Shown here one piece after another: positions 1-64,000 of a stretch of 64,000 nt of DNA. The notes beneath the pieces were generated by a model. The model did not search any database. It was not told where the DNA came from and saw nothing but the letters and a program-made list of their open reading frames with translations. The first letter of the stretch is position 1. Every line of letters begins with the position of its first letter. A program made the translations under genes and the position numbers. Source of the DNA: an uncultured Rhodobiaceae bacterium (GTDB taxonomy: Bacteria > Pseudomonadota > Alphaproteobacteria > RS24); the NCBI GenBank assembly GCA_937876775.1, contig CALEFA010000070.1, positions 186,001 through 250,000 on the forward strand, in the 5' to 3' direction.

Positions 1-1
1 T

Positions 2-772
2 GATGAGGATAATTACTGGTCAAAAGTCGGTGTGATTGATGCCTCGCCACGATTGCGCGGCTCCGTACCACTGAAAAAAGCCAATCCGGATGGCAGCAAA
101 TATAACGCCAATAATTTCCAAACATGGAGTGCCTCGGGCTTGGCAGCCGTGTGGGCTGATAGCAATACGCGTGGCGATATTTTCGACGCCATGCGCCGCA
201 AAGAGACCTATGCCACCACCGGCCCGCGCATTAAATTACGCTTCTTCGCTTCGGAAAACTTCGACGCCAATATTCTGACAAGTGTCGATATGGTCAAAAA
301 AGCCTATCAACAAGGTGTTTCAATGGGCGGTGATTTGTCGGTTGCGGCTGGCAAAGGGCCTGAGTTTCTTGTCTGGGCGATGCGCGATGCTCGTTCTTAT
401 GGTTTGCAACGCCTGCAAATCGTCAAAGGTTGGGTCGACAATCAGGGACGCGCGTATGAGAAAATTTTCGATGTTCAATGCGCTGGTGGTGTCGCGCCAA
501 ATGCGCAAAACCGCTGCCCTGACAATCAAGCCAAGGTTGATCTGACGACCTGCCAAGTCTCGGCGAACACATCGGCGGATGAGCTGAAAACTGTTTGGCG
601 TGATCCGGAATATAAATCAGGTCAATCGGCGTTTTACTATGTCCGCGTGATGGAAAACCCAAGCTGCCGCTGGTCAAGCTGGGATGCCCTGCGGGCGGGT
701 GTGCCGCCGCGTGAGGACATTGCCGCGACCTTACAAGAGCGCGCTTACTCTTCACCGATTTGGGTCAATTAA
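2..772 (+). CDS. DUF3604 family protein, C-terminal part (5' end outside window)
   Basis: The frame is open from base 2 with no start; the first GTG (32) is an internal codon, so only about 256 C-terminal residues are present. The segment reading DSNTRGDIFDAMRRKETYATTG and the closing CRWSSWDALRAGV...QERAYSSPIWVN are hallmarks of the DUF3604 family, large proteins related to PHP-type metal hydrolases with no firmly established reaction. Two cysteine pairs in the last 120 residues may form disulfides, which would suit a periplasmic protein, but the N-terminus is not visible. It converges on znuB with only 10 bases between the stops. Family assignment is firm; function is unknown. Confidence 0.85.
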   Translation, partial: DEDNYWSKVGVIDASPRLRGSVPLKKANPDGSKYNANNFQTWSASGLAAVWADSNTRGDIFDAMRRKETYATTGPRIKLRFFASENFDANILTSVDMVKKAYQQGVSMGGDLSVAAGKGPEFLVWAMRDARSYGLQRLQIVKGWVDNQGRAYEKIFDVQCAGGVAPNAQNRCPDNQAKVDLTTCQVSANTSADELKTVWRDPEYKSGQSAFYYVRVMENPSCRWSSWDALRAGVPPREDIAATLQERAYSSPIWVN

Positions 773-782
773 AAGACGTTAA

Positions 783-1568
783 TCAGCCTTTGCGGGTGGC
801 CAGATGGGCCATCAGCAGAAGCATAAAGCCAGCGACCAGAACGCAGACAATAACTGGCCCTGTCGCCAGCTCAAAATTCTCTGCCAATGGCAAGCCAATT
901 AGCATGCAAACGCTGGCAATGGCACTGCCGCCAATGGCCATGGCTTCTGGCGAGCGGGCGAACAGCCGCGCCGTCGAGGCCGGTATGATCAGCAAGGATG
1001 TAATCAACAAAATACCGACCAGTTGGATAGAGGCGGCAACAACTACGCCCATAAGCACCATTAAGGCAAATTCATAACGCACAATATGCACGCCTTCGGC
1101 ATGCGCCAAATCTTCACTGGTGGTCATCAAAATAAGCCCGGGCCAGAGCCGCATCAGCAAGCCCAGTGATAGGCCACTACCGGCAATCACCCAGACTGCC
1201 ATATCTTGCGTCACAGCGTCGAGACTGCCGAGCAGGTAATCATGCACTTCAACATCGCCAGCCCCCAATAGGGTCATCGCTACCACACCTAAAGACAAAG
1301 CTGCATGGGCCAAAATACCGAGCAATGTATCGGTTGCCAGCACCCGTTTGGCGCGCAGCCAAATCAGCGACAGGGCAAAAATAATGGCAATCGCCATCAT
1401 GCCAATCTGATCCGATACGCCAATCACCAGACCAATAGCCACACCGAGCAGGGCGCTATGGGCCAGACCGTCGCCAAAATAAGCCATCCGCCGCCATACG
1501 ACGAAACAACCAAGCGGCCCGGCGACAAGGGCCAGTGCCAAAGTGGTCAGTAATATATGCGCGCTCAT
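783..1568 (-). CDS. znuB: Zinc/manganese ABC transporter permease ZnuB-like
   Basis: This 261-residue polytopic inner-membrane protein belongs to the ABC-3 permease family that imports Zn2+ or Mn2+. The start MSAHILLTTLALALVAGPLGCFVVWRR and the following GDGLAHSALLGVAIG motif are typical, and hydrophobic segments suggest seven or eight membrane helices. Its ATG overlaps the znuC stop in a TGATG junction, so the two are translationally coupled. Zinc is the best guess because the partner ATPase ends in a histidine-rich tail; manganese cannot be excluded from sequence alone. No periplasmic binding protein (znuA) gene accompanies it here. Confidence 0.9.
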   Translation of the reverse strand: MSAHILLTTLALALVAGPLGCFVVWRRMAYFGDGLAHSALLGVAIGLVIGVSDQIGMMAIAIIFALSLIWLRAKRVLATDTLLGILAHAALSLGVVAMTLLGAGDVEVHDYLLGSLDAVTQDMAVWVIAGSGLSLGLLMRLWPGLILMTTSEDLAHAEGVHIVRYEFALMVLMGVVVAASIQLVGILLITSLLIIPASTARLFARSPEAMAIGGSAIASVCMLIGLPLAENFELATGPVIVCVLVAGFMLLLMAHLATRKG

Positions 1569-2338
1569 CAGCTTTCCTCGCTAGGCGACGAATGATGGTG
1601 GTCATGGTCGTGATCATGGGCGTGACTATGCGGGTAAACGGCCATTAATTTGGCCATATCATCGCCGAAAATTGAGATAAATTCAGGATCGCGGGCCACG
1701 CTTTCGGGGGCTCCTGAACAGCATATATGGCGAAACAGGCAAACCACTTTGCGGGTTGATGACATTACCAAATGCAAATCATGCGACACCATGAGAACCG
1801 ATAATTTGCGGCTTTCATAAATCTCATCAATCATTGTGTAGAACTGCAATTGCCCGTTGACGTCGAGGTTTTGCGCTGGCTCATCCAATATCAGCAAATT
1901 TGGTTTGCCGGCCAAAGCCCGCGTAAGCAAGACCCGCTGCAATTCACCGCCAGACAAATCGGCCAGCGGGCTGTTCAGCAAATGGCTGACTTTCGTTTCT
2001 GTCGCCAAACTGTCCAACTGGGCACTGGTGACATCATTATTGACAGTGAGAAAACGCTGCACAGTCATTGGCAGGCTTGGATCAATGCTGACCCGCTGCG
2101 GAACATAGCCGATTTTCAGGCCTGACTGGTGGTGCACGGTGCCAGCATGCGGTGTTTCGAGTTTCAGCAAATGCCGCAAAAGAACGGTTTTGCCAGCCCC
2201 ATTGGGGCCAATTAGCGTGATAAAGTCATGTTTGGCAATGTCCAGCGACACCGCGTCCAAAATGGTTTGCCCCTGTTTCACGACGCTCAGGTCGCGAATG
2301 GTAATAAGGTGATCGGTGGGGGAGACTTCTGCGGACAT
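1568..2338 (-). CDS. znuC: Zinc ABC transporter ATP-binding protein ZnuC-like
   Basis: The protein is a cytoplasmic ABC ATPase of about 256 residues that powers the ZnuB permease. Visible motifs are Walker A GPNGAGKT, signature LSGGELQR, Walker B LLILDEP and the switch histidine in MVSHDLHLV. The ATG at 2338 is preferred over the upstream codon at 2374 because AAGG lies 8 bases before it and the extra residues (RHKRSSRKG) do not fit the family. The C-terminus is histidine-rich (HSHAHDHDHDHHH), as in several ZnuC and Zn chaperone proteins, which supports zinc as substrate. No zur gene or recognisable Zur box is visible in the 58 bases upstream. Confidence 0.9.
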   Translation of the reverse strand: MSAEVSPTDHLITIRDLSVVKQGQTILDAVSLDIAKHDFITLIGPNGAGKTVLLRHLLKLETPHAGTVHHQSGLKIGYVPQRVSIDPSLPMTVQRFLTVNNDVTSAQLDSLATETKVSHLLNSPLADLSGGELQRVLLTRALAGKPNLLILDEPAQNLDVNGQLQFYTMIDEIYESRKLSVLMVSHDLHLVMSSTRKVVCLFRHICCSGAPESVARDPEFISIFGDDMAKLMAVYPHSHAHDHDHDHHHSSPSEES

Positions 2339-2396
2339 AACACAACCTTTTCGTGAGCTTCTTTTATGTCGCAAGAAAGCTTGCCAATCAAGGCGA

Positions 2397-2792
2397 TTAA
2401 GAGGTTTTCATTTGATCCAGTGTGGCGGCCATTTTTTCCCACAGCATATTGACCGCTTGCAATGGACGCACCATGACTTTGAATTGGGTAATTTTCCCCT
2501 CATCGTTGAAGTCGATAATGTCCACACCATTGACATATTTTCCGTCAATTTCCGCCTCAAACTCCAGCACCATTCGGTGCGTGCCAATCAGTTCATTGAC
2601 ATAGCGAAACTTGGTATCGTGGAACACTTGTCCGGCTGATAGCAAATACGTCATGGTGATGTCGCGGCCCTTTTGCGGCGTAAACACAACCGGCGAGATA
2701 AAGCTGCAGTCTTCGTGCAACATGGCTTCAAGCGCTTCGGGGCTTGGCTTATCCATATAGGCGTGCCAGGCAGTGACTAATTTATTCTGCAT
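2397..2792 (-). CDS. Nuclear transport factor 2 / SnoaL-like protein
   Basis: This 131-residue protein has the size and pattern of the NTF2-like cone fold: an N-terminal helix (LVTAWHAYMDKPSPEALEAML), the segment HEDCSFISPVV, and C-terminal strands including EFEAEIDGKYVNGVDIIDFNDEGKI. NTF2-like proteins may bind small ligands or act as isomerases or hydrolases; no catalytic set can be assigned here. It sits between the copper chaperone and znuC, on the same strand, 58 bases ahead of znuC, so it may be cotranscribed. The fold call is good; the role is unknown. Confidence 0.7.
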   Translation of the reverse strand: MQNKLVTAWHAYMDKPSPEALEAMLHEDCSFISPVVFTPQKGRDITMTYLLSAGQVFHDTKFRYVNELIGTHRMVLEFEAEIDGKYVNGVDIIDFNDEGKITQFKVMVRPLQAVNMLWEKMAATLDQMKTS

Positions 2793-2847
2793 GATAACCT
2801 CCTGATATCTAACCGTGCGGCGATAGAAAATACAATCTCTCGCCGGT

Positions 2848-3303
2848 TTAATGGCCCTTGTGGTGCATCATTTTGTGACCCATGGCATGGGCATGCGGTG
2901 TTACGCTTTGGCTGATTGTCTGGCCGTTATTGAAAGTGAACAGCAAACTGACTGGTGCTTTTTTGTCGCTGGTTTTCGGCTCGAACAACATCAAATGATA
3001 GCCACCCGGTTTCATCTCCAATGTCGCACCGGCGGCCACTAACAGCTCAGACACTTGCCGCATGCGCATCACCCCATCGACCTTGGTGTGCGTATGAAGT
3101 TCAATGCGACCGAAAGACGGGCTGCTGACCGCGGTCAGGCTCACCTCTTGGGCACCATGATTATTGAGCTTACCGTGCACCACCCCGGGGCGCGCGCCAA
3201 TACCGTGTTTGAGGCTTAGATCAGAAACCATCATTTGCGCATGAGCGACATGTGTTGACAGCAAGACAGCCAAGGCTACCGCCAGAAAATGTTTTGTCAT
3301 CAT
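2848..3303 (-). CDS. Periplasmic copper chaperone PCu(A)C family
   Basis: A signal peptide of about 22 residues (MMTKHFLAVALAVLLSTHVAHA) precedes a compact domain of the PCuAC family, which carries Cu(I) in the periplasm, classically to cytochrome c oxidase. The copper motif H-x10-M-x21-H-x-M is complete: the first His in ELHTHT, Met in MRM, then GGYHLM. The tail HAHAMGHKMMHHKGH adds further His and Met that could bind copper or zinc. The gene starts 12 bases after the monooxygenase stop, so the two are likely cotranscribed. No SCO or oxidase genes are nearby. Confidence 0.88.
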   Translation of the reverse strand: MMTKHFLAVALAVLLSTHVAHAQMMVSDLSLKHGIGARPGVVHGKLNNHGAQEVSLTAVSSPSFGRIELHTHTKVDGVMRMRQVSELLVAAGATLEMKPGGYHLMLFEPKTSDKKAPVSLLFTFNNGQTISQSVTPHAHAMGHKMMHHKGH

Positions 3304-3315
3304 TCTACCTATAGG

Positions 3316-4833
3316 TTATTCGGCAGCGCGGTTTGGGGTTGGCGACACCTCATAATCTTCCAGATTAATTTTTTGCGTCGCATCCTTATAAATATAAGTG
3401 AAGTCGGGCCAGTTATTGGTCACTTTGCCTGCTTCATTTTTATACCAACTATCGCACTCTTTTTCCCACACTGACGTTGCCAGACGGGCTTTCAGATAAT
3501 CGGCAAATTCGACCATTTTATTGGCTTTGAGATCGAGGGTTTTGAGATTTAGTTTGGCCATGTTTTTAACCGCACTAATGACATAATTAACCTGACATTC
3601 GATCATGAAAATAATTGAGTTGTGGCCAAGGTTGGTGTTGGGCCCATATAGCATGAACAGATTTGGGAAATTTGGCATGGTGATGCCGAGATAGGCTTCA
3701 GCGCCGTCTTTCCAGACCTTATTCAGATCGGTTTTCTGTTTGCCGGTGATATGCATTGGCGCCAAAAAGTCCGTTGACGCAAAGCCCGTGCCATAAATAA
3801 TCACGTCATATTGATGGTTGCCCCCATCAACCGTATCAATGCCGGTTTCGGTGATTTGCTGAATGCCGGCAGTTTCAACCGTTACATTATCGCGGTGCAG
3901 GGCAGGGTAATAATCATCTGAAATCACCACACGCTTGCAGCCAACCGGATAATCTGGTTTCAAAATTTCACGCAAATGCGGATCGGTCACTTGCTCGTTG
4001 AAATGCTCTTCCACTTGATCGGTCAGCGTGCTGGAAAAATTCAGGGCTTTGATTAAAAAGCGGGTTTTCTTCAGCTCGTTAAAAGCGGTGAAATTGCTTT
4101 CCAGCGACCAATAAATGAGCCCGCGCATGAATTTGCGATAGCCGGGAATATATTTGAACATGGCTTTTTGCAGTGCTGAATAAGGCTCGTCATTGCGCGG
4201 CACCACATGGCATGGCGAGCGCTGGAAAACCGTCAAATGGCCAGCCACTTTGGCGACTTCAGGGATAAATTGCGCGGCTGATGGGCCATTGCCGATCACT
4301 GCCACGCGCTTGCCCTCAAGTGACACATCATGTTGCCATTCGGCAGAATGGAAAATCGGTCCTTTGAAGTCTGTTTGCCCCTTGATTTCTGGCACTTTCG
4401 GACGGTTCAATTGTCCCAAGGCGGTGACCACGACATCGGTTTCTAGGGTTTTCCCTGATTTGGTGTGCAATTTCCATTTCTGGCTGGTTTCATCAAATTC
4501 AGCGGTATCGATTTCGGTGTTAAACCGCGTTTTGTCGCGTAATTTATATTTTTCAACCAAGCTGCTGAGATAGCCATAGATCTCACTTTGCGGCGGAAAT
4601 GTTCGCGACCAGTCAGAGCGACCTTCAAAAGAAAATGAATAAAAATGTGATGGCACGTCGCAGGCGCAACCAGGATAAGTATTGTCGCGCCATGTGCCGC
4701 CAATATCACCCGCCTTTTCGACGATTTCGAAATTTGTTAGGCCTGCATTATGTAATTGCATGGCCATGCACAGGCCACCGACGCCGCTACCGATAACGGT
4801 AACATGCGGCAAATTTCCATTAGACTTTGTCAT
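3316..4833 (-). CDS. Flavin-containing monooxygenase (Baeyer-Villiger type)
   Basis: This 505-residue enzyme has two Rossmann fingerprints, GSGVGG (about residues 15-20, FAD) and GNGPSA (about 181-186, NADPH). Between them FKGPIFHSAEW (about 156-166) matches the Baeyer-Villiger fingerprint FxGxxxHxxxW, with Q instead of the usual P or D after it. Such enzymes insert oxygen next to ketones or oxidise N or S atoms using NADPH and O2; the substrate cannot be told. The ATG at 4833 is chosen over 4851 because GGGAGAG lies 3 bases upstream. It is divergent from the PQQ dehydrogenase, with 158 bases between the starts. Confidence 0.88.
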   Translation of the reverse strand: MTKSNGNLPHVTVIGSGVGGLCMAMQLHNAGLTNFEIVEKAGDIGGTWRDNTYPGCACDVPSHFYSFSFEGRSDWSRTFPPQSEIYGYLSSLVEKYKLRDKTRFNTEIDTAEFDETSQKWKLHTKSGKTLETDVVVTALGQLNRPKVPEIKGQTDFKGPIFHSAEWQHDVSLEGKRVAVIGNGPSAAQFIPEVAKVAGHLTVFQRSPCHVVPRNDEPYSALQKAMFKYIPGYRKFMRGLIYWSLESNFTAFNELKKTRFLIKALNFSSTLTDQVEEHFNEQVTDPHLREILKPDYPVGCKRVVISDDYYPALHRDNVTVETAGIQQITETGIDTVDGGNHQYDVIIYGTGFASTDFLAPMHITGKQKTDLNKVWKDGAEAYLGITMPNFPNLFMLYGPNTNLGHNSIIFMIECQVNYVISAVKNMAKLNLKTLDLKANKMVEFADYLKARLATSVWEKECDSWYKNEAGKVTNNWPDFTYIYKDATQKINLEDYEVSPTPNRAAE

Positions 4834-4991
4834 TGCACTCTCCCTTTGCATCTTATCTTAGAAAAATAAGCTGTGCTCGCAAGCTTATAGTTGGGCGGCT
4901 ATGAAAAAATTTTGCTTTTGCGACAATCCGCCCTTGTTCTCGACGCATGAATGTCATTAAACTTTAACCTAAGGTAGTGGAGGAGAGTAAA

Positions 4992-7253
4992 ATGGCACAT
5001 CCATCTTTTAATCGTAAGCAGGCGACGACAATTAATGTCGTTGCGCTTGGCATAATTTCGTTAATGGTTCTGATTGGCCTGTCGCCGTCAGAGCAAACAT
5101 CATCAAGCCAAGCGCCCGAAACCGGTGCCACGGCGAGTGAGACATTGGGTCAAATCGACACCACACGCATTGTAAATGCAGATGCCGCGCCGGGCGATTG
5201 GTTGGCTTATGGTCGCGACTATCGCGAACAGCGTTTTTCGCCCCTGACGCAAATCAATAAAGACAGTATTGATGAGCTGGAACTGGCTTGGTCGTTTGAC
5301 ATGTTGACCACGCGCGGTCTTGAGGCATCGCCAATTGTCGCTGACGGGGTGATGTATATGACCGGCTCATGGAGCGTGGTTTATGCGGTTGATGCTAAAA
5401 CCGGTGAAGAGCTGTGGTCTTATGACCCAGAAGTGCCCGGCGATTGGGCCCGCAAAGCCTGTTGTGACGTCGTTAATCGCGGCGTTGCCGTCTATGATGG
5501 TGCGGTTTATGTCGCCAGCCTTGATGGTTATTTGATTGCTTTGAATGCCCAAACCGGTGATGTGATTTGGCGCAAAAATACGATTATTGATCGCTCACGC
5601 GCTTATACAATTACCGGCGCGCCGCGTGTTGCCAATGGTCGCGTGTTCATCGGCAATGGCGGCGGTGAATATGGTGTGCGTGGTTATGTGACCGCCTATG
5701 ACGCCAAAACTGGCGAGCAAGACTGGCGCTTCTATACCGTGCCGGGTGATCCATCCAAACCATTTGAGCATCCTGAAATGGAAGAAGCTGCCGCCACTTG
5801 GAAAGGTGGCGAGTGGTGGAAAATCGGCGGTGGTGGCACCGTTTGGAATTCTATCGTCTATGACCCAGATACGGATACGGTGTTTTTAGGCGTCGGCAAT
5901 GGCTCGCCTTGGACACGTTCAATTCGCTCTCCGGGCGGTGGTGATAATTTATTCTTATCCTCTATTGTGGCGCTTGATCCCAATACGGGCCGTAAGAAAT
6001 GGCATTATCAAACAACCCCGGGCGACACATGGGACTACACAGCCGTACAAGACATGATGTTGGCCGATATGGAAATCGACGGCAAACAGCGCAAAGTGAT
6101 TATGCAAGCCCCGAAAAATGGCTTCTTCTATGTGCTGGATCGCGCCACGGGTGAATTATTGCGCGCCAATCCATATGTCGCGGTAAACTGGGCCAGTCAT
6201 ATTGATATGGCTACTGGCCGTCCGGTGGAAGTCGCTGAACGCGATTGGAACAGTGGCAAAAAGTCAGCCTGGATTTTGCCTGGCCCGCTCGGTGGTCACA
6301 ATTGGCAGGCCATGTCGTTTAACCCAGACACTGGTCTGGTTTATATTCCGGCCATGGAAAGCCCGCTGGTCTATGACGTTGATCATGATTTCAAAGCCAC
6401 GGGTCGTTATAAATATATTGAAGGTGGCTGGAACACCGGTATTGAATTTGGCCGGTTGCTCGAAATCATGGGCGATCATCCGGATATGCCACCAGCCAAG
6501 GGCTATATCACGGCTTTTGACCCGCTGACTGGTAAAACCCATTGGGTCAAAGAACACGGCACCCATTGGAATGGTGGCACGCTATCAACGGCGGCTGGCC
6601 TTGTTTTCCAAGGCAATGGCGATGGCTTCATTGTTGCCTATGACGCCACAACCGGTGCTGAAGTCTGGAAAGTGAATACATACACCAGCATTATTGCGCC
6701 GCCGGTCACCTATATGGTTGATGGCGAGCAATATATTGCCATCCAAGTTGGTTCTGGTGGTGCCGCTGGCCTCACTGAGGGTGATGCGGCAACGCCGGCC
6801 TCTGCCCAATATGGTAACTTCGGACGCCTTGTTGCCTTTAAGCTGAATGGTGGTTTGTCGATTGAGGAGCCAGAGACTTGGGCACGGGAAATTCCTGAGC
6901 CACCGGTGATCAATGCCTCAGCCGAGCAAATTGACCGCGGTATGGAAAAATACAGTGAAGTCTGCGCCTTCTGCCACGGCATTGCTGCTTACGGCGGGGC
7001 AGTGGTACCAGATCTGCGCAAAATGAGCCCGCAAACTCACCGCATGTTCAAAGAGATCGTGCTTGAGGGTCTGTTAGTAGATCGCGGCATGTCAAACTTC
7101 TCTGACCGTTTTAACGAGCAAGATGTTGAAGATGTTTACGCCTTCATCAATGCCCGTGCTTGGCAAGATTATACCCTGCAAGAAGACGCTAAAAAAGCGG
7201 CGAAGGGCGACAAGACAAGTGCTCTTACGGATAGTGAGCCAGCGGCGCGCTAA
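4992..7253 (+). CDS. PQQ-dependent alcohol dehydrogenase with C-terminal cytochrome c (quinohemoprotein)
   Basis: This 753-residue protein starts with a membrane anchor or signal (about residues 15-32), followed by an eight-bladed PQQ propeller and a cytochrome c domain with CAFCHG (about 658-662) and a likely Met ligand in RGMSNF. The vicinal Cys pair ACCD (157-158), the metal ligands Glu226 and Asn303 (GNGSPW), and catalytic Asp348 in TWDYTA are present. The residue two after the Asp is Thr, not the Asp of lanthanide enzymes, so Ca2+ is expected. It should oxidise alcohols in the periplasm and pass electrons via heme. ATG 4992 follows GGAGGAGAG; the GTG at 4977 lacks a site. No pqq genes are in the window. 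Confidence 0.92.
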   Translation: MAHPSFNRKQATTINVVALGIISLMVLIGLSPSEQTSSSQAPETGATASETLGQIDTTRIVNADAAPGDWLAYGRDYREQRFSPLTQINKDSIDELELAWSFDMLTTRGLEASPIVADGVMYMTGSWSVVYAVDAKTGEELWSYDPEVPGDWARKACCDVVNRGVAVYDGAVYVASLDGYLIALNAQTGDVIWRKNTIIDRSRAYTITGAPRVANGRVFIGNGGGEYGVRGYVTAYDAKTGEQDWRFYTVPGDPSKPFEHPEMEEAAATWKGGEWWKIGGGGTVWNSIVYDPDTDTVFLGVGNGSPWTRSIRSPGGGDNLFLSSIVALDPNTGRKKWHYQTTPGDTWDYTAVQDMMLADMEIDGKQRKVIMQAPKNGFFYVLDRATGELLRANPYVAVNWASHIDMATGRPVEVAERDWNSGKKSAWILPGPLGGHNWQAMSFNPDTGLVYIPAMESPLVYDVDHDFKATGRYKYIEGGWNTGIEFGRLLEIMGDHPDMPPAKGYITAFDPLTGKTHWVKEHGTHWNGGTLSTAAGLVFQGNGDGFIVAYDATTGAEVWKVNTYTSIIAPPVTYMVDGEQYIAIQVGSGGAAGLTEGDAATPASAQYGNFGRLVAFKLNGGLSIEEPETWAREIPEPPVINASAEQIDRGMEKYSEVCAFCHGIAAYGGAVVPDLRKMSPQTHRMFKEIVLEGLLVDRGMSNFSDRFNEQDVEDVYAFINARAWQDYTLQEDAKKAAKGDKTSALTDSEPAAR

Positions 7254-7807
7254 TTGGCAGACTTTGGCGGCAAGCTCGGTGATGGCAATTCTCTGAATTC
7301 CAGTTTGAGCCGGTCTTTATCGCCTTCAGAATCGGGACGGCTTTTTTCGCCGTCCCTTTTTTGTGACTGTTGCTCTTCGTCTGGATTGGCTGCCTTATAA
7401 CTCAAATTACCTTCCAAAGGCTTGCCATTATCGACCTCGTTCAGTGCCTCATCAACTTGCTCGGCCAATTCTGGCGAAAACGGCAATTGATAAAGCCGGG
7501 GGCGAGACATCAGCGCGCCATGTTCTGATAAGGGTTGCGCCAGAATATAAATCGCGCCCTCGGTTTTTTGCGCCTTATCCGGCTCTTCAACCACCGCCCA
7601 GTGCAGTTTGAACGGATTGGGCGGGGTTTGGGCAATAGCCCAGCCACGCAATTCCTGCGTGCCCTCATAGGCGGCAAAATATAGCAAAGTCACCAAGCCA
7701 ATGGCGGCCAGCTTAATTTCCTGACGCCAAGATGAGTTGAGATTGAGGTTAAGCAGCAAGGCTGCCAATAGCGCATAGGCGACGCCCAGCATCAGAGGAA
7801 TGGTCAT
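7250..7807 (-). CDS. Unknown membrane protein, third gene of TolQ/TolR-like trio
   Basis: This 185-residue protein is not recognised. Two hydrophobic helices occupy about residues 3-20 and 33-47, followed by a region with a possible small folded part (HWAVVEEPDKAQKTEGAIYILAQ) and a charged, low-complexity C-terminus rich in D, E, K, S and P (last 50 residues) that is probably disordered. Its ATG overlaps the stop of the upstream TolR-like gene by four bases (ATGA), so it is part of the same translational unit. Its stop shares the tetramer CTAA with the convergent PQQ dehydrogenase stop. Function is unknown; a role in the putative TolQ/TolR-like complex is inferred from coupling only. Confidence 0.7.
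   Translation of the reverse strand: MTIPLMLGVAYALLAALLLNLNLNSSWRQEIKLAAIGLVTLLYFAAYEGTQELRGWAIAQTPPNPFKLHWAVVEEPDKAQKTEGAIYILAQPLSEHGALMSRPRLYQLPFSPELAEQVDEALNEVDNGKPLEGNLSYKAANPDEEQQSQKRDGEKSRPDSEGDKDRLKLEFRELPSPSLPPKSAN
7334..7362 (+). terminator. Intrinsic terminator for the PQQ dehydrogenase, inside the opposing gene
   Basis: A perfect 8-bp stem GGGACGGC / GCCGTCCC with a 7-base loop is followed by TTTTTT. It lies 80 bases past the dehydrogenase stop and within the coding sequence of the leftward gene 7250-7807. Read on the other strand it has no downstream T tract, so it should act only rightward. Confidence 0.8.
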
Positions 7808-8439
7808 TGGCCACCTGCCTTTTGTTGCGCGACCGGATTGGCGCGGATGAGCAATTTATTGCGCCGCGCCATTTCCACCACATTGCCAGCCGCATCGAGA
7901 CGAAAACGGATGGCGGTTTGTTCGTCACCGGCGCCGGTGAGTGTGTTGCTGCCAGCGTAAATCAGCGTCACTTGTGGGTTGAGTTTTTCAACCTTCACCT
8001 TGACCTCCACCGGACGGGCGGTGGGCGCCTTATAGTGCAATAGGTTAACCACATACTCGCCGGCCGCAATGCCACGCAGCGTCACAATTTCCTGGTTCAG
8101 CGGATTGTCAATGCGTTGACCATTGACGGTAATATTATCACCAAGCGCGCCGCGGTCGTCGCGGTCTAGGTGCATGAGCCCAGATTCGCGCGTGTCAAAC
8201 CAAACGAGATTGCCTTCGCCATCCTCAACAATCAGATCGACATCATCGGTGTGCCCATCTGGCCATTGGGCGGTAATCATAAATTCGGCTTTGGGTGAAA
8301 TTTTGCCATCAGGAATTTGCGGCCGAATAAGAATAAAGGCGACAAAAAACATGAAGGCAAAACCAAGCAACGCATTGAACAAAATATCGGTAAAAGCGTT
8401 TTGGTCTTCGGCCGGTGGTTGCAGGCGGCGTCCGATCAT
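7804..8439 (-). CDS. TolR/ExbD-like single-pass protein with DUF2135-like periplasmic domain
   Basis: This 211-residue protein has one N-terminal membrane helix (about residues 16-43) introduced by FTDILFN. Asp18 sits where TolR, ExbD and MotB carry their essential proton-channel aspartate. The rest should be periplasmic: DDVDLIVEDGEGN followed by LDRDDRGALGDN resembles the acidic beta-sandwich pattern of DUF2135/YfaP-like domains, which suggests a metal-bound beta-sandwich rather than the usual ExbD/TolR domain. It overlaps both neighbours by four bases. The topology and Asp are read directly; the DUF2135 resemblance and motor role are inference. Confidence 0.65.
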   Translation of the reverse strand: MIGRRLQPPAEDQNAFTDILFNALLGFAFMFFVAFILIRPQIPDGKISPKAEFMITAQWPDGHTDDVDLIVEDGEGNLVWFDTRESGLMHLDRDDRGALGDNITVNGQRIDNPLNQEIVTLRGIAAGEYVVNLLHYKAPTARPVEVKVKVEKLNPQVTLIYAGSNTLTGAGDEQTAIRFRLDAAGNVVEMARRNKLLIRANPVAQQKAGGQ

Positions 8440-9113
8440 AGCGCTTCTTGCTCACTCATCCGCAGAAGGAGGTGTTGCATGGAATCGGCCAGAAACTGAA
8501 ATTGCAGGCGCAGCAATAAATTACAAACCAGACCGGTTAGTGTGGTGTAAAGCGCCACCGCCATACCGCCACTCATTTGGCCGAGGGCTGTTTGCAGACT
8601 GGCTGGTTCAAAACTTTGCATGCTGGCGATCGGGGCTAGCATTAAAATAAAGCCGATAATCGTCCCCAAAAGGCCGAGTTTGAGCACCGCATCGGCGGCA
8701 AACCAGCCATGGTTCAGCCACCGGGCTAAAATGGTTTCAGTGATGTCGATGGATTGGCCATGCCAATCGCCAAGGTCGCGGTTTTTTCTTTGCATCCAAA
8801 GCAGCAGGTGCAGCCAGCGCGCGCTCATGACCAGCCAAATACCAATAATGCCCCAAGAAATGCGGCTATTGTCACCCTCCAGTAACAGCGCCACAAGGCC
8901 ACGCTCATATAAAAGATAGATACCAAATACGATGAGACCTAATAAAATAAGCCCCTGCATGAATGATTTATTGGCGTTCAAATGCGTTTCGACCACGATA
9001 ACTCCCCCCGCGAAAACTGGCGCCAGTTTAAGCAAGCCAAGCGAGAGTGTCGACCCCAAGAGCCGTAAATTAACCGCTCTCCGGTCTGCCAAATTGCTTG
9101 CAAAGAAAGCCAT
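8436..9113 (-). CDS. MotA/TolQ/ExbB-family proton channel-like protein
   Basis: This 225-residue protein has about five hydrophobic segments. The C-terminal part follows the MotA/TolQ/ExbB pattern: GLLGTIIGFILML, then GGMAVALYTTLTGLVCNLLLRLQFQFLA, with the conserved Thr and Gly of the pore helix. The N-terminal half has two extra helices and is unlike ordinary TolQ. These proteins assemble pentamers around a TolR/ExbD/MotB dimer and convert ion flow into rotation. It is the first gene of a three-gene unit with ATGA overlaps. Only 34 bases separate it from the divergent MFS gene. No tolA, tolB, pal or tonB accompanies it, so the partner is unknown. Confidence 0.75.
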   Translation of the reverse strand: MAFFASNLADRRAVNLRLLGSTLSLGLLKLAPVFAGGVIVVETHLNANKSFMQGLILLGLIVFGIYLLYERGLVALLLEGDNSRISWGIIGIWLVMSARWLHLLLWMQRKNRDLGDWHGQSIDITETILARWLNHGWFAADAVLKLGLLGTIIGFILMLAPIASMQSFEPASLQTALGQMSGGMAVALYTTLTGLVCNLLLRLQFQFLADSMQHLLLRMSEQEAL

Positions 9114-9147
9114 TTAATGGTGCTCTCTTGGCAGGGAGTTGGATAAA

Positions 9148-10527
9148 ATGAGTTCTGTTTCGGCAACAAATACAGTCGCGCCGAGCGCGGCCGTGAAGTT
9201 AAGAACAATGGTTCTCTATGCTCTGCCGCCTATTGGCGCCGGCTATATGTTCTGCATTGTGTCGCTCTATGTCATGAAATTTTCCACCGATGTGTTGCTT
9301 ATTGCGCCAGCTATTATGGGGCTTATTTTCGGCATTTCACGGTTTTGGGATGCGGTTTCTGATCCGCTGGTTGGCTATTTATCAGACAAAACCAATTCGC
9401 GCTGGGGACGGCGACGCCCATGGCTGTTTTGGAGTGTCATACCGGTTTTTGTAAGTTTCTGGATGGTCACCGCGCCACCAGAGAGCCTATCGGGTTCGCT
9501 ATTGGCCTTGTGGATGGGCGCTGGGGTCATTTTATTTTACTCGGCCCAGACCATGTTCATCGTGCCGCATATGTCGCTGGGTGCTGAGCTGAGCGATGAT
9601 TATCATGAGCGCAATAAGATTTTCGGCGCGCGACATGCGGGCTGGATATTGGGTTATATCAGCGCTTTGGGAACCATGTATTTGCTGATTAAAGCCGAGC
9701 AAGCTGGCCCCGAACACGTGCGCGCTTTAGCCAGCACACAATCGATTTATGCCGGTATTTTTAGCGCCATTCTGCTTTTGGCCTGTGTCTATGGCATTCG
9801 TGAGCGTTCTGAATTTGCTGGGCGCGGGGCCGAAAAACCTTGGGCGGCAGCTAAAGACATCTGGCAAAACTCGCATGCGCGCCTCCTGCTAATCGTCATC
9901 TTCATCGAGAATTTGGGTGGCGCGGTGATTACTATTTTGACCTTGTATAACGCCCAATATGTGTTGAAAGCGCCAACCATGGCGCCAGTGTTTATTCTCG
10001 CCTATATGGTCTGGTCGCTCATTCTCGTGCCCATTTGGATGCCTCTGGCCCGCCGGGTTGGCAAGAAAAAATTGTGGATCTACTCCATGGTCGTCACCGG
10101 CTTTGCCTTTGGCGGCATGTTCTTCTTGAATGAAGGCGATGAATTGATTTTGATTGTGCTGGCCTCTATTGCCGGTGCTGCAGGTGGGTGCGGTGGCACC
10201 ATTAACCCGTCGATTAAATCCGACGTTATTGACTATGATGAATATCAGACCGGCGAACGCAAAGAGGGCGCGTATTTTGCGGCTTGGTATTTTGTCACCA
10301 AATCAGCCTATGGGGTTATGCTAACCGTCACCGGTTTTGCCCTTGGCATTGTTGGTTTTATGCCCAATGTCGAGCAAACCGAGGGGGTTATTTTAATGAT
10401 GAAATTCCTTTACGGCGGCATACCGTTCATTTTCTATCTGGCGGGCGCCGTGTTGTTGATGCGTTTTGCGTTTAATGAAAAAGAACACCGCGAGATCGTC
10501 GCTCAGCTGGAAGCGCGTGGGCGATAA
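9148..10527 (+). CDS. MFS transporter of the GPH (glycoside-pentoside-hexuronide) type
   Basis: The 459-residue protein has about twelve membrane helices. The loop DAVSDPLVGYLSDKTNSRWGRRRPW is the diagnostic GPH/MelB motif between helices 2 and 3, and the second half has SDVIDYDEYQTGERKEGAYF, also typical. Relatives are cation symporters for sugars or other organic solutes; the substrate here cannot be deduced. ATG 9148 is chosen because GGGAG ends 9 bases before it, whereas the TTG at 9139 abuts that site. It is followed after 74 bases by the DUF1329 gene, which may be cotranscribed. Confidence 0.88.
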   Translation: MSSVSATNTVAPSAAVKLRTMVLYALPPIGAGYMFCIVSLYVMKFSTDVLLIAPAIMGLIFGISRFWDAVSDPLVGYLSDKTNSRWGRRRPWLFWSVIPVFVSFWMVTAPPESLSGSLLALWMGAGVILFYSAQTMFIVPHMSLGAELSDDYHERNKIFGARHAGWILGYISALGTMYLLIKAEQAGPEHVRALASTQSIYAGIFSAILLLACVYGIRERSEFAGRGAEKPWAAAKDIWQNSHARLLLIVIFIENLGGAVITILTLYNAQYVLKAPTMAPVFILAYMVWSLILVPIWMPLARRVGKKKLWIYSMVVTGFAFGGMFFLNEGDELILIVLASIAGAAGGCGGTINPSIKSDVIDYDEYQTGERKEGAYFAAWYFVTKSAYGVMLTVTGFALGIVGFMPNVEQTEGVILMMKFLYGGIPFIFYLAGAVLLMRFAFNEKEHREIVAQLEARGR

Positions 10528-10601
10528 GGCCAATATTTTCTGAGCTTGCTAAACTTGCTAAACGCTTGTTACTGTTACGGGTCTATAACGGGAGAGACAC
10601 G

Positions 10602-11957
10602 ATGATGAAATTTACGCATTTGGGGTTGGCTGTTGCGCTTGCCTTGACCACAATTCATGGCGCGCAGGCTGCTGACGCCTCGCTTTTGGGAAGCAAGCTC
10701 ACGCCACTTGGTTCTGATCCGTCAGCCTCTAGCGATGGCACGATTCCAGCATGGACGGGGGGCATCACATCGCCACCGGCAGGCTATGTGAAAGGTGAAG
10801 ACCACATTGACCCTTATGCCGATGATAAAGTTCTTTTCTCCATCACCGCTGAAAATCTAGCGAAACATAAGCATCGTTTGAGCACTGGCCAGCAAGCCAT
10901 GTTTGCGCGTCATCCGCAAAGCTATCGCATGGATATTTACCCGACCCGGCGCAGTTGTTCCTTGCCGGAAGCGGTCTATGAGGCGACCAAAGAAAACGCC
11001 AAAAACGCGCAATTGCTCAATGATGGCAATAATATTGGTGGCGCCCGTATTGGCGTGCCTTTCCCAATTCCGCAATCAGCGGTTGAGATTTATTGGAACC
11101 ATAATTTCCACTGGCACGGCTATCGTTATCACGCCAAAACATCGGGCGCCGGCGTTGAGCCAAACGGCTCGATTAACCGCATTGTGCGTGAAGACTGGCG
11201 CTATAATTTTTACGCTGATCCGAACATGTCTCTCGATGAGCTGGAAAATCGCCAGTATGATTGGATGGGCATATGGACGTCACCGCCGCGCTTTAACGGG
11301 GCTGGTTTTTCGATGACCAATACCATTGACCAAACAGTGCAGCCGCGTGAGGGTTCAATGTTCCGCCCTGACTTGCGCAAAATTGTGCGCGCCACACCGT
11401 CTGCCGCCACTTATGATGGGCCGTTGAGCACGTCGGCAGGTTTGCGTCAGAATGACAATATGTTCTTGTTCAGCGGCGCGCCGGATCGTTATCAGTGGAA
11501 AATCGTCGGCCAGCGTGAAATCTATGTGCCGTATAACGCTTATAAAGCGTCATCAACCGCCAATGAGCCGGCAGATTTAATGACGCCCAATCATTTGAAT
11601 CCGGATTTTCTGCGCTATGAATTGCATCGCGTCTGGGAGATTGAAGCTACTGGCAAGCCGGGCATCAACATGACCTATAGCCGCCGCACATTCTATGTCG
11701 ACGAGGACAGCTGGATTTTCCTTGAAGCCGATTTATACGATGATGAGGGGGAGCTCACCCGTGTTCAGCACGCTTTCATCAAGAACTACTATGAAGCGCC
11801 GGCTTGTGTGCTCGAATTTGACGTGATGTATGATTTGGCCAGTGGCCGATACAATGTTGATCACATTAAAAACGAATATGGGCCAGCCGATTTGGATTAT
11901 GATTTGCGCCAACGCGACTTTGGTTCAAGCGCCCTGAAACGCAGAATTGGACGCTAG
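10602..11957 (+). CDS. DUF1329 family exported protein
   Basis: The 451-residue product begins with a clear signal peptide cleaved after GAQA (about residue 23) and shows the DUF1329 features: an early conserved stretch LGSKLTPLGSDPSASSDGTIPAWTGG (split here only for description), MDIYPTRRSC, and the C-terminal MTYSRRTFYVDEDSW. Proteins of this family are predicted to adopt a LolA-like fold in the periplasm and are often found with exported or outer-membrane lipid or steroid uptake genes; the ligand is unknown. The start follows GGGAGAG by 5 bases. Its TAG stop overlaps the GTG of the next gene by one base (TAGTG), so the methyltransferase is coupled to it. Confidence 0.85.
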   Translation: MMKFTHLGLAVALALTTIHGAQAADASLLGSKLTPLGSDPSASSDGTIPAWTGGITSPPAGYVKGEDHIDPYADDKVLFSITAENLAKHKHRLSTGQQAMFARHPQSYRMDIYPTRRSCSLPEAVYEATKENAKNAQLLNDGNNIGGARIGVPFPIPQSAVEIYWNHNFHWHGYRYHAKTSGAGVEPNGSINRIVREDWRYNFYADPNMSLDELENRQYDWMGIWTSPPRFNGAGFSMTNTIDQTVQPREGSMFRPDLRKIVRATPSAATYDGPLSTSAGLRQNDNMFLFSGAPDRYQWKIVGQREIYVPYNAYKASSTANEPADLMTPNHLNPDFLRYELHRVWEIEATGKPGINMTYSRRTFYVDEDSWIFLEADLYDDEGELTRVQHAFIKNYYEAPACVLEFDVMYDLASGRYNVDHIKNEYGPADLDYDLRQRDFGSSALKRRIGR

Positions 11958-12582
11958 TGTCTGAGTCATCTGCTCCCAATCTGCCGCTTGATATTGCCAC
12001 CGTTAAGGGGTTTCTAGACCCGCTTGAGGGCGTGGCGCTTTATCAGGCGGCGATGGATATGTCGCCGCTTGGCCTGTGCGTCGAAATTGGCAGTTATTGC
12101 GGAAAATCAACGGTTTACCTCGGTGCAGCCTGCCAAAAAACCGGCGGCACACTGGTCGCTATTGACCATCACCGTGGCTCAGAGGAAAATCAGCCGGGCG
12201 AGGAATATTTTGACCCTGACCTCGACGACGGCGTTGGTGGCATGTCATCCCTGACCCTGTTCCGCGACACCATAAAGCGGGCCGGTCTGGAAGATACGGT
12301 GGTGCCGGTTCTGGCGTCTTCGGCCATGGCCGCCAAAATCATCACCTCGGATTTAGCCTTTGTGTTCATTGATGGCGGCCATTCTTTACCGGCGGCCATG
12401 GCTGATTATCGCAATTGGGGCGTGCGGGTGATGCAGGGTGTCTATTGGCCATCCATGACGTCTTTCCCAACCCCGCCGACGGCGGACGCCCACCGCATGA
12501 CATCTATAAACTGGCGTTGCATTCAGGCTTATTTACCGACGTCGCGGCGGTGAAATCACTACGGATTTTACGCCGTCTCTAA
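11957..12582 (+). CDS. Class I SAM methyltransferase (Methyltransf_24 type), frameshifted near its 3' end
   Basis: Residues about 40-140 show a SAM-binding fold: VEIGSYCGKST (motif I), GTLVAIDHH, and AFVFIDGGHS. The literal frame ends at 12553 with an unrelated tail after VMQG. Reading one frame over from about 12442 restores a family-like end: LLAIHDVFPNPADGG, then GRPPHDIYKLALHSG and SLRILRRL, stopping at 12582. A single missing G near 12437-12441 (GGTGTC where GGTGGTC is expected) explains it. It may be a sequencing error or a real lesion. The corrected end overlaps the next convergent stop by four bases. It starts at GTG 11957, overlapping the DUF1329 stop. Substrate is unknown. Confidence 0.8.
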
Positions 12583-13634
12583 TCGCGTTGGCTGAGCACG
12601 CCATGCGCCGGGGTGATTTGGTGCACGCTGTCGAAAGCCAGAATAACCGCGCCCGCCGTCCATGCTGGGCGTTCGACCGGCCAAAAAACCTGCTGTTCAA
12701 TTTGCATGCCCATCCAATAGGCGCCGGTGTCGTCACGGAATTGATCTAGCCAGCCGAGTATGGTTCGGGCTTTTTCCTGCGCCCCCTGGCTGACCAGAGC
12801 CATGACCAATTCGGCGGTTTCCGCCACCGTCACCCAAGGCTCATCAGCGACACAGCGGCAGCCAAAGCCGTCAATAATGAATTTGTCCCAACCCGCCTGA
12901 AGCCGCGCCGCGCCTTGTTCAAGGCTCAAGGCGCCGCTAAGAACGGGATAATACCAATCCATGGAATAGCGGTCTTTGGCTTCCCATGTGCGGTCATAAC
13001 GTTCCGGCTTATGGGCCAGTGCCTCAGCCAATTTGCTCTGGGCTTGCCGCCAATCCGATCGGTCTTTCGACAGCGCGTCGGCTAATTTCACGGCGCAGCT
13101 CAGGCTTTTGTGAATTGAACTATTGCCGGTGACCAGCGCATCTTCCTCCGGCGTTCCGGCATCGCGCGCCGTCCACCGAATGTCGCCTTGCGGATATTGT
13201 AGGGCGATTACAAAGTCAATCGCCGCTTCCACCATCGGCCAATTCGCGTGCGCATAATCAAGGTCTTGATGCAGGCATAAATGGTGCCAAATGGCGGTCG
13301 CGCAATAGGCGATGAAATTAGTGTCCCGAATTTGATGGCCGGTATCCATGCCCTTATTGGTGAACTGGTGCAAGTCTTCATCAATCGGCACGGCACTGCC
13401 CAATTGCCCCCACCATGAGCCGTCTTCGAGCTGGCTATTGCGCAAATAGGCAATGGCTTTTTCGGCCTCGGCCCGTGCTCCGATGGCATTTAACCCCATC
13501 GCCGCTTCCAAATGATTCCACGGGTCGATGACGCCGTTTTTGAACCATGGAATAGAGCCGTCGGCGTTTTGCAGGCTCAAAATCGTCGCATACGCGCCGT
13601 CGAAATAGCCGTCGAAATGGCGATTGAGGCTCAT
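12579..13634 (-). CDS. Alpha/alpha-barrel protein of unknown function (often named prenyltransferase-like)
   Basis: This 351-residue protein is made of repeated helix pairs with tryptophan- and glycine-rich turns (LQNADGSIPWFKNGVIDPWNH, LEDGSWWG, DDTGAYWMGMQ) that point to an (alpha/alpha)6 toroid, as in terpene cyclase/prenyltransferase beta subunits and some glycoside hydrolases. I see no DxDD cyclase motif or zinc-site set, so a catalytic role is unproven. No signal peptide. It is coupled to the methyltransferase upstream (its ATG overlaps that stop by four bases) and lies downstream of a glycosyltransferase, which suggests work on a sugar or lipid-linked product. Confidence 0.65.
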   Translation of the reverse strand: MSLNRHFDGYFDGAYATILSLQNADGSIPWFKNGVIDPWNHLEAAMGLNAIGARAEAEKAIAYLRNSQLEDGSWWGQLGSAVPIDEDLHQFTNKGMDTGHQIRDTNFIAYCATAIWHHLCLHQDLDYAHANWPMVEAAIDFVIALQYPQGDIRWTARDAGTPEEDALVTGNSSIHKSLSCAVKLADALSKDRSDWRQAQSKLAEALAHKPERYDRTWEAKDRYSMDWYYPVLSGALSLEQGAARLQAGWDKFIIDGFGCRCVADEPWVTVAETAELVMALVSQGAQEKARTILGWLDQFRDDTGAYWMGMQIEQQVFWPVERPAWTAGAVILAFDSVHQITPAHGVLSQRD

Positions 13635-14359
13635 GCTTGCGGGTCCGGTTTGGTGAAATAAAGCACCACGCTTTTGCCCATTAGTCGGTCGGCTAATTTA
13701 GAGACAAGACGCAGGATAGGCGGGTTTTTCATAATCTCGATTTCCAGCAATTTCTTGTAGCCACGCACAAAAATATTGCGCTCATTGGTCACCCCAACGG
13801 CACAGCGCAGCCACCAGTAGGGGCTATGCAGGCCATGGCTTAAATGGCGTCGTTCAAAGTGAAAGCCCAATCCCTCAAAATCGGCACGCAAAGCGGCGGC
13901 ATCAAAAATCCGCACATGGCCGCCCGGCGTGTTGTGATAATCATCGGATAACAGCCAGCAAATTCTTTCCGGCCAGCGATGCGGCACCGATATGCCAATC
14001 CGTCCGCCCGGTTTGGTGATACGCCAAATCTCGCTCAGGGCGCCTTGATAATCGGGAATATGTTCCAACACTTCTGAGCAAATCAGACGATCAAACTGCT
14101 GGTCTTTGAAAGGCAAGTGAAGCGCATCGCCGACCATTAGATCATAGCGCCGCGCATGGCCAGTCTGTGGTTCCAAATCAGGGTGGGCCAGAAACCCCTG
14201 CCGCGCGACGCAAATATCGTCGAAGCCCAAATCCAGCCCAACGGCTTGGCAGCGCGCGTGAAAATAAGCCGCATGTGTATGGCGGCCATGCCCACATCCC
14301 AAATCAAGAAACTGGTGGCCGTCTTGTAGCTGTAAATAATCGAGATTAATGGTCTGCAT
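13631..14359 (-). CDS. Class I SAM-dependent methyltransferase (Methyltransf_11 type)
   Basis: This 242-residue enzyme has motif I FLDLGCGHGRHT near the N-terminus, then LMVGDALHLPF and FDRLICSEVLEHIPDY, the standard Methyltransf_11 order. SAM binding is clear; the acceptor is not. The ATG at 14359 is used; the longer frame opens with a TTG at 14389 without a better ribosome site. It overlaps the glycosyltransferase end by 14 bases and the alpha/alpha-barrel gene by four, so all three are likely made together. Confidence 0.82.
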   Translation of the reverse strand: MQTINLDYLQLQDGHQFLDLGCGHGRHTHAAYFHARCQAVGLDLGFDDICVARQGFLAHPDLEPQTGHARRYDLMVGDALHLPFKDQQFDRLICSEVLEHIPDYQGALSEIWRITKPGGRIGISVPHRWPERICWLLSDDYHNTPGGHVRIFDAAALRADFEGLGFHFERRHLSHGLHSPYWWLRCAVGVTNERNIFVRGYKKLLEIEIMKNPPILRLVSKLADRLMGKSVVLYFTKPDPQA

Positions 14360-15671
14360 GGTGACGGGCTGATGCGTGGAATTTTTCAATGGTGGCGCGA
14401 TACATGTCGACCACTTCGCGGGCGCAACGCTCCCATTTGAACTTGTCCAAAATGTGCTGACGTGCTGTTTTTGACATCGCCTCGCGCCGCTCAGGGTCGC
14501 GCAATAGGCTGTCTATGGCCTCGGCCAAAGCCGGCGGATTAGAATGCGGCACCACAATACCGGCATCGCCAACTACTTCCGGCAATGAGCCGCCATCGGT
14601 CGACACCAAGGGCACGCCGCAAGACAGCGCTTCACCAGCCGGAAAGCCGAAGCCCTCATAGACGGACGGCGAAATGGCAATGGTTGCTTCGGCATAGAGA
14701 TCGCAAATATCCTGCCCTGATAAATTGGAAACAAAACGCACGCGGTCGCGAATACCGAGCTTATCGAGCTCTTGCATGGTTTGCCCCTCGCGTAAGCGAC
14801 CAACAACGAGCAACTCCAAATCTGGATGATCTTGTAAAAGGCTGTGATAGGCGCGGATGAGATAAATTAACCCCTTCAGCGGCACATCGGCACTGGCCGT
14901 TACCATCAGCCGATTGGTTCGTCGTTTAATATGCGGCTGTGGCTGGAATAATTCATGGTCAATGCCGTGGTGAATGCGCGTCATGCGCTGTTTCGGCACT
15001 TTGAAGTCGCGTTCGACGTCGCGCATGGTGCTATCGGACACAACAATCAATGGATCAAGCTGGCGCGCCACTTTGATTTGCATGTTCAAAAACGAATACC
15101 AGCGCCATTTCAAAAATTTCATCAATGGCCACTTGGCATGGGCAATATCAATGCGCTTATCCATGGTGATTGGGTGGTGAATGGTGCCGACAACTGGCAA
15201 CCCCATATCGCGCACTTCCAACATGCCGTAACAAAGCGTCTGATTGTCATGCATAATGTCGTAATCGTTGATTTTATCGCGCATATAGTCGGCCATACGC
15301 ACGCCAAAGGTATAAGGCTCAGGGAAACCGCCCCAATTATGGCTCCACCATTCAAACCGATCGGTTTTATTGCTCAAAATCTCACCATTGAGGCAAGCAA
15401 TTGGATTGGGTCGTGCATACATATCCAGCGACGGCAGTTTTATCAGGCCAACGCGCGGGTCGAGGTCAGGATAGGGCGGGCCGGAGATGACGTCCACATG
15501 GTGGCCCAAATCGACCAATGCCTTGGAAATCAGGCGCATATAAATGCCTTGCCCACCGGTGTGGGGGTCAGAGCGATAGCTTGGCAAAAGAATGCGCAAA
15601 GGCGCGTCATTTTTTATCGCGTCAAGACGTGCAATTTGCGTCAGGCCTTTAATATTCTCAGTTTTATTCAT
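14346..15671 (-). CDS. Family 4 glycosyltransferase (GT-B fold)
   Basis: The 441-residue protein is a retaining GT4 enzyme of the GT-B fold. The N-terminal domain has SDPHTGGQGIYMRLISKAL, the usual donor-side glycine-rich loop, and the C-terminal domain has the E-x7-E region SPSVYEGFGFPAGEALSCGVP, typical for nucleotide-sugar binding. It should act in the cytoplasm or at the inner membrane on a lipid or polysaccharide acceptor. The ATG at 15671 is preferred because the extension to 15731 is basic and unlike the family, although no strong ribosome site is visible. It leads the leftward cluster with the methyltransferase and barrel protein. Confidence 0.82.
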   Translation of the reverse strand: MNKTENIKGLTQIARLDAIKNDAPLRILLPSYRSDPHTGGQGIYMRLISKALVDLGHHVDVISGPPYPDLDPRVGLIKLPSLDMYARPNPIACLNGEILSNKTDRFEWWSHNWGGFPEPYTFGVRMADYMRDKINDYDIMHDNQTLCYGMLEVRDMGLPVVGTIHHPITMDKRIDIAHAKWPLMKFLKWRWYSFLNMQIKVARQLDPLIVVSDSTMRDVERDFKVPKQRMTRIHHGIDHELFQPQPHIKRRTNRLMVTASADVPLKGLIYLIRAYHSLLQDHPDLELLVVGRLREGQTMQELDKLGIRDRVRFVSNLSGQDICDLYAEATIAISPSVYEGFGFPAGEALSCGVPLVSTDGGSLPEVVGDAGIVVPHSNPPALAEAIDSLLRDPERREAMSKTARQHILDKFKWERCAREVVDMYRATIEKFHASARHHADH

Positions 15672-15748
15672 CGTGGCCCGTACTCTTGCTAACAATCGCG
15701 CGACTATAAGCTGAGGCAAGGCGCGGCTCAAGCCTTGATGAGGTTTTT

Positions 15749-16756
15749 TTAAGCAAATCGTCGGCTCAGCCAGTCGACCATCAGATGGGCCAATTCTTCG
15801 GGCTTTTCACTTTGTGTCCAATGGCCACAATCTTTAATCAAATGGGTTTCCAAATCGGCCACATATTTTGCCATGCCCTCGGCCATAGAAGGGGGCAGGG
15901 CGGCATCATGCTCGGCGCAAATCATCAAACTTGGCACGCTCACTTTTTGTTCAAAATCGGCGCTTAATTCCCAATTGCGGGTAAAATTACGATACCAATT
16001 AATGCCGCCACCAAAACCAGAACGCTCAAACCCTTGCTGATAGATGGCAAAATCGGCCTCATTCAGCAGCATGTGCCCAGGCCATGAGCTTTCATCGCGC
16101 TTGAGAATTTTCAATAATTCGAAATTGTCCCACTCTTTGAGATTGGGCGGGTTACGCATTTCGCTATTGATAAAACCACCCTTGCGATAAAAGCAGCGCA
16201 GGGTATGCGCCACATCGGCATCCAATTGCGCTTCGGCCATGCCAAATTCTTGAAACGCGCAAATGTAAAAATCATCGCCTTTGACGCCGCGAAAAGCTGC
16301 AATCGGGTCTGACGACAAACGCGGAATAAACGGCGTGTTGACGCCGATTAATCCGGCAAGTCGGTCGGGTTGATAAAATGGCAACTGCCAGGTAACAAGC
16401 CCACCAAAGTCATGGCCGACATAAATTGCTTGTTCAATATCCAGTGCATCAAGCAAATGTGCCAAATCGGCGCATAAATGCGGCATATCATAAAGCTGCG
16501 CACTGGCGGCATCATGGTTATCGCTCAAAGCGCGGCCAGTAAAACCATAGCCGCGTTGTTCGGGCACAATCACATGAAACCCCGCTTCGACGAGGGGGCC
16601 GACAATATGGCGCCAGCTAAAGGCCAGTTCAGGAAACCCGTGACACAGCACCACAGAAGGACGATGGGGGGTCGGCTCGCCGGCCTGAAAAACTGCCATG
16701 CGCAGATCGGGTAAATCGAGATAGTCTGGTGCGTGCCAGTCAATATATGTGTTCAT
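15749..16756 (-). CDS. Alpha/beta hydrolase, epoxide hydrolase-like
   Basis: The 335-residue enzyme has the order of soluble epoxide hydrolases: the oxyanion motif HGFPELAFSW, then GYGFTGR, the nucleophile elbow VGHDFGG (Asp rather than Ser), and the late His in IKDCGHWTQSEKP. An Asp nucleophile with HGxP is typical of epoxide hydrolases and haloalkane dehalogenases; the HGFPE form favours epoxide hydrolase. No signal peptide. The ATG at 16756 leaves 8 bases after the epimerase stop, and GGGGAT lies about 10 bases upstream; the longer frame would begin at a TTG inside the epimerase gene. Substrate is unknown. Confidence 0.85.
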   Translation of the reverse strand: MNTYIDWHAPDYLDLPDLRMAVFQAGEPTPHRPSVVLCHGFPELAFSWRHIVGPLVEAGFHVIVPEQRGYGFTGRALSDNHDAASAQLYDMPHLCADLAHLLDALDIEQAIYVGHDFGGLVTWQLPFYQPDRLAGLIGVNTPFIPRLSSDPIAAFRGVKGDDFYICAFQEFGMAEAQLDADVAHTLRCFYRKGGFINSEMRNPPNLKEWDNFELLKILKRDESSWPGHMLLNEADFAIYQQGFERSGFGGGINWYRNFTRNWELSADFEQKVSVPSLMICAEHDAALPPSMAEGMAKYVADLETHLIKDCGHWTQSEKPEELAHLMVDWLSRRFA

Positions 16757-16764
16757 GATTGCTT

Positions 16765-17760
16765 CTATCCCCAAAGTTCAGTTGCTGGCGGGTGCATGGC
16801 GGCGCTCCTAAAAACATGGCCATGCGGGCGGTCTTGTTGCAGCCATAAAGGCCCGTCAAGGTCAATTAAATCAGCGTTTTGCGCCAATAAAAAGGCTGGT
16901 GCCATGGCTAATGAGGTGGCGACCATACAGCCGACCATGATTTTCAGGCCCTTATCGCGGGCGGCATTTTGCATGGCGAGGGCTTCGGTCAGCCCGCCTG
17001 CTTTATCCAGCTTAATATTAACCCATTGATAGGCCGGATTGAGCTGGGCAATATCGCTGCTGTCGTGCACGCTTTCATCGGCGCAAAACGGCAGGGCAAT
17101 GTCGCTCAGCCCGTTCTCGTCTTGGCTGGCCACGGGTTGTTCGAAAAACATCACACCAAAGCGTGCCAAAGGCTCTTGATAGCGTGCCAGCTCTTCTATC
17201 TTCCACCCCTCATTGGCATCAACAATAAACTGCGCATCAGGCCGCGCCTGACAAATCTCGTGAAGCCGCGCAATGTCGGCCAGTAGACCATCGGTGCTAC
17301 CAAGTTTGATTTTCAACAAAGAAAAATCCCGCGCTGCTGCCGCTTGCTCGGCCATTTTGTCGGCCCCATTGAGCGAGATCGTAAAGGCGGTTTGCACAAT
17401 CTGCGGGGCCGATAGATCAGCGATTTGCCAAACCGGCCGATTTTCCAATTTGGCTTGCAAATCCCATAGCGCGCAATCAATTGCACAACGCGCCGCGCCG
17501 GGTAATAGGGCATCGGCCAATTGCGCGCGCGTTAGACCGTCTTCAAGGGCGGGGCGTAGCGCCTCAATGGCTGCTGAGACGGTTTCAATGCTCTCGCCAT
17601 AGCGCCCATAGGGCACAGATTCACCGCGCCCAATTTGGCCATTTTCAGCAATCTCGACGCATATAACCTCAGCCGAGGTTTTGCTGCCACGGGCAATGGT
17701 GAACTGCTGGCGCAACGGCCAGCTTTCGGCCCGAATGGAAATATTGCGTTGAATTGTCAT
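16765..17760 (-). CDS. Enolase-superfamily dipeptide epimerase (L-Ala-D/L-Glu type)
   Basis: The 331-residue protein has the muconate-lactonising-enzyme subgroup arrangement: LLKIKLG with the first catalytic Lys (KxK), metal ligands in FIVDANEGW, FFEQPV and CADESVHD, and the second Lys in NIKLDKAGG. Dipeptide epimerases interconvert L-Ala-D-Glu and L-Ala-L-Glu during peptidoglycan recycling, although relatives act on other dipeptides. ATG 17760 is preferred to the GTG at 17772 because AGGGTG precedes it. It is followed 8 bases later by the hydrolase. Family call is strong, dipeptide specificity moderate. Confidence 0.82.
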   Translation of the reverse strand: MTIQRNISIRAESWPLRQQFTIARGSKTSAEVICVEIAENGQIGRGESVPYGRYGESIETVSAAIEALRPALEDGLTRAQLADALLPGAARCAIDCALWDLQAKLENRPVWQIADLSAPQIVQTAFTISLNGADKMAEQAAAARDFSLLKIKLGSTDGLLADIARLHEICQARPDAQFIVDANEGWKIEELARYQEPLARFGVMFFEQPVASQDENGLSDIALPFCADESVHDSSDIAQLNPAYQWVNIKLDKAGGLTEALAMQNAARDKGLKIMVGCMVATSLAMAPAFLLAQNADLIDLDGPLWLQQDRPHGHVFRSAAMHPPATELWG

Positions 17761-17805
17761 CTGATGCTTCACCCTATTGTTGCCCTATAACACGCTGAAC
17801 AAGCC

Positions 17806-17833
17806 TTGCTCTCAAGCAAAAATTGCTTATATT
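17806..17833 (+). promoter_or_regulatory. Sigma-70-like promoter of the ferredoxin gene
   Basis: TTGCTC (17806-17811) and TATATT (17828-17833) are separated by 16 bases, and the ferredoxin ATG lies 27 bases downstream. The match is by eye and untested. Confidence 0.5.
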
Positions 17834-17860
17834 CATCGAATAATTTTGAAGGAGGCCACG

Positions 17861-18181
17861 ATGGCAAAAGTAACCTACGTAGAACATAATGGAACAGAAC
17901 ATAGCCATGAGGCCGAAAATGGCATGACCTTGATGGAAGTGGCTGTCAAAAACTCCGTACCGGGTATCGATGCTGATTGTGGCGGTGCGTGCGCCTGCGC
18001 GACATGTCATGTTTACGTGCGCGAAGACTGGTTAGAAAAAACCGGCAATCGCGAGGAAATGGAAGAAGATATGCTGGATTTCGCATTTGACGTGCGTGAC
18101 AACAGCCGCCTGTCTTGCCAAATCAAAATCTCAGACGATGTTGATGGTCTGGTTGTCGACATTCCTGAGAAGCAATTCTAA
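17861..18181 (+). CDS. [2Fe-2S] ferredoxin, adrenodoxin/putidaredoxin type
   Basis: The 106-residue protein has the C-x5-C-x2-C cluster motif in [14 protein letters not shown] and the fourth Cys in RLSCQI, the pattern of the adrenodoxin/Isc Fdx class that donates electrons in iron-sulfur assembly or to cytochrome P450s. AAGGAGG ends 5 bases before ATG 17861, so the longer frame from 17777 is not the start. An FNR gene lies 0.5 kb downstream and could reduce it. Its TAA shares CTAA with the stop of the convergent chorismate mutase gene. Confidence 0.92.
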
Positions 18182-18477
18182 CGGTCGTCGAAAATACGAT
18201 ATTCATAGGCGATTGAGCTTTCAATAAGCTGGCGCCAGACGGGCTCTGCAATTTCGGTTGCGAGCCCTTCTTTTTGGGCGGTCTGCAAGACTAAGTTTAT
18301 CACTTCTTCAATCCGCGCTTCATCGCGAATATGATGGCGTTCCGGCTTGGCGTGACCAGCTTGGGCAATGAGTTTTTGACGGGCCGCCAAGAGTTTGACC
18401 AGTTCAACATCAAGGGCATCGATCTGTTGCCGGATGGCGGTCATTTCTTCGCAAGGGACAGGCGCGCGCTGGTTCAT
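18178..18477 (-). CDS. Chorismate mutase, AroQ/PchB-like class
   Basis: The roughly 99-residue all-helical protein has the AroQ pattern: [21 protein letters not shown], then [10 protein letters not shown] and a C-terminal [14 protein letters not shown]. It should rearrange chorismate to prephenate (phenylalanine/tyrosine route); the related isochorismate-pyruvate lyase PchB is an alternative. The start is uncertain: ATG 18477 fits family length, while ATG 18495 adds six residues, and neither has a strong ribosome site. The longer frame to 18627 is unlikely to be translated. No other aromatic-amino-acid gene is near. Confidence 0.8.
18241..18275 (+). terminator. Intrinsic terminator for the ferredoxin gene, inside the opposing gene
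   Basis: GGGCTC pairs with GAGCCC and, across a bulged T, GCAA pairs with TTGC; the loop is TTTCGG and the 3' side runs into TTCTTTTT. It lies 59 bases after the ferredoxin stop within the coding sequence of the chorismate mutase gene. Confidence 0.7.
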
Positions 18478-18617
18478 GGGAGTTCTCGATTTCATAACTA
18501 TTTCGTCTGAGTACTGGACATAGCGGAAACTTGACCTAATATCCAGTGCGTCAAAAAAACGCTTGTCTGTTCTGGGGCGAGGGTCTATTAAACAGTCCAT
18601 AAGCGTTAAATGATTAT

Positions 18618-18646
18618 TTGCACACAAAAAATGTGTAATTTATGAT
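18618..18646 (+). promoter_or_regulatory. Sigma-70-like promoter of the ferredoxin-NADP reductase gene
   Basis: TTGCAC (18618-18623), 17 bases, TATGAT (18641-18646), 21 bases before the ATG. An inverted repeat ACACA-AAAAA-TGTGT (18622-18636) overlaps the -35 end and the spacer and could be an operator. Confidence 0.5.
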
Positions 18647-18649
18647 TGA

Positions 18650-19717
<1,068 letters not shown>

Positions 19718-19718
19718 G

Positions 19719-20279
19719 CTAATCGTTCCATTTGGCGTGTTTCAGGCCTTTGGTGACATAATCATAGCCAGTGACCATGGTCAGCCCTGCGGCAATCCAC
19801 AACAACCCTAAGCCAATCTCTTGCGAGATGGACCATACCTCTTTGCCAGCTTCGCCCGACAGCAAAAACCCAAGCGCCACCATTTGCAATGTGGTTTTAA
19901 ACTTGGCCAAAGTCGAGACCGGCAGGGAAACTCGCAATTCCATCAGATATTCGCGCAAGCCGGAGACAAGAATTTCGCGGCACAAAATAATCACCGCCGC
20001 CAACAGGTGAATGTCAGCAATCATCCGCCCGTGTACCAATAGCATCAGGCAGGTTGCCACCGTCAATTTATCGGCAATCGGGTCGAGCATACGGCCAAAG
20101 CCGGATTGCACATTATAACGCCGTGCCACCCAACCATCGAGAAAGTCGGTGGTGCAGGCGAGGGTGAAAATCACCACACACAGCCAATCACCAATCGGGC
20201 CATCAATAAAGAAAGCCAAATAAAGCGCCGGTATCATGGCGACACGGAAAATCGTGAGAATGTTTGGCAAATGTTGCAC
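19719..20279 (-). CDS. pgsA: CDP-diacylglycerol--glycerol-3-phosphate 3-phosphatidyltransferase
   Basis: This membrane enzyme of about 186 residues makes phosphatidylglycerol phosphate from CDP-diacylglycerol. The CDP-alcohol phosphotransferase signature is complete in TDFLDGWVARR followed by GFGRMLDPIADK. Four to five further hydrophobic helices follow. No ATG is available at the N-terminus; GTG 20279 is chosen because AGGAG lies 10 bases upstream, whereas the TTG at 20288 is only 1 base from it. It lies downstream of uvrC on the same strand, a common bacterial arrangement. Confidence 0.92.
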   Translation of the reverse strand: MQHLPNILTIFRVAMIPALYLAFFIDGPIGDWLCVVIFTLACTTDFLDGWVARRYNVQSGFGRMLDPIADKLTVATCLMLLVHGRMIADIHLLAAVIILCREILVSGLREYLMELRVSLPVSTLAKFKTTLQMVALGFLLSGEAGKEVWSISQEIGLGLLWIAAGLTMVTGYDYVTKGLKHAKWND

Positions 20280-20314
20280 GGCGTGCAAACTCCTAAAAAA
20301 TACTGATGACAGGC

Positions 20315-22264
20315 TTAATCATCATTTGCGTTGAAATGATTGTAAATTTTAAGCGCGATTCTGTCACTAATTCCCTCTACTTTTTCTAAATCTGCCAAGG
20401 CGGCGCGGGCGACGGCTTTGGCTGAACCGAAATGATGTAACAACGCGCGTTTGCGGGTGGCGCCAATACCATCAATCTGATCGAGCGGGTTCTGGCGAAT
20501 GGCGCCAGCGCGTTTCGCGCGATGGGCACCAATTGCATAGCGGTGCGCTTCATCGCGCAGGCGCTGCAAATAATACAAAACCGGCGTATTGGGCGGCATA
20601 ATGAAATCGCGCTTTTGGCGCATGAAAAACCGCTCGCGGCCAGCGTCGCGGTCTGGCCCTTTGGCGACACCAACCAGCGGAATATCGCTCAGACCTAATT
20701 CATCCAGCACTGTGCCGGCAGCATTCAGCTGGCCGCGTCCGCCATCAACCAAAATTAAATCCGGCCAATTCTCTGACTGTCGGTTTTCCTCGCGCGCTAG
20801 CCGGCCATAGCGCCGCGTGAAGACCTCGCGCATCATGGCGTAGTCATCGCCCGGTTTGGTGTTTTCATCGCGAATATTAAATTTGCGATATTGGTTCTTT
20901 ATAAACCCTTCTGGGCCCGCGACGATCATACCGCCAAACTGGTTCGTGCCTTGCAGATGGCTGTTGTCGAAGATTTCAATCCGCTCTGGTGCGCTTGGCA
21001 GATCAAACAACTCAGCTACTTCGCGCAACAAACGGCGTTGGTTGGTTCCTTCAGCCATATTGCGGGCCAGTGCCTCGCTGGCATTTTGTTTGGCCCGTAG
21101 CATTAAGTTTGCTTTATCGCCGCGTTGTGGCTGGCTAATTTTCACCGCATGGCCCATCCGCAAGCCCATGGCTTCTGCCAGCAAATGTCGCCCTTCGAGT
21201 TTATGGCTCACCAAAATCAATCTTGGCACGGGTCGGTTATCATAGAATTGCCCGACAAAGGCTTCGAGAATTTCAGCCTCGCTTTGATCTTTGTCATGGC
21301 GCGGAAAATAAGCCCGATTGCCAAGGTTTTGGCCGGCGCGGAAGAAGAACACTTGCACACATGATTGCCCGCCTTGCTTATTAATCGCAATCACATCGGC
21401 TTCGGCGACATCAAGTTGATTAATGCCATTGGAGCGTTGCACATAAGTCAGCGCGCGAATTCGGTCGCGGGCCATAGCTGCGGCCTCAAAATCTAACTGG
21501 TCACTGGCGGCCTGCATTTTCGCCAATAGTGTGTCTTGCACGGCGCGGCTATCGCCTTTGAGAAACTGCCGCGCTTGGTCGACCAATTCAGCGTAATCCT
21601 CGGTCGATATTTCGCCCGTGCATGGCGCCGCGCATCGCTTGATTTGATGCAACAAACAGGGCCGCGTGCGACTTTCATAAACACTGTCCGAACAAGAGCG
21701 CAGCAGAAACACCCGTTGCAGGGTGTTCAAGGTGCGATTGACTGCACCAGCCGAGGCAAACGGGCCGAAATAAGACCCCGGCCGTTTGCGGGCGCCGCGG
21801 TGTTTATATAATTGCGGCACCGCGTGGTCATCAGCCAAGAGAATATACGGGAAGCTTTTATCGTCGCGCAGCAAAACATTATAGCGCGGCTTCAGCTTTT
21901 TAATCAGATTGGCTTCCAGCAGCAGTGCATCGGTCTCGGTTTCGGTGCGAATGAATTCCATCGCCCTTGTGCGGTCTATCATCCGCAAAATACGATTATT
22001 GTGTCCGGTTGGGCGGGCATAGGCGCGCACGCGGTTTTTCAAGTTTTTGGCTTTGCCGACATAAAGCGCCTCGCCATGCTCATCAAGCATGCGATAAACA
22101 CCGGGCCCCGACGGCAGAGTCGCCACCTTTGACTCGATCAAAGCTGCGGCAATCAGCGGCGTTTCGATTGAATTTTCGGCTTTGTCAGAGATGGTCCGGC
22201 TCCCACGGGTTGAAGTGCCATAACAGCATAGGCTATTTCGCGAAAATATGAGAAAATCTGTCAA
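20315..22264 (-). CDS. uvrC: UvrABC excinuclease subunit C
   Basis: The protein (up to 649 residues) makes both incisions around DNA lesions bound by UvrB. It has the GIY-YIG nuclease at the N-terminus (GPGVYRML...[16 protein letters not shown]), a UVR helix pair ([17 protein letters not shown]), the RNase-H-like domain with DNSHLQG and [12 protein letters not shown], and C-terminal helix-hairpin-helix repeats ([16 protein letters not shown]). The start is unclear: the frame has no ATG or GTG ahead of the GIY-YIG domain, only a TTG at 22264, so a rare start codon or a slightly shorter protein is possible. A DnaA box lies just upstream. Confidence 0.95.
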
Positions 22265-22283
22265 AATAATTACCCACGAGTTC

Positions 22284-22292
22284 TGTGGATAA
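22284..22292 (-). promoter_or_regulatory. DnaA box
   Basis: TGTGGATAA on the + strand is the exact complement of the consensus TTATCCACA. It lies 20 bases from the assumed uvrC start. Only this single perfect copy is seen, so regulation of uvrC by DnaA is more likely than an origin. Confidence 0.55.
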
Positions 22293-22452
22293 CTGTGTTA
22301 ATAGAAAAACGAAATTTCCGCCAACGTATTGATTTTTAACACCTCAGACGTCATTGCCCAATTTTTAGGCAAAATAGTTAAGTCATTGGATTTGTTAACT
22401 TAAATAAAATCAAGACACTCAAAAAAATATTTTTTTAGGCTAATTTTGTGAC

Positions 22453-22468
22453 TTTACAAAAATGTAAA
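22453..22468. promoter_or_regulatory. Palindrome upstream of uvrC, possible operator
   Basis: TTTACA-AAAA-TGTAAA is a perfect 6-4-6 inverted repeat in the AT-rich region before uvrC. The regulator is unknown; chance in AT-rich DNA is possible. Confidence 0.3.
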
Positions 22469-22603
22469 ATTTTTGCAGGCGGGTGTGAAAAACTCTGGTT
22501 TCGAAAAAGTTATGAATAATCAATAATTTAACGTTTTTACGCTAAAAAGATGGCCAGAAAACTGCGTTTTTTTCGGGTTTTGCCATCGCGATTGGCGGCG
22601 CAT

Positions 22604-23017
22604 TTACGATAAAATCTGTAGCCGTTCGATTTCGATGCCGACAGCAGCGGCTTCGCTAATCGCTTCGGGTTTTTCAATCCGCACATTTAATCTCTGGATT
22701 GGGAAGGCGGCCAGCAGATCGTCGGCGATTTGCTCAGCCAAAGTCTCGACTAGGTCGACATGACCTTGGGCAATGATATTTTTAATGCGGTTGCTGATCG
22801 CTTCATAGCATACCACTTCGGCCAGAGTTTCCGGCGTGCTGCCCAGCGCCTCCGGCACTGCCGCATTGATGCTGATGCAAATTGGTTGCGCTGCTTGGCG
22901 CTCATGCGGATGAATGCCAATTTGCGCCATCAGCTGTAATTGCTTGATGAAAACATGGCGTAATCCGCGTGTCGCGCTGGTAAAGCTGCGCGCCTCCTCA
23001 GGTATTTGCTGGTTCAT
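22604..23017 (-). CDS. folB: Dihydroneopterin aldolase
   Basis: The 137-residue enzyme cleaves 7,8-dihydroneopterin to 6-hydroxymethyl-dihydropterin and glycolaldehyde in folate synthesis. Family landmarks are QLMAQIGIHPHERQAAQPI at the N-terminal substrate loop, VCYEAISNRI, DLVETLAEQIADDLL and the C-terminal RIEKPEAI with the catalytic Lys. Residues before about 20 are an extension of ordinary length. It starts 3 bases after the SDR stop, so the two are cotranscribed; this context points to pterin chemistry for the SDR. Confidence 0.9.
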   Translation of the reverse strand: MNQQIPEEARSFTSATRGLRHVFIKQLQLMAQIGIHPHERQAAQPICISINAAVPEALGSTPETLAEVVCYEAISNRIKNIIAQGHVDLVETLAEQIADDLLAAFPIQRLNVRIEKPEAISEAAAVGIEIERLQILS

Positions 23018-23020
23018 CTG

Positions 23021-23809
23021 CTATTCCTTCACTTCGACAACATCAGGTGTCTGCCAAGCAAGATGTTGGCCGCCATCCAAAGCAATGGTCTGACCGGTCA
23101 TGGCTTGGGCTTGTATAATAAACTGCAAGGCCTCGGCGATTTCTTGCGGCGAGGTGCCGTGCCCCAAAGGCACCAATCGCGCTTGCTTATCAAATTCACT
23201 TTGCTGCTGGCGCGGATTGGGCAAGGTTGGCCCTGGGGCGATGGCATTAACCCGAATATGCTGCGGTGCCAAAGCCTGAGCAAAGGTTTGCGTCAATGTC
23301 CAAAGGCCGGTTTTCGACACGGTATAGCTCGCGAAATCTGGCGTCAGACGCCAGACCCGCTGATCGGTGATATTAACAATGCAACCATTTTGCGGCGCCT
23401 CGGCGGCCGGTTGAAAAATCGCTTGATTGGCAAAATCGCGCATCAATAGCGCTGGCGCGCGGAGATTAATATTGAGATGGGCGTCCCAGCTTTCGGCTGT
23501 CATATCATGCGCGGTATCGCGCTCAAATCGCGAGGCATTATTGACCAGCAGACCAATGGGGCCGAAGGCCTCAACAGCTTCTGGCATCAGCCGCTCAACC
23601 GCCATTGCATCTGCCAGATCGGCTTGCAGGGCATGGGCGTTGCCACCGGCTTGGCGAATCTCATCGACCAATTCTTCGGCAGCAGCTTGGGCGGTGGCGT
23701 AATGCACGCCAACAGCCCAGCCGCGTTCGGCCAGATCAGTTGCCAAGGCACGACCAATGCGTTTGCCGGCGCCAGTGATTAGGGCGGTTTGGCGGGTTAC
23801 GTTACTCAT
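23021..23809 (-). CDS. SDR oxidoreductase, FolM/pteridine reductase-like
   Basis: The 262-residue classical SDR has TGAGKRIGRAL for NADP(H), LVNNASRFERD, the catalytic YTVSK motif, and NAIAPGPTLPNP. The arginine in the first glycine loop, the NNAS in place of NNAG, and the PGPTLP segment are features shared with pteridine reductases and FolM. Because folB follows 3 bases later, reduction of dihydrobiopterin-, monapterin- or folate-type substrates is a reasonable inference. It could substitute for a missing FolA, which cannot be tested in this window. Confidence 0.78.
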   Translation of the reverse strand: MSNVTRQTALITGAGKRIGRALATDLAERGWAVGVHYATAQAAAEELVDEIRQAGGNAHALQADLADAMAVERLMPEAVEAFGPIGLLVNNASRFERDTAHDMTAESWDAHLNINLRAPALLMRDFANQAIFQPAAEAPQNGCIVNITDQRVWRLTPDFASYTVSKTGLWTLTQTFAQALAPQHIRVNAIAPGPTLPNPRQQQSEFDKQARLVPLGHGTSPQEIAEALQFIIQAQAMTGQTIALDGGQHLAWQTPDVVEVKE

Positions 23810-23861
23810 CGCCCAGATTTAGCAGTTTTGTGCGCCAAGGCAATAATTTTCGGGTCACGAA

Positions 23862-26111
23862 TTAGGGCCCTTTGCGCTGTCGGCGCTGTTTTTTCGGTGG
23901 TGCTTTTGATTTAACGCCAGTTTTTTCCTCAACCCGCGCTTCAACCGCTGATTGTCGCGCAAACGGGTCATCGGCAATGGCCAATTCAGTTTCGCGCAAA
24001 CGCTTAATCTCATCGCGCAAACGGGCTGCTGTTTCAAATTCCAAATCGCCCGCCGCTTTGTGCATTTCCGCTTCCAGCCCTTCAATATGGGCGTGCAGAT
24101 TATTACCCAGCAGCGGCGCTTGTTTTTCCTCCATAGCATCGCGAATGCGATACGGGCCCGGCGCGCTCAAATCCTCACGCTCGGCGATATTCTCCATTAC
24201 ATCGGCAATATTCTTACGGATGGAAGCCGGGGTGATGCCATTTGCTTCATTGTGCGCCACTTGCCGTTCGCGACGGCGGTTGGTCTCGGCCAAGGCGCGT
24301 TCCATTGAGCCGGTCATTTTATCCGCATAGAGCAGCACCCGCCCTTCGAGATTACGCGCGGCGCGGCCAATGGTTTGCACCAGCGAGGTTTCAGAGCGCA
24401 GAAACCCTTCTTTGTCGGCATCCAAAATCGCCACCAGCGCGCATTCGGGAATATCCAACCCTTCGCGCAAAAGGTTGATACCAATCAAAACATCGAACGC
24501 GCCGAGGCGCAAATCGCGAATAATTTCAATGCGTTCCAACGTATCAATATCGGAATGCATATAGCGCACACGGATGCCTTGCTCGTGCATATATTCGGTT
24601 AAATCTTCGGCCATGCGTTTGGTCAAAGTGGTCACCAGAACGCGCTGGCCTTTTTGCGCGGCCACCCGACATTCGGCGATTAAATCATCGACCTGACTGG
24701 ACGCCGGCCGCACTTCGCACTGTGGGTCAATCAAACCGGTTGGGCGGATGACTTGTTCAACGAACACCCCGCCCGTGCGTTCCATTTCCCATGGCCCCGG
24801 TGTTGCCGACACATGCACGGTTTGTGGCCGCATCATGTCCCATTCTTCAAATTTCATCGGTCGGTTATCGACACAGCTTGGCAGCCGGAAGCCAAACTCG
24901 GCCAAAGTAGATTTACGCTTAAAGTCACCCCGAAACATGCCACCGATCTGCGGCACAGTGACGTGGCTTTCATCGGTAAACACCAAGGCATTATCGGGTA
25001 AATATTCAAATAAAGTTGGCGGCGGCTCGCCGGATTTGCGACCGGTTAAATAGCGCGAGTAATTTTCAATACCAGCGCATGAACCTGTTGCATCGAGCAT
25101 TTCCAAGTCAAATTGTGTGCGCTGTTCAATACGTTGTGCTTCCAGCAAACGGCCCGCCGCTTCAAATTCTTCAATGCGGGTTTTCAGCTCATTTTGAATA
25201 TGCACCATGGCTTGCTTGAGCGTTGGGCGCGGTGTCACATAATGCGAATTGGCATAAATCCGCACAATCTCCATATCGCCGGTTTTTTGTCCAGTGAGCG
25301 GGTCAAATTCAGTCAGACTGTCGATTTCATCGCCAAATAATTCGACACGCCACGCGCGGTCTTCATAGTGCGCCGGAAAAATATCAACCGTATCGCCACG
25401 CACCCGAAAATCGCCACGGGCAAAGGCCATATCATTGCGCTGATATTGCAAAGCCACCAAATCAGCCAGCAATTGATTGCGGGTAATTTCCCCGCCTTTG
25501 CTCAGTTCAAGCGTCATATTGGAATAGCTCTCGACCGAGCCAATGCCATAAATACAAGACACAGAGGCGACGATAATCACATCATCGCGCTCCAGCAAAG
25601 CCCGCGTCGCCGAGTGGCGCATGCGGTCGATTTGCTCGTTAATATTGCTTTCTTTTTCAATATAAGTATCGGTACGCGGCACATAGGCTTCGGGCTGATA
25701 ATAATCATAATAAGAGACGAAATATTCGACGGCATTATCCGGAAAAAACCCCTTGAACTCGCCATATAGCTGTGCAGCCAAGGTTTTATTCGGCGCCAGA
25801 ATTAGCGCGGGCCGTTGCAAACGGTTAATCACTTGCGCCATCGTATAGGTCTTACCTGAACCGGTAACACCAAGCAGCACCTGGTCGCGCTCATCGTCAT
25901 TGATACCTGCCACCAGCTCTTCAATAGCTTGCGGCTGGTCACCGGCCGGTTGAAAATCCGACACGAATTTGAAAGCAATGCCGCCCTCGGTTTTTTCCGG
26001 TCGTTGCGGCCGATGCGGTACAAATTCCTGCAACTGGCCTTCGTTCATGCCCGGTTCCGGCACGGGGGCGAGTTCCTTGCGACCTGTAAGGCTTTTTTGA
26101 TTCTCCGACAT
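23862..26111 (-). CDS. uvrB: UvrABC excinuclease subunit B
   Basis: The 749-residue DNA-damage recognition helicase has Walker A GVTGSGKT (about 82-89), the beta-hairpin region [12 protein letters not shown], the DEAD-type motif VFTDESH, helicase motif QTIGRAARN and a C-terminal UVR pair ([18 protein letters not shown]) that contacts UvrC. A basic tail of about 50 residues follows. It is longer than the usual 660-680 residues owing to an N-terminal extension of about 45 residues and this tail. I find no GAAC-N7-GAAC box before it, unlike recA. Confidence 0.97.
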
Positions 26112-26149
26112 GACCTAAATATAGTCTGGTCGGGCAAAAAGTCACCGGC

Positions 26150-26326
26150 TCATTTTTTATTGCGCTTAATATGGTTGTGCTGCACGTGCTCGATTAGCGA
26201 CGCAAGCCAGAACAGGGTATAAAACAAAAACGCAATGGCGACGCAATAGGCCACCATTATAGCCATTAAAGATATCGGACTGGCTGATGCCGCCCATGCA
26301 CTTATCGTTTGAAAACCCCACTCCAT
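26150..26326 (-). CDS. Small single-pass membrane protein, 58 residues
   Basis: A short frame opens at ATG 26326 with AGAGGTGG ending 5 bases upstream and stops at TGA 26150. The product begins MEWGFQTISAWAASASP, has one strong membrane helix (about residues 18-42, LMAIMVAYCVAIAFLFYTLFW) and ends in a basic, His-containing tail (EHVQHNHIKRNKK). By the positive-inside rule the C-terminus should be cytoplasmic. It lies 38 bases before uvrB on the same strand and may share its transcript. No family is recognised; the ribosome site and clean topology make it a likely real gene. Confidence 0.6.
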   Translation of the reverse strand: MEWGFQTISAWAASASPISLMAIMVAYCVAIAFLFYTLFWLASLIEHVQHNHIKRNKK

Positions 26327-26438
26327 GAAACCACCTCTTTATTGCTTTTATGGTGATAAAATTAATAAAATCCGGTGAATTAAAGGTTAATTGCGCCTTG
26401 TTTTCAGCTAGTGGAAGGCCTATCTTGCGGACGCCTAA

Positions 26439-27662
<1,224 letters not shown>

Positions 27663-27679
27663 GCCGAAGATAAAGTAAG

Positions 27680-28858
27680 TTAGCCGCGCGATAATTCGCG
27701 CATCGCACCGTCGAGACCTTCGAGGGTCAATGGATACATGCGGTCAGAGAAAATTTGCTTAATGATTTGCGTTGAGGCGGTGTGTTCCCAATAGCGTTCC
27801 GCCACCGGATTCAGCCAGACGCAATTTTCATAGATTTCGGTCACACGTTGCAGCCAGGTCGCACCGGCTTCTTCGTTCCAATGTTCGACCGAACCGCCCT
27901 CATAGGTGATTTCATACGGGCTCATCGACGCATCGCCAACGAAAATAACCTTATAGTCGGATGGGAAAGTGTGTAGCACATCCCAAGTTGGCATTTTTTC
28001 AGTGTGCCGCCGCGTATTGTCTTTCCACAGGCCCTCATACAGGCAGTTATGGAAATAGAAATATTCCATATTCTTAAATTCGGTACGGGCGGCAGAGAAT
28101 AATTCTTCGCACAAGCGAATATGCCCGTCCATTGATCCGCCAATGTCAAAAAACACCAGCACTTTGACCTTATTGCGCCGCTCGGCAATCATTTTAATGT
28201 CGAGATAGCCGGCATGGGCAGTGGATTTAATCGTGTCGTCGATATCAAGAATATCGGCTTCGCCGTCACGGGCGAATTTGCGCAGGCGGCGCAGGGCCAC
28301 CTTAATATTCCGCGTGCCCAGCTCAACGCTGTCGTCGAGATTCTTATATTCGCGCTTGTCCCAGACTTTCACCGCTTTGCCATGGCGGCCTTCTTTTTGG
28401 CCAATGCGCACGCCTTCAGGGTTGAAGCCATCGGCGCCAAACGGCGATGTGCCGCCGGTGCCGATCCATTTATTGCCACCCTCATGGCGCTTCTCTTGTT
28501 CTTCGAGGCGTTTTTTCAACTCCTCCATAATTTTTTCCCAGCCGCCGAGGGCCTCAATTTCTGCCTTTTCTTCTTCGGTCAGAAATTTTTCGGTCATTGA
28601 GCGCAGCCATTCCTCTGGAATTTCCGCAATGTCGCCTTCGCCGAGGCTCTCCAACCCTTTGAACACTTCGCCAAATACCCGATCGAATTTATCGAGATTG
28701 CGCTCGTCCTTGACCAAAGCGGCCTTCGAGAGATAATAAAATTCTTCGACCTGATTGCCGATGACATCATTATCGAGGGCTTCGAGCAGGGATAAATACT
28801 CGCGCAAAGACACCGGCACATTTTGTGCTTTCAGCTCATGGAAAAAATTAACGAACAT
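27680..28858 (-). CDS. VWA-domain protein of the CoxE-like family
   Basis: The 392-residue protein has a helical N-terminal half (PVSLREYLSLLEAL, then a charged Gly-rich linker GTGGTSPFGADGF) and a C-terminal von Willebrand A domain. Its metal site is FFDIGGSMD, the CoxE-type form with Gly in place of the first Ser of DxSxS. CoxE-like proteins pair with MoxR ATPases as chaperones that mature metalloenzymes or remodel complexes. The MoxR gene is immediately upstream with 23 bases between. No CO-dehydrogenase genes are near, so the client is unknown. Confidence 0.82.
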   Translation of the reverse strand: MFVNFFHELKAQNVPVSLREYLSLLEALDNDVIGNQVEEFYYLSKAALVKDERNLDKFDRVFGEVFKGLESLGEGDIAEIPEEWLRSMTEKFLTEEEKAEIEALGGWEKIMEELKKRLEEQEKRHEGGNKWIGTGGTSPFGADGFNPEGVRIGQKEGRHGKAVKVWDKREYKNLDDSVELGTRNIKVALRRLRKFARDGEADILDIDDTIKSTAHAGYLDIKMIAERRNKVKVLVFFDIGGSMDGHIRLCEELFSAARTEFKNMEYFYFHNCLYEGLWKDNTRRHTEKMPTWDVLHTFPSDYKVIFVGDASMSPYEITYEGGSVEHWNEEAGATWLQRVTEIYENCVWLNPVAERYWEHTASTQIIKQIFSDRMYPLTLEGLDGAMRELSRG

Positions 28859-28881
28859 GGGGCAAAGCCTCCGGTTTTACT

Positions 28882-29733
28882 TTAATTGCGCTCTCGGCGG
28901 GCGAGGAAGGCGAGACGTTCAAACAAATGCACATCTTGCTCATTCTTAATCAACGCGCCATGCAGCGGCGGAATCAATTTGCCAGAATCTTGCTCGCGCA
29001 GGGTTTCAGGGTCAATGTCCTCATTCATCAAAAGTTTCAACCAATCAAGCAGTTCAGAAGTTGATGGTTTCTTTTTCAGGCCGGGTACCTCGCGCACTTC
29101 ATAAAAAGACGCCAGCGCATTGCGTACCAAACGGTCTTTAATGTCTGGATAATGCACATTGATAATCTGACTCATTGTTGCCGCATCGGGGAATGAAATA
29201 TAATGGAAGAAACAGCGGCGCAAAAATGCGTCTGGCAATTCTTTCTCATTATTCGACGTGATGATCACCAAAGGCCGCTCAACCGCCTTAATCGTTTTGC
29301 CAGTTTCATAGACATAAAATTCCATGCGATCGAGCTCTTGCAGCAAATCATTTGGAAACTCAATATCTGCCTTATCAATTTCGTCGATCAGCAGAACAAC
29401 GCGCTCTTTCTTTTCAAAGGCTTCCCACAATTTGCCTTTATTAATGTAATTTTCCACATTCTTAACGCGCTCGTCGCCTAATTGGCTGTCGCGCAGACGG
29501 GTGATGGCGTCATATTCATACAAGCCTTGCTGGGCTTTGGTGGTTGATTTGACGTGCCAAGTGATGAGTTCCATATCAAGTGCTTTGGACACTTCTTCGG
29601 CCAAAACGGTTTTACCTGTACCTGGCTCCCCTTTAATCAAAAGTGGGCGCTGCAAGGTGAGGGCGGCATTCACCGCAACCCGCAGGTCTTCCGTGGCAAT
29701 ATAATTTTCAGTGCCTTCAAACTTCTGTGACAT
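28882..29733 (-). CDS. MoxR-family AAA+ ATPase
   Basis: The 283-residue ATPase has Walker A GEPGTGKT (35-42), Walker B VVLLIDEIDKAD, sensor-1 region VIITSNNEKELPDAFLRRCFFHYISFP and a C-terminal lid. It belongs to the MoxR/CoxD group that works with VWA proteins in metal-cofactor insertion or complex activation. The VWA partner is the next gene on the same strand. The ATG is at the family position. Confidence 0.9.
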   Translation of the reverse strand: MSQKFEGTENYIATEDLRVAVNAALTLQRPLLIKGEPGTGKTVLAEEVSKALDMELITWHVKSTTKAQQGLYEYDAITRLRDSQLGDERVKNVENYINKGKLWEAFEKKERVVLLIDEIDKADIEFPNDLLQELDRMEFYVYETGKTIKAVERPLVIITSNNEKELPDAFLRRCFFHYISFPDAATMSQIINVHYPDIKDRLVRNALASFYEVREVPGLKKKPSTSELLDWLKLLMNEDIDPETLREQDSGKLIPPLHGALIKNEQDVHLFERLAFLARRERN

Positions 29734-30022
29734 AAAATTTCCTATCTAACTTGTATTCTAAGTAAAGCTCTCATATGGCGAAAAACACTAAGCGCAAGGC
29801 GGCCTCTCCGCAAGTCTGAATTTCGGTGTAACCAGAATAAAGGCGGTTTAACGCCTTCAATCGACGGCGCGTTTCAGCGCGCGCTGACAATTATACAAAA
29901 TCATCTGTGAAATGAGCATGCTTTACCTTGATTTAAACGAGCGAATTGGGTAATTAAGGCGCGCGCAAGATGACATTGTGTGGGCACATACCAATTTTTA
30001 GAAAAACGCAGAGTGAGAAACG

Positions 30023-30439
30023 ATGGCAACGCGAATTCCAAAAGACTATGTCCCTTCGGATGACGAACCATTTATGAATGCACGCCAGCGCGAATATTTT
30101 CGCCGCAAGCTGCAGGATTGGAAGGATGATCTGGTTAAGGGCACGCGCGAAACCGTTATTGGTTTGCAAAATGAAAGCACCCAGCATCCTGATGATGCCG
30201 ACCGTGCCGCCTCCGAATCTGAAAAAACCTTGGAGCTGCGTACCCGCGATCGCCACCGTAAGCTGATCAGTAAAATTGACGCTGCGCTGCGCCGTATTGA
30301 AGACAAAACCTACGGCTATTGCGACGAAACCGGCGACCCCATCAGCCTTAAACGTCTCGATGCACGGCCTATTGCCACCATGGGCATTGAGGCACAAGAG
30401 CGGCATGAGAAGCGCGAGCGGGTTTATCGCGACGATTGA
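30023..30439 (+). CDS. dksA: RNA polymerase-binding transcription factor DksA, zinc-less type
   Basis: The 138-residue regulator binds the RNA polymerase secondary channel and acts with ppGpp. The coiled-coil arms (REYFRRKLQDWKDDLVKG and SEKTLELRTRDRHRKLISKIDAAL) flank a tip containing DDADRAASE with the acidic Asp pair (DD) important in DksA function. The globular part YGYCDETGDPISLKRLDARPIAT keeps only the first of the four zinc cysteines, as known for several alphaproteobacterial DksA proteins. The 290 bases upstream hold an AAGGCG/CGCCTT hairpin (29840-29857) but no recognisable gene. Confidence 0.93.
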   Translation: MATRIPKDYVPSDDEPFMNARQREYFRRKLQDWKDDLVKGTRETVIGLQNESTQHPDDADRAASESEKTLELRTRDRHRKLISKIDAALRRIEDKTYGYCDETGDPISLKRLDARPIATMGIEAQERHEKRERVYRDD

Positions 30440-30587
30440 TCGCCCGTCGACCTACTGAGTCTGTTGTTTCGGGACTGCCGATTCTCTCACAACCGCTTTC
30501 ATGCGTGCCGATAAAAACTTATCCACCCCTGATTTTGTACTGAAACACGTAACGTTTTCAATGTGTTAAAATTGTGCTGGACAATAA

Positions 30588-30602
30588 GAACAAAATAGGA
30601 AC
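30588..30602 (+). promoter_or_regulatory. LexA (SOS) box of recA
   Basis: GAAC-AAAATAG-GAAC is the exact GAAC-N7-GAAC direct repeat bound by LexA in many alphaproteobacteria. It lies 53 bases before the recA ATG, so recA should be SOS-induced. Confidence 0.8.
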
Positions 30603-30655
30603 ATAATCACTCATTGAAGCGCCTTCTAGGCTATGAAATAACCAAGGAGAACCTT

Positions 30656-31759
30656 ATGGCTGAAAATGTGGTGGACCTAATGGAAAAGAGTGAAGAAAAG
30701 AAAAAGGCGCTTGAGGCGGCTCTTTCTCAAATTGAGAAGAATTACGGCAAAGGCTCAGTAATGAAACTGGGTGACCCGGAAAATATTATGCAAATTGAGT
30801 CGATTTCGACAGGCTCAATTGGTTTGGATATTGCGCTGGGTATTGGCGGTCTACCGCGTGGCCGGATCGTTGAAATTTACGGCCCTGAAAGCTCGGGTAA
30901 GACCACTTTGGCATTGCACACTGTGGCGGAAGCACAAAAGACCGGCGGCATTTGCGGCTTTATTGACGCCGAACACGCCCTCGATCCTGCCTATGCCCGC
31001 AAGCTTGGTGTCGGCATTGAAGACCTCCTGATTTCGCAGCCGGATAATGGCGAGCAAGCGCTGGAAATCGCCGATACATTGGTGCGCTCAGGCGCGGTTG
31101 ATGTTTTGGTCATCGACTCAGTGGCGGCTTTGACACCGCGCGCTGAATTGGAAGGTGAAATGGGCGACAGCTTGCCAGGTTTGCAAGCGCGTCTGATGAG
31201 CCAAGCACTGCGTAAACTGACCGGTTCTATTTCGCGTTCCAATACAATGGTGATTTTCATCAACCAAATTCGGATGAAAATTGGTGTGATGTTCGGCAGC
31301 CCAGAGACCACAACCGGCGGTAATGCGCTGAAATTTTATGCCTCTTGCCGTCTCGATATTCGCCGTATTGGCGCTTTGAAAGACCGTGAAGAAGTCATCG
31401 GCAATTTGACCCGTGTCAAAGTGGTGAAAAACAAAGTTGCGCCGCCGTTTCGCGTGGTTGAATTTGACATTCTTTATGGCGAGGGCATTTCCAAAACCGG
31501 TGAATTAATTGATTTGGGTGTGAAAGCCGAAATCGTTGAAAAATCGGGTAGCTGGTATAGCTACGGCGAAGTGCGTATTGGTCAGGGCAAGGAAAACGCT
31601 CGTAAATTCTTGATCGATAATCCCGATATGGCTGCTGAGATTGAAGAAAAAATCCGCGCCGATGCTGGTTTGGTCGACATTGAAGAATTGACCAAGGACG
31701 AAGCCGTCATGGTCGAAGGGCAAGACAGTGAACCAGTGATTGGCGAAGTCGCCGGCTAA
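30656..31759 (+). CDS. recA: Recombinase RecA
   Basis: The 367-residue protein forms the strand-exchange filament and triggers LexA self-cleavage. Core motifs are Walker [10 protein letters not shown], the loop [26 protein letters not shown] (L2) and [17 protein letters not shown]. The ATG at 30656 follows AAGGAGA by 5 bases, so the longer frame from 30614 is not the start. The C-terminus is acidic ([15 protein letters not shown]), as usual for the regulatory tail. A SOS box lies upstream and a strong hairpin terminator follows. Confidence 0.98.
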
Positions 31760-31792
31760 TTTCGACTGGTTTTGTCGTTTTACCGATAAATT

Positions 31793-31830
31793 CAGGCTCA
31801 ATACGCAAGTATTGGGCCTGTTTTGTCTTT
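31793..31830 (+). terminator. Intrinsic terminator after recA
   Basis: A 12-bp stem CAGGCTCAATAC / GTATTGGGCCTG (one G-T pair) caps on a GCAA tetraloop and is followed by TTTTGTCTTT. It lies 34 bases after the recA stop. Confidence 0.88.
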
Positions 31831-31915
31831 GGCTCTCTTGTCGACAGCGACGGACAGGGATAAAACTATAGTCGAATAAAAGACATCATGGCGGTCCGCG
31901 TCATTGGGAGGATTT

Positions 31916-34588
31916 ATGTCGACTGGTATCGCCGATATTCGTGCGCAATTCTTAGATTATTTTGCTGGGCACGGGCACACGAAAATGGCTTCAAGCCCTT
32001 TGGTGCCGCTCAATGACCCGACCTTGCTTTTCACCAATGCTGGCATGGTGCCATTCAAGAATTATTTTACCGGTCAAGAGACGGCGCCAGTGTCGCGGGC
32101 CGTGAGTTCGCAAAAATGCGTGCGCGCTGGTGGTAAACATAACGACCTAGATAATGTCGGTTACACCGCGCGCCACCACACATTTTTTGAAATGCTCGGC
32201 AATTTTTCCTTTGGCGATTATTTCAAAGAAGAAGCAATTTACTTCGCCTGGCAGTTTCTCACCAAAGACATGCAATTGCCGGCCGAAAATTTACTGGCCA
32301 CCGTCTATGCCGATGACGATGAAGCGTTTGATTTGTGGAAGAAAATTGCCGGATTGCCGGATGAAAAAATCATTCGCATTGCCACCAGTGATAATTTTTG
32401 GTCGATGGGCGACACTGGGCCTTGCGGGCCGTGTTCGGAAATTTTTTACGATCATGGCGAAGCTATTGCAGGCGGCCCGCCCGGAAGCCCGGATGAGGAC
32501 GGTGATCGGTTTATCGAAATTTGGAATTTGGTGTTCATGCAATTCGACCAACAGGGTGATGGCACGCGTGTGCCGCTGCCCAAGCCGTCGATTGATACCG
32601 GCATGGGACTTGAGCGTATTGCCACGGTCTTGCAGGGCCAGCACGATAATTACGACACGGATTTAATGCGGCATTTAATCGAGGCGTCGGCTGACCTGTC
32701 CGGTCAGGCCATTGATGGCGCCTTCCGCATGAGCCACCGAGTGATTGCTGATCATTTGCGCTCTGCGGCGTTTTTGATAGCCGATGGGGTTTTGCCGTCC
32801 AATGAAGGACGCGGTTATGTGCTGCGGCGGATCATGCGCCGCGCCATGCGCCATGCGCATATGCTGGGCACCAAAGAGCCGCTATTATGGCAATTATTCC
32901 CGGCTTTGAAATTACAAATGGCGGCCGCTTATCCAGAACTCGAACGCGCCGACGCGTTGATTGTGGAAACGCTGAAACACGAAGAAAGCCGGTTCCGTGA
33001 TATGTTGGGACGCGGCTTACGCCTGCTGGAAGACGAAGTCGATGGCATCAAGGGCAAGAAACTGGCCGGCGAGGTTGCGTTCAAACTCTACGATACATTT
33101 GGGTTCCCGCTAGATCTCACGCAAGACGCTCTGCGCGAGCGCGGTCTCAGTGTTGACACAGACGGTTTTGATAAGGCGATGGAGAAACAACGCGCTGAGG
33201 CGCGTGCCAATTGGTCAGGTTCGGGGTCGGAAGCGACGGAAACCATTTGGTTCGATCTACGCAATGATTTAGGCGCCACGGAATTTGTTGGTTATCAATC
33301 GGAAGCTGCCGAGGGGCAGGTGGTGGCCATTTTGCAAGACGGAGCAGAAGTAGAGGTCGCGTCAGCCGGCAGCGAAGTTTCGGTGTTGCTCAATCAAACG
33401 CCTTTTTATGCCGAAAGTGGTGGCCAAGTTGGCGACAGCGGTGTGCTCAAAGATGATACTGATTTGCATGTTGATATTACCGATACGCAGAAAAAACTCG
33501 GCGCTTTGCATGTCTTGCGCGGCACAGTGACGGCTGGCACTTTGCGCAAGTCCGCCTTACTGCATCAACAAGTCGATGGCGCCCGGCGTCAGGCCATTCG
33601 CGCCAATCACAGCGCCACCCATTTGCTACACGAAGCCTTGCGCCGCGTGCTTGGGGCGCATGTGACGCAGAAAGGCTCATTGGTTAGCGATGCCAGTTTG
33701 CGTTTTGATTTCAGTCACCCCAAAGCCATGACGGACGCACAAATTTTAGAAACTGAAATGCTGGTCAATCAGGTAATTCGTGAAAATGATCAGGTGACGA
33801 CGCGGCTGATGACGCCAGATGAAGCCATTGAAGCCGGCGCCTTGGCGCTATTTGGCGAAAAATACGGGGACGAAGTGCGGGTCTTATCTATGGGGCAGGC
33901 GCCAGATAGCGATCGACCGCATTACTCGGTCGAACTTTGCGGTGGCACCCATGTCAATCGACTGGGCGATATCGGCTTGTTGAAAATCAGCCAAGAGGGC
34001 GCTGTCGCGTCTGGCGTGCGCCGCATTGAGGCCTATACTGGCGCTGGCGCTTTGGCTTTCATCGCTGGACAGGAAACCGTGCTGCGTGAGACCACAGATT
34101 TATTAAAAATCAGCGCACAAGACGTGCCCAATCGGGTCGGCAAATTGCTCGATGAGCGCAAACAATTGGAGCGCGAGTTGGCAGATGCCAAGCGCCAATT
34201 AGCGCTGATGGGCGGCGCTGGTGGCACCGCTGCACAAGATGACGGCGCCCGCGATATCAACGGTATCACCCTTATAGCCCGTTGCTTGGATGGCCTGCCA
34301 GCCAAGGAATTACGCGGTTTGGTTGACGACGGCAAAAAGCAAATCGGTAGCGGTGTCGTGGTGTTTATTGGCATTGATAATGGCAAGGCTGGCATTGCCG
34401 TTGGCGTCACCGCTGATTTAACCGACCGTTTTGACGCGGTTGAGTTGGTCAAGCTGGGGGCAGAAAAGCTCGGCGGCACGGGCGGCGGCGGTCGTCCCGA
34501 TATGGCGCAAGCCGGCGGCTCGGATGTCACTGGCGGCGCACAAGCCATAGCTGCCATTGAGCAAGCTATTGAGGCCGCCTCAAGCTAA
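31916..34588 (+). CDS. alaS: Alanyl-tRNA synthetase
   Basis: The 890-residue class II enzyme charges tRNA-Ala. It opens with [24 protein letters not shown], has the catalytic [22 protein letters not shown], the editing motif [12 protein letters not shown] and [13 protein letters not shown] (zinc ligands), a coiled coil ([19 protein letters not shown]) and the Gly-rich C-Ala domain. GGGAGGA ends 3 bases before ATG 31916, which is chosen over 31904. It follows recA, an order seen in many proteobacteria, but has its own 5' region after the recA terminator. Confidence 0.97.
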
Positions 34589-34623
34589 GCTTATATCGTC
34601 GTTTATCCGTAAAGCTGGCGCGC

Positions 34624-35847
34624 CTACTGGCCTTTAGACAGCGCGTCCTCGAGGTTTTCGCTGACTTTGTCCAAGAACCCTTCGGTGCTCAGCCATTTCT
34701 GGCCCGAACCAACCAGAAGCGCTAAATCCTTGGTCATGGCACCGCGCTCGACCGTGCTGACACAGGTTTTTTCCAACGTGCTGGCGAAATTGGCGAGGGC
34801 TTTATTGTCGTCTAAATCAGCCCGTTTGCTGAGCCCACGGGTCCAAGCAAAAATCGACGCAATGGAATTGGTCGAGGTTTCTTCGCCACGTTGATGCGCC
34901 CGATAATGCCGCGTCACCGTTCCGTGCGCCGCTTCCGCTTCCATAGTTTTACCATCTGGCGTCAACAGCACAGAAGTCATCAAACCCAGTGAACCAAAGC
35001 CTTGCGCCACGGTATCGGATTGCACATCGCCATCGTAGTTTTTACACGCCCAGACGAAAGCGCCCGACCATTTCAAAGCGGCCGCTACCATGTCGTCAAT
35101 CAGACGGTGCTCATAGGTAATGCCAAGGGCTTCGAATTTGCCTTTGTAATGGGCATCAAAGACTTCTTGGAACAAATCCTTAAAGCGCCCGTCATAGGCC
35201 TTCATAATGGTGTTTTTGGTCGACATATAAAGCGGCCATTTGCGTTCAATGGCATACATCATGCAGGCATGGGCGAAATCGCGAATGCTCTTGTCGAGAT
35301 TATACATCGACATGGCAACGCCGCCGCCGGGGAAGTCAAACACTTCAAATTCTTTCAGGTCGCTGCCGTCGCTGGCTTCCCAGCGCATGGTCAATTTACC
35401 GGGCCCCGGCACCACAAAGTCAGTGGCGCGATATTGGTCGCCAAAAGCATGACGGCCGATAACGATTGGGTCGGTCCAACCCGGCACAAGGCGCGGCACA
35501 TTGCGGCAGATAATCGGTTCGCGGAACACCGTGCCACCGAGAATATTGCGGATGGTGCCATTGGGTGAGCGCCACATTTTTTTCAAGCCAAATTCTTCAA
35601 CCCGCGCTTCATCTGGTGTGATGGTGGCGCATTTAACGCCGACGCCGATTTCTTTAATCGCCTCAGCCGAGTCAATGGTGATTTGGTCATTTGTCTCATC
35701 GCGCGCTTCGATTCCCAAATCGTAATAGCGCAGATCAATGTCCATGAACGGCAAGATCAACTTGTCTTTGATCATCTGCCAAATAATACGGGTCATTTCG
35801 TCGCCATCGAGTTCTACAATGGGATTTTCTACTTTGATCTTTGTCAT
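34624..35847 (-). CDS. icd: NADP-dependent isocitrate dehydrogenase, homodimeric type
   Basis: The 407-residue TCA enzyme decarboxylates isocitrate to 2-oxoglutarate with NADP+. The start [19 protein letters not shown], the substrate loop [22 protein letters not shown] and [19 protein letters not shown] match the eukaryote-like homodimeric subfamily common in alphaproteobacteria. AAGGAAG precedes ATG 35847, which is preferred over 35889. It is divergent from the TrmJ-like gene and convergent with alaS. Confidence 0.96.
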
Positions 35848-35939
35848 TATTGCTTCCTTGTCGCCATGCGGCTGGTGAGAGGGAAACATAGCAAAAGCTT
35901 GGCATTGATAAAAGAGCCAGTTTCACTTATTGGAACATT

Positions 35940-36815
35940 ATGGAAGATTTTTCGGAAAATAATGCCGCGCCGGCGATTATTCTGGTCGGCGCACAATTGG
36001 GCGAGAACATCGGCACCGTAGCGCGCGCCATGTTGAACTTCGGTCTCACCGATTTGCGCTTGGTCAATCCGCGCGCTGGCTGGCAAATCGATCGCGCCCG
36101 CAAGGCCGCCTCAGGAGCCGATGCGCTGATAGATAATCATCGACTTTACACGAGCGTTGCCGAGGCCACCGCGGACCTCGGTTTTTTGGTGGCGACGACG
36201 GCACGGATTCGCGACATGGTAAAACCTGTCATGACACCAGCGCATATTGCTGCCGAGATGCGCGGACGCCTCGAAAAAACTGGCGAAATTGCCCAAAGCG
36301 GCATTTTATTTGGCCCCGAACGCACCGGCTTAGAAAATGAAGATATTTCTTTGGCTGATGTGATTTGTCGGGTGCCTTTGAACCCGGATTTCACCTCACT
36401 GAACCTTGCTCAGGCGGTTTTATTAATCGGTTATGAGTGGTTTCAAGCAGCCGATACGACGCCGCCAGTTAGCGAAATGACGCCCGGTACGCGGCCAGCA
36501 ACGCGCGGCGAAATGAACGCCATGTTCGCCCATTTTGAGGCTGCGCTTGAGGCTTCGGGGTTTTTGAACCCGCCGGAGAAGCGTCCGGCCATGGCGCGCA
36601 ACTTGCGCAATATGTTTCACCGCGCCCGTCTCACCGAACAAGATGTGCGCACCTTTCGCGGCATTATCAACTCGCTATTACGCTGGCCACGCGGCTCACG
36701 CGACGCTCAATTAAAGCCGCGTGTCGGGGCGATTTCGCGCGGTTTGGCTGACCCAGAAGCAGGGGCGCCAGAGGATTTAGAAAAAACCTTAGAAAACGGC
36801 GAAAATCGTGTTTGA
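35940..36815 (+). CDS. trmJ: SPOUT RNA 2'-O-methyltransferase, TrmJ-like
   Basis: The 291-residue protein has the TrmH/SpoU order: IILVGAQLGENIGTVARAMLNFG (motif 1), LRLVNPRAGW, ILFGPERTGLENEDI (motif 2) and VPLNPDFTSLNLAQAVLLIGYEW (motif 3, knot). TrmJ methylates the 2'-O of nucleotide 32 in tRNA anticodon loops; a C-terminal extension of about 80 residues fits TrmJ. The start follows GGAA weakly. The rpsD promoter overlaps its 3' end. Confidence 0.85.
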   Translation: MEDFSENNAAPAIILVGAQLGENIGTVARAMLNFGLTDLRLVNPRAGWQIDRARKAASGADALIDNHRLYTSVAEATADLGFLVATTARIRDMVKPVMTPAHIAAEMRGRLEKTGEIAQSGILFGPERTGLENEDISLADVICRVPLNPDFTSLNLAQAVLLIGYEWFQAADTTPPVSEMTPGTRPATRGEMNAMFAHFEAALEASGFLNPPEKRPAMARNLRNMFHRARLTEQDVRTFRGIINSLLRWPRGSRDAQLKPRVGAISRGLADPEAGAPEDLEKTLENGENRV

Positions 36816-36839
36816 CATGACGCCTAGCATGCGTATATT
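36812..36839 (+). promoter_or_regulatory. Sigma-70-like promoter of rpsD
   Basis: A perfect TTGACA (36812-36817) and TATATT (36834-36839) are 16 bases apart. The -35 hexamer overlaps the stop of the TrmJ-like gene, and rpsD begins 62 bases downstream. Confidence 0.65.
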
Positions 36840-36901
36840 ACGCGCCAATCAGCGAGTTTCTTCTCGCCATTTTGTTTTAAACTATGTAAGGACCGCGCCG
36901 C

Positions 36902-37522
36902 ATGAGCAAGCGCCTATCAACGAAGTATAAAATTGACCGCCGCATGGGCGAAAACATCTGGGGCCGTCCGAAAAGCCCAGTGAATCGCCGTGAGTATGGC
37001 CCAGGCCAGCACGGTCAGCGTCGTCGTGGCAAATTGTCTGACTTTGGTCTGCAGTTGCGCGCCAAGCAGAAGCTTAAAGGCCATTATGGTAACATCACCG
37101 AAAAACAGTTCCGTGGCATTTATGCTGAAGCGGTTCGGGTGAAAGGTGACACCAGCGAAAATCTTGTTGGTCTATTGGAATCACGTTTGGATGCGGTTGT
37201 TTACCGCGCCAAATTCGTCACAACCGTTTTTGCCGCCCGCCAGTTCGTCAATCACGGTCACGTGATGGTTAATGGCCGTCGCTGCAACATCTCAAGCCGT
37301 CGTCTGAAAGTTGGCGATGTCGTCGAAGTGCGCGAGAAGTCACGGACTTTGAACATCGTGCTGGAAGCAATTCAAAGCGCAGAGCGCGATTTGCCAGAAT
37401 ATCTCGACGTTGATCACAATAAATTGACCGCGACATTGGTGCGCGTTCCCCAGCTTGCTGAAGTGCCTTATCCGGTACAAATGGAGCCAAATCTGGTGGT
37501 TGAGTTTTACTCACGTAATTAG
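36902..37522 (+). CDS. rpsD: 30S ribosomal protein S4
   Basis: The 206-residue primary 16S rRNA-binding protein is recognisable from [52 protein letters not shown] and the S4 RNA-binding domain [13 protein letters not shown]...[17 protein letters not shown]-terminal zinc cysteines are absent, as in many alphaproteobacteria. It stands alone, away from the alpha operon, as usual in this class. AAGGACCG lies a few bases before the ATG, and a bidirectional hairpin follows. Confidence 0.98.
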
Positions 37523-37560
37523 ATTGTCAAGTTTCGCCGCCCCAATTGTGGTAGGCAAGA

Positions 37561-37599
37561 AAAACCCGCCTCATGTGTTTCACAGGGCGGGTTTTTTTT
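37561..37599. terminator. Bidirectional terminator between rpsD and grxD
   Basis: AAAACCCGCC pairs with GGCGGGTTTT around a 15-base loop, with T8 on the + strand and an A-rich run on the left that gives a T-rich tract on the - strand. It separates the two convergent stops. Confidence 0.85.
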
Positions 37600-37632
37600 G
37601 GCCGGTTTGATGGCCGGCAGATGATAGAAATT

Positions 37633-37971
37633 TTATTCCGCGTCTGACAGCAGCGATATGCCTTTTTCAGCCAGATAGGGGCGCAATTCGCCTTCTTCGA
37701 ACATTTCGCGGATAATGTCACAACCGCCGACAAACTCGCCTTTGACGTATAGCTGCGGAATGGTTGGCCAGTTTGAATAGGTTTTAATACCGTCGCGCAG
37801 CCCATCGTCCTCCAGCACATTCACGCCTTTGAAGGCGACGCCGATATGTGACAGAATTTGCACCACTTGGCCAGAAAACCCACATTGTGGAAAAACCGGC
37901 GTGCCTTTCATGAAAAGCACCACATCGGCGCCATCAATTTCTGATTTAATTTGATTATCTGTGTCGCTCAT
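37633..37971 (-). CDS. grxD: Monothiol glutaredoxin, Grx4/GrxD type
   Basis: The 112-residue protein carries the CGFS active site (Cys30) in [17 protein letters not shown], plus [19 protein letters not shown] with the TIPQ cis-proline motif. GrxD dimers bind a [2Fe-2S] cluster and pass it to BolA partners and apo-proteins. The bolA gene is directly upstream with 9 bases between, supporting a Grx-BolA pair. Confidence 0.95.
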
Positions 37972-37980
37972 AACGCGCTC

Positions 37981-38223
37981 CTACTGATTGTTTTCCGGAA
38001 CCCCGGTTTGTAAAGCCAGAGCATGCAATTCATCACCCATGCCGCCTTTTAGCGCGTCATAGACCATTTTGTGCTGCTCAACGCGGGATTTACCGGCAAA
38101 GGCAGCAGAAACAACATGTGCCGCATAATGGTCACCATCGCCGCGCAAATCGGTAATTTCAACCTGCGCGTCGGGCAGGGCCTGACGGATCATTTGCTCT
38201 AATTGGCCAGCACTCATCGGCAT
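37981..38223 (-). CDS. bolA: BolA/IbaG family iron-sulfur regulator
   Basis: The 80-residue protein has the BolA-fold signature: MIRQALPDAQVEITDLRGDGDHYAAHVVSAAFAGKSRVEQHKMVY (listed as three adjoining segments) and the conserved His in EQHKMVYDAL. It binds an iron-sulfur cluster with monothiol glutaredoxin. Its ATG follows purL by 9 bases and grxD follows it by 9, so it belongs to the purine transcript. Confidence 0.93.
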   Translation of the reverse strand: MPMSAGQLEQMIRQALPDAQVEITDLRGDGDHYAAHVVSAAFAGKSRVEQHKMVYDALKGGMGDELHALALQTGVPENNQ

Positions 38224-38232
38224 GACACTCTC

Positions 38233-40443
38233 CTATGCGGTTTTGCCCGACATTAAATCAGGAAACCAATCCTGATTAATGCGCGTCAGCTCTGCAATAG
38301 ATATGGTGAGCGTGGCGTCAATTGTCAATTCGTCGCCACCGGTTTTACCAATTTCATTGACATTTACACCGGCCGCTTGCGCCGCAGTAGTGAAACCAGC
38401 CAACTGGTCAGCGCTGACTTGCACAATATAGCGTCCCTGATCTTCGCCAAACCAATAGGCCGAATCGCCCTGCTGTTGGCTGCTAACGCCAATGCCATGG
38501 CGCATCGCCATTTCGCTCAAAGCCACCAGCAAACCGCCGTCTGAGACGTCATGGGCGGCACTGACGGCTCCGGCGGCAATCGTGGCACGAACGAATTCGC
38601 CATGGGCGCGTTCGGCCTGCAAATCAACAGCAGGCGGGGCGACGATGGCCTCGTCTTGCAAGACATGGCGTTGGTAAAGCGAACAGCCAAGCGCGCCATG
38701 GCTGGCGCCAATCACAAACACATGCGCGTCAGCTTGGGTAAACCCACTGCCAATGGCGTTATTATAATCAGCAATCACGCCCACCCCACCAATCGCAGGG
38801 GTCGGTAGAATGCCAGTGCCATTGGTTTCATTGTAAAGCGACACATTGCCGGAAACGACTGGGAAATCGAGGGCCAGACAGGCTTGCCCCATGCCATCGA
38901 GACAGCCAACAAATTGCCCCATAATTTCGGGGCGCTCTGGATTGCCAAAATTTAAGCAATTGGTAATCGCCAAAGGTGTGGCGCCGGTCGCGGAAATATT
39001 TCGATAGGCTTCCGCCACCGCTTGTTTGCCGCCCTCAATCGGGTCGGCAAAACAATAGCGCGGCGTCACATCGGTGCTCATGGCTAAGGCTTTCTGCGTG
39101 CCATGCACGCGCACCAAAGCCGCGTCACCGCCGGGGCCAACCAAAGTATCGCCCATCACCATGCTGTCATATTGTTCCCAAATCCATCGCCGCGAGGCGA
39201 TTTCGCTATTGCCCATAAGGCTTTTCAGACTGTCAGCGATAGCCGGATGGGTGACGTTACTGGCGTCAAATTCCGGACGTTTGGGGGTCGCCACATGCGG
39301 CCGGTCATATTCGGGCGCGCCATCGGCTAAATGCGTGAGCGGCATATCAGCAATTTCTTCGCCCTGATGATGCACCACCATGCGATGGCCGTCGGTCAGT
39401 TCGCCGATGACGGCAAAATCAAGTCCCCAGCGGTGGAAAATTTTCTCCGCTTCGGCTTCGCGTCCCGGCTTCAGCACCATTAACATGCGCTCTTGGCTTT
39501 CCGACAGCAGCATTTCATAGCCGCTCATAGCGGTTTCGCGACATGGCACTTTATCTAGGTCGATGAAAATACCAACGCCGCCTTTATCAGCCATTTCAAC
39601 CGATGACGATGTCAAACCAGCGGCGCCCATGTCTTGGATGCCAATAATCGCATCTGAGGCCATTAGTTCCTGACAGGCTTCGAGCAGCAATTTTTCGGTG
39701 AATGGGTCACCGACTTGAACCGTTGGGCGTTTTTCTTGCGAGGCGTCATCAAACTCGGCGGACGCCATGGTTGCCCCATGGATACCGTCACGGCCAGTTT
39801 TGGCGCCGACATAAACAACCGGTGAGCCAATGCCTGTGGCGGCGGCATAGAATATTTTATCAGCCCGTGCTGTGCCGACGCACATGGCATTGACCAAAAT
39901 ATTGCCATTATAGCTGGCGTCGAAATTCACTTCGCCGCCGACGGTTGGCACGCCAATGCAATTGCCATAGCCGCCAATGCCTGACACCACACCGGCGACA
40001 AGGTGGCGGGTTTTCGGATGGCTTGGCTCGCCAAACCGCAGCGCGTTCAAATTGGCCACTGGCCGCGCGCCCATGGTGAACACGTCGCGCATAATGCCGC
40101 CAACGCCCGTTGCCGCGCCTTGATAAGGCTCAATAAAGGATGGGTGATTGTGACTTTCCATTTTGAAAATCGCCGTATCGCCATCGCCAATGTCAATCAC
40201 ACCGGCGTTTTCGCCCGGCCCTTGAATGACTTGCGGGCCTTCTGTCGGCAATTTTTTTAGCCATTTGCGCGATGACTTATAAGAACAATGTTCCGACCAC
40301 ATGACGGAAAATACGCCCAATTCGGTCATATTCGGTGTCCGCCCCAAATGACCGACAATCATTTTATACTCGTCATCGGTCAGTCCATGTTCGCGGGCAA
40401 TGTCCTCGGTCACATCCACCAGATTATTCAAACGCGTACTCAT
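38233..40443 (-). CDS. purL: Phosphoribosylformylglycinamidine synthase subunit PurL (small form)
   Basis: The 736-residue ATP-dependent subunit turns FGAR into FGAM with ammonia from PurQ. Its size is that of the small PurL that needs PurS. Landmarks are [39 protein letters not shown], and [12 protein letters not shown]. Its ATG overlaps the purQ stop by four bases (ATGA). The order purS-purQ-purL on one strand matches the three-subunit enzyme. Confidence 0.97.
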
Positions 40444-41108
40444 GCCAAACTCTCCACAATGCCGGTAAACAGGCGCTTACCGTCTTCGCCGCCCAAAGCC
40501 GCTTCGGCGCGGCGTTCTGGGTGTGGCATCATGCCAAGAATTTTGCCGCTTTTGTCGGTAATGCCGGCAATATCAAGCGATGCCCCATTTGGATTGTCGC
40601 CGGCGCCATAAGTAAAGGCGATTTGCTGGTGCTCTTGCAGGCTGGCCAGTGTCGACTCATCGGCAAAATAATTGCCCTCATTATGGGCAACCGGAATAAT
40701 AATTTCTTCATCCTGCTGGTACAGATGGGTAAAGGCGTTTTGCGCATTGCTCACTGTCAGTCGGGTATCGCGGCAGACAAAATTAAGCCCCGTGTTTTGC
40801 ATCAGCACGCCGGGCAATAAGCCGCATTCGGTCAAAATTTGGAAACCATTGCAAATGCCCAAAACCGCCGCCCCCTTATGCGCTTGGGCGACAACTTCAC
40901 GCATGATCGGGCTATTGGCGGCCATTGAGCCGCAGCGCAAATAATCGCCATAGGAAAACCCGCCGGGGAGAACAATCAAATCACAATCGGGCAGGGAGGC
41001 GTCGCCATGCCATGCCATTAGTGGCGGCGTGCCTGTCGCCGCTTCTAGACACACGGCGACATCACGGTCGCAATTCGAACCCGGAAAAACAATCACTGCA
41101 GCCTGCAT
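40440..41108 (-). CDS. purQ: Phosphoribosylformylglycinamidine synthase, glutaminase subunit PurQ
   Basis: The 222-residue class I glutaminase has the nucleophile Cys in [13 protein letters not shown], the opening [26 protein letters not shown] and the His-Glu pair in [11 protein letters not shown]. It feeds ammonia to PurL. ATG 41108 lies 4 bases after the purS stop; the longer frame from 41150 overlaps purS and is not family-like. Confidence 0.97.
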
Positions 41109-41112
41109 AGGC

Positions 41113-41361
41113 CTACTCCGACTTATCGAGCTGAATGTCGTAATTCTCAATCACTGTATTGGCGAGAAGCTGTTCGCACATAGCAGTGAGACTGGCTTCA
41201 GCTTTGGCCGCGTCGGTCTCGCTCAAATCAATTTCAATGAGCTTGCCCTGGCGCACGCTATTGACGCCAGAAAAGTTCAATTGCCCAAGCGCATTTTCAA
41301 TGGCTTTGCCTTGCGGGTCGAGGACCCCGGATTTCAGTGTGATATTTATTGTCGCTTTCAT
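41113..41361 (-). CDS. purS: Phosphoribosylformylglycinamidine synthase subunit PurS
   Basis: The 82-residue structural subunit bridges PurL and PurQ. It matches the family with LKSGVLDPQGKAIENALGQLNF and VRQGKLIEIDL. It starts 7 bases after purC. Confidence 0.95.
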   Translation of the reverse strand: MKATINITLKSGVLDPQGKAIENALGQLNFSGVNSVRQGKLIEIDLSETDAAKAEASLTAMCEQLLANTVIENYDIQLDKSE

Positions 41362-41368
41362 ATTTTCC

Positions 41369-42133
41369 TCAACTCACCAATACTGGCCCAGTTTTACCAT
41401 CAGTGTTCTTGCCGTTAAAAATTCCCAATCTGCGTGCCACTTCCTGATAAGCATCAACCAGCCCGCCCAAATCCTCGCGGAAACGATCTTTGTCGAGCTT
41501 TTCAAGACTTTTGGTGTCCCACAGGCGACAGCTGTCAGGGCTAATTTCATCTGCCAAAACCAGCCGATGATTTTCGCCATCCCACAGTCGGCCAAATTCC
41601 AATTTAAAATCGATCAGTCGAATGCCGACGCCATAAAACAGGCCGGTTAGGAAATCATTGATCCGCAGGGCGTGCGCCATCAGCTCATCGACTTCCGCCG
41701 GCGTTGCCCAATTGAAAACCGAAATATGGTCTTCTGTGACCAACGGGTCGCCGAGCGCATCATCTTTATAATAAAATTCCACCAGCGGGCGCGGCAGGGG
41801 TTCGCCACTGGTCAGGCCAAGGCGTTTGACCAGTGATCCAGCCGCAACATTGCGCACAACCACTTCCAGCGGCACAATTTCGACCTCGCGAATAAGCTGT
41901 TCACGCATGTTCAACGTACGAATAAAATGCGTTGGAATGCCGATTTCTTCTAAGCGGGTAAAAATATATTCGGAAATCCGATTGTTCAAAACCCCTTTGC
42001 CATCAATGACTTCGTGCTTTTGCGCATTGAAGGCGGTGGTGTCATCTTTGAAATATTGCACCAGCGTGCCGGGCTCGGGCCCCTCGAATAAAACCTTGGC
42101 CTTGCCTTCATAAATCTTACGACGCTTCGACAT
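41369..42133 (-). CDS. purC: SAICAR synthetase
   Basis: The 254-residue enzyme joins aspartate to CAIR. Features are YEGKAKVLF near the start, [36 protein letters not shown] and [24 protein letters not shown] precedes the ATG. It is followed by purS after 7 bases and preceded by purB with a 62-base gap that might hold a promoter. Confidence 0.97.
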
Positions 42134-42195
42134 TGTCTCTCTCCGGTGCTGCCGTTATCGGCATAGTTAAACTATGGCGTTGATTCTGCCAAATT

Positions 42196-43485
42196 TTAGC
42201 GATTAAACACGCGGTCAAAAATCGTATCCACATGTTTGAAGTGATAGCTCAAATCAAATAGAGCTTCCAAATCTGTGTCGCTCAACACAACGTCTTCATC
42301 GGCTTTCAGCAATTCTAGGAACTGGCCTTCGCCGCGCCATACGGGCATTGCATTACGCTGCACCAATCGATAGGCGTCCTCGCGGCTCACACCGGCTTGG
42401 GTCAACGCCAGTAAGACGCGCTGCGAATGCACCAGACCGCCCAATTTATCAAGATTGGCCTGCATGCGTTCGGGATAAATCAACAAATTATCAATCACAT
42501 TGGTCAAGCGCATCAGGGCAAAATCAAGGGTGATGGTGGCATCAGGGCCAATCATCCGTTCGACAGAAGAATGCGAAATATCGCGTTCGTGCCACAGCGC
42601 CACATTTTCCATAGCTGGCAGTGCCATGCCGCGCACCAGACGGGCGAGGCCGGTCAGGTTTTCGGTTAACACAGGGTTGCGTTTATGCGGCATGGCTGAA
42701 GAGCCTTTTTGGCCTTCTGAGAAATACTCTTCCGCTTCCAAAACTTCCGTGCGCTGCAAATGCCGCACTTCCGTCGCCAGCCGCTCAATCGAAGAGGCAA
42801 TAACGCCAAGCGTGGCGAAAAACATGGCATGACGGTCGCGCGGAATAACTTGCGTCGACACCGGCTCGGCCACCAAACCCATTTTATCGGCCACATGCAA
42901 TTCCACTGATGGGTCAATATTGGCAAAAGTCCCGACCGCGCCAGAGATTGCACAGGTGGCAATTTCTTCGCGCGCCGCCACCAACCGCGCCCGATTGCGG
43001 TCAAATTCAGCGTAGGCTTGCGCCAGTTTTAATCCAAAAGTTGTCGGTTCGGCATGGATACCGTGGCTGCGGCCAATGGTTGGGGTCATTTTATGTTCAA
43101 ACGCCCGTTTTTTGATTGCCGCCAGCAAGGCGTCCATATCGGCCAGCAAAATGTCAGCCGCGCGCACCAATTGAACATTAAAACACGTGTCCAAGACGTC
43201 AGATGAGGTCATGCCTTGATGCACAAACCGCGCTTCCGGGCCGACATGTTCCGAAAGACTGGTCAAAAAGGCGATAACGTCATGTTTGACTTCGCGTTCA
43301 ATTTCGTCAATCCGGTCGACATCAAAGCCGCCGCGTTCATGCACGGCTTTGGCGGCATCGGCGGGCACAATGCCAAGATCAACCATGGCATCCATTGCGT
43401 GGGTTTCAATTTCGAGCCAAATGGAAAACCGGCTTTCGGCTTCCCAAAGAGCAGTCATTTCAGGGCGGGCATAACGTGGAATCAT
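42196..43485 (-). CDS. purB: Adenylosuccinate lyase
   Basis: The 429-residue fumarase/aspartase-superfamily enzyme acts twice in purine synthesis (SAICAR to AICAR, adenylosuccinate to AMP). Signs are VHQGMTSSDVLDTC, GRSHGIHAEPTTFGLK and the signature loop GSSAMPHKRNP. AGAGGAGA lies before ATG 43485, which is chosen over 43515. It heads the leftward pur-bolA-grxD run. Confidence 0.97.
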   Translation of the reverse strand: MIPRYARPEMTALWEAESRFSIWLEIETHAMDAMVDLGIVPADAAKAVHERGGFDVDRIDEIEREVKHDVIAFLTSLSEHVGPEARFVHQGMTSSDVLDTCFNVQLVRAADILLADMDALLAAIKKRAFEHKMTPTIGRSHGIHAEPTTFGLKLAQAYAEFDRNRARLVAAREEIATCAISGAVGTFANIDPSVELHVADKMGLVAEPVSTQVIPRDRHAMFFATLGVIASSIERLATEVRHLQRTEVLEAEEYFSEGQKGSSAMPHKRNPVLTENLTGLARLVRGMALPAMENVALWHERDISHSSVERMIGPDATITLDFALMRLTNVIDNLLIYPERMQANLDKLGGLVHSQRVLLALTQAGVSREDAYRLVQRNAMPVWRGEGQFLELLKADEDVVLSDTDLEALFDLSYHFKHVDTIFDRVFNR

Positions 43486-43592
43486 CTGTGGTCTCCTCTG
43501 CCATGGCTTTACCATAATCGCCGTCCATAAGTAATGACTAAGCGGCGATTCTTTGCCCGTTTTACTTAATTTATGTGCTTAAAACGCGGTTT

Positions 43593-44303
43593 TTACAATA
43601 AACCGATGTTTTTGAAGCTCACTTCGGCGTGTCGCCCAATAATCAAATGGTCGTGCAGCACGATATTGAAGCTTTCGGCCAGAGTTTTTAGCTTTTGAGT
43701 CATCTCAATATCGGCCTGCGACGGCGACGGGTCGCCGCTGGGATGATTATGCACCAATATCAACGCCGAGGCGCTAGGCTCCAGCGATCGTTTCATCACT
43801 TCGCGCGGATAGACGGGCGTGTGATCGACCGTTCCGCTGCCCATTTCCTCATCGGCGATGATTTGGTTTTGCTTATCGAGAAAAATCACATGAAATTTTT
43901 CAATCTTCTTTTCCGCCATGCGGGCGCGGCAATAGCTCAACAGCGCATCCCAATTTTGCAAAATCGGCCGCAATTTGGTTTTCGACTGGCCAATACTCAG
44001 CGCCGCTGCCTCAATCACTTTAAAGTCAGTGATAACGCTGTCGCCGACACCCGAATAGGCGCGCAATTCTGATGGCACCGCCGATAAAACGGCCGACAAA
44101 TCGCCGAAGTCATGGATTAACTCATGCGCCAAATCCTTCACGTCGCGGCGCGGCAGAGAACGGAATAAAATCAGTTCCAGTGATTCATGCGGCTGCACGG
44201 CTTCTATCCCACCACTATTGAAACGCGCGCGGAGTCTCTCGCGGTGGCCGGTTCTAAAGCTTCTTAGCCTGTTGAAAGGGGTGCTTGTTGCTTTTTCTTT
44301 CAC
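43593..44303 (-). CDS. radC: RadC family JAB/MPN-domain protein
   Basis: The 236-residue protein has a helix-hairpin-helix-like N-terminus (AYSGVGDSVITDFK) and the JAMM metalloprotease motif HNHPSGDPSPSQAD with an upstream Glu region. Its biochemical role is unsettled; the old DNA-repair name is not well supported. It begins at a GTG with AAAGGA about 8 bases upstream and follows map by 18 bases. Confidence 0.92.
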   Translation of the reverse strand: MKEKATSTPFNRLRSFRTGHRERLRARFNSGGIEAVQPHESLELILFRSLPRRDVKDLAHELIHDFGDLSAVLSAVPSELRAYSGVGDSVITDFKVIEAAALSIGQSKTKLRPILQNWDALLSYCRARMAEKKIEKFHVIFLDKQNQIIADEEMGSGTVDHTPVYPREVMKRSLEPSASALILVHNHPSGDPSPSQADIEMTQKLKTLAESFNIVLHDHLIIGRHAEVSFKNIGLL

Positions 44304-44321
44304 CCTTATTTTCCTTTGGTC

Positions 44322-45146
44322 TTAAGTTTGTCGGTGTGGCGTTTCCTTGCCGTTGAGTGAGGCGGTAAAAATTTCATAGCCGGTCGCTGTCACCCCAATG
44401 GAGTGCTCGAATTGCGCCGATAAGGTGCGGTCGCGGGTCACTGCTGTCCATCCGTCGCCGAGAATTTTAACAGCTGGTTTGCCGAGGTTAAGCATTGGCT
44501 CAATGGTAAAAAACATGCCTTCGCGCAGGCTGAGGCCTTCACCGGAGCGGCCATAATGCAGAATATTCGGCGCATCATGAAAAATGCGGCCAAGCCCATG
44601 GCCACAAAAATCGCGGACAACGGAAGTGCGCTGGGCTTCGGCATAAGATTGAATGGCGGCGCCAATATCGCCCAATGTCGCGCCCGGTCGCACCACCTCA
44701 ATGCCTTGCATCATCGCATCATAGGTTACATCCATCAGCCGTTTGGCTTTCACCGAAACCTCACCAATGCCGTACATGCGGCTTGTGTCGCCATGGAACC
44801 CGCCATGGAAAAGCGTTACGTCGACATTCATAATATCGCCGTCGCGCAGTATTTTATCGATCGGAATACCGTGGCACACGACATGGTTAATCGAGGTGCA
44901 AATGGATTTACGAAAACCGCGATAATTCAGCGGTGCTGGTACGGCGCCAAGGTCAGCGATGATTTCCACCGCCTTATCGTCGAGAAATTGCGTGGTCACA
45001 CCGGCTTGCACGAAGTCAGACAAGGCATCCAGCGTTTCGGCGGCCATGCGACCAACGACACGCATGGCTTCAAAATCTTCCGCAGTATGCAGCTTGATTT
45101 GACCCGTGCTCTTCAATGGAGCTGAACTGGCAGCGATAAAATTCAT
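44322..45146 (-). CDS. map: Methionine aminopeptidase type I
   Basis: The 274-residue dimetal peptidase removes N-terminal Met. Ligands and context are clear: NHVVCHGIP, DIMNVDVTLFHGGFHGDTSRMY (two Asp), GHGLGRIFHDAPNI (His), MFFTIEPML (Glu) and TLSAQFEHSIGVT (Glu). It is the first gene of a map-radC pair. Confidence 0.96.
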   Translation of the reverse strand: MNFIAASSAPLKSTGQIKLHTAEDFEAMRVVGRMAAETLDALSDFVQAGVTTQFLDDKAVEIIADLGAVPAPLNYRGFRKSICTSINHVVCHGIPIDKILRDGDIMNVDVTLFHGGFHGDTSRMYGIGEVSVKAKRLMDVTYDAMMQGIEVVRPGATLGDIGAAIQSYAEAQRTSVVRDFCGHGLGRIFHDAPNILHYGRSGEGLSLREGMFFTIEPMLNLGKPAVKILGDGWTAVTRDRTLSAQFEHSIGVTATGYEIFTASLNGKETPHRQT

Positions 45147-45282
45147 AAACCTGTCTATAGCACGGGGCGGCTCAGGCGACCAAACTGAAATTGCCCAGAA
45201 CAGGGCGCCAACAGATAATGTTTGGGCTGGCGCATGTTTGACGTATATAAAGACGAAATCTTAATCTAATGAAAGGCAAGCC

Positions 45283-46062
45283 ATGTCCGCGCAGCCAAAA
45301 AGTGTAACCGCCGCCATGATCATCATTGGCAATGAGGTGTTGTCTGGCCGCACGCAAGATAAAAACTTGGCCTTTGTCGCGCAAATGCTCGGTGAAATTG
45401 GTGTCGATATGCAGGAAGCGCGGATTATTCCCGATGTGCTGGAAACAGTGGTGGCCAGTGTGAACGAGCTGCGCGCACGCCATGATTATGTTTTCACCTC
45501 CGGCGGTATTGGCCCGACTCATGACGATATTACCGCCGATTGTATTGCCGCTGCTTTCGAGGTGAAACTTGAAAAACACCCGTTGGCCATGCAGGCCTTG
45601 CAAGCCCATTATGATGCGCAAGAGGCCGATTTCAACGAAGCGCGCCAGCGCATGGCGCGTATTCCCGAGGGCGCCAGCTTGATTGAAAATCCGGTCAGCA
45701 CGGCGCCCGGGTTCAAAATCGACAATGTCTATGTCATGGCTGGTGTGCCAAAAATCATGCAAGCGATGATGGAAAATATTTTGCCAACCCTCAAAGGGGG
45801 CGAGACATTGTCATCCATCACCGTGACCTCCAGCATACCCGAAGGCAGTATTGCCTCTGAAATGGGTGCGCTACAACAGCAATATCCTGACGTCAATATT
45901 GGCCTATACCCGTTTTACAGTGCTCAAGGGGCGGGCGTGAGTGTGGTGGCGCGGGGACGCGATGTGGCGCAGTTGCAGGCCGTTGAAACGGCTATCAAGG
46001 CGCATTTGGCGACCATTGGCGCGCCCTTGGTCGACCGCCCCAAGGCAATTGCCAGCCAATAA
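45283..46062 (+). CDS. Molybdopterin-binding domain protein, CinA N-terminal type
   Basis: The 259-residue protein has the MoCF-biosynthesis fold: MIIIGNEVLSGRTQDKNL, then FTSGGIGPTHDDITAD and the late segment with VMAGVPKIM. It matches the N-terminal domain of CinA/MoaB-like proteins but lacks the C-terminal PncC deamidase domain, so nucleotide or pterin hydrolase activity is possible but unproved. It is divergent from map. Confidence 0.82.
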   Translation: MSAQPKSVTAAMIIIGNEVLSGRTQDKNLAFVAQMLGEIGVDMQEARIIPDVLETVVASVNELRARHDYVFTSGGIGPTHDDITADCIAAAFEVKLEKHPLAMQALQAHYDAQEADFNEARQRMARIPEGASLIENPVSTAPGFKIDNVYVMAGVPKIMQAMMENILPTLKGGETLSSITVTSSIPEGSIASEMGALQQQYPDVNIGLYPFYSAQGAGVSVVARGRDVAQLQAVETAIKAHLATIGAPLVDRPKAIASQ

Positions 46063-46150
46063 ACTGGCATAAAATAACCTTACAAAAAGTTTAGTTTTAC
46101 TTTGCCGAATATGCAGGCATTGTAAGCTTATTCAAACGGAGGGTTCTATT

Positions 46151-46396
46151 ATGAAAAAAATGATTTCTGCAATGGCTGTAGCTGCCATGTTCGCGCTGCC
46201 AACATCTGCTTTGGCTTTGGATTCAGGTTTTGACGCAATGGCAAAATCTGGTAGCCACCAATTCTATGTTTGGTGCACAGGTAAAGCTGACTACGCAGCA
46301 GCACAAAATGGCGACAATGCCAAAGCTGCTCAGTTGGCTCTTGCTTCTAAAGCTGGCGGTAACTGCTGGCCAGTATGGCAAGGCCTGAACGACTAG
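46151..46396 (+). CDS. Small secreted protein of unknown function
   Basis: The 81-residue product has a textbook signal peptide (MKKMISAMAVAAMFALPTSALA) and a mature part of about 58 residues with two Cys (WCTGKAD and GGNCWPVW) that could form a disulfide, and repeated Ala-rich helical segments. GGAGGG precedes the ATG by 7 bases and a terminator follows after 32 bases, so it is a self-contained small gene. No family is recognised. Codon use looks unlike that of neighbours: GCT and GCA dominate for Ala, a sign of high expression. Confidence 0.75.
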   Translation: MKKMISAMAVAAMFALPTSALALDSGFDAMAKSGSHQFYVWCTGKADYAAAQNGDNAKAAQLALASKAGGNCWPVWQGLND

Positions 46397-46428
46397 TCTT
46401 GAAAGACCGGTTGTTTAACCTAATTTAA

Positions 46429-46457
46429 AACGGTGGCCTTGTGCCGCCGTTTTTTTT
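46429..46457 (+). terminator. Intrinsic terminator after the small secreted protein gene
   Basis: AACGGTGGC pairs with GCCGCCGTT (one T-G pair) around CTTGT, followed by a T run. It ends 9 bases before the next ATG. Confidence 0.85.
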
Positions 46458-46466
46458 GGGGTTGTT

Positions 46467-47564
46467 ATGAAAATGTTCACAATTGGTGTGGTTATAGTAC
46501 TCATTGGCGCGGCGATGGTTTTGTCGTCTTGCGCCGGCCCAGGCGCCCCGCGTGGCGAGGGCGCACCGTACCATCATTTGACCAATGGATTTCGAAATCC
46601 ACCCGACAGCCCCAAACGCGACACCAGCCTGTCGACGCGTTTGTCGTTTTTTGGCTCTATTATCGGTCGCACCATAAGCGGCACCAAGCCAACCATGCCT
46701 GATCATCACACTGTGCCGCTAGAGCAGGCGCGCGCGCAACTTGCTGCGCTGGGCGATGGCGATAGTATCAGCTGGATTGGTCATGCTAGTTTTCTCGTGC
46801 GCCTTGATGGGGTAACGGTGCTCACCGATCCGGTTTTGACCAAGCGCGCCTCGCCGGTATCTTTTGCCGGCCCTGAGCGGATATTTGCTCCCGGTCTGGC
46901 TGTTGAGGATTTGCCGCCAATTGATGTGCTGGTAGTTAGCCATGCGCATTATGACCATCTCGACACAAACACTTTAGACCTGTTGCCCAACCGGCAGTCG
47001 ATTACCGCCATTGTGCCACTTGGCATGGGCAAATATTTCACCAGCCGGGGCTATGGCACGGTTCATGAGGTGGATTGGTATGATCAAATCACGCTGCCCA
47101 GTCGCAGCGGCAATTTTCGCCTGACCGCCTATCCAGCCGTCCATTGGTCGAATCGCTCACCATTTGATGTCAATCGTATCCTCTGGATGTCCTATGGATT
47201 TAGCGCCGGAGGCCGCTCGGTCTATCACACGGGCGACACGGAAGTGCATCCTTATCTGTTTGGTGAGATTGGCGCGCATATGCAAAAAAACCACGGTGGC
47301 TGTGACATTGGGTTGATGAGTACCGGCGCCTATAATCCGCGTCCGATGATGATGGGCGCTCATGCAGACCCGGAAGGTGCAGTAAAAATTGGCCGTGACA
47401 TTGGCTGTCAGCGCATGGTGCCAATGCATTGGGGCACTTTTGTGCTGGCCCTGGAGCCATTTGAGGAGCCACGTCAGAGATTTGTGGCGGCGGCTGGCAA
47501 TCAAGCTTTGGTGATGAAAATTGGCGAAAGCCTGAGTTTATCAGACGTGCCCTTGCAGCCATAA
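46467..47564 (+). CDS. MBL-fold hydrolase, NAPE-PLD-like, predicted lipoprotein
   Basis: The 365-residue protein begins with a lipoprotein signal (lipobox LSSC at about residues 19-22), so it should be anchored in the envelope. The catalytic part has SWIGHASFLVRLDGVTVLTDPV, the metal motif SHAHYDHLD, and later HTGDTEVH and PMHWGTF, the order of the NAPE-phospholipase-D/UlaG-like group of metallo-beta-lactamase enzymes. Phospholipid or lactone hydrolysis is possible; the substrate is unknown. The ATG lies just after the terminator of the preceding gene. Confidence 0.85.
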   Translation: MKMFTIGVVIVLIGAAMVLSSCAGPGAPRGEGAPYHHLTNGFRNPPDSPKRDTSLSTRLSFFGSIIGRTISGTKPTMPDHHTVPLEQARAQLAALGDGDSISWIGHASFLVRLDGVTVLTDPVLTKRASPVSFAGPERIFAPGLAVEDLPPIDVLVVSHAHYDHLDTNTLDLLPNRQSITAIVPLGMGKYFTSRGYGTVHEVDWYDQITLPSRSGNFRLTAYPAVHWSNRSPFDVNRILWMSYGFSAGGRSVYHTGDTEVHPYLFGEIGAHMQKNHGGCDIGLMSTGAYNPRPMMMGAHADPEGAVKIGRDIGCQRMVPMHWGTFVLALEPFEEPRQRFVAAAGNQALVMKIGESLSLSDVPLQP

Positions 47565-47581
47565 TAGAAGCTGAAATAGGC

Positions 47582-47609
47582 TTGGCGAGTTAGCAATCTA
47601 TGCTATACA
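47582..47609 (+). promoter_or_regulatory. Sigma-70-like promoter of tRNA-Leu
   Basis: TTGGCG and TATACA are 16 bases apart, and the -10 ends 24 bases before the mature tRNA. Confidence 0.5.
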
Positions 47610-47633
47610 AACCGCCAGTCTGACACTCATGAT

Positions 47634-47721
47634 GGCCTCGTGGTGGAATTGGTAGACACAGCAGACTTAAAATCTGCGGCCCGTAACGGGCGTGACGGTT
47701 CGAGTCCGTCCGAGGCCACCA
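47634..47721 (+). tRNA. tRNA-Leu (UAA anticodon)
   Basis: The acceptor stem GGCCTCG pairs with CGAGGCC, followed by A and an encoded CCA. The anticodon stem GCAGA/TCTGC encloses the loop CTTAAAA with anticodon TAA (47668-47670), a long variable arm (CGGCCCGTAACGGGCGT) fits a class II tRNA, and the T arm has GGTTCGAGTCC. It reads leucine UUA and, by wobble, UUG. Confidence 0.96.
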
Positions 47722-47745
47722 CCGTCGGCAAATGCCTCACATAAT

Positions 47746-47934
47746 TTATGCTTTAAAACGATAGCGCGTCGAGCAATAGGGGCAGATGATTTCGTTTTCT
47801 CCGCCCATGTCGAGATAAACATGCGGGTGATCATGCGGGGCGCTGGCGCCGGTGCATTCGAACTCGCGCACAGCGATGAATAGTTCGCTGTCTCCATTAT
47901 CATTGCTGAATTTTGGTATCGCTGCATCGGCCAT
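47746..47934 (-). CDS. Zinc-finger domain protein (zf-CHCC type)
   Basis: The 62-residue protein resembles the C-terminal domain of the complex-I subunit NDUFS6. The ligands are likely Cys in EFECTGA, His in HPHVYLDM and the pair ICPYCSTRYRF. Such small alphaproteobacterial proteins are often found near respiratory genes; none are adjacent. GAGAGAGTG lies upstream of ATG 47934, so that start is chosen over the GTG at 47943. Confidence 0.8.
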   Translation of the reverse strand: MADAAIPKFSNDNGDSELFIAVREFECTGASAPHDHPHVYLDMGGENEIICPYCSTRYRFKA

Positions 47935-48024
47935 ATGGGTCACTCTCTCGTAATTTGGGCACGCTTTTTGCGCACGCTGGGCGTGGGAATTTATATAGAC
48001 CCAGCCGCCTTGGGCTGCAAGGGC

Positions 48025-49293
48025 TTAGCAACAGCCGCAGCCACCCAGCGTCACATCACCGTCTCCGTGGCCGCCTTCGCCATGCCATGCGGCGACCAAA
48101 GAATCAGCAGAAAAAGTGGCGGTTTCGGCAAAGTCATCATGCGCCTTTTGCCGCAAAGCCCGATCGCCGAGCACGTCAATGGCAGTCATGGCCAGCGCCT
48201 TGGCACCATCAATAACCGCTGCATCGCCGCTGGCTGAGCCAGCATATTTGGCAAACTCTGGGTTATGAATCACGACATGCGGCGGGGCGCAGGCAATCAT
48301 TGGATGAATTGACGGCACCCGATGGCTGACATTGCCCATATCGGTTGAGCCGCCACTGCCATAGGGCATTTTATCGAGCGGAAAGAACGACCGCCCAAGG
48401 CTTTCAGCATTGGCCTGATAGCGCGCGGCGATGGCCCAGCTATCCTTGATTTCCAAATAATCGCCCAGCGCCCAATCGATTTGCACCTCGCAACCAGCCG
48501 CCAGCGCACCAGCTTCAAAGCAATTTTTGACGCGTTGTTTCAGTGCGCTCAAGGCCATGCCGTCGGCGGCGCGCACATAAAAAGTGCCAACCGCCCGATC
48601 CGGCACAATATTTGGCGCCAATCCAGCCTCGTTGAAAATCCCGTGAATACGCTCGCTTGAGGTAATATGTTGGCGCAATTGCGCAATGCTTTGATAGGCG
48701 GTGACCAGCGCATCAAGCGCATTGAGACCGGCTTGCGGCATGGCCGAGGCATGCGCCGATTTTCCAGTATAGGTCACCCGCACTTCATTGACTGCCAAGC
48801 TTGGCATGGTCAGCAGATTGATACCAGCCGGATGCACCATCATTGCCGCATCAAGCCCATCAAAAGCCCCTTGTCGCGCCATTAATTCTTTGCCATTGCC
48901 AGATTCTTCCGCCGGTGTGCCGAGATAACGCACGCGACCAGGCAATTTTTGCCCCAATTTCGACAGCGCCATTGCAGCTCCGAGGCCGCTGGTGGCAATA
49001 ATATTATGGCCGCAAGCGTGGCCGATACCGGGCAGGGCGTCATATTCGGAAATAATCCCCACTTGCGCCTCACCAGCGCCAAACTCTGAAATAAAAGCTG
49101 TCTCCAAACCGCAGGCATGGCGCGTGACGTCCAATCCCTCATCGGCGACAAAATCGGTCAGCAAGCCATGGGCAAACTTTTCTTCAAAGGCAATTTCCGG
49201 CCGCGCATGAATCGCATGGCTGGCGTTAATCAGCTTATCGGCCATTTGATCAATGGCGTCGCAGGCTTGTTTTTTCAGTTGCTCAGGTGACAT
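48025..49293 (-). CDS. M20 family amidohydrolase, AbgB/aminoacylase-like
   Basis: The 422-residue di-metal hydrolase has HARPEIAFEE, SEYDALPGIGHACGHN (His and Asp ligands), GTPAEESGNGKE (catalytic Glu) and a dimerisation lid domain. It should cleave N-acyl or p-aminobenzoyl-glutamate-type amides in the cytoplasm. The last 18 residues, rich in Gly and His and ending GGCGCC, are unusual for the family and look metal-binding. It heads a leftward order with the zinc-finger gene downstream. Confidence 0.85.
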   Translation of the reverse strand: MSPEQLKKQACDAIDQMADKLINASHAIHARPEIAFEEKFAHGLLTDFVADEGLDVTRHACGLETAFISEFGAGEAQVGIISEYDALPGIGHACGHNIIATSGLGAAMALSKLGQKLPGRVRYLGTPAEESGNGKELMARQGAFDGLDAAMMVHPAGINLLTMPSLAVNEVRVTYTGKSAHASAMPQAGLNALDALVTAYQSIAQLRQHITSSERIHGIFNEAGLAPNIVPDRAVGTFYVRAADGMALSALKQRVKNCFEAGALAAGCEVQIDWALGDYLEIKDSWAIAARYQANAESLGRSFFPLDKMPYGSGGSTDMGNVSHRVPSIHPMIACAPPHVVIHNPEFAKYAGSASGDAAVIDGAKALAMTAIDVLGDRALRQKAHDDFAETATFSADSLVAAWHGEGGHGDGDVTLGGCGCC

Positions 49294-49314
49294 GGTTTCT
49301 CCTCGCTGGTGTGC

Positions 49315-50097
49315 TTAGTTGGCTGGCATGCCCAAAAGCATACCCCCATCGACAACCAGTAATTGTCCAGTGACGTGTTGGCTGAAACGGCTGGCAAAAA
49401 ACAAAATCGGGCCGGTGATATCCTTGGCGCCGGCCACTTGGTCCATCGGTGTAATGGCTTTCACGTCGTCAGAAATTTGATTGAATACTTTTTCGCCAAA
49501 AGCATTCAAAAACCAGTCCGTACCAACAAAACCGGGGCACACGGCATTGACGCGAATTTTGTCTTTGCCCAAAGCGCGGGCCAACGACATGGTGGCGGTG
49601 TTGAGCGCACCTTTTGATGCGGCATAGGCAATGGATGAGCCAATGCCGCGCACGCCAGCGACCGATGAAATATTCACCACCGACGGGGCGCTGCTTTTTT
49701 TCATATGCGGACGCGCTTGTTTAATCATTTGATAGGGGGCAATGAGATTCAGCGCGTAAATTTGTTCGAAATCGGTTTTGTCCAAACCGTCCAAATCATC
49801 GTGATTCATAAATTTTGTGGTGCCGGCATTATTCACAACAATGTCGAGCTGGCCCCATTGATCCATCGCCGCGTCGACCAGCAGTTTGCAATTGGCATCT
49901 TCAGAGACATCGGCGCCGACCGCAATGGCGTCGCCGCCAAGTTCTTTGCATTGCGCGACAATGTCCTCACCGGCTTGTTTATTAGAGGCGTAATTGACCA
50001 CGACTTTGCCGCCATGGCGGGCAATGCCGAGGGCGGCTTCGGCGCCAATGCCATTGGATGACCCTGTGACGATGGCGACTTGATTTGAAAAATCCAT
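49315..50097 (-). CDS. SDR family oxidoreductase
   Basis: The 260-residue classical SDR has VTGSSNGIGAEAALG for NAD(P), VNNAGTT, the catalytic Tyr-Lys in AYAASKGAL, and VCPGFVGTDWF. The close match to FabG-like enzymes suggests reduction of a 3-oxo or hydroxy substrate; the specific one is unknown. TAGGAGAG precedes the ATG. It lies after the crotonase and hydrolase genes with short gaps (9 and 4 bases), which suggests a three-gene degradative operon. Confidence 0.85.
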   Translation of the reverse strand: MDFSNQVAIVTGSSNGIGAEAALGIARHGGKVVVNYASNKQAGEDIVAQCKELGGDAIAVGADVSEDANCKLLVDAAMDQWGQLDIVVNNAGTTKFMNHDDLDGLDKTDFEQIYALNLIAPYQMIKQARPHMKKSSAPSVVNISSVAGVRGIGSSIAYAASKGALNTATMSLARALGKDKIRVNAVCPGFVGTDWFLNAFGEKVFNQISDDVKAITPMDQVAGAKDITGPILFFASRFSQHVTGQLLVVDGGMLLGMPAN

Positions 50098-50106
50098 TTT
50101 ACTCTC

Positions 50107-50910
50107 CTATTTACCGGTAAACACGGGCGTTCGTTTAGCCATAAAGGCCTGACGTCCCTCGGCGTAATCTGCGCTTTCAAGACAATCGGCCAGCCGTTGG
50201 GATATATCTTCAGACGAAGCGTCTCGGTTTTCAATAATAAATTTCGAGGTTTGCAAACTCATCGGCGCATTGGCACAAATTTGGGCAATCAGTGCGTCGC
50301 GGCTTGCGGCAAAATTTTCCGCCGTGCTGATTTGATTGACGAGGCCCATGCGCATCGCTTCGGCGCAGTCAAATTTGCGCGCCGTGAAAATAATTTGCTT
50401 GGCATAGGCGGCGCCGACCGTCTCAACCAGACGCCGCGTGGCATTGGCCGGATAAGCCAGACCAAGGCGTCCGGCGGGAATGCCGAACAGGCTATCATCG
50501 CGCGCTAAACGCACGTCGCACGACAGTGCAATGCCCAATCCGCCGCCAATACAATGGCCTTCAATGGCCGCCAAAGTCGGCACCGCACATTTGGCGATGG
50601 CGTCAAAACCGTCAATGGTGGCGCGGTCATATTGGCCACTGCTCGGACCAGAAAACGCCTCTTCAAATTGCGAAATATCGGCTCCCGCGACAAAGGCTTT
50701 GCCGCCAGCCCCCGACAAGACGATCAACCGCAAGTCATCTTGCTGCTGCAGTTTGGCGAGCAAACCGGGCAGCGCTTGCCACCCTTCAAGATCGACGGCA
50801 TTCATCCGCTCAGGATAAGAAAAGCAAATATGCCCAACATGGCCGAAATCGGTTTTTTCTATCTGCGCCGTCAGGCGGGCAGCATGGGTCTCAATAATTT
50901 GAACTGTCAT
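50107..50910 (-). CDS. Enoyl-CoA hydratase/isomerase family protein lacking both catalytic Glu
   Basis: The 267-residue crotonase has the oxyanion-hole segments AFVAGADISQFEE and GHCIGGGLGIALSCD. The two Glu that activate water in true hydratases are replaced: GGGLG in place of GGGxE, and FGIPAGRLG in place of PE. So it is more likely an isomerase, hydrolase or other crotonase activity than enoyl-CoA hydratase. It is in operon with an SDR and an alpha/beta hydrolase. Confidence 0.83.
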   Translation of the reverse strand: MTVQIIETHAARLTAQIEKTDFGHVGHICFSYPERMNAVDLEGWQALPGLLAKLQQQDDLRLIVLSGAGGKAFVAGADISQFEEAFSGPSSGQYDRATIDGFDAIAKCAVPTLAAIEGHCIGGGLGIALSCDVRLARDDSLFGIPAGRLGLAYPANATRRLVETVGAAYAKQIIFTARKFDCAEAMRMGLVNQISTAENFAASRDALIAQICANAPMSLQTSKFIIENRDASSEDISQRLADCLESADYAEGRQAFMAKRTPVFTGK

Positions 50911-50914
50911 GGCG

Positions 50915-51718
50915 TTAGCTTTGGCTTTTGAAAAAATTGATCAGGTCAGGAAACACCCGTCCATCTTCGAGCATAAATAAATGCCCGCCTTCATAAAATG
51001 TCAGCTCGGCATCGGGCAGGCGGCTGGCCATATTTTGCATGGCTTCGGGTGTGGCGATGCCGTCATAATGTCCCCCGGCCAGCCATACGGGGCAGCTAAT
51101 GTCGGCCAGCCCATCCCAACAATCATGATATTTGCGCGCTTCTAATTGTTGCTGCCGACCCCATTCATGGTTGGGCTCATCAGCATATTGTGAATGGTCG
51201 GCGCGCGCGACGGTGGTCGCCACCACATCGGGATTATCGGCAATAAATGCATCAGTGACCCGTGTGTCGGCGACTTTCATATAGGTCTTCAGCGCCGTTT
51301 GCGGGTCAAGCTCGCGCAATTTGTGCAACGGGAATGAGGCGCCGCCCTCGCCACCGGCGGCGGTGCAAAACATCGCCAGACTTTTTATGCGGTCGCCGTG
51401 GCGTAGCGCTAAATGCTGCGCCACCATGCCACCAAAAGAAATTCCTAGAACATGGGCGCGTTCGATGTTGAGCCCATCCATTAAAGCGGCGGCGTCATCG
51501 GCATAAGCGGCCATTGTGTAGCCATCATCGGGTTTTTCGGTCTGGCCAAGCCCACGCTGGTCATAGCTTGTAAGCTGAAAATGACTGCTGAGCGGAGACT
51601 GCATAATATTCGGTTTTTTTCGCAAATCGGCGCCCGAACCGCCCAGAACCAGCAGTGGTTCGCCGCTTCCGGCTTGTTCATAATAAACAGTGAGATTGGG
51701 TGTAGATAAAAACGCCAT
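50915..51718 (-). CDS. Alpha/beta hydrolase
   Basis: The 267-residue enzyme has the oxyanion region LLVLGGSGADLR, DQRGLGQTEKP, the nucleophile elbow GISFGGMVAQ (Ser), and the late His in YEGGHLFMLEDG; Asp lies in PVWLAGGHYDGIAT. The Gly-Gly-Ser oxyanion and size are close to enol-lactone hydrolase or lysophospholipase-like members. It leads an operon with the crotonase and SDR; a role in ring or acyl-CoA breakdown is plausible but not shown. Confidence 0.83.
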   Translation of the reverse strand: MAFLSTPNLTVYYEQAGSGEPLLVLGGSGADLRKKPNIMQSPLSSHFQLTSYDQRGLGQTEKPDDGYTMAAYADDAAALMDGLNIERAHVLGISFGGMVAQHLALRHGDRIKSLAMFCTAAGGEGGASFPLHKLRELDPQTALKTYMKVADTRVTDAFIADNPDVVATTVARADHSQYADEPNHEWGRQQQLEARKYHDCWDGLADISCPVWLAGGHYDGIATPEAMQNMASRLPDAELTFYEGGHLFMLEDGRVFPDLINFFKSQS

Positions 51719-51825
51719 GGATTAAGTCCGACTGATTGCTTGCATGATTTTCGAAGCAGATGGTATCCTCACTCACATGTTTGCGCAAAGCCTAATCAAG
51801 GGTCGCGTATTAGGAATGATTGAAT

Positions 51826-52656
51826 ATGTCAGATACAGCGACAAATTTAGACCCTGTTGATACGGCTGTCGATCCGGTGTGGGCGCGCATTCAGGAAGAG
51901 GCACGCCACTTGGCCGATAAAGAATCGGACATGGCGGGCTTTGTGCAGGCCACTGTTTTGCAGCATGGCTCATTAGAAAAAGTGATTGCCGCGCATTTAG
52001 CCGAGAAAATGGCCAATTCAGAATTCGGCGCGAGTAATCTAGGCGCGGTGTTTGAAGAGGCTTTTGTCGGCAATGCCGCGTTCGCCGAATCCGTGCGGGC
52101 TGACATTACTGCCACCTTCGACCGCGATCCGGCCTGCCGCGCCTATCTTGATGCGGTGCTTTATTATAAAGGCTTTCTGGCTTTGCAGGCTTATCGCGCC
52201 GCTAATTGGCTGTTGCACCAAGACCGTCGCGGCATTGCGCTTTATATCCAAAACCGCGCTTCGGAAGTGTTTCAGGCGGATATTCATCCGGCGGCGAAAA
52301 TTGGTCACGGCGTATTTATCGACCATGCCACGGGTGTGGTCATTGGCGAGACAGCGGAAGTTGGCAATGATGTGTCGATGCTGCATTCGGTCACTTTGGG
52401 CGGCAGTGGCAAAGAGGGCGGCGACCGTCACCCGAAAATCGGCAATGGTGTGTTGATTTCTGTCGGTGCCAAAGTGCTCGGCAATATTCGCATAGGCGAT
52501 TGCGCCAAAATTGGCGGTGGTAGTGTCGTGCTCACCGATGTGCCAGCCTATACAACGGCGGTCGGTGTGCCGGCAAAAATTATTGGTAAAGTCAGCGGCC
52601 CAGAGCCCTCACGGCAAATGGATCATAGCGTCAGTCAGTCAGATGACGAGGCGTAA
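51826..52656 (+). CDS. cysE: Serine O-acetyltransferase
   Basis: The 276-residue enzyme makes O-acetylserine for cysteine synthesis. The helical N-terminal domain is followed by a left-handed beta helix with hexapeptide repeats (GHGVFIDHATGVVIGETAEVG, then HSVTLGGSGKEGGDRHPKIG), including the His and Asp active-site pair in FIDHATG. An AGGA site precedes ATG 51826 by 10 bases. DUF3126 lies two genes downstream, a common alphaproteobacterial linkage. Confidence 0.95.
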   Translation: MSDTATNLDPVDTAVDPVWARIQEEARHLADKESDMAGFVQATVLQHGSLEKVIAAHLAEKMANSEFGASNLGAVFEEAFVGNAAFAESVRADITATFDRDPACRAYLDAVLYYKGFLALQAYRAANWLLHQDRRGIALYIQNRASEVFQADIHPAAKIGHGVFIDHATGVVIGETAEVGNDVSMLHSVTLGGSGKEGGDRHPKIGNGVLISVGAKVLGNIRIGDCAKIGGGSVVLTDVPAYTTAVGVPAKIIGKVSGPEPSRQMDHSVSQSDDEA

Positions 52657-52683
52657 AGGCAACCAAATCAACGGGAGATGATG

Positions 52684-53457
52684 ATGAGACTTGAAGGGAA
52701 AACGGCATTCATATCTGGCGCGGCACGCGGTCTTGGAGCAGAAATGGCGCGGCTTTTGCACAGCCATGGCGCCAATGTCATGGTCACGGATATTCTTGAG
52801 GAAGAGGGCGAGAAACTGGTCTCGGCGCATGACAATATGCGGTTTATGCGCCATGACGTGCTCGACGAAGCGCAGTGGGCGGCGGCCATGCAGGCCACGA
52901 AAGAGGCTTTTGGCGGACTTGATATTCTGGTCAATAATGCCGGCATTGCCCATAACGCCACTTTGACCGAAGAAACCACGCTGGAACAATGGCGCAAAGT
53001 TATCGGCATTGATTTGGACGCGGTATTTTTAGGCTGCAAACACGCCATTGGGCTGATGAAGCAAAATGGCGGCAGCATTATTAATATTTCGTCGATCTAC
53101 GGCATTGTCGGCTCGGCTGGTCAAACGCCTTATCACGCTGCCAAGGGTGGTGTGCGATTGCTGACCAAGGGCTTGGCGGTGGAGCTGGCGCAATTGCAAT
53201 ATGGCATTCGCGTGAACTCCATTCACCCCGGTTTTGTCATCACTGATTTGGTGCGTCAGGGGCTGAAACAGGCGGTTGATAGCGGCCTAATGCCGGGTGA
53301 AAACGAAGCCGTAGAAATGTTGACCATGCAAACCCCATTGGGACGTTTGGGCGCGCCGCGTGATATTGCCAATGCCGTTCTGTTTTTAGCCTCTGACGAG
53401 TCGTCATGGATGACAGGTTCGGAAGTGGTTGTTGACGGCGGCTATACAGCCCAATAG
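52684..53457 (+). CDS. SDR family oxidoreductase
   Basis: The 257-residue classical SDR has ISGAARGLGAEMARL, LVNNAGIAHNATL, catalytic Tyr-Lys in YHAAKGGVRLL, and HPGFVITDLV, with SWMTGSEVVVDGG at the end. The first three codons are ATG; the third (52684) is chosen because GGGAG ends 6 bases before it. It resembles hydroxysteroid-like or cyclohexanol dehydrogenases, substrate unknown. It is inserted between cysE and DUF3126. Confidence 0.85.
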   Translation: MRLEGKTAFISGAARGLGAEMARLLHSHGANVMVTDILEEEGEKLVSAHDNMRFMRHDVLDEAQWAAAMQATKEAFGGLDILVNNAGIAHNATLTEETTLEQWRKVIGIDLDAVFLGCKHAIGLMKQNGGSIINISSIYGIVGSAGQTPYHAAKGGVRLLTKGLAVELAQLQYGIRVNSIHPGFVITDLVRQGLKQAVDSGLMPGENEAVEMLTMQTPLGRLGAPRDIANAVLFLASDESSWMTGSEVVVDGGYTAQ

Positions 53458-53498
53458 GTTGTGCCGATTGTCAAAGCGGCAATGATGAGGAGAATGGT

Positions 53499-53711
53499 AT
53501 GAATACCGATGAGATTTTGCGCGTACAGGCCTATCTGCGCCTGAAGTTCCAAAATGAGTTAATGACGCTGAAACGTGGCCCGAAAGACGACATGGTTGAA
53601 GTGTTCTTGGAAGATGAGTTTATCGGCACCTTATTTCGCGATGACGAAGAAGGCGAAGTCTCTTACGCCTTTAATATGGCCATTCTAGATTTCGATTTGC
53701 CGACGCTTTAA
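53499..53711 (+). CDS. DUF3126 family protein
   Basis: The 70-residue protein matches the alphaproteobacterial DUF3126 family: DEILRVQAYLRLKFQN, LKRGPKDDMVEVFLEDEFIGTL and a C-terminal SYAFNMAILDFDL. No function is known; it often follows cysE, here after an SDR. AGGAG lies 6 bases before the ATG. Its stop TAA shares TTAA with the convergent gene. Confidence 0.88.
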   Translation: MNTDEILRVQAYLRLKFQNELMTLKRGPKDDMVEVFLEDEFIGTLFRDDEEGEVSYAFNMAILDFDLPTL

Positions 53712-54457
53712 TTGACAATGCGGGCGGCTGAACGGAAGCTTTTGATGAGGTCTTTGACCTTGGCATCAATGCTTTGCCAGTCGCTCAAATGGCGGCGCTT
53801 GAACAAATAGCTGACCTCAGCCGAGCGCCCCAAGTCAAAGCGGGTTTCGCAGATGGCGCCCCTTTTGTCAGCCGTTTCACACATAAACATAGGGGCTTCG
53901 GCGCGCTCCAAGCGCGTGCCAGCCAGCATGGCGCGGAACAAATCCTTCCCCCTATAGGGCGTGTCATCGCCAAATTGATAGGCCTGCAAGTCATCGGTAA
54001 TATCGCTGGTTTTCAGCTCGACATAGGGCGCATAAAGCGATTCAAAACGCCGCTCAATGGGTAAGTCGCGAGTCACACCCGTTATCGAAATAATCACCAG
54101 AGGCGAGTCGTCGTCGATGCGCAAAAACTGCTCTTTGGTCGATAATTGATAGCCCGCTAACTTCGGCAAAACGGCGTGCAGCGTAATATCCGCGTGCTGA
54201 CCGTTACGTCGACTGGCCGCATTGCGAGTATAATTGGCTGGTACGGCAAATAAGGTGCCGCCGATTTCCAGTTTGACGGCATATGTTTTGCTGCTCGGAC
54301 TGTAGTCAAGCCCGCGCCAAAACGACAGGCCGGGGCCGAAATAAAATCCGTAGAATATACCGCCAGCCAACACAAAACAGACGCTCAACATCAGCGGAAG
54401 CCGCCAGACTGGCCACTCTTCTTCATCCACAGCGCGCGACAAAATGCGTTTTATCAT
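53708..54457 (-). CDS. Uncharacterised single-pass envelope protein
   Basis: The 249-residue protein has a short cytoplasmic part, one membrane helix (about residues 20-42) and a large presumably periplasmic domain of beta character ([36 protein letters not shown]) with two Cys ([17 protein letters not shown]) that could form a disulfide. I do not recognise the family. It is divergent from the gamma carbonic anhydrase gene and converges on DUF3126 with a shared stop tetramer. Confidence 0.7.
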
Positions 54458-54534
54458 GGTTTCCTCTCGACAGGCGTTATTTTGCGATTACGATGTCGAT
54501 AGAAAAGCTAGCACTTTACGGCGAGGGAGAGAAC

Positions 54535-55065
54535 ATGGCGATTTACGCTTTAGGCGACAGCCAACCGCAATTTCCAGACTCAGGTAATTATTGGGTGGCG
54601 CCCGATGCCCAACTCATGGGGGCGATTAAATTGCTCGAAAACGCCAGCGTTTGGTTTGGCGCCGTGCTGCGCGGCGACAATGAGCTGATTACCATTGGTG
54701 AAAACTCTAATGTGCAAGACGGCTCAGTTATGCACACCGATATCGGTTTTCCGCTGACTCTGGGCAAAAATGTCACCGTCGGCCATCAGGCCATGTTGCA
54801 TGGCTGCACGGTCGGCAATAATTCCCTGATCGGCATTGGCGCGACGATTTTGAATGGCGCCAAAATTGGCAATAATTGCCTTATCGGAGCCCATGCTTTG
54901 GTCGGCGAGGGCAAAGAGATTCCAGATAATTCCATGGTATTAGGCATGCCGGGCAAAATTGTCCGAACGCTGGATGAACAAAATGAAAAAATCATGATCG
55001 CCTCGGCTAAACACTATGTTGAGAATTGGCGACGCTATCAAGCTAACTTAAAGAAAATAGGATAA
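54535..55065 (+). CDS. Gamma-class carbonic anhydrase-like (YrdA/CaiE family) hexapeptide protein
   Basis: The 176-residue left-handed beta-helix has [36 protein letters not shown] and [14 protein letters not shown]. The three zinc His are present (MHTD, VGHQ, MLHG), as in gamma carbonic anhydrase homologues, though catalytic activity of YrdA-type proteins is variable. GAGGGAGAG precedes ATG 54535; the longer frame from 54283 overlaps the divergent gene and is not coding. It opens a four-gene run with one-base gaps. Confidence 0.9.
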
Positions 55066-55066
55066 A

Positions 55067-56710
55067 ATGACGGATACAGTAGATTATATAATTGTCGGGG
55101 CGGGCAGCGCCGGTTGTGTTTTAGCCAATCGGTTGTCGGCGGATGAAAACGCCACAGTGATGCTGTTGGAAGCCGGCAAACAGGACAAAAACCTCTTCAT
55201 TCACATGCCGGCTGGTTACTCGCAATTAGTGCCCGAAGCTAATGATCAAAACTATGGTTTTGAAACGGAAGCCGAAGCCAATCTCAATGGCCGCAATCTA
55301 TATTGGCCACGCGGGCGCGGTTGGGGCGGTTCGTCGTCGATCAATGCCATGGTCTATACCCGCGGCCACGCATGGGACTATGACCATTGGAGCCAGCTCG
55401 GCAATGCCGGTTGGTCATATGAGAGCGTGTTGCCATATTTCCGTCGGGCCGAAGATTTCTCTGGCGATGGCGATGACGAATATCACGGCACAGGCGGGCC
55501 ACTATCGGTACAAAAATCAAATCGTGAGAACGACGTTTTGCTCGATGTTTTTGTTGAAGCTGGCCAGCAGGCCGGTTTTCCTCTGACCAAGGATTTCAAT
55601 GGCAAAAAGCAAGAGGGCTTTTCACGCTATGAACACACCATTCGTGGGTCGAAGCGTTGCAGCGCGGCGCGGGGTTATTTGCATCCGGTATTGAACCGCA
55701 AAAACCTCCTCACCGAAACCGAAGTTACCGTCGATAAGGTGATTTTTGACGGCAAAAAAGCCATTGGCGTGGCCTTTAAGCAAAACGGCCAAGATCGCAT
55801 TGTGCATGCCAATCGCGAGGTTATTTTATCGGCTGGGGCGGTTAATTCGCCGCAAATTCTTATGCGCAGTGGCGTGGGTGCCGCCGACGATATCAAGCCG
55901 CATGGCATTGATATGGTGCACGAACTCAAGGGCGTCGGCAAAAACCTGCAAGACCATTTGGGGGTCGTCAGTCAGTTCGAATGTTTGCAAGAGGTTACCT
56001 TGCACCGTTCGGCAGTATGGTGGCGCACGCAATTGGCCGGCATCCAATATCTGCTATTTGGCAAGGGCGATGCCTCTTATCCGCCAACTGCGGCTGGGGC
56101 TTTTATTAAATCGCATCCGAGCAAAGATATTCCGGATATGCAGATTCACTATGTGTCCGTCGCAGTGCCAGATGTTCATGGTCGCGATGATTTGCCATCG
56201 CGGCATGGCTTCAGCTCAATTGTCTATGGTTGTCGGCCAGAAAGCCGTGGCTATATCACGCTGAAAAGTGCCCGTGCTGAAGACGCACCAGCCATGCATC
56301 CAAATTATTTATCGGCTGAGCAGGACATGATTGACATACGCAATGGTTTCCGCGAGACCCGCAGGGTGTTTTTGCAACCAGCTTTTGATCCCTATCGTGG
56401 CACTGAGCTGAAACCATCGGCTGATGTGAATGTTGATAATGATGCTGAGCTTGATGCTTGGATTCGCGCCACGGGCGAGACCCTTTATCACCCCGTCGGC
56501 ACCTGCAAAATGGGCAAGGATGACATGGCGGTGACCAATGAGCATGGACAAGTACATGGTCTGCAGGGGCTGCGCGTTGTTGACGCCTCTTTGATGCCGA
56601 CTTTGGTTGGCGCCAACACCAATGCGCCGACCATTATGATGGCGGAAAAAATTTCCGATCATATTAACGGCGGACAGTTTCTGCCGCCGCAACAATTGGC
56701 CGGTGAATAA
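55067..56710 (+). CDS. GMC oxidoreductase (choline dehydrogenase-like)
   Basis: The 547-residue flavoenzyme has IIVGAGSAGCVLANRLS (FAD), PRGRGWGGSSSINAM, the GMC signature SAGAVNSPQILMRSGVG, the catalytic His in TLYHPVGTCKMG and Asn in GANTNAPTIMMAEK. It oxidises an alcohol with FAD; choline is only one of many possible substrates. It starts one base after the carbonic anhydrase stop and ends one base before the isomerase start. Confidence 0.92.
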   Translation: MTDTVDYIIVGAGSAGCVLANRLSADENATVMLLEAGKQDKNLFIHMPAGYSQLVPEANDQNYGFETEAEANLNGRNLYWPRGRGWGGSSSINAMVYTRGHAWDYDHWSQLGNAGWSYESVLPYFRRAEDFSGDGDDEYHGTGGPLSVQKSNRENDVLLDVFVEAGQQAGFPLTKDFNGKKQEGFSRYEHTIRGSKRCSAARGYLHPVLNRKNLLTETEVTVDKVIFDGKKAIGVAFKQNGQDRIVHANREVILSAGAVNSPQILMRSGVGAADDIKPHGIDMVHELKGVGKNLQDHLGVVSQFECLQEVTLHRSAVWWRTQLAGIQYLLFGKGDASYPPTAAGAFIKSHPSKDIPDMQIHYVSVAVPDVHGRDDLPSRHGFSSIVYGCRPESRGYITLKSARAEDAPAMHPNYLSAEQDMIDIRNGFRETRRVFLQPAFDPYRGTELKPSADVNVDNDAELDAWIRATGETLYHPVGTCKMGKDDMAVTNEHGQVHGLQGLRVVDASLMPTLVGANTNAPTIMMAEKISDHINGGQFLPPQQLAGE

Positions 56711-56711
56711 A

Positions 56712-57335
56712 ATGACCAAATTTGAGTTTTTCTTTGATGTCTCCAGTCCTTGGACATATCTCGCTTTTTCGCAAGTCGAGGATGTTGCGGCGCGTTGTGG
56801 GGTGGAGATTATTTGGAAGCCAATTTTGGTCGGTGGCGTGTTCAATAGCGTCAATGAAACCGTCTATGAGCAACGCGCTAATCCGCATCCGGTGAAAGGG
56901 CGTTACTACGTCAAGGATCTGCGCGATTGGGCGCAATTTTGTGATGTGAAAATTGGCAATCCGCCGGTGTTTCCAGTGCGCGCGGTGAACATTATGCGGG
57001 CCTGTTTTGTCGCCCTTGATGCCGGTTGTCTGCCAGCTTTCGCCAAGGCCGCTTTTGAAGCCTATTGGGGTGATTTGAAAGACATTAGCCAGCCAGAAGA
57101 AATTGCCGCCATTGCCGAAAGCGTCGGCTTTGATGTGAGGCATTTAGCTGAGGCCATGCAAAGCGATGATGTGAAAGCGCGATTGCGCGACAACACTGAA
57201 GAGCTGATTGCGCGCGGCGGCTTTGGTTCGCCGACCATGTTTATTAATGAAAGCGATATGTATTTTGGCAATGACCGTTTGGTTCTGGTCGAGGCAGCCT
57301 TGATGGCGGCGCAAAACCAGAAGGTGCAGGCTTAA
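56712..57335 (+). CDS. 2-hydroxychromene-2-carboxylate isomerase-like (DsbA/GST-kappa fold)
   Basis: The 207-residue protein has FFFDVSSPWTYLAFSQV with the Ser that binds glutathione in NahD and GST-kappa enzymes, and the late FGSPTMFINESDMYFGNDRL. It should use glutathione to isomerise a cis/trans product, as in naphthalene breakdown, or act as a kappa-class transferase. The ATG at 56712 comes one base after the GMC stop; the GTG at 56703 would overlap it. Confidence 0.88.
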   Translation: MTKFEFFFDVSSPWTYLAFSQVEDVAARCGVEIIWKPILVGGVFNSVNETVYEQRANPHPVKGRYYVKDLRDWAQFCDVKIGNPPVFPVRAVNIMRACFVALDAGCLPAFAKAAFEAYWGDLKDISQPEEIAAIAESVGFDVRHLAEAMQSDDVKARLRDNTEELIARGGFGSPTMFINESDMYFGNDRLVLVEAALMAAQNQKVQA

Positions 57336-57336
57336 C

Positions 57337-58116
57337 ATGAGCCAAGACGAAACGGCGCCGAAAAACAAACAACCATTTTTACGCGCGCCGGCCAGTGTGT
57401 TGGTGCTGATTGGTTTGATTGTCATCATACAAGCGGTGATGGCCACTGGTGGGCCGTCCACTACCACCAGCTTTCTCGTTGAAATGGCTTTATTTCCGGC
57501 ACGGTTTTTTGCTGAGGGTCTGGGTGGTTTGCCCGGCGGTCTTGGGCAGGGCATTGCGACTTTATTCACCTATAGTTTGCTGCATGGCGACTGGGCGCAT
57601 TGCCTTGTTAACGTTGCCTTTTTGCTGGCCTTCGGGACGCCCGTGGCCAAACGGCTTGGCGCCCGGCGATTTATTTACCTCTATGTTTTGTGCGTCATGT
57701 TGGCCGGCTATGGGCAAGTCTGGATGACCTCTTTCGACGGCTATCTGATTCCCATTATTGGCGCCTCTGGCGGGGTTGCCGGCATGGTTGGCGCCGCGGC
57801 GCGCTTTGCCTTTTCGCAAGGCATGTGGGGCGGCGGCGACGAACGCCAGCGTCTGTTATCTCTGCGCCAGGTGGTGACCCATAGAACGGTGATGATGTTC
57901 GTGCTTGTGTGGCTGGGCATGAATTTGATTTTCGGTCTGCTCGGCCCGCTCGGCATGGCGACGCCCGACGGAAGTCCGGCGAATATTGCTTGGGTGGCGC
58001 ATGTGGTTGGCTTTTTGAGCGGCCTATTGCTTATCGGTTTGTTTGACAAGCCGCCGCTGTCGGCTTCTGGCGGCCCGGGCAATGTTGATTTCGGTGATTG
58101 GAAAGACCCGAAATAG
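57337..58116 (+). CDS. Rhomboid family intramembrane serine protease
   Basis: The 259-residue protein has about six membrane helices. The catalytic Ser is in GASGGVAG (Ser144) and the His in WVAHVVGF (His222); HGDWAHCLVNVAFL contains the conserved His and Asn that form the oxyanion region. It cleaves membrane-embedded substrates, unknown here. It starts one base after the isomerase gene. A loop of about 30 residues separates helices 1 and 2. Confidence 0.9.
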   Translation: MSQDETAPKNKQPFLRAPASVLVLIGLIVIIQAVMATGGPSTTTSFLVEMALFPARFFAEGLGGLPGGLGQGIATLFTYSLLHGDWAHCLVNVAFLLAFGTPVAKRLGARRFIYLYVLCVMLAGYGQVWMTSFDGYLIPIIGASGGVAGMVGAAARFAFSQGMWGGGDERQRLLSLRQVVTHRTVMMFVLVWLGMNLIFGLLGPLGMATPDGSPANIAWVAHVVGFLSGLLLIGLFDKPPLSASGGPGNVDFGDWKDPK

Positions 58117-58197
58117 GCCTCTCAAGCGCCTTGCTTAAGTGCCCCCTTGTATGCCGCGTCATTGTGTCGCACAATAGCAACAGCAAAGGAGGGCGGT

Positions 58198-58629
58198 ATG
58201 ACAATACAAGCAATCTTAAATAATAAAGGCGCCGAAGTGGTGTCGATCAAGGCGCAGGCGAGCGTCAGAGAAGCTTTGCAAATCATGGATAAGCACCAGA
58301 TTGGTGCGCTGATTGTGCAGACGGCGAGTAATGAGTTTGGCGGTATTTTTACCGAGCGCGATGTGATGCGTGCGGTGGCGCGCGGCGATGCGGTGGTTCT
58401 TGAGCAAGCGGTCAGCGAACATATGTCAGAGCGGCCGCAGACCGTGACTTTTGAGACATCGATTCAACAGGCGATGGAAATCATGACGGAAATGCGGTTT
58501 CGCCATATGCCGGTAATTAAAGACGGCAAATTATGCGGGATTATTTCGCTCGGTGATTTGGTCAATTATCGCATTGGCGAGAGCGAGCGAGAGGCGCAAG
58601 CACTCAAGCAATATATTCAAACTGGCTGA
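58198..58629 (+). CDS. CBS-domain pair protein
   Basis: The 143-residue protein is two CBS motifs: AEVVSIKAQASVREALQIM / GGIFTERDVMRAV and VSEHMSERPQTVTFETSIQQAMEIM / GIISLGDLVNYRI. It should bind adenosyl nucleotides and regulate something in the cytoplasm. AAAGGAGGG precedes ATG 58198; the longer frame to 58147 is unlikely. It ends at the base before the hisI stop. Confidence 0.9.
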   Translation: MTIQAILNNKGAEVVSIKAQASVREALQIMDKHQIGALIVQTASNEFGGIFTERDVMRAVARGDAVVLEQAVSEHMSERPQTVTFETSIQQAMEIMTEMRFRHMPVIKDGKLCGIISLGDLVNYRIGESEREAQALKQYIQTG

Positions 58630-59106
58630 TTATAATTTTGTCGGATTGGGCGCATCGCCATATACAGCGACCGGATCAAAGACTTTCTCGTCTTCTTCAT
58701 AAGTCAGCGTGACGGCGGTGTCTGGTAAATCACCCGTCGGCAGCGAACGATAAAAACATGAGCGATAGCCGACGTGGCAGCTGGCGCCATTGCCGCCAAC
58801 GCGGACGCGCAACCAGACACAGTCTTGGTCGTCGTCAATGCGCATTTCGACAATGTTTTGCACCAAACCGCTGGTCGCGCCTTTGTGCCAGATGGCTTCG
58901 CGCGAGCGCGAATAATAATGCGCCTCGCCGGTGGCAATGGTTTGTTTCAGGGCGTCTTCATTCATGAACCCATGCATCAGCAATTCGCCGCTGTCAAAGT
59001 CAGTGGTGACGGCGGGAATCAGACCGTTGGCGTCAAATTTTGGCGCCAACACATGGCCTTCTTCCACTTGTTCAATGGTTTCGCGTGGTGCAAATGGTCC
59101 GGTCAT
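58630..59106 (-). CDS. hisI: Phosphoribosyl-AMP cyclohydrolase
   Basis: The 158-residue zinc enzyme opens the purine ring of PR-AMP in histidine synthesis. It has GELLMHGFMNEDALKQT, HYYSRSREAIWHKGATSG, the metal Asp in RIDDDQDCVWLRV and the Cys pair in ASCHVGYRSCFYR. It lacks a HisE domain, as is typical in alphaproteobacteria. It is 36 bases downstream of folE on the same strand. Confidence 0.95.
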   Translation of the reverse strand: MTGPFAPRETIEQVEEGHVLAPKFDANGLIPAVTTDFDSGELLMHGFMNEDALKQTIATGEAHYYSRSREAIWHKGATSGLVQNIVEMRIDDDQDCVWLRVRVGGNGASCHVGYRSCFYRSLPTGDLPDTAVTLTYEEDEKVFDPVAVYGDAPNPTKL

Positions 59107-59142
59107 TGTGAAAACCCTTAATCTGTTTGGGGCTTTATAGAC

Positions 59143-59769
59143 CTAGCGGCTAATCATGGCAAGGAAGCGTGCTTCCATGCGCGGATCTTCAGCAAAAACA
59201 CCGGTGAACTGGGTTGTGATGGTCGCTACATCTGGCTTTTTAATGCCGCGTGTGGTCATGCATTGGTGCTTGGCGTCGACCAAAATCGCAATCCCGGCTG
59301 GTTCCAACACACGCTGGATACAGTCAACGACTTGCGCCGTCATGGTTTCTTGAGTTTGCAGACGTTTGGCGAAAATTTCGATGACCCGCGCCAATTTTGA
59401 AATACCCACCACTTTATTGACCGGCATATAGGCGATGTGCACTTTACCAAGAATGGCCACCATATGATGCTCGCAATGGCTTTCCAGCGAAATGTCGCGC
59501 AGCATGACCATATCGTCATAGCCTTCGACATCTTCAAACGTACGACCGAGAACCTCATCTGGGTTTTCGTCGTAACCGGCGAAAAATTCTGTATAGGCAT
59601 TGACCACGCGTTTGGGTGTGTCAATCAGACCCTCGCGTTCTGGGTTATCTCCGGCCCACGCAATCAGCGTGCGTACCGCGGCCTCTGCTTCGTCGCGTGA
59701 AGGTTTTTCCACTTTTACATCCCGTTCTCTGGCTGATGGCGTGTTTGAACCGCCTACTTTCGCATCCAT
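59143..59769 (-). CDS. folE: GTP cyclohydrolase I
   Basis: The 208-residue decameric zinc enzyme turns GTP into dihydroneopterin triphosphate, the first step of folate and pterin synthesis. Motifs are [24 protein letters not shown] (Cys/His zinc site) and [18 protein letters not shown]. It precedes hisI, a shared-intermediate-type pairing seen elsewhere. Palindromes occur in the 295 bases upstream; the promoter is not certain. Confidence 0.96.
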
Positions 59770-59908
59770 TTTTTTGCCTACTTATCAGGAAATACGTCCT
59801 GAAATTCGCTGGGCTACCGGATACCCCTAAACTAATTTGGCCCCCGGTTGGTCATGGACTTATGCCACAAAGCGCTAACAACGCCGCCACAATAATTTTG
59901 CATAGCCA

Positions 59909-59924
59909 TTTGCACGAATGCAAA
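59909..59924. promoter_or_regulatory. Palindrome TTTGCA-CGAA-TGCAAA, possible operator
   Basis: A perfect 6-4-6 inverted repeat about 140 bases before folE. A second TTTTGCA occurs just to its left, which makes an outer TTTTGCA/TGCAAAA match. The regulator is not known. Confidence 0.3.
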
Positions 59925-60003
59925 AACCGCAAAACTCAGAGAAACACTCCTATGAGGAATATAGGCCGATAGGGGCGACGCATCAAGGTTTGAGGGGATT
60001 TCT

Positions 60004-60029
60004 GTCGGTTTTATTTTGACGAAACCGAC
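60004..60029 (+). promoter_or_regulatory. 8-bp inverted repeat before cysS
   Basis: GTCGGTTT and AAACCGAC, 10 bases apart, end 35 bases before cysS. There is no T run, so an operator or leader hairpin is more likely than a terminator. Confidence 0.35.
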
Positions 60030-60064
60030 TTGCCGAATAGGCGGGGGCTATTTATGGTGCGCTG

Positions 60065-61429
60065 ATGAGCACGCTTTTAACCCTTCACAATCATCTGACC
60101 CGCAAGAAACAGCCATTTGAACCGGCGGATCCGCAGCATGTGACAGTCTATGTTTGTGGGCCGACCGTCTATGGCGCGGCGCATATCGGCAATGGTCGAG
60201 CAGCGGTGGTTTTTGATGTTTTGGTGCGGCTTTTGCGAGTGCTTTACCCGACCGTCACCTTTGCCCGCAATATCACCGACATTGACGATAAAATTAACGC
60301 CAAAGCAGCCGATGAAGCGGTGGATATTTCCGTCATCACCGCCCGTTATCACGCCAAATATCTCGAAGATATGGGCGCTTTAGGGGTTTTGCCGCCCGAT
60401 ATTGAGCCACACGCGACAGATCATATGGCGGAAATGATAGCCATGATTAGCGATTTAATCGCCAAGGGCCACGCCTATGCTGCCGAAGGACATGTGTTAT
60501 TTGATGTCACCAGCGATGCCGAATATGGTCGCTTTTCAGGTCGCAATCGCGATGAAATGCTGGCCGGTGCGCGGGTTGATGTGGCGCCTTATAAGCGCGA
60601 TGCCGGTGATTTTGTATTGTGGAAACCCTCATCAGATGATTTGCCCGGTTGGGACAGCCCATGGGGACGCGGACGTCCGGGCTGGCATATTGAATGTTCG
60701 GCGATGATTGAAAAACATCTTGGCGAGACCATTGATATTCATGGCGGCGGGGCAGACTTGCAATTCCCGCATCACGAAAATGAGTCGGCGCAAAGCCGCT
60801 GCGCCCATGGCAAACCTCTGGCGCGCTTCTGGTTGCACAATGGCATGTTGAATATGGGCGGCGAAAAAATGTCCAAGTCACTTGGCAATATTGCGCTGGT
60901 CGATGAGCTGATTGCCGATTTTCCTCCCGAGGCGCTGCGTTTGGCGTTATTGCAGGGGCATTATCGGCAAATTCTCGACTTCAATGATGAGCTGATTGCC
61001 CAATCAGTGAAAAACCTCGACCGGCTGTATGGGGCTTTGCGTGATGCCAGCGACATTCAAGTCAATGATATCAGCGCCGCCGACGTGCCAGCCGGTTTTC
61101 TGGCGGCTCTTTGCGATGATGTGAACACGCCGAAAGCGCTGGCTGAGCTATTCGTTTTGGCCAATGATTTGTCGACGCCGGAAAAAAAGCGCGCGCTTCT
61201 GGCCGCTGGTCAGGTCATGGGCCTCTTGCAGCAAGGCCCTGATGCATGGTTTGCCACGGATGACAGCCATCTTGATAAAGCCGAGGTGGAACGACTGATT
61301 GCGGCGCGCCAGAGTGCCCGTCAGGCCAAAGACTATGCTGCCGCCGACGCCGCCCGCGACCAGTTGACGGCTCTTGGTGTGGTCATTGAGGATACCGCCG
61401 ATGGGACGATTTGGCGTCTCGCCAGATAG
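60065..61429 (+). CDS. cysS: Cysteinyl-tRNA synthetase
   Basis: The 454-residue class I enzyme charges tRNA-Cys. It has the first zinc Cys in YVCGPTVYG, the HIGH motif as HIGN, HIECSAM with the second Cys, HHENESAQS and the KMSKS loop [11 protein letters not shown]. The ATG at 60065 has no strong ribosome site. It is followed after 24 bases by a NifU-like scaffold gene, which is also linked to cysteine/sulfur chemistry. Confidence 0.97.
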
Positions 61430-61453
61430 TCCAATTCGGCCTATGTTCAGGGC

Positions 61454-61879
61454 ATGATGAACGAGCTTTACAATCAGCGCATTTTGAAACTGGCGGGCAA
61501 TATTGAACATATTGGCCATCTTGAAGCGCCGGCGGCGCAATCCGATGCGGTGTCGCGTTTGTGCGGCTCAAAAGTTCATGTCGAATTATCGCTGGATGAT
61601 GGCAAAGTCAGCGCCTTTGCCCATCAGGTTGAAACCTGCGCTCTGGGGCAAGCGTCAAGTGCGGTGATGGCGCGCCAGATTATCGGCTCAACGCCGGATG
61701 AATTGCGTGAGATCGGCCAGCAAATGCGCGCCATGTTAAAACAAGACGGCCCACCGCCAAGCGGGCGTTGGCAAGATCTTGAAGTCTTGCAATCGGTCAA
61801 AGAATTCAAAAATCGCCATGCCTCGACCCTGCTGACTTTTGATGCGGTCGAAGCCTGCCTCGCTGACTTGGGCGTTTAA
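61454..61879 (+). CDS. Iron-sulfur cluster scaffold, NifU N-terminal/IscU-like
   Basis: The 141-residue protein has three Cys at scaffold positions (SRLCGSKV, VETCALGQASSA, and VEACL) in the IscU-like fold. Members of this alphaproteobacterial group bear on Fe-S cluster assembly, but the typical Asp next to the first Cys is not evident, so activity may differ. It follows cysS closely. The stop shares TTAA with the convergent DUF1905 gene. Confidence 0.82.
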   Translation: MMNELYNQRILKLAGNIEHIGHLEAPAAQSDAVSRLCGSKVHVELSLDDGKVSAFAHQVETCALGQASSAVMARQIIGSTPDELREIGQQMRAMLKQDGPPPSGRWQDLEVLQSVKEFKNRHASTLLTFDAVEACLADLGV

Positions 61880-62184
61880 TCGAGAATTTTCATAAACACA
61901 TCGACCGTATCGCCAACGCCGATATCTTCGCTTTGCCGCACGGATTTTTTCACTGGCAAAATATATGACTGGCGCTCGTTGCTCGGAAAAATAGAGGTTT
62001 TCCATTGCGTGTCGCCAATCGTCACGCTCACCCGCAAGGATTTGAAGCCGCGCTGCAAATGGGCGGAGAAAAACCGGATATGATCGGCGTCATCTACGGG
62101 TATGGTCAAAAAATGCCAAGCCGTGCCCTTGCCCGATGTCCACAGCCATAACTCACTGCTGAAGCGATAGCTTAAATCTTCCAT
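61876..62184 (-). CDS. DUF1905 family protein
   Basis: The 102-residue protein has a beta-barrel-like pattern and the DUF1905 features [18 protein letters not shown] and [32 protein letters not shown], closing with [11 protein letters not shown]. The role is unknown. GGAGGAAAT precedes ATG 62184, so that start is used over the longer frame, which runs into yidD. Confidence 0.85.
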
Positions 62185-62215
62185 ATTTCCTCCATCGACA
62201 GCTAAACCATATGAT

Positions 62216-62539
62216 ATGCTAACCACCATGGTTCGTCGTGTCTTTCATTTTATCGTGCTTTTGCCGGTGTATTTCTATCGCTATGTGGTGTCGCCGCTCT
62301 TGGGGCCGCGTTGCCGTTTTGCACCCAGTTGTTCGGAATATGCGGTCGATGCTGTGCGCTTGCATGGCGCATGGGCGGGCGGCTGGCTGACGGTGAAAAG
62401 ACTGGCGCGCTGCCATCCATTTGAAAAATTAGGTGCGGGGCATGGGTTTGACCCAGTTCCTCTTGAGATTTTGCGCGGAGCTTGGTATGCCCCTTGGGGT
62501 ATACGTGCGCATGAGCAAACGACCAATGATAAGAAATGA
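62216..62539 (+). CDS. yidD: Membrane protein insertion efficiency factor YidD
   Basis: The 107-residue protein (or 103 from ATG 62228) has [29 protein letters not shown], the YidD signature with its Cys residues, and [17 protein letters not shown]. It aids YidC-dependent insertion. It is normally near rnpA and yidC, but here those are absent. It lies directly before thrS and the ATG choice between 62216 and 62228 is open. Confidence 0.93.
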
Positions 62540-62551
62540 CGGAAACATAGA

Positions 62552-64000
62552 ATGATAACGCTGACTTTACCCGATGGTGCCACACGCCAATTTGACGAAC
62601 CGCTCGACGGGCTGGCTTTTGCGACCTCGATTTCCAAATCCTTATCGAAAAAAGCGCTGGCGATTAAGCTCGATGGCGAGCTGGTCGATTTGGCGACGCG
62701 CATTGAAAAAGACGCCAATATCGCTGTCATCACCGCCGATGATGAAGAGGGCGTTGATTTGATGCGCCATGATTGCGCCCATGTGATGGCCGAAGCGGTG
62801 CAAGAATTATTCCCCGGCACACAGGTAACCATTGGTCCGGTCATCGAAAATGGCTTTTTCTATGACTTTGCCCGCGAGACACCGTTCAGCCTTGATGATT
62901 TGGAAATTATTGAAAAGCGCATGCACGAAATTGTCGCGCGCAATGAGCCCATCACCCGCGAAGTCTGGGCGCGCGATGAGGCAATTGCCCATTTCAGTGA
63001 AATTGGCGAAGCCTATAAGGCAGAAATTATCGCCTCCATTCCCCAAGGTGAGGATGTCAGCATTTATCGTCAGGGCGCTTGGAAAGACCTGTGCCGTGGC
63101 CCGCATTTGCCGTCCACTGGCAAGCTGGGCAAAGCCTTCAAACTGACCAAATTGGCGGGCGCTTATTGGCGTGGTGATAGCAAAAACGAAATGTTGCAGC
63201 GGATTTATGGCACCTGCTGGGGCCATGAAAGAGATTTAAAAAACTATCTGCACATGGTCGAAGAGGCCGAAAAACGCGACCACCGCAAAATTGGCCGCGA
63301 AATGGACTTGTTCCATTTGCAGGAAGAAGCGCAAGGCTCGGTGTTCTGGCATCCCAAGGGCTATGTAATTTGGCAGGCCTTGGAGCAGTATATGCGCCGC
63401 CGTTTATCAGCGCATGACTATGAAGAAGTCAAAACCCCGCAAGTGCTCGATAGCCGTTTCTGGGAGCAGTCGGGACACTGGGATAAATTCCGCGAGAACA
63501 TGTTTGTCGTGCCCGATGAAGTGCCAACCGCCGAAGATGGGCAGCAAATTATTTCCCCCGACGCCCATCTCATGGCCTTGAAGCCGATGAATTGCCCCGC
63601 CCATGTGCAGATTTTTAAGCAAGGAATTAAAAGCTATCGCGATTTGCCCATTCGTATGGCTGAGTTTGGCTGTTGCCACCGCAATGAGCCGCATGGCGCG
63701 CTGCATGGTTTGATGCGGGTGCGACAGATGACGCAAGACGATGCGCATATTTTCTGCCGCGAAGATCAGATTATCGCCGAAGCCGTCGATTTTTGCGGCT
63801 TGGTACGGCAAGTCTATGACGACCTCGGCTTTACCGATGTCTCGGTGAAACTCGCCCTGCGGCCAGACAATCGCGCCGGTTCGGATGATGTCTGGGATCG
63901 CGCGGAAAATGGTTTGCGCGAGGCTTTATCAGCGGCTGGTTTGGCGTGGGATGAATTGCCGGGCGAGGGGGCATTTTACGGCCCGAAAATTGAATATCAT
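62552..64000 (+). CDS. thrS: Threonyl-tRNA synthetase (3' end outside window)
   Basis: The open frame from ATG 62552 runs 483 codons to the window end without a stop. The TGS domain ([15 protein letters not shown]) is followed by the editing domain ([18 protein letters not shown]) and the catalytic core: [32 protein letters not shown] with the zinc Cys, [32 protein letters not shown]. It charges tRNA-Thr. GGAA lies 8 bases before the ATG, which follows yidD by 12 bases. Confidence 0.97.

Follow-up and report, generated by a model that had tools for sequence, protein, structure and literature searches.

Overlapping genes and a revised start for gene A

The window analyzed here is a 64,000-nucleotide stretch of DNA from an uncultured Rhodobiaceae bacterium. 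It contains three adjacent genes on the reverse strand, referred to as A, B, and C (Table 1). An earlier note, made from the sequence alone, had described three leftward open reading frames (8436-9113, 7804-8439, and 7250-7807) joined by ATGA overlaps at 8436-8439 and 7804-7807. We recovered the same arrangement, and the ATGA overlaps are also present in near relatives of the locus. A start of gene A at ATG 9113 was rejected in favor of GTG 8996 from the pattern of codon changes relative to the closest relative, L048. Across the 39 codons from ATG 9113 to GTG 8996, changes by codon position numbered 8/5/5 (12 nonsynonymous and 2 synonymous), and third-position bias was absent. Across the 187 codons from GTG 8996, changes numbered 15/6/59 (49 synonymous and 17 nonsynonymous); judged from these changes, gene A is under purifying selection. 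A Shine-Dalgarno-like ggggggag (9009-9002) lies five bases ahead of the GTG, and the 39-codon extension is absent from most homologs. With translation beginning at GTG 8996, A is therefore a protein of 186 amino acids with four transmembrane (TM) segments, at residues 11-29, 50-68, 103-121, and 144-162. Consistent with the earlier description, no tol, ton, or flagellar gene was recognized within ~13 kb, as judged from open reading frames and clusters, with part of the frames scanned.

TABLE 1 Genes and sequence features of the trio locus (window positions)
Feature	Position	Strand	Description	Basis
Upstream open frame	8997..9113	(-)	Probably noncoding; contains Shine-Dalgarno-like ggggggag	Codon changes vs L048
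Gene A	8436..8996	(-)	MotA/TolQ/ExbB-type protein of 186 aa with four TM segments; start revised to GTG 8996	PF01618, codon-position changes
A signature D-x-[ST]-x-[hydrophobic]	8856..8873	(-)	TM1-TM2 loop (Asp81, 225-aa numbering)	Asp81 invariant in 28 bacterial A
A TM3 pore motif	8652..8675	(-)	GLLGTIIG	Aligned to PomA G154-G161
A TM4 pore motif	8532..8567	(-)	GMAVALYTTLTG	Aligned to PomA A182, T185, T186
Gene B	7804..8439	(-)	211 aa; MotB/ExbD-position protein, one TM and DUF2135-like periplasmic domain	
B TM helix	8326..8406	(-)	Residues 12-38, with Phe16 and Asp18	Asp18 codon 8386-8388
B DUF2135-like domain	7984..8289	(-)	About residues 51-152	hhalign 96%, P 4.2e-9
Gene C	7250..7807	(-)	185 aa; two TM helices and probably periplasmic domain	
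C TM helices	7646..7801	(-)	Residues 3-24 and 29-54	AF2 model
C alpha/beta domain	7397..7612	(-)	Residues 66-137	AF2 pLDDT about 80 over most
C conserved C-terminal tail	7262..7297	(-)	FRELPSPSLPPK, P-x-K at end	26 bacterial homologs

Protein A carries the pore residues of the MotA/TolQ/ExbB superfamily

Bacteria use ion-driven MotA/ExbB motors for flagella, nutrient uptake, division, gliding, and phage defense. A had been assigned to this group from its pore pattern, and the assignment was borne out by a match to Pfam PF01618 above the curated cut-off (E 6.5e-9; score, 36.1 bits; cut-off, 22.9). The earlier count of about two extra helices proved incorrect: the four TM segments are one more than in TolQ/ExbB and equal in number to those of MotA. 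When a profile of 28 A homologs was searched against the PDB, MotA/PomA structures were the best matches (8gqy, E 3.9e-5; 8brd, 5.7e-4). Twelve columns are invariant among 28 bacterial homologs, including Asp81, four residues of TM3 (G147, G150, T151, and G154), and three of TM4 (A187, T190, and T191). The TM3 and TM4 residues align to PomA G154, G157, T158, G161, A182, T185, and T186, respectively. A is thus not the unrelated helix bundle without pore residues that had been raised as a possible outcome. The loop signature containing Asp81 recurs in 72 of 76 viral A proteins (see below).

The trio resembles the MotAB/PomAB stators (PDB 8brd, 8bri, and 8gqy) in the four TM segments of A and the Asp in the TM helix of B, and A is PomA-like in TM3 (G-xx-GT-xx-G) and TM4 (A-xx-TT). 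In contrast to these stators, A has a short TM2-TM3 loop (spacing of about 34 residues) in place of the torque-generating cytoplasmic domain and lacks the TM3 proline, B bears no OmpA-type domain (no match at E up to 10), a third protein is present, and the trio branches separately. With TolQR/ExbBD, the trio shares the superfamily, the operon order of A then B, and a third, periplasmic-facing partner in the operon. However, A has one more TM segment (four versus three), its TM4 is of the GMxxAL-TT type (as in most bacterial A proteins) rather than GIAEAL-AT, the head of B does not resemble ExbD, and the third protein is not TolA/TonB-like by sequence. Most sampled TolQ/ExbB-type proteins have Ala at the position of PomA T185, and nearly all keep a Pro ahead of the TM3 motif that is absent from trio A. 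In a tree of A-type proteins, bacterial and viral trio sequences fell on one side of a branch (85.7) from MotA/PomA (99) and TolQ/ExbB (96). A may therefore constitute a third branch beside these two, although the tree is not decisive on this point.

Sodium-driven stators are reported to conserve three pore threonines (PMC10374538), and this triad is found in all 28 aligned bacterial A proteins. We considered inferring Na+ coupling from the PomA-like triad and dropped the idea, since the triad is common elsewhere and missing in some trio copies. It occurs in 11 of 16 sampled A-type proteins outside the trio (mostly MotA/PomA-like) and in some ExbB-like proteins. In bacteria, the trio group L103-L105 has its first Thr replaced by Lys, and the triad is not intact in several copies from Rhizobium phages. 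For these reasons, the triad is compatible with Na+ but is not evidence of Na+ coupling.

Protein B joins a MotB-type helix to a DUF2135-like periplasmic domain

Asp18, which had been singled out in the membrane helix of B, is invariant together with Phe16 in 31 bacterial homologs. The periplasmic domain that follows had been likened to DUF2135 rather than to the TolR/ExbD fold, and both parts of this proposal were upheld. Profile-profile comparison linked the domain to DUF2135 (Table 1), as did the reverse comparison (96.3%, P 1.9e-9), whereas 25 decoy families drawn from the neighborhoods reached at most 1.3%. Against 25 ExbD proteins, hhalign gave 0.1%, and there was no Pfam ExbD hit. Direct searches with the Pfam model (PF09906) gave weak matches, below the Pfam cut-off, in 7 of 31 B homologs (best E 0.0012). 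The B profile matched one genomic DUF2135 protein (E 1.9e-5) at the same place as the Pfam DUF2135 model (7.7e-10). B and DUF2135 proteins, such as the C-terminal part of VIT-domain proteins, have in common the pattern W-x(6-7)-D-x-DLxV ... D ... E ... GxYxV; B differs by an extra stretch before N-x-E, and the DUF2135 proteins encountered here lack the MotB-type helix. By these profile and motif comparisons, the periplasmic part of B is kin to DUF2135.

Eleven residues of this domain are invariant in 31/31 bacterial B proteins (W59, D66, D68, L91, R93, D94, D95, G97, E117, R122, and G127). Among 78 viral B proteins, each of these residues except R93 is present in 77 or 78, and R93 is Arg in 61 and Lys in 17. 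The motif W-D-D-RDD-E-R-G is accordingly nearly invariant in bacterial and phage copies. Its acidic residues (D66, D68, D94, D95, and E117) may mark a place where a metal or a partner binds. An AF2 model of B placed a beta-rich domain after the TM helix with moderate confidence (pLDDT 70), and a Foldseek search of this model against the PDB returned no match below E 0.03. Pfam, NCBIfam, PADLOC, and PHROGs supplied no name for either B or C. The Mag complex (PMC5764988) was considered as a lead to DUF2135 ligands and was set aside; it is not used as evidence here.

Protein C has a predicted domain and a conserved C terminus

C had been described as two helices followed by a disordered, charged tail. 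Both elements were found, although the first helix passed a hydropathy scan and the second did not. The region beyond the helices is more than a tail, comprising a predicted domain at about residues 66-137 and a conserved C terminus, separated by a low-confidence stretch of the AF2 model (139-165). Positive charges between the two helices suggest that the C-terminal part of the protein is periplasmic. P180 and K182 are invariant in 26 bacterial homologs, and the conserved end reads FxxLPxxxLPxK; many viral C proteins end in a similar way. No relative of C was found by Pfam or fold comparison, the Foldseek search of its model against the PDB giving no match with E below 0.1.

The three genes stay together in bacteria

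B was present in 29 of 97 relatives searched, in 22 of 150 genomes of one alphaproteobacterial family, and in 18 of 399 genomes sampled evenly from the phylum. Named carriers include the PS1 clade/Rhodobiaceae, Oceanobacter kriegii, Granulosicoccaceae, and a Chromatiales symbiont, and tblastn added Azospirillum plasmids. In bacterial loci, A and C adjoin B wherever the contig allows (C of L109 was found by reading open reading frames), and only L033 has the order A-C-B. The trio is therefore conserved together in other Alphaproteobacteria, in Gammaproteobacteria, and in phages, contrary to the possibility, raised at the outset, that the three genes might not keep company in other genomes. Within the family of the window, the flanking genes are syntenic, with metabolic genes around the trio. 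Comparison of related loci revealed no neighbor gene that recurs across bacterial families, and neighbor genes were abandoned as a clue to function, since none travels with the trio in either bacteria or phages.

Patchy occurrence is also what might be expected of a Zorya-like exclusion device, in which the motor senses the envelope disturbance caused by an incoming phage and blocks infection, and which phages would use against superinfecting phages. Like ZorAB, the trio contains a MotA/MotB-type pair serving outside motility, A gives weak matches to ZorA, and the trio is present in phages among early genes. However, the ZorA models scored 10-16 bits against A, far below the curated NCBIfam cut-offs, and the trio has no long cytoplasmic tail. 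No effector of the ZorC, ZorD, or ZorE type was recognized beside the trio in the window or related loci, nor was a defense island, and in near relatives the trio stays at the same syntenic site, surrounded by metabolic genes. We therefore consider an exclusion device of this kind rather unlikely.

Phages encode the complete trio

Scanning IMG/VR with the B profile yielded 72 contigs, not all of them confirmed as viral, and A, B, and C occurred in that order in 68. Relative to B, position -1 was occupied by A in 73 viral loci and position +1 by C in 70; other neighbors varied. In one contig group, scaffold and major head genes are followed by two further genes, then by A, B, and C, and finally by helicase and late sigma factor genes; the nearest relatives of the head protein are from phages of Methylophilales and Pelagibacter. 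In other viral contigs, the trio adjoins terminase, DNA polymerase, or portal genes. In an annotated phage collection, B was found in 27 Rhizobium/Sinorhizobium phage records. We inspected the loci of six cultured Rhizobium phages (16-3, N34, P10VF, N3_13, I1_18, and TM3_3_14B). A was recognized in all six and C in five (weakest C hits, E 0.0064), the exception being RHph_N3_13. Small genes intervene in the trio of 16-3 and TM3_3_14B, and B is annotated as hypothetical in all six. In 16-3, A, B, and C correspond to p038, p040, and p042. These phage copies could not have been foreseen from the window, and they alter the context in which its locus is seen.

Asp18 is retained in 71 of 78 viral B proteins; seven rows lack an Asp at the aligned place. 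A of phages N34, P10VF, N3_13, I1_18, and TM3_3_14B departs from the pore pattern. Given these missing Asp residues and deviant pores, some viral copies may be nonconducting or misaligned.

Viral A proteins are very small (median 163 amino acids) with hardly any cytoplasmic part. Such a size could suit a nonrotating membrane-potential or ion channel, with a minimal A ring plugged by B and opened by a signal in order to time phage lysis; the DUF2135-like head could then be a sensor. In the six annotated phage loci, however, the trio lies among replication, transcription, or hypothetical genes, outside the lysis cassette, and the strong conservation of the acidic motif in the periplasm would point to a specific ligand or partner. 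A lysis-timing channel thus appears improbable. The placement of the trio among replication and transcription genes suggests that it acts in the course of infection and not at lysis itself.

Bacterial and phage copies are interleaved

In a tree of B, the window copy groups with other chromosomal sequences in a 20-member clade (SH-aLRT 98) that is surrounded by phage lineages. Another group is mixed and unites phage 16-3 with other alphaproteobacteria. Starred branches of this unrooted tree force two or more switches from bacteria to phages or the reverse. Viral B diversity is as wide as bacterial B diversity.

The all-bacterial clade, the syntenic chromosomal copies in the window's family, and the shared superfamily could all be accommodated if the trio were an ordinary bacterial ExbBD/TolQR variant, occasionally acquired by phages and serving energized uptake or envelope upkeep in the manner of Ton/Tol. 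Several observations speak against this account, which we regard as having little chance of being correct. The head of B is unlike ExbD, and A branches apart, without the GIAEAL-type TM4 and TM3 proline of sampled TolQ/ExbB proteins. Neither tolA, tolB, pal, nor tonB was recognized in the window or related loci, and no receptor gene was recognized near the trio at loci of the window's family. Genuine ExbB/ExbD-type genes are present elsewhere in the genome, and the viral diversity of B equals the bacterial in width.

Proposed model: a small motor driven by ions, with a DUF2135-like head

The conserved trio is real and appears to be a version of a familiar type of machine, with its own kind of output domain and an unexpected home in phages. 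The pore residues of A, the conservation of the trio, and the DUF2135 kinship of B support the original suggestion that the trio is driven by ions and has a novel output domain. We consider it probable that the trio is a small motor of this sort whose output head is DUF2135-like, and in phage infection it may act on the host envelope. Under this model, A, B, and C would assemble in the inner membrane into a single ion-driven complex of the MotA/TolQ/ExbB type. By analogy, several copies of A (perhaps five) would ring the single helices of B (perhaps two). Ions would cross between TM3/TM4 of A and Asp18 of B, driving a relative rotation or a conformational stroke, and the output would be delivered in the periplasm by the DUF2135-like head of B, rather than by an ExbD or OmpA-type domain. 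C would flank the ring through its two helices and contribute a periplasmic domain and a flexible tail, whose conserved terminal peptide is probably a docking site for a partner. Since no other gene travels with it, the trio may act by itself as a self-sufficient module.

In an infected cell, the phage trio, placed as it is among replication, late-sigma, and head genes, would probably work on the host envelope, for example in superinfection exclusion, in lysis control, or in keeping the membrane energized. Chromosomal copies, including that of the window, would be a stably kept version. A more specific version of this model, which we offer tentatively, is that phages (T4-like marine phages and cultured Rhizobium phages) may encode their own complete 5:2-type motor (A5B2 plus C) with a DUF2135-like head, forming a third branch of the superfamily and reworking the envelope of the infected cell, with the window copy as a domesticated relative.

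No prior account of the trio, of DUF2135, or of a phage-encoded MotA/ExbB motor was found in searches of an open-access library, and this absence is a weak indication of novelty. If the model is correct, the trio would be the first motor of this kind described in viruses, as far as the open-access literature searched here extends. It is carried by genetically tractable cultured phages, including 16-3 of Sinorhizobium meliloti, in which its role can be tested by deletion.

Trio-associated genes and variant residues

In the window, gene C shares four bases (7250 to 7253), at the stop codons, with a convergent PQQ-dependent dehydrogenase-like gene. Elsewhere in the same genome, an ExbD-type gene and two MotA_ExbB matches lie adjacent on contig C8 (approximately 5048 to 6395), and a TolQ-type gene at position 113218 of contig C70 is followed by an ExbD-type gene.

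A trypsin-like peptidase gene lies close to the trio in three phages (see the table). In one of these, Rhizobium phage RHph_TM3_3_14B, genes A and B are separated by a Seg-like homing endonuclease gene (L271, 7225 to 7983).

Genes neighboring the trio
Gene	Locus	Coordinates	Strand	Note
PQQ-dependent dehydrogenase-like	window	4977-7253	+	convergent with gene C
Trypsin-like peptidase	L266 (phage 16-3)	6244-7143		
Trypsin-like peptidase	L269 (phage RHph_N3_13)	10564-11256		
Trypsin-like peptidase	L271 (phage RHph_TM3_3_14B)	6093-6803		

In the A proteins of loci L103, L104, and L105 (family f127), the first pore threonine is replaced by lysine (motif GLLGKVIG), an unusual residue for the supposed cation path. 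The DUF2135 protein recognized by the B profile has 1,118 amino acids with VIT and DUF2135 domains (locus L111, 3083 to 6436), and one genome of family f96, G529, carries two B copies (contigs C152 and C56).
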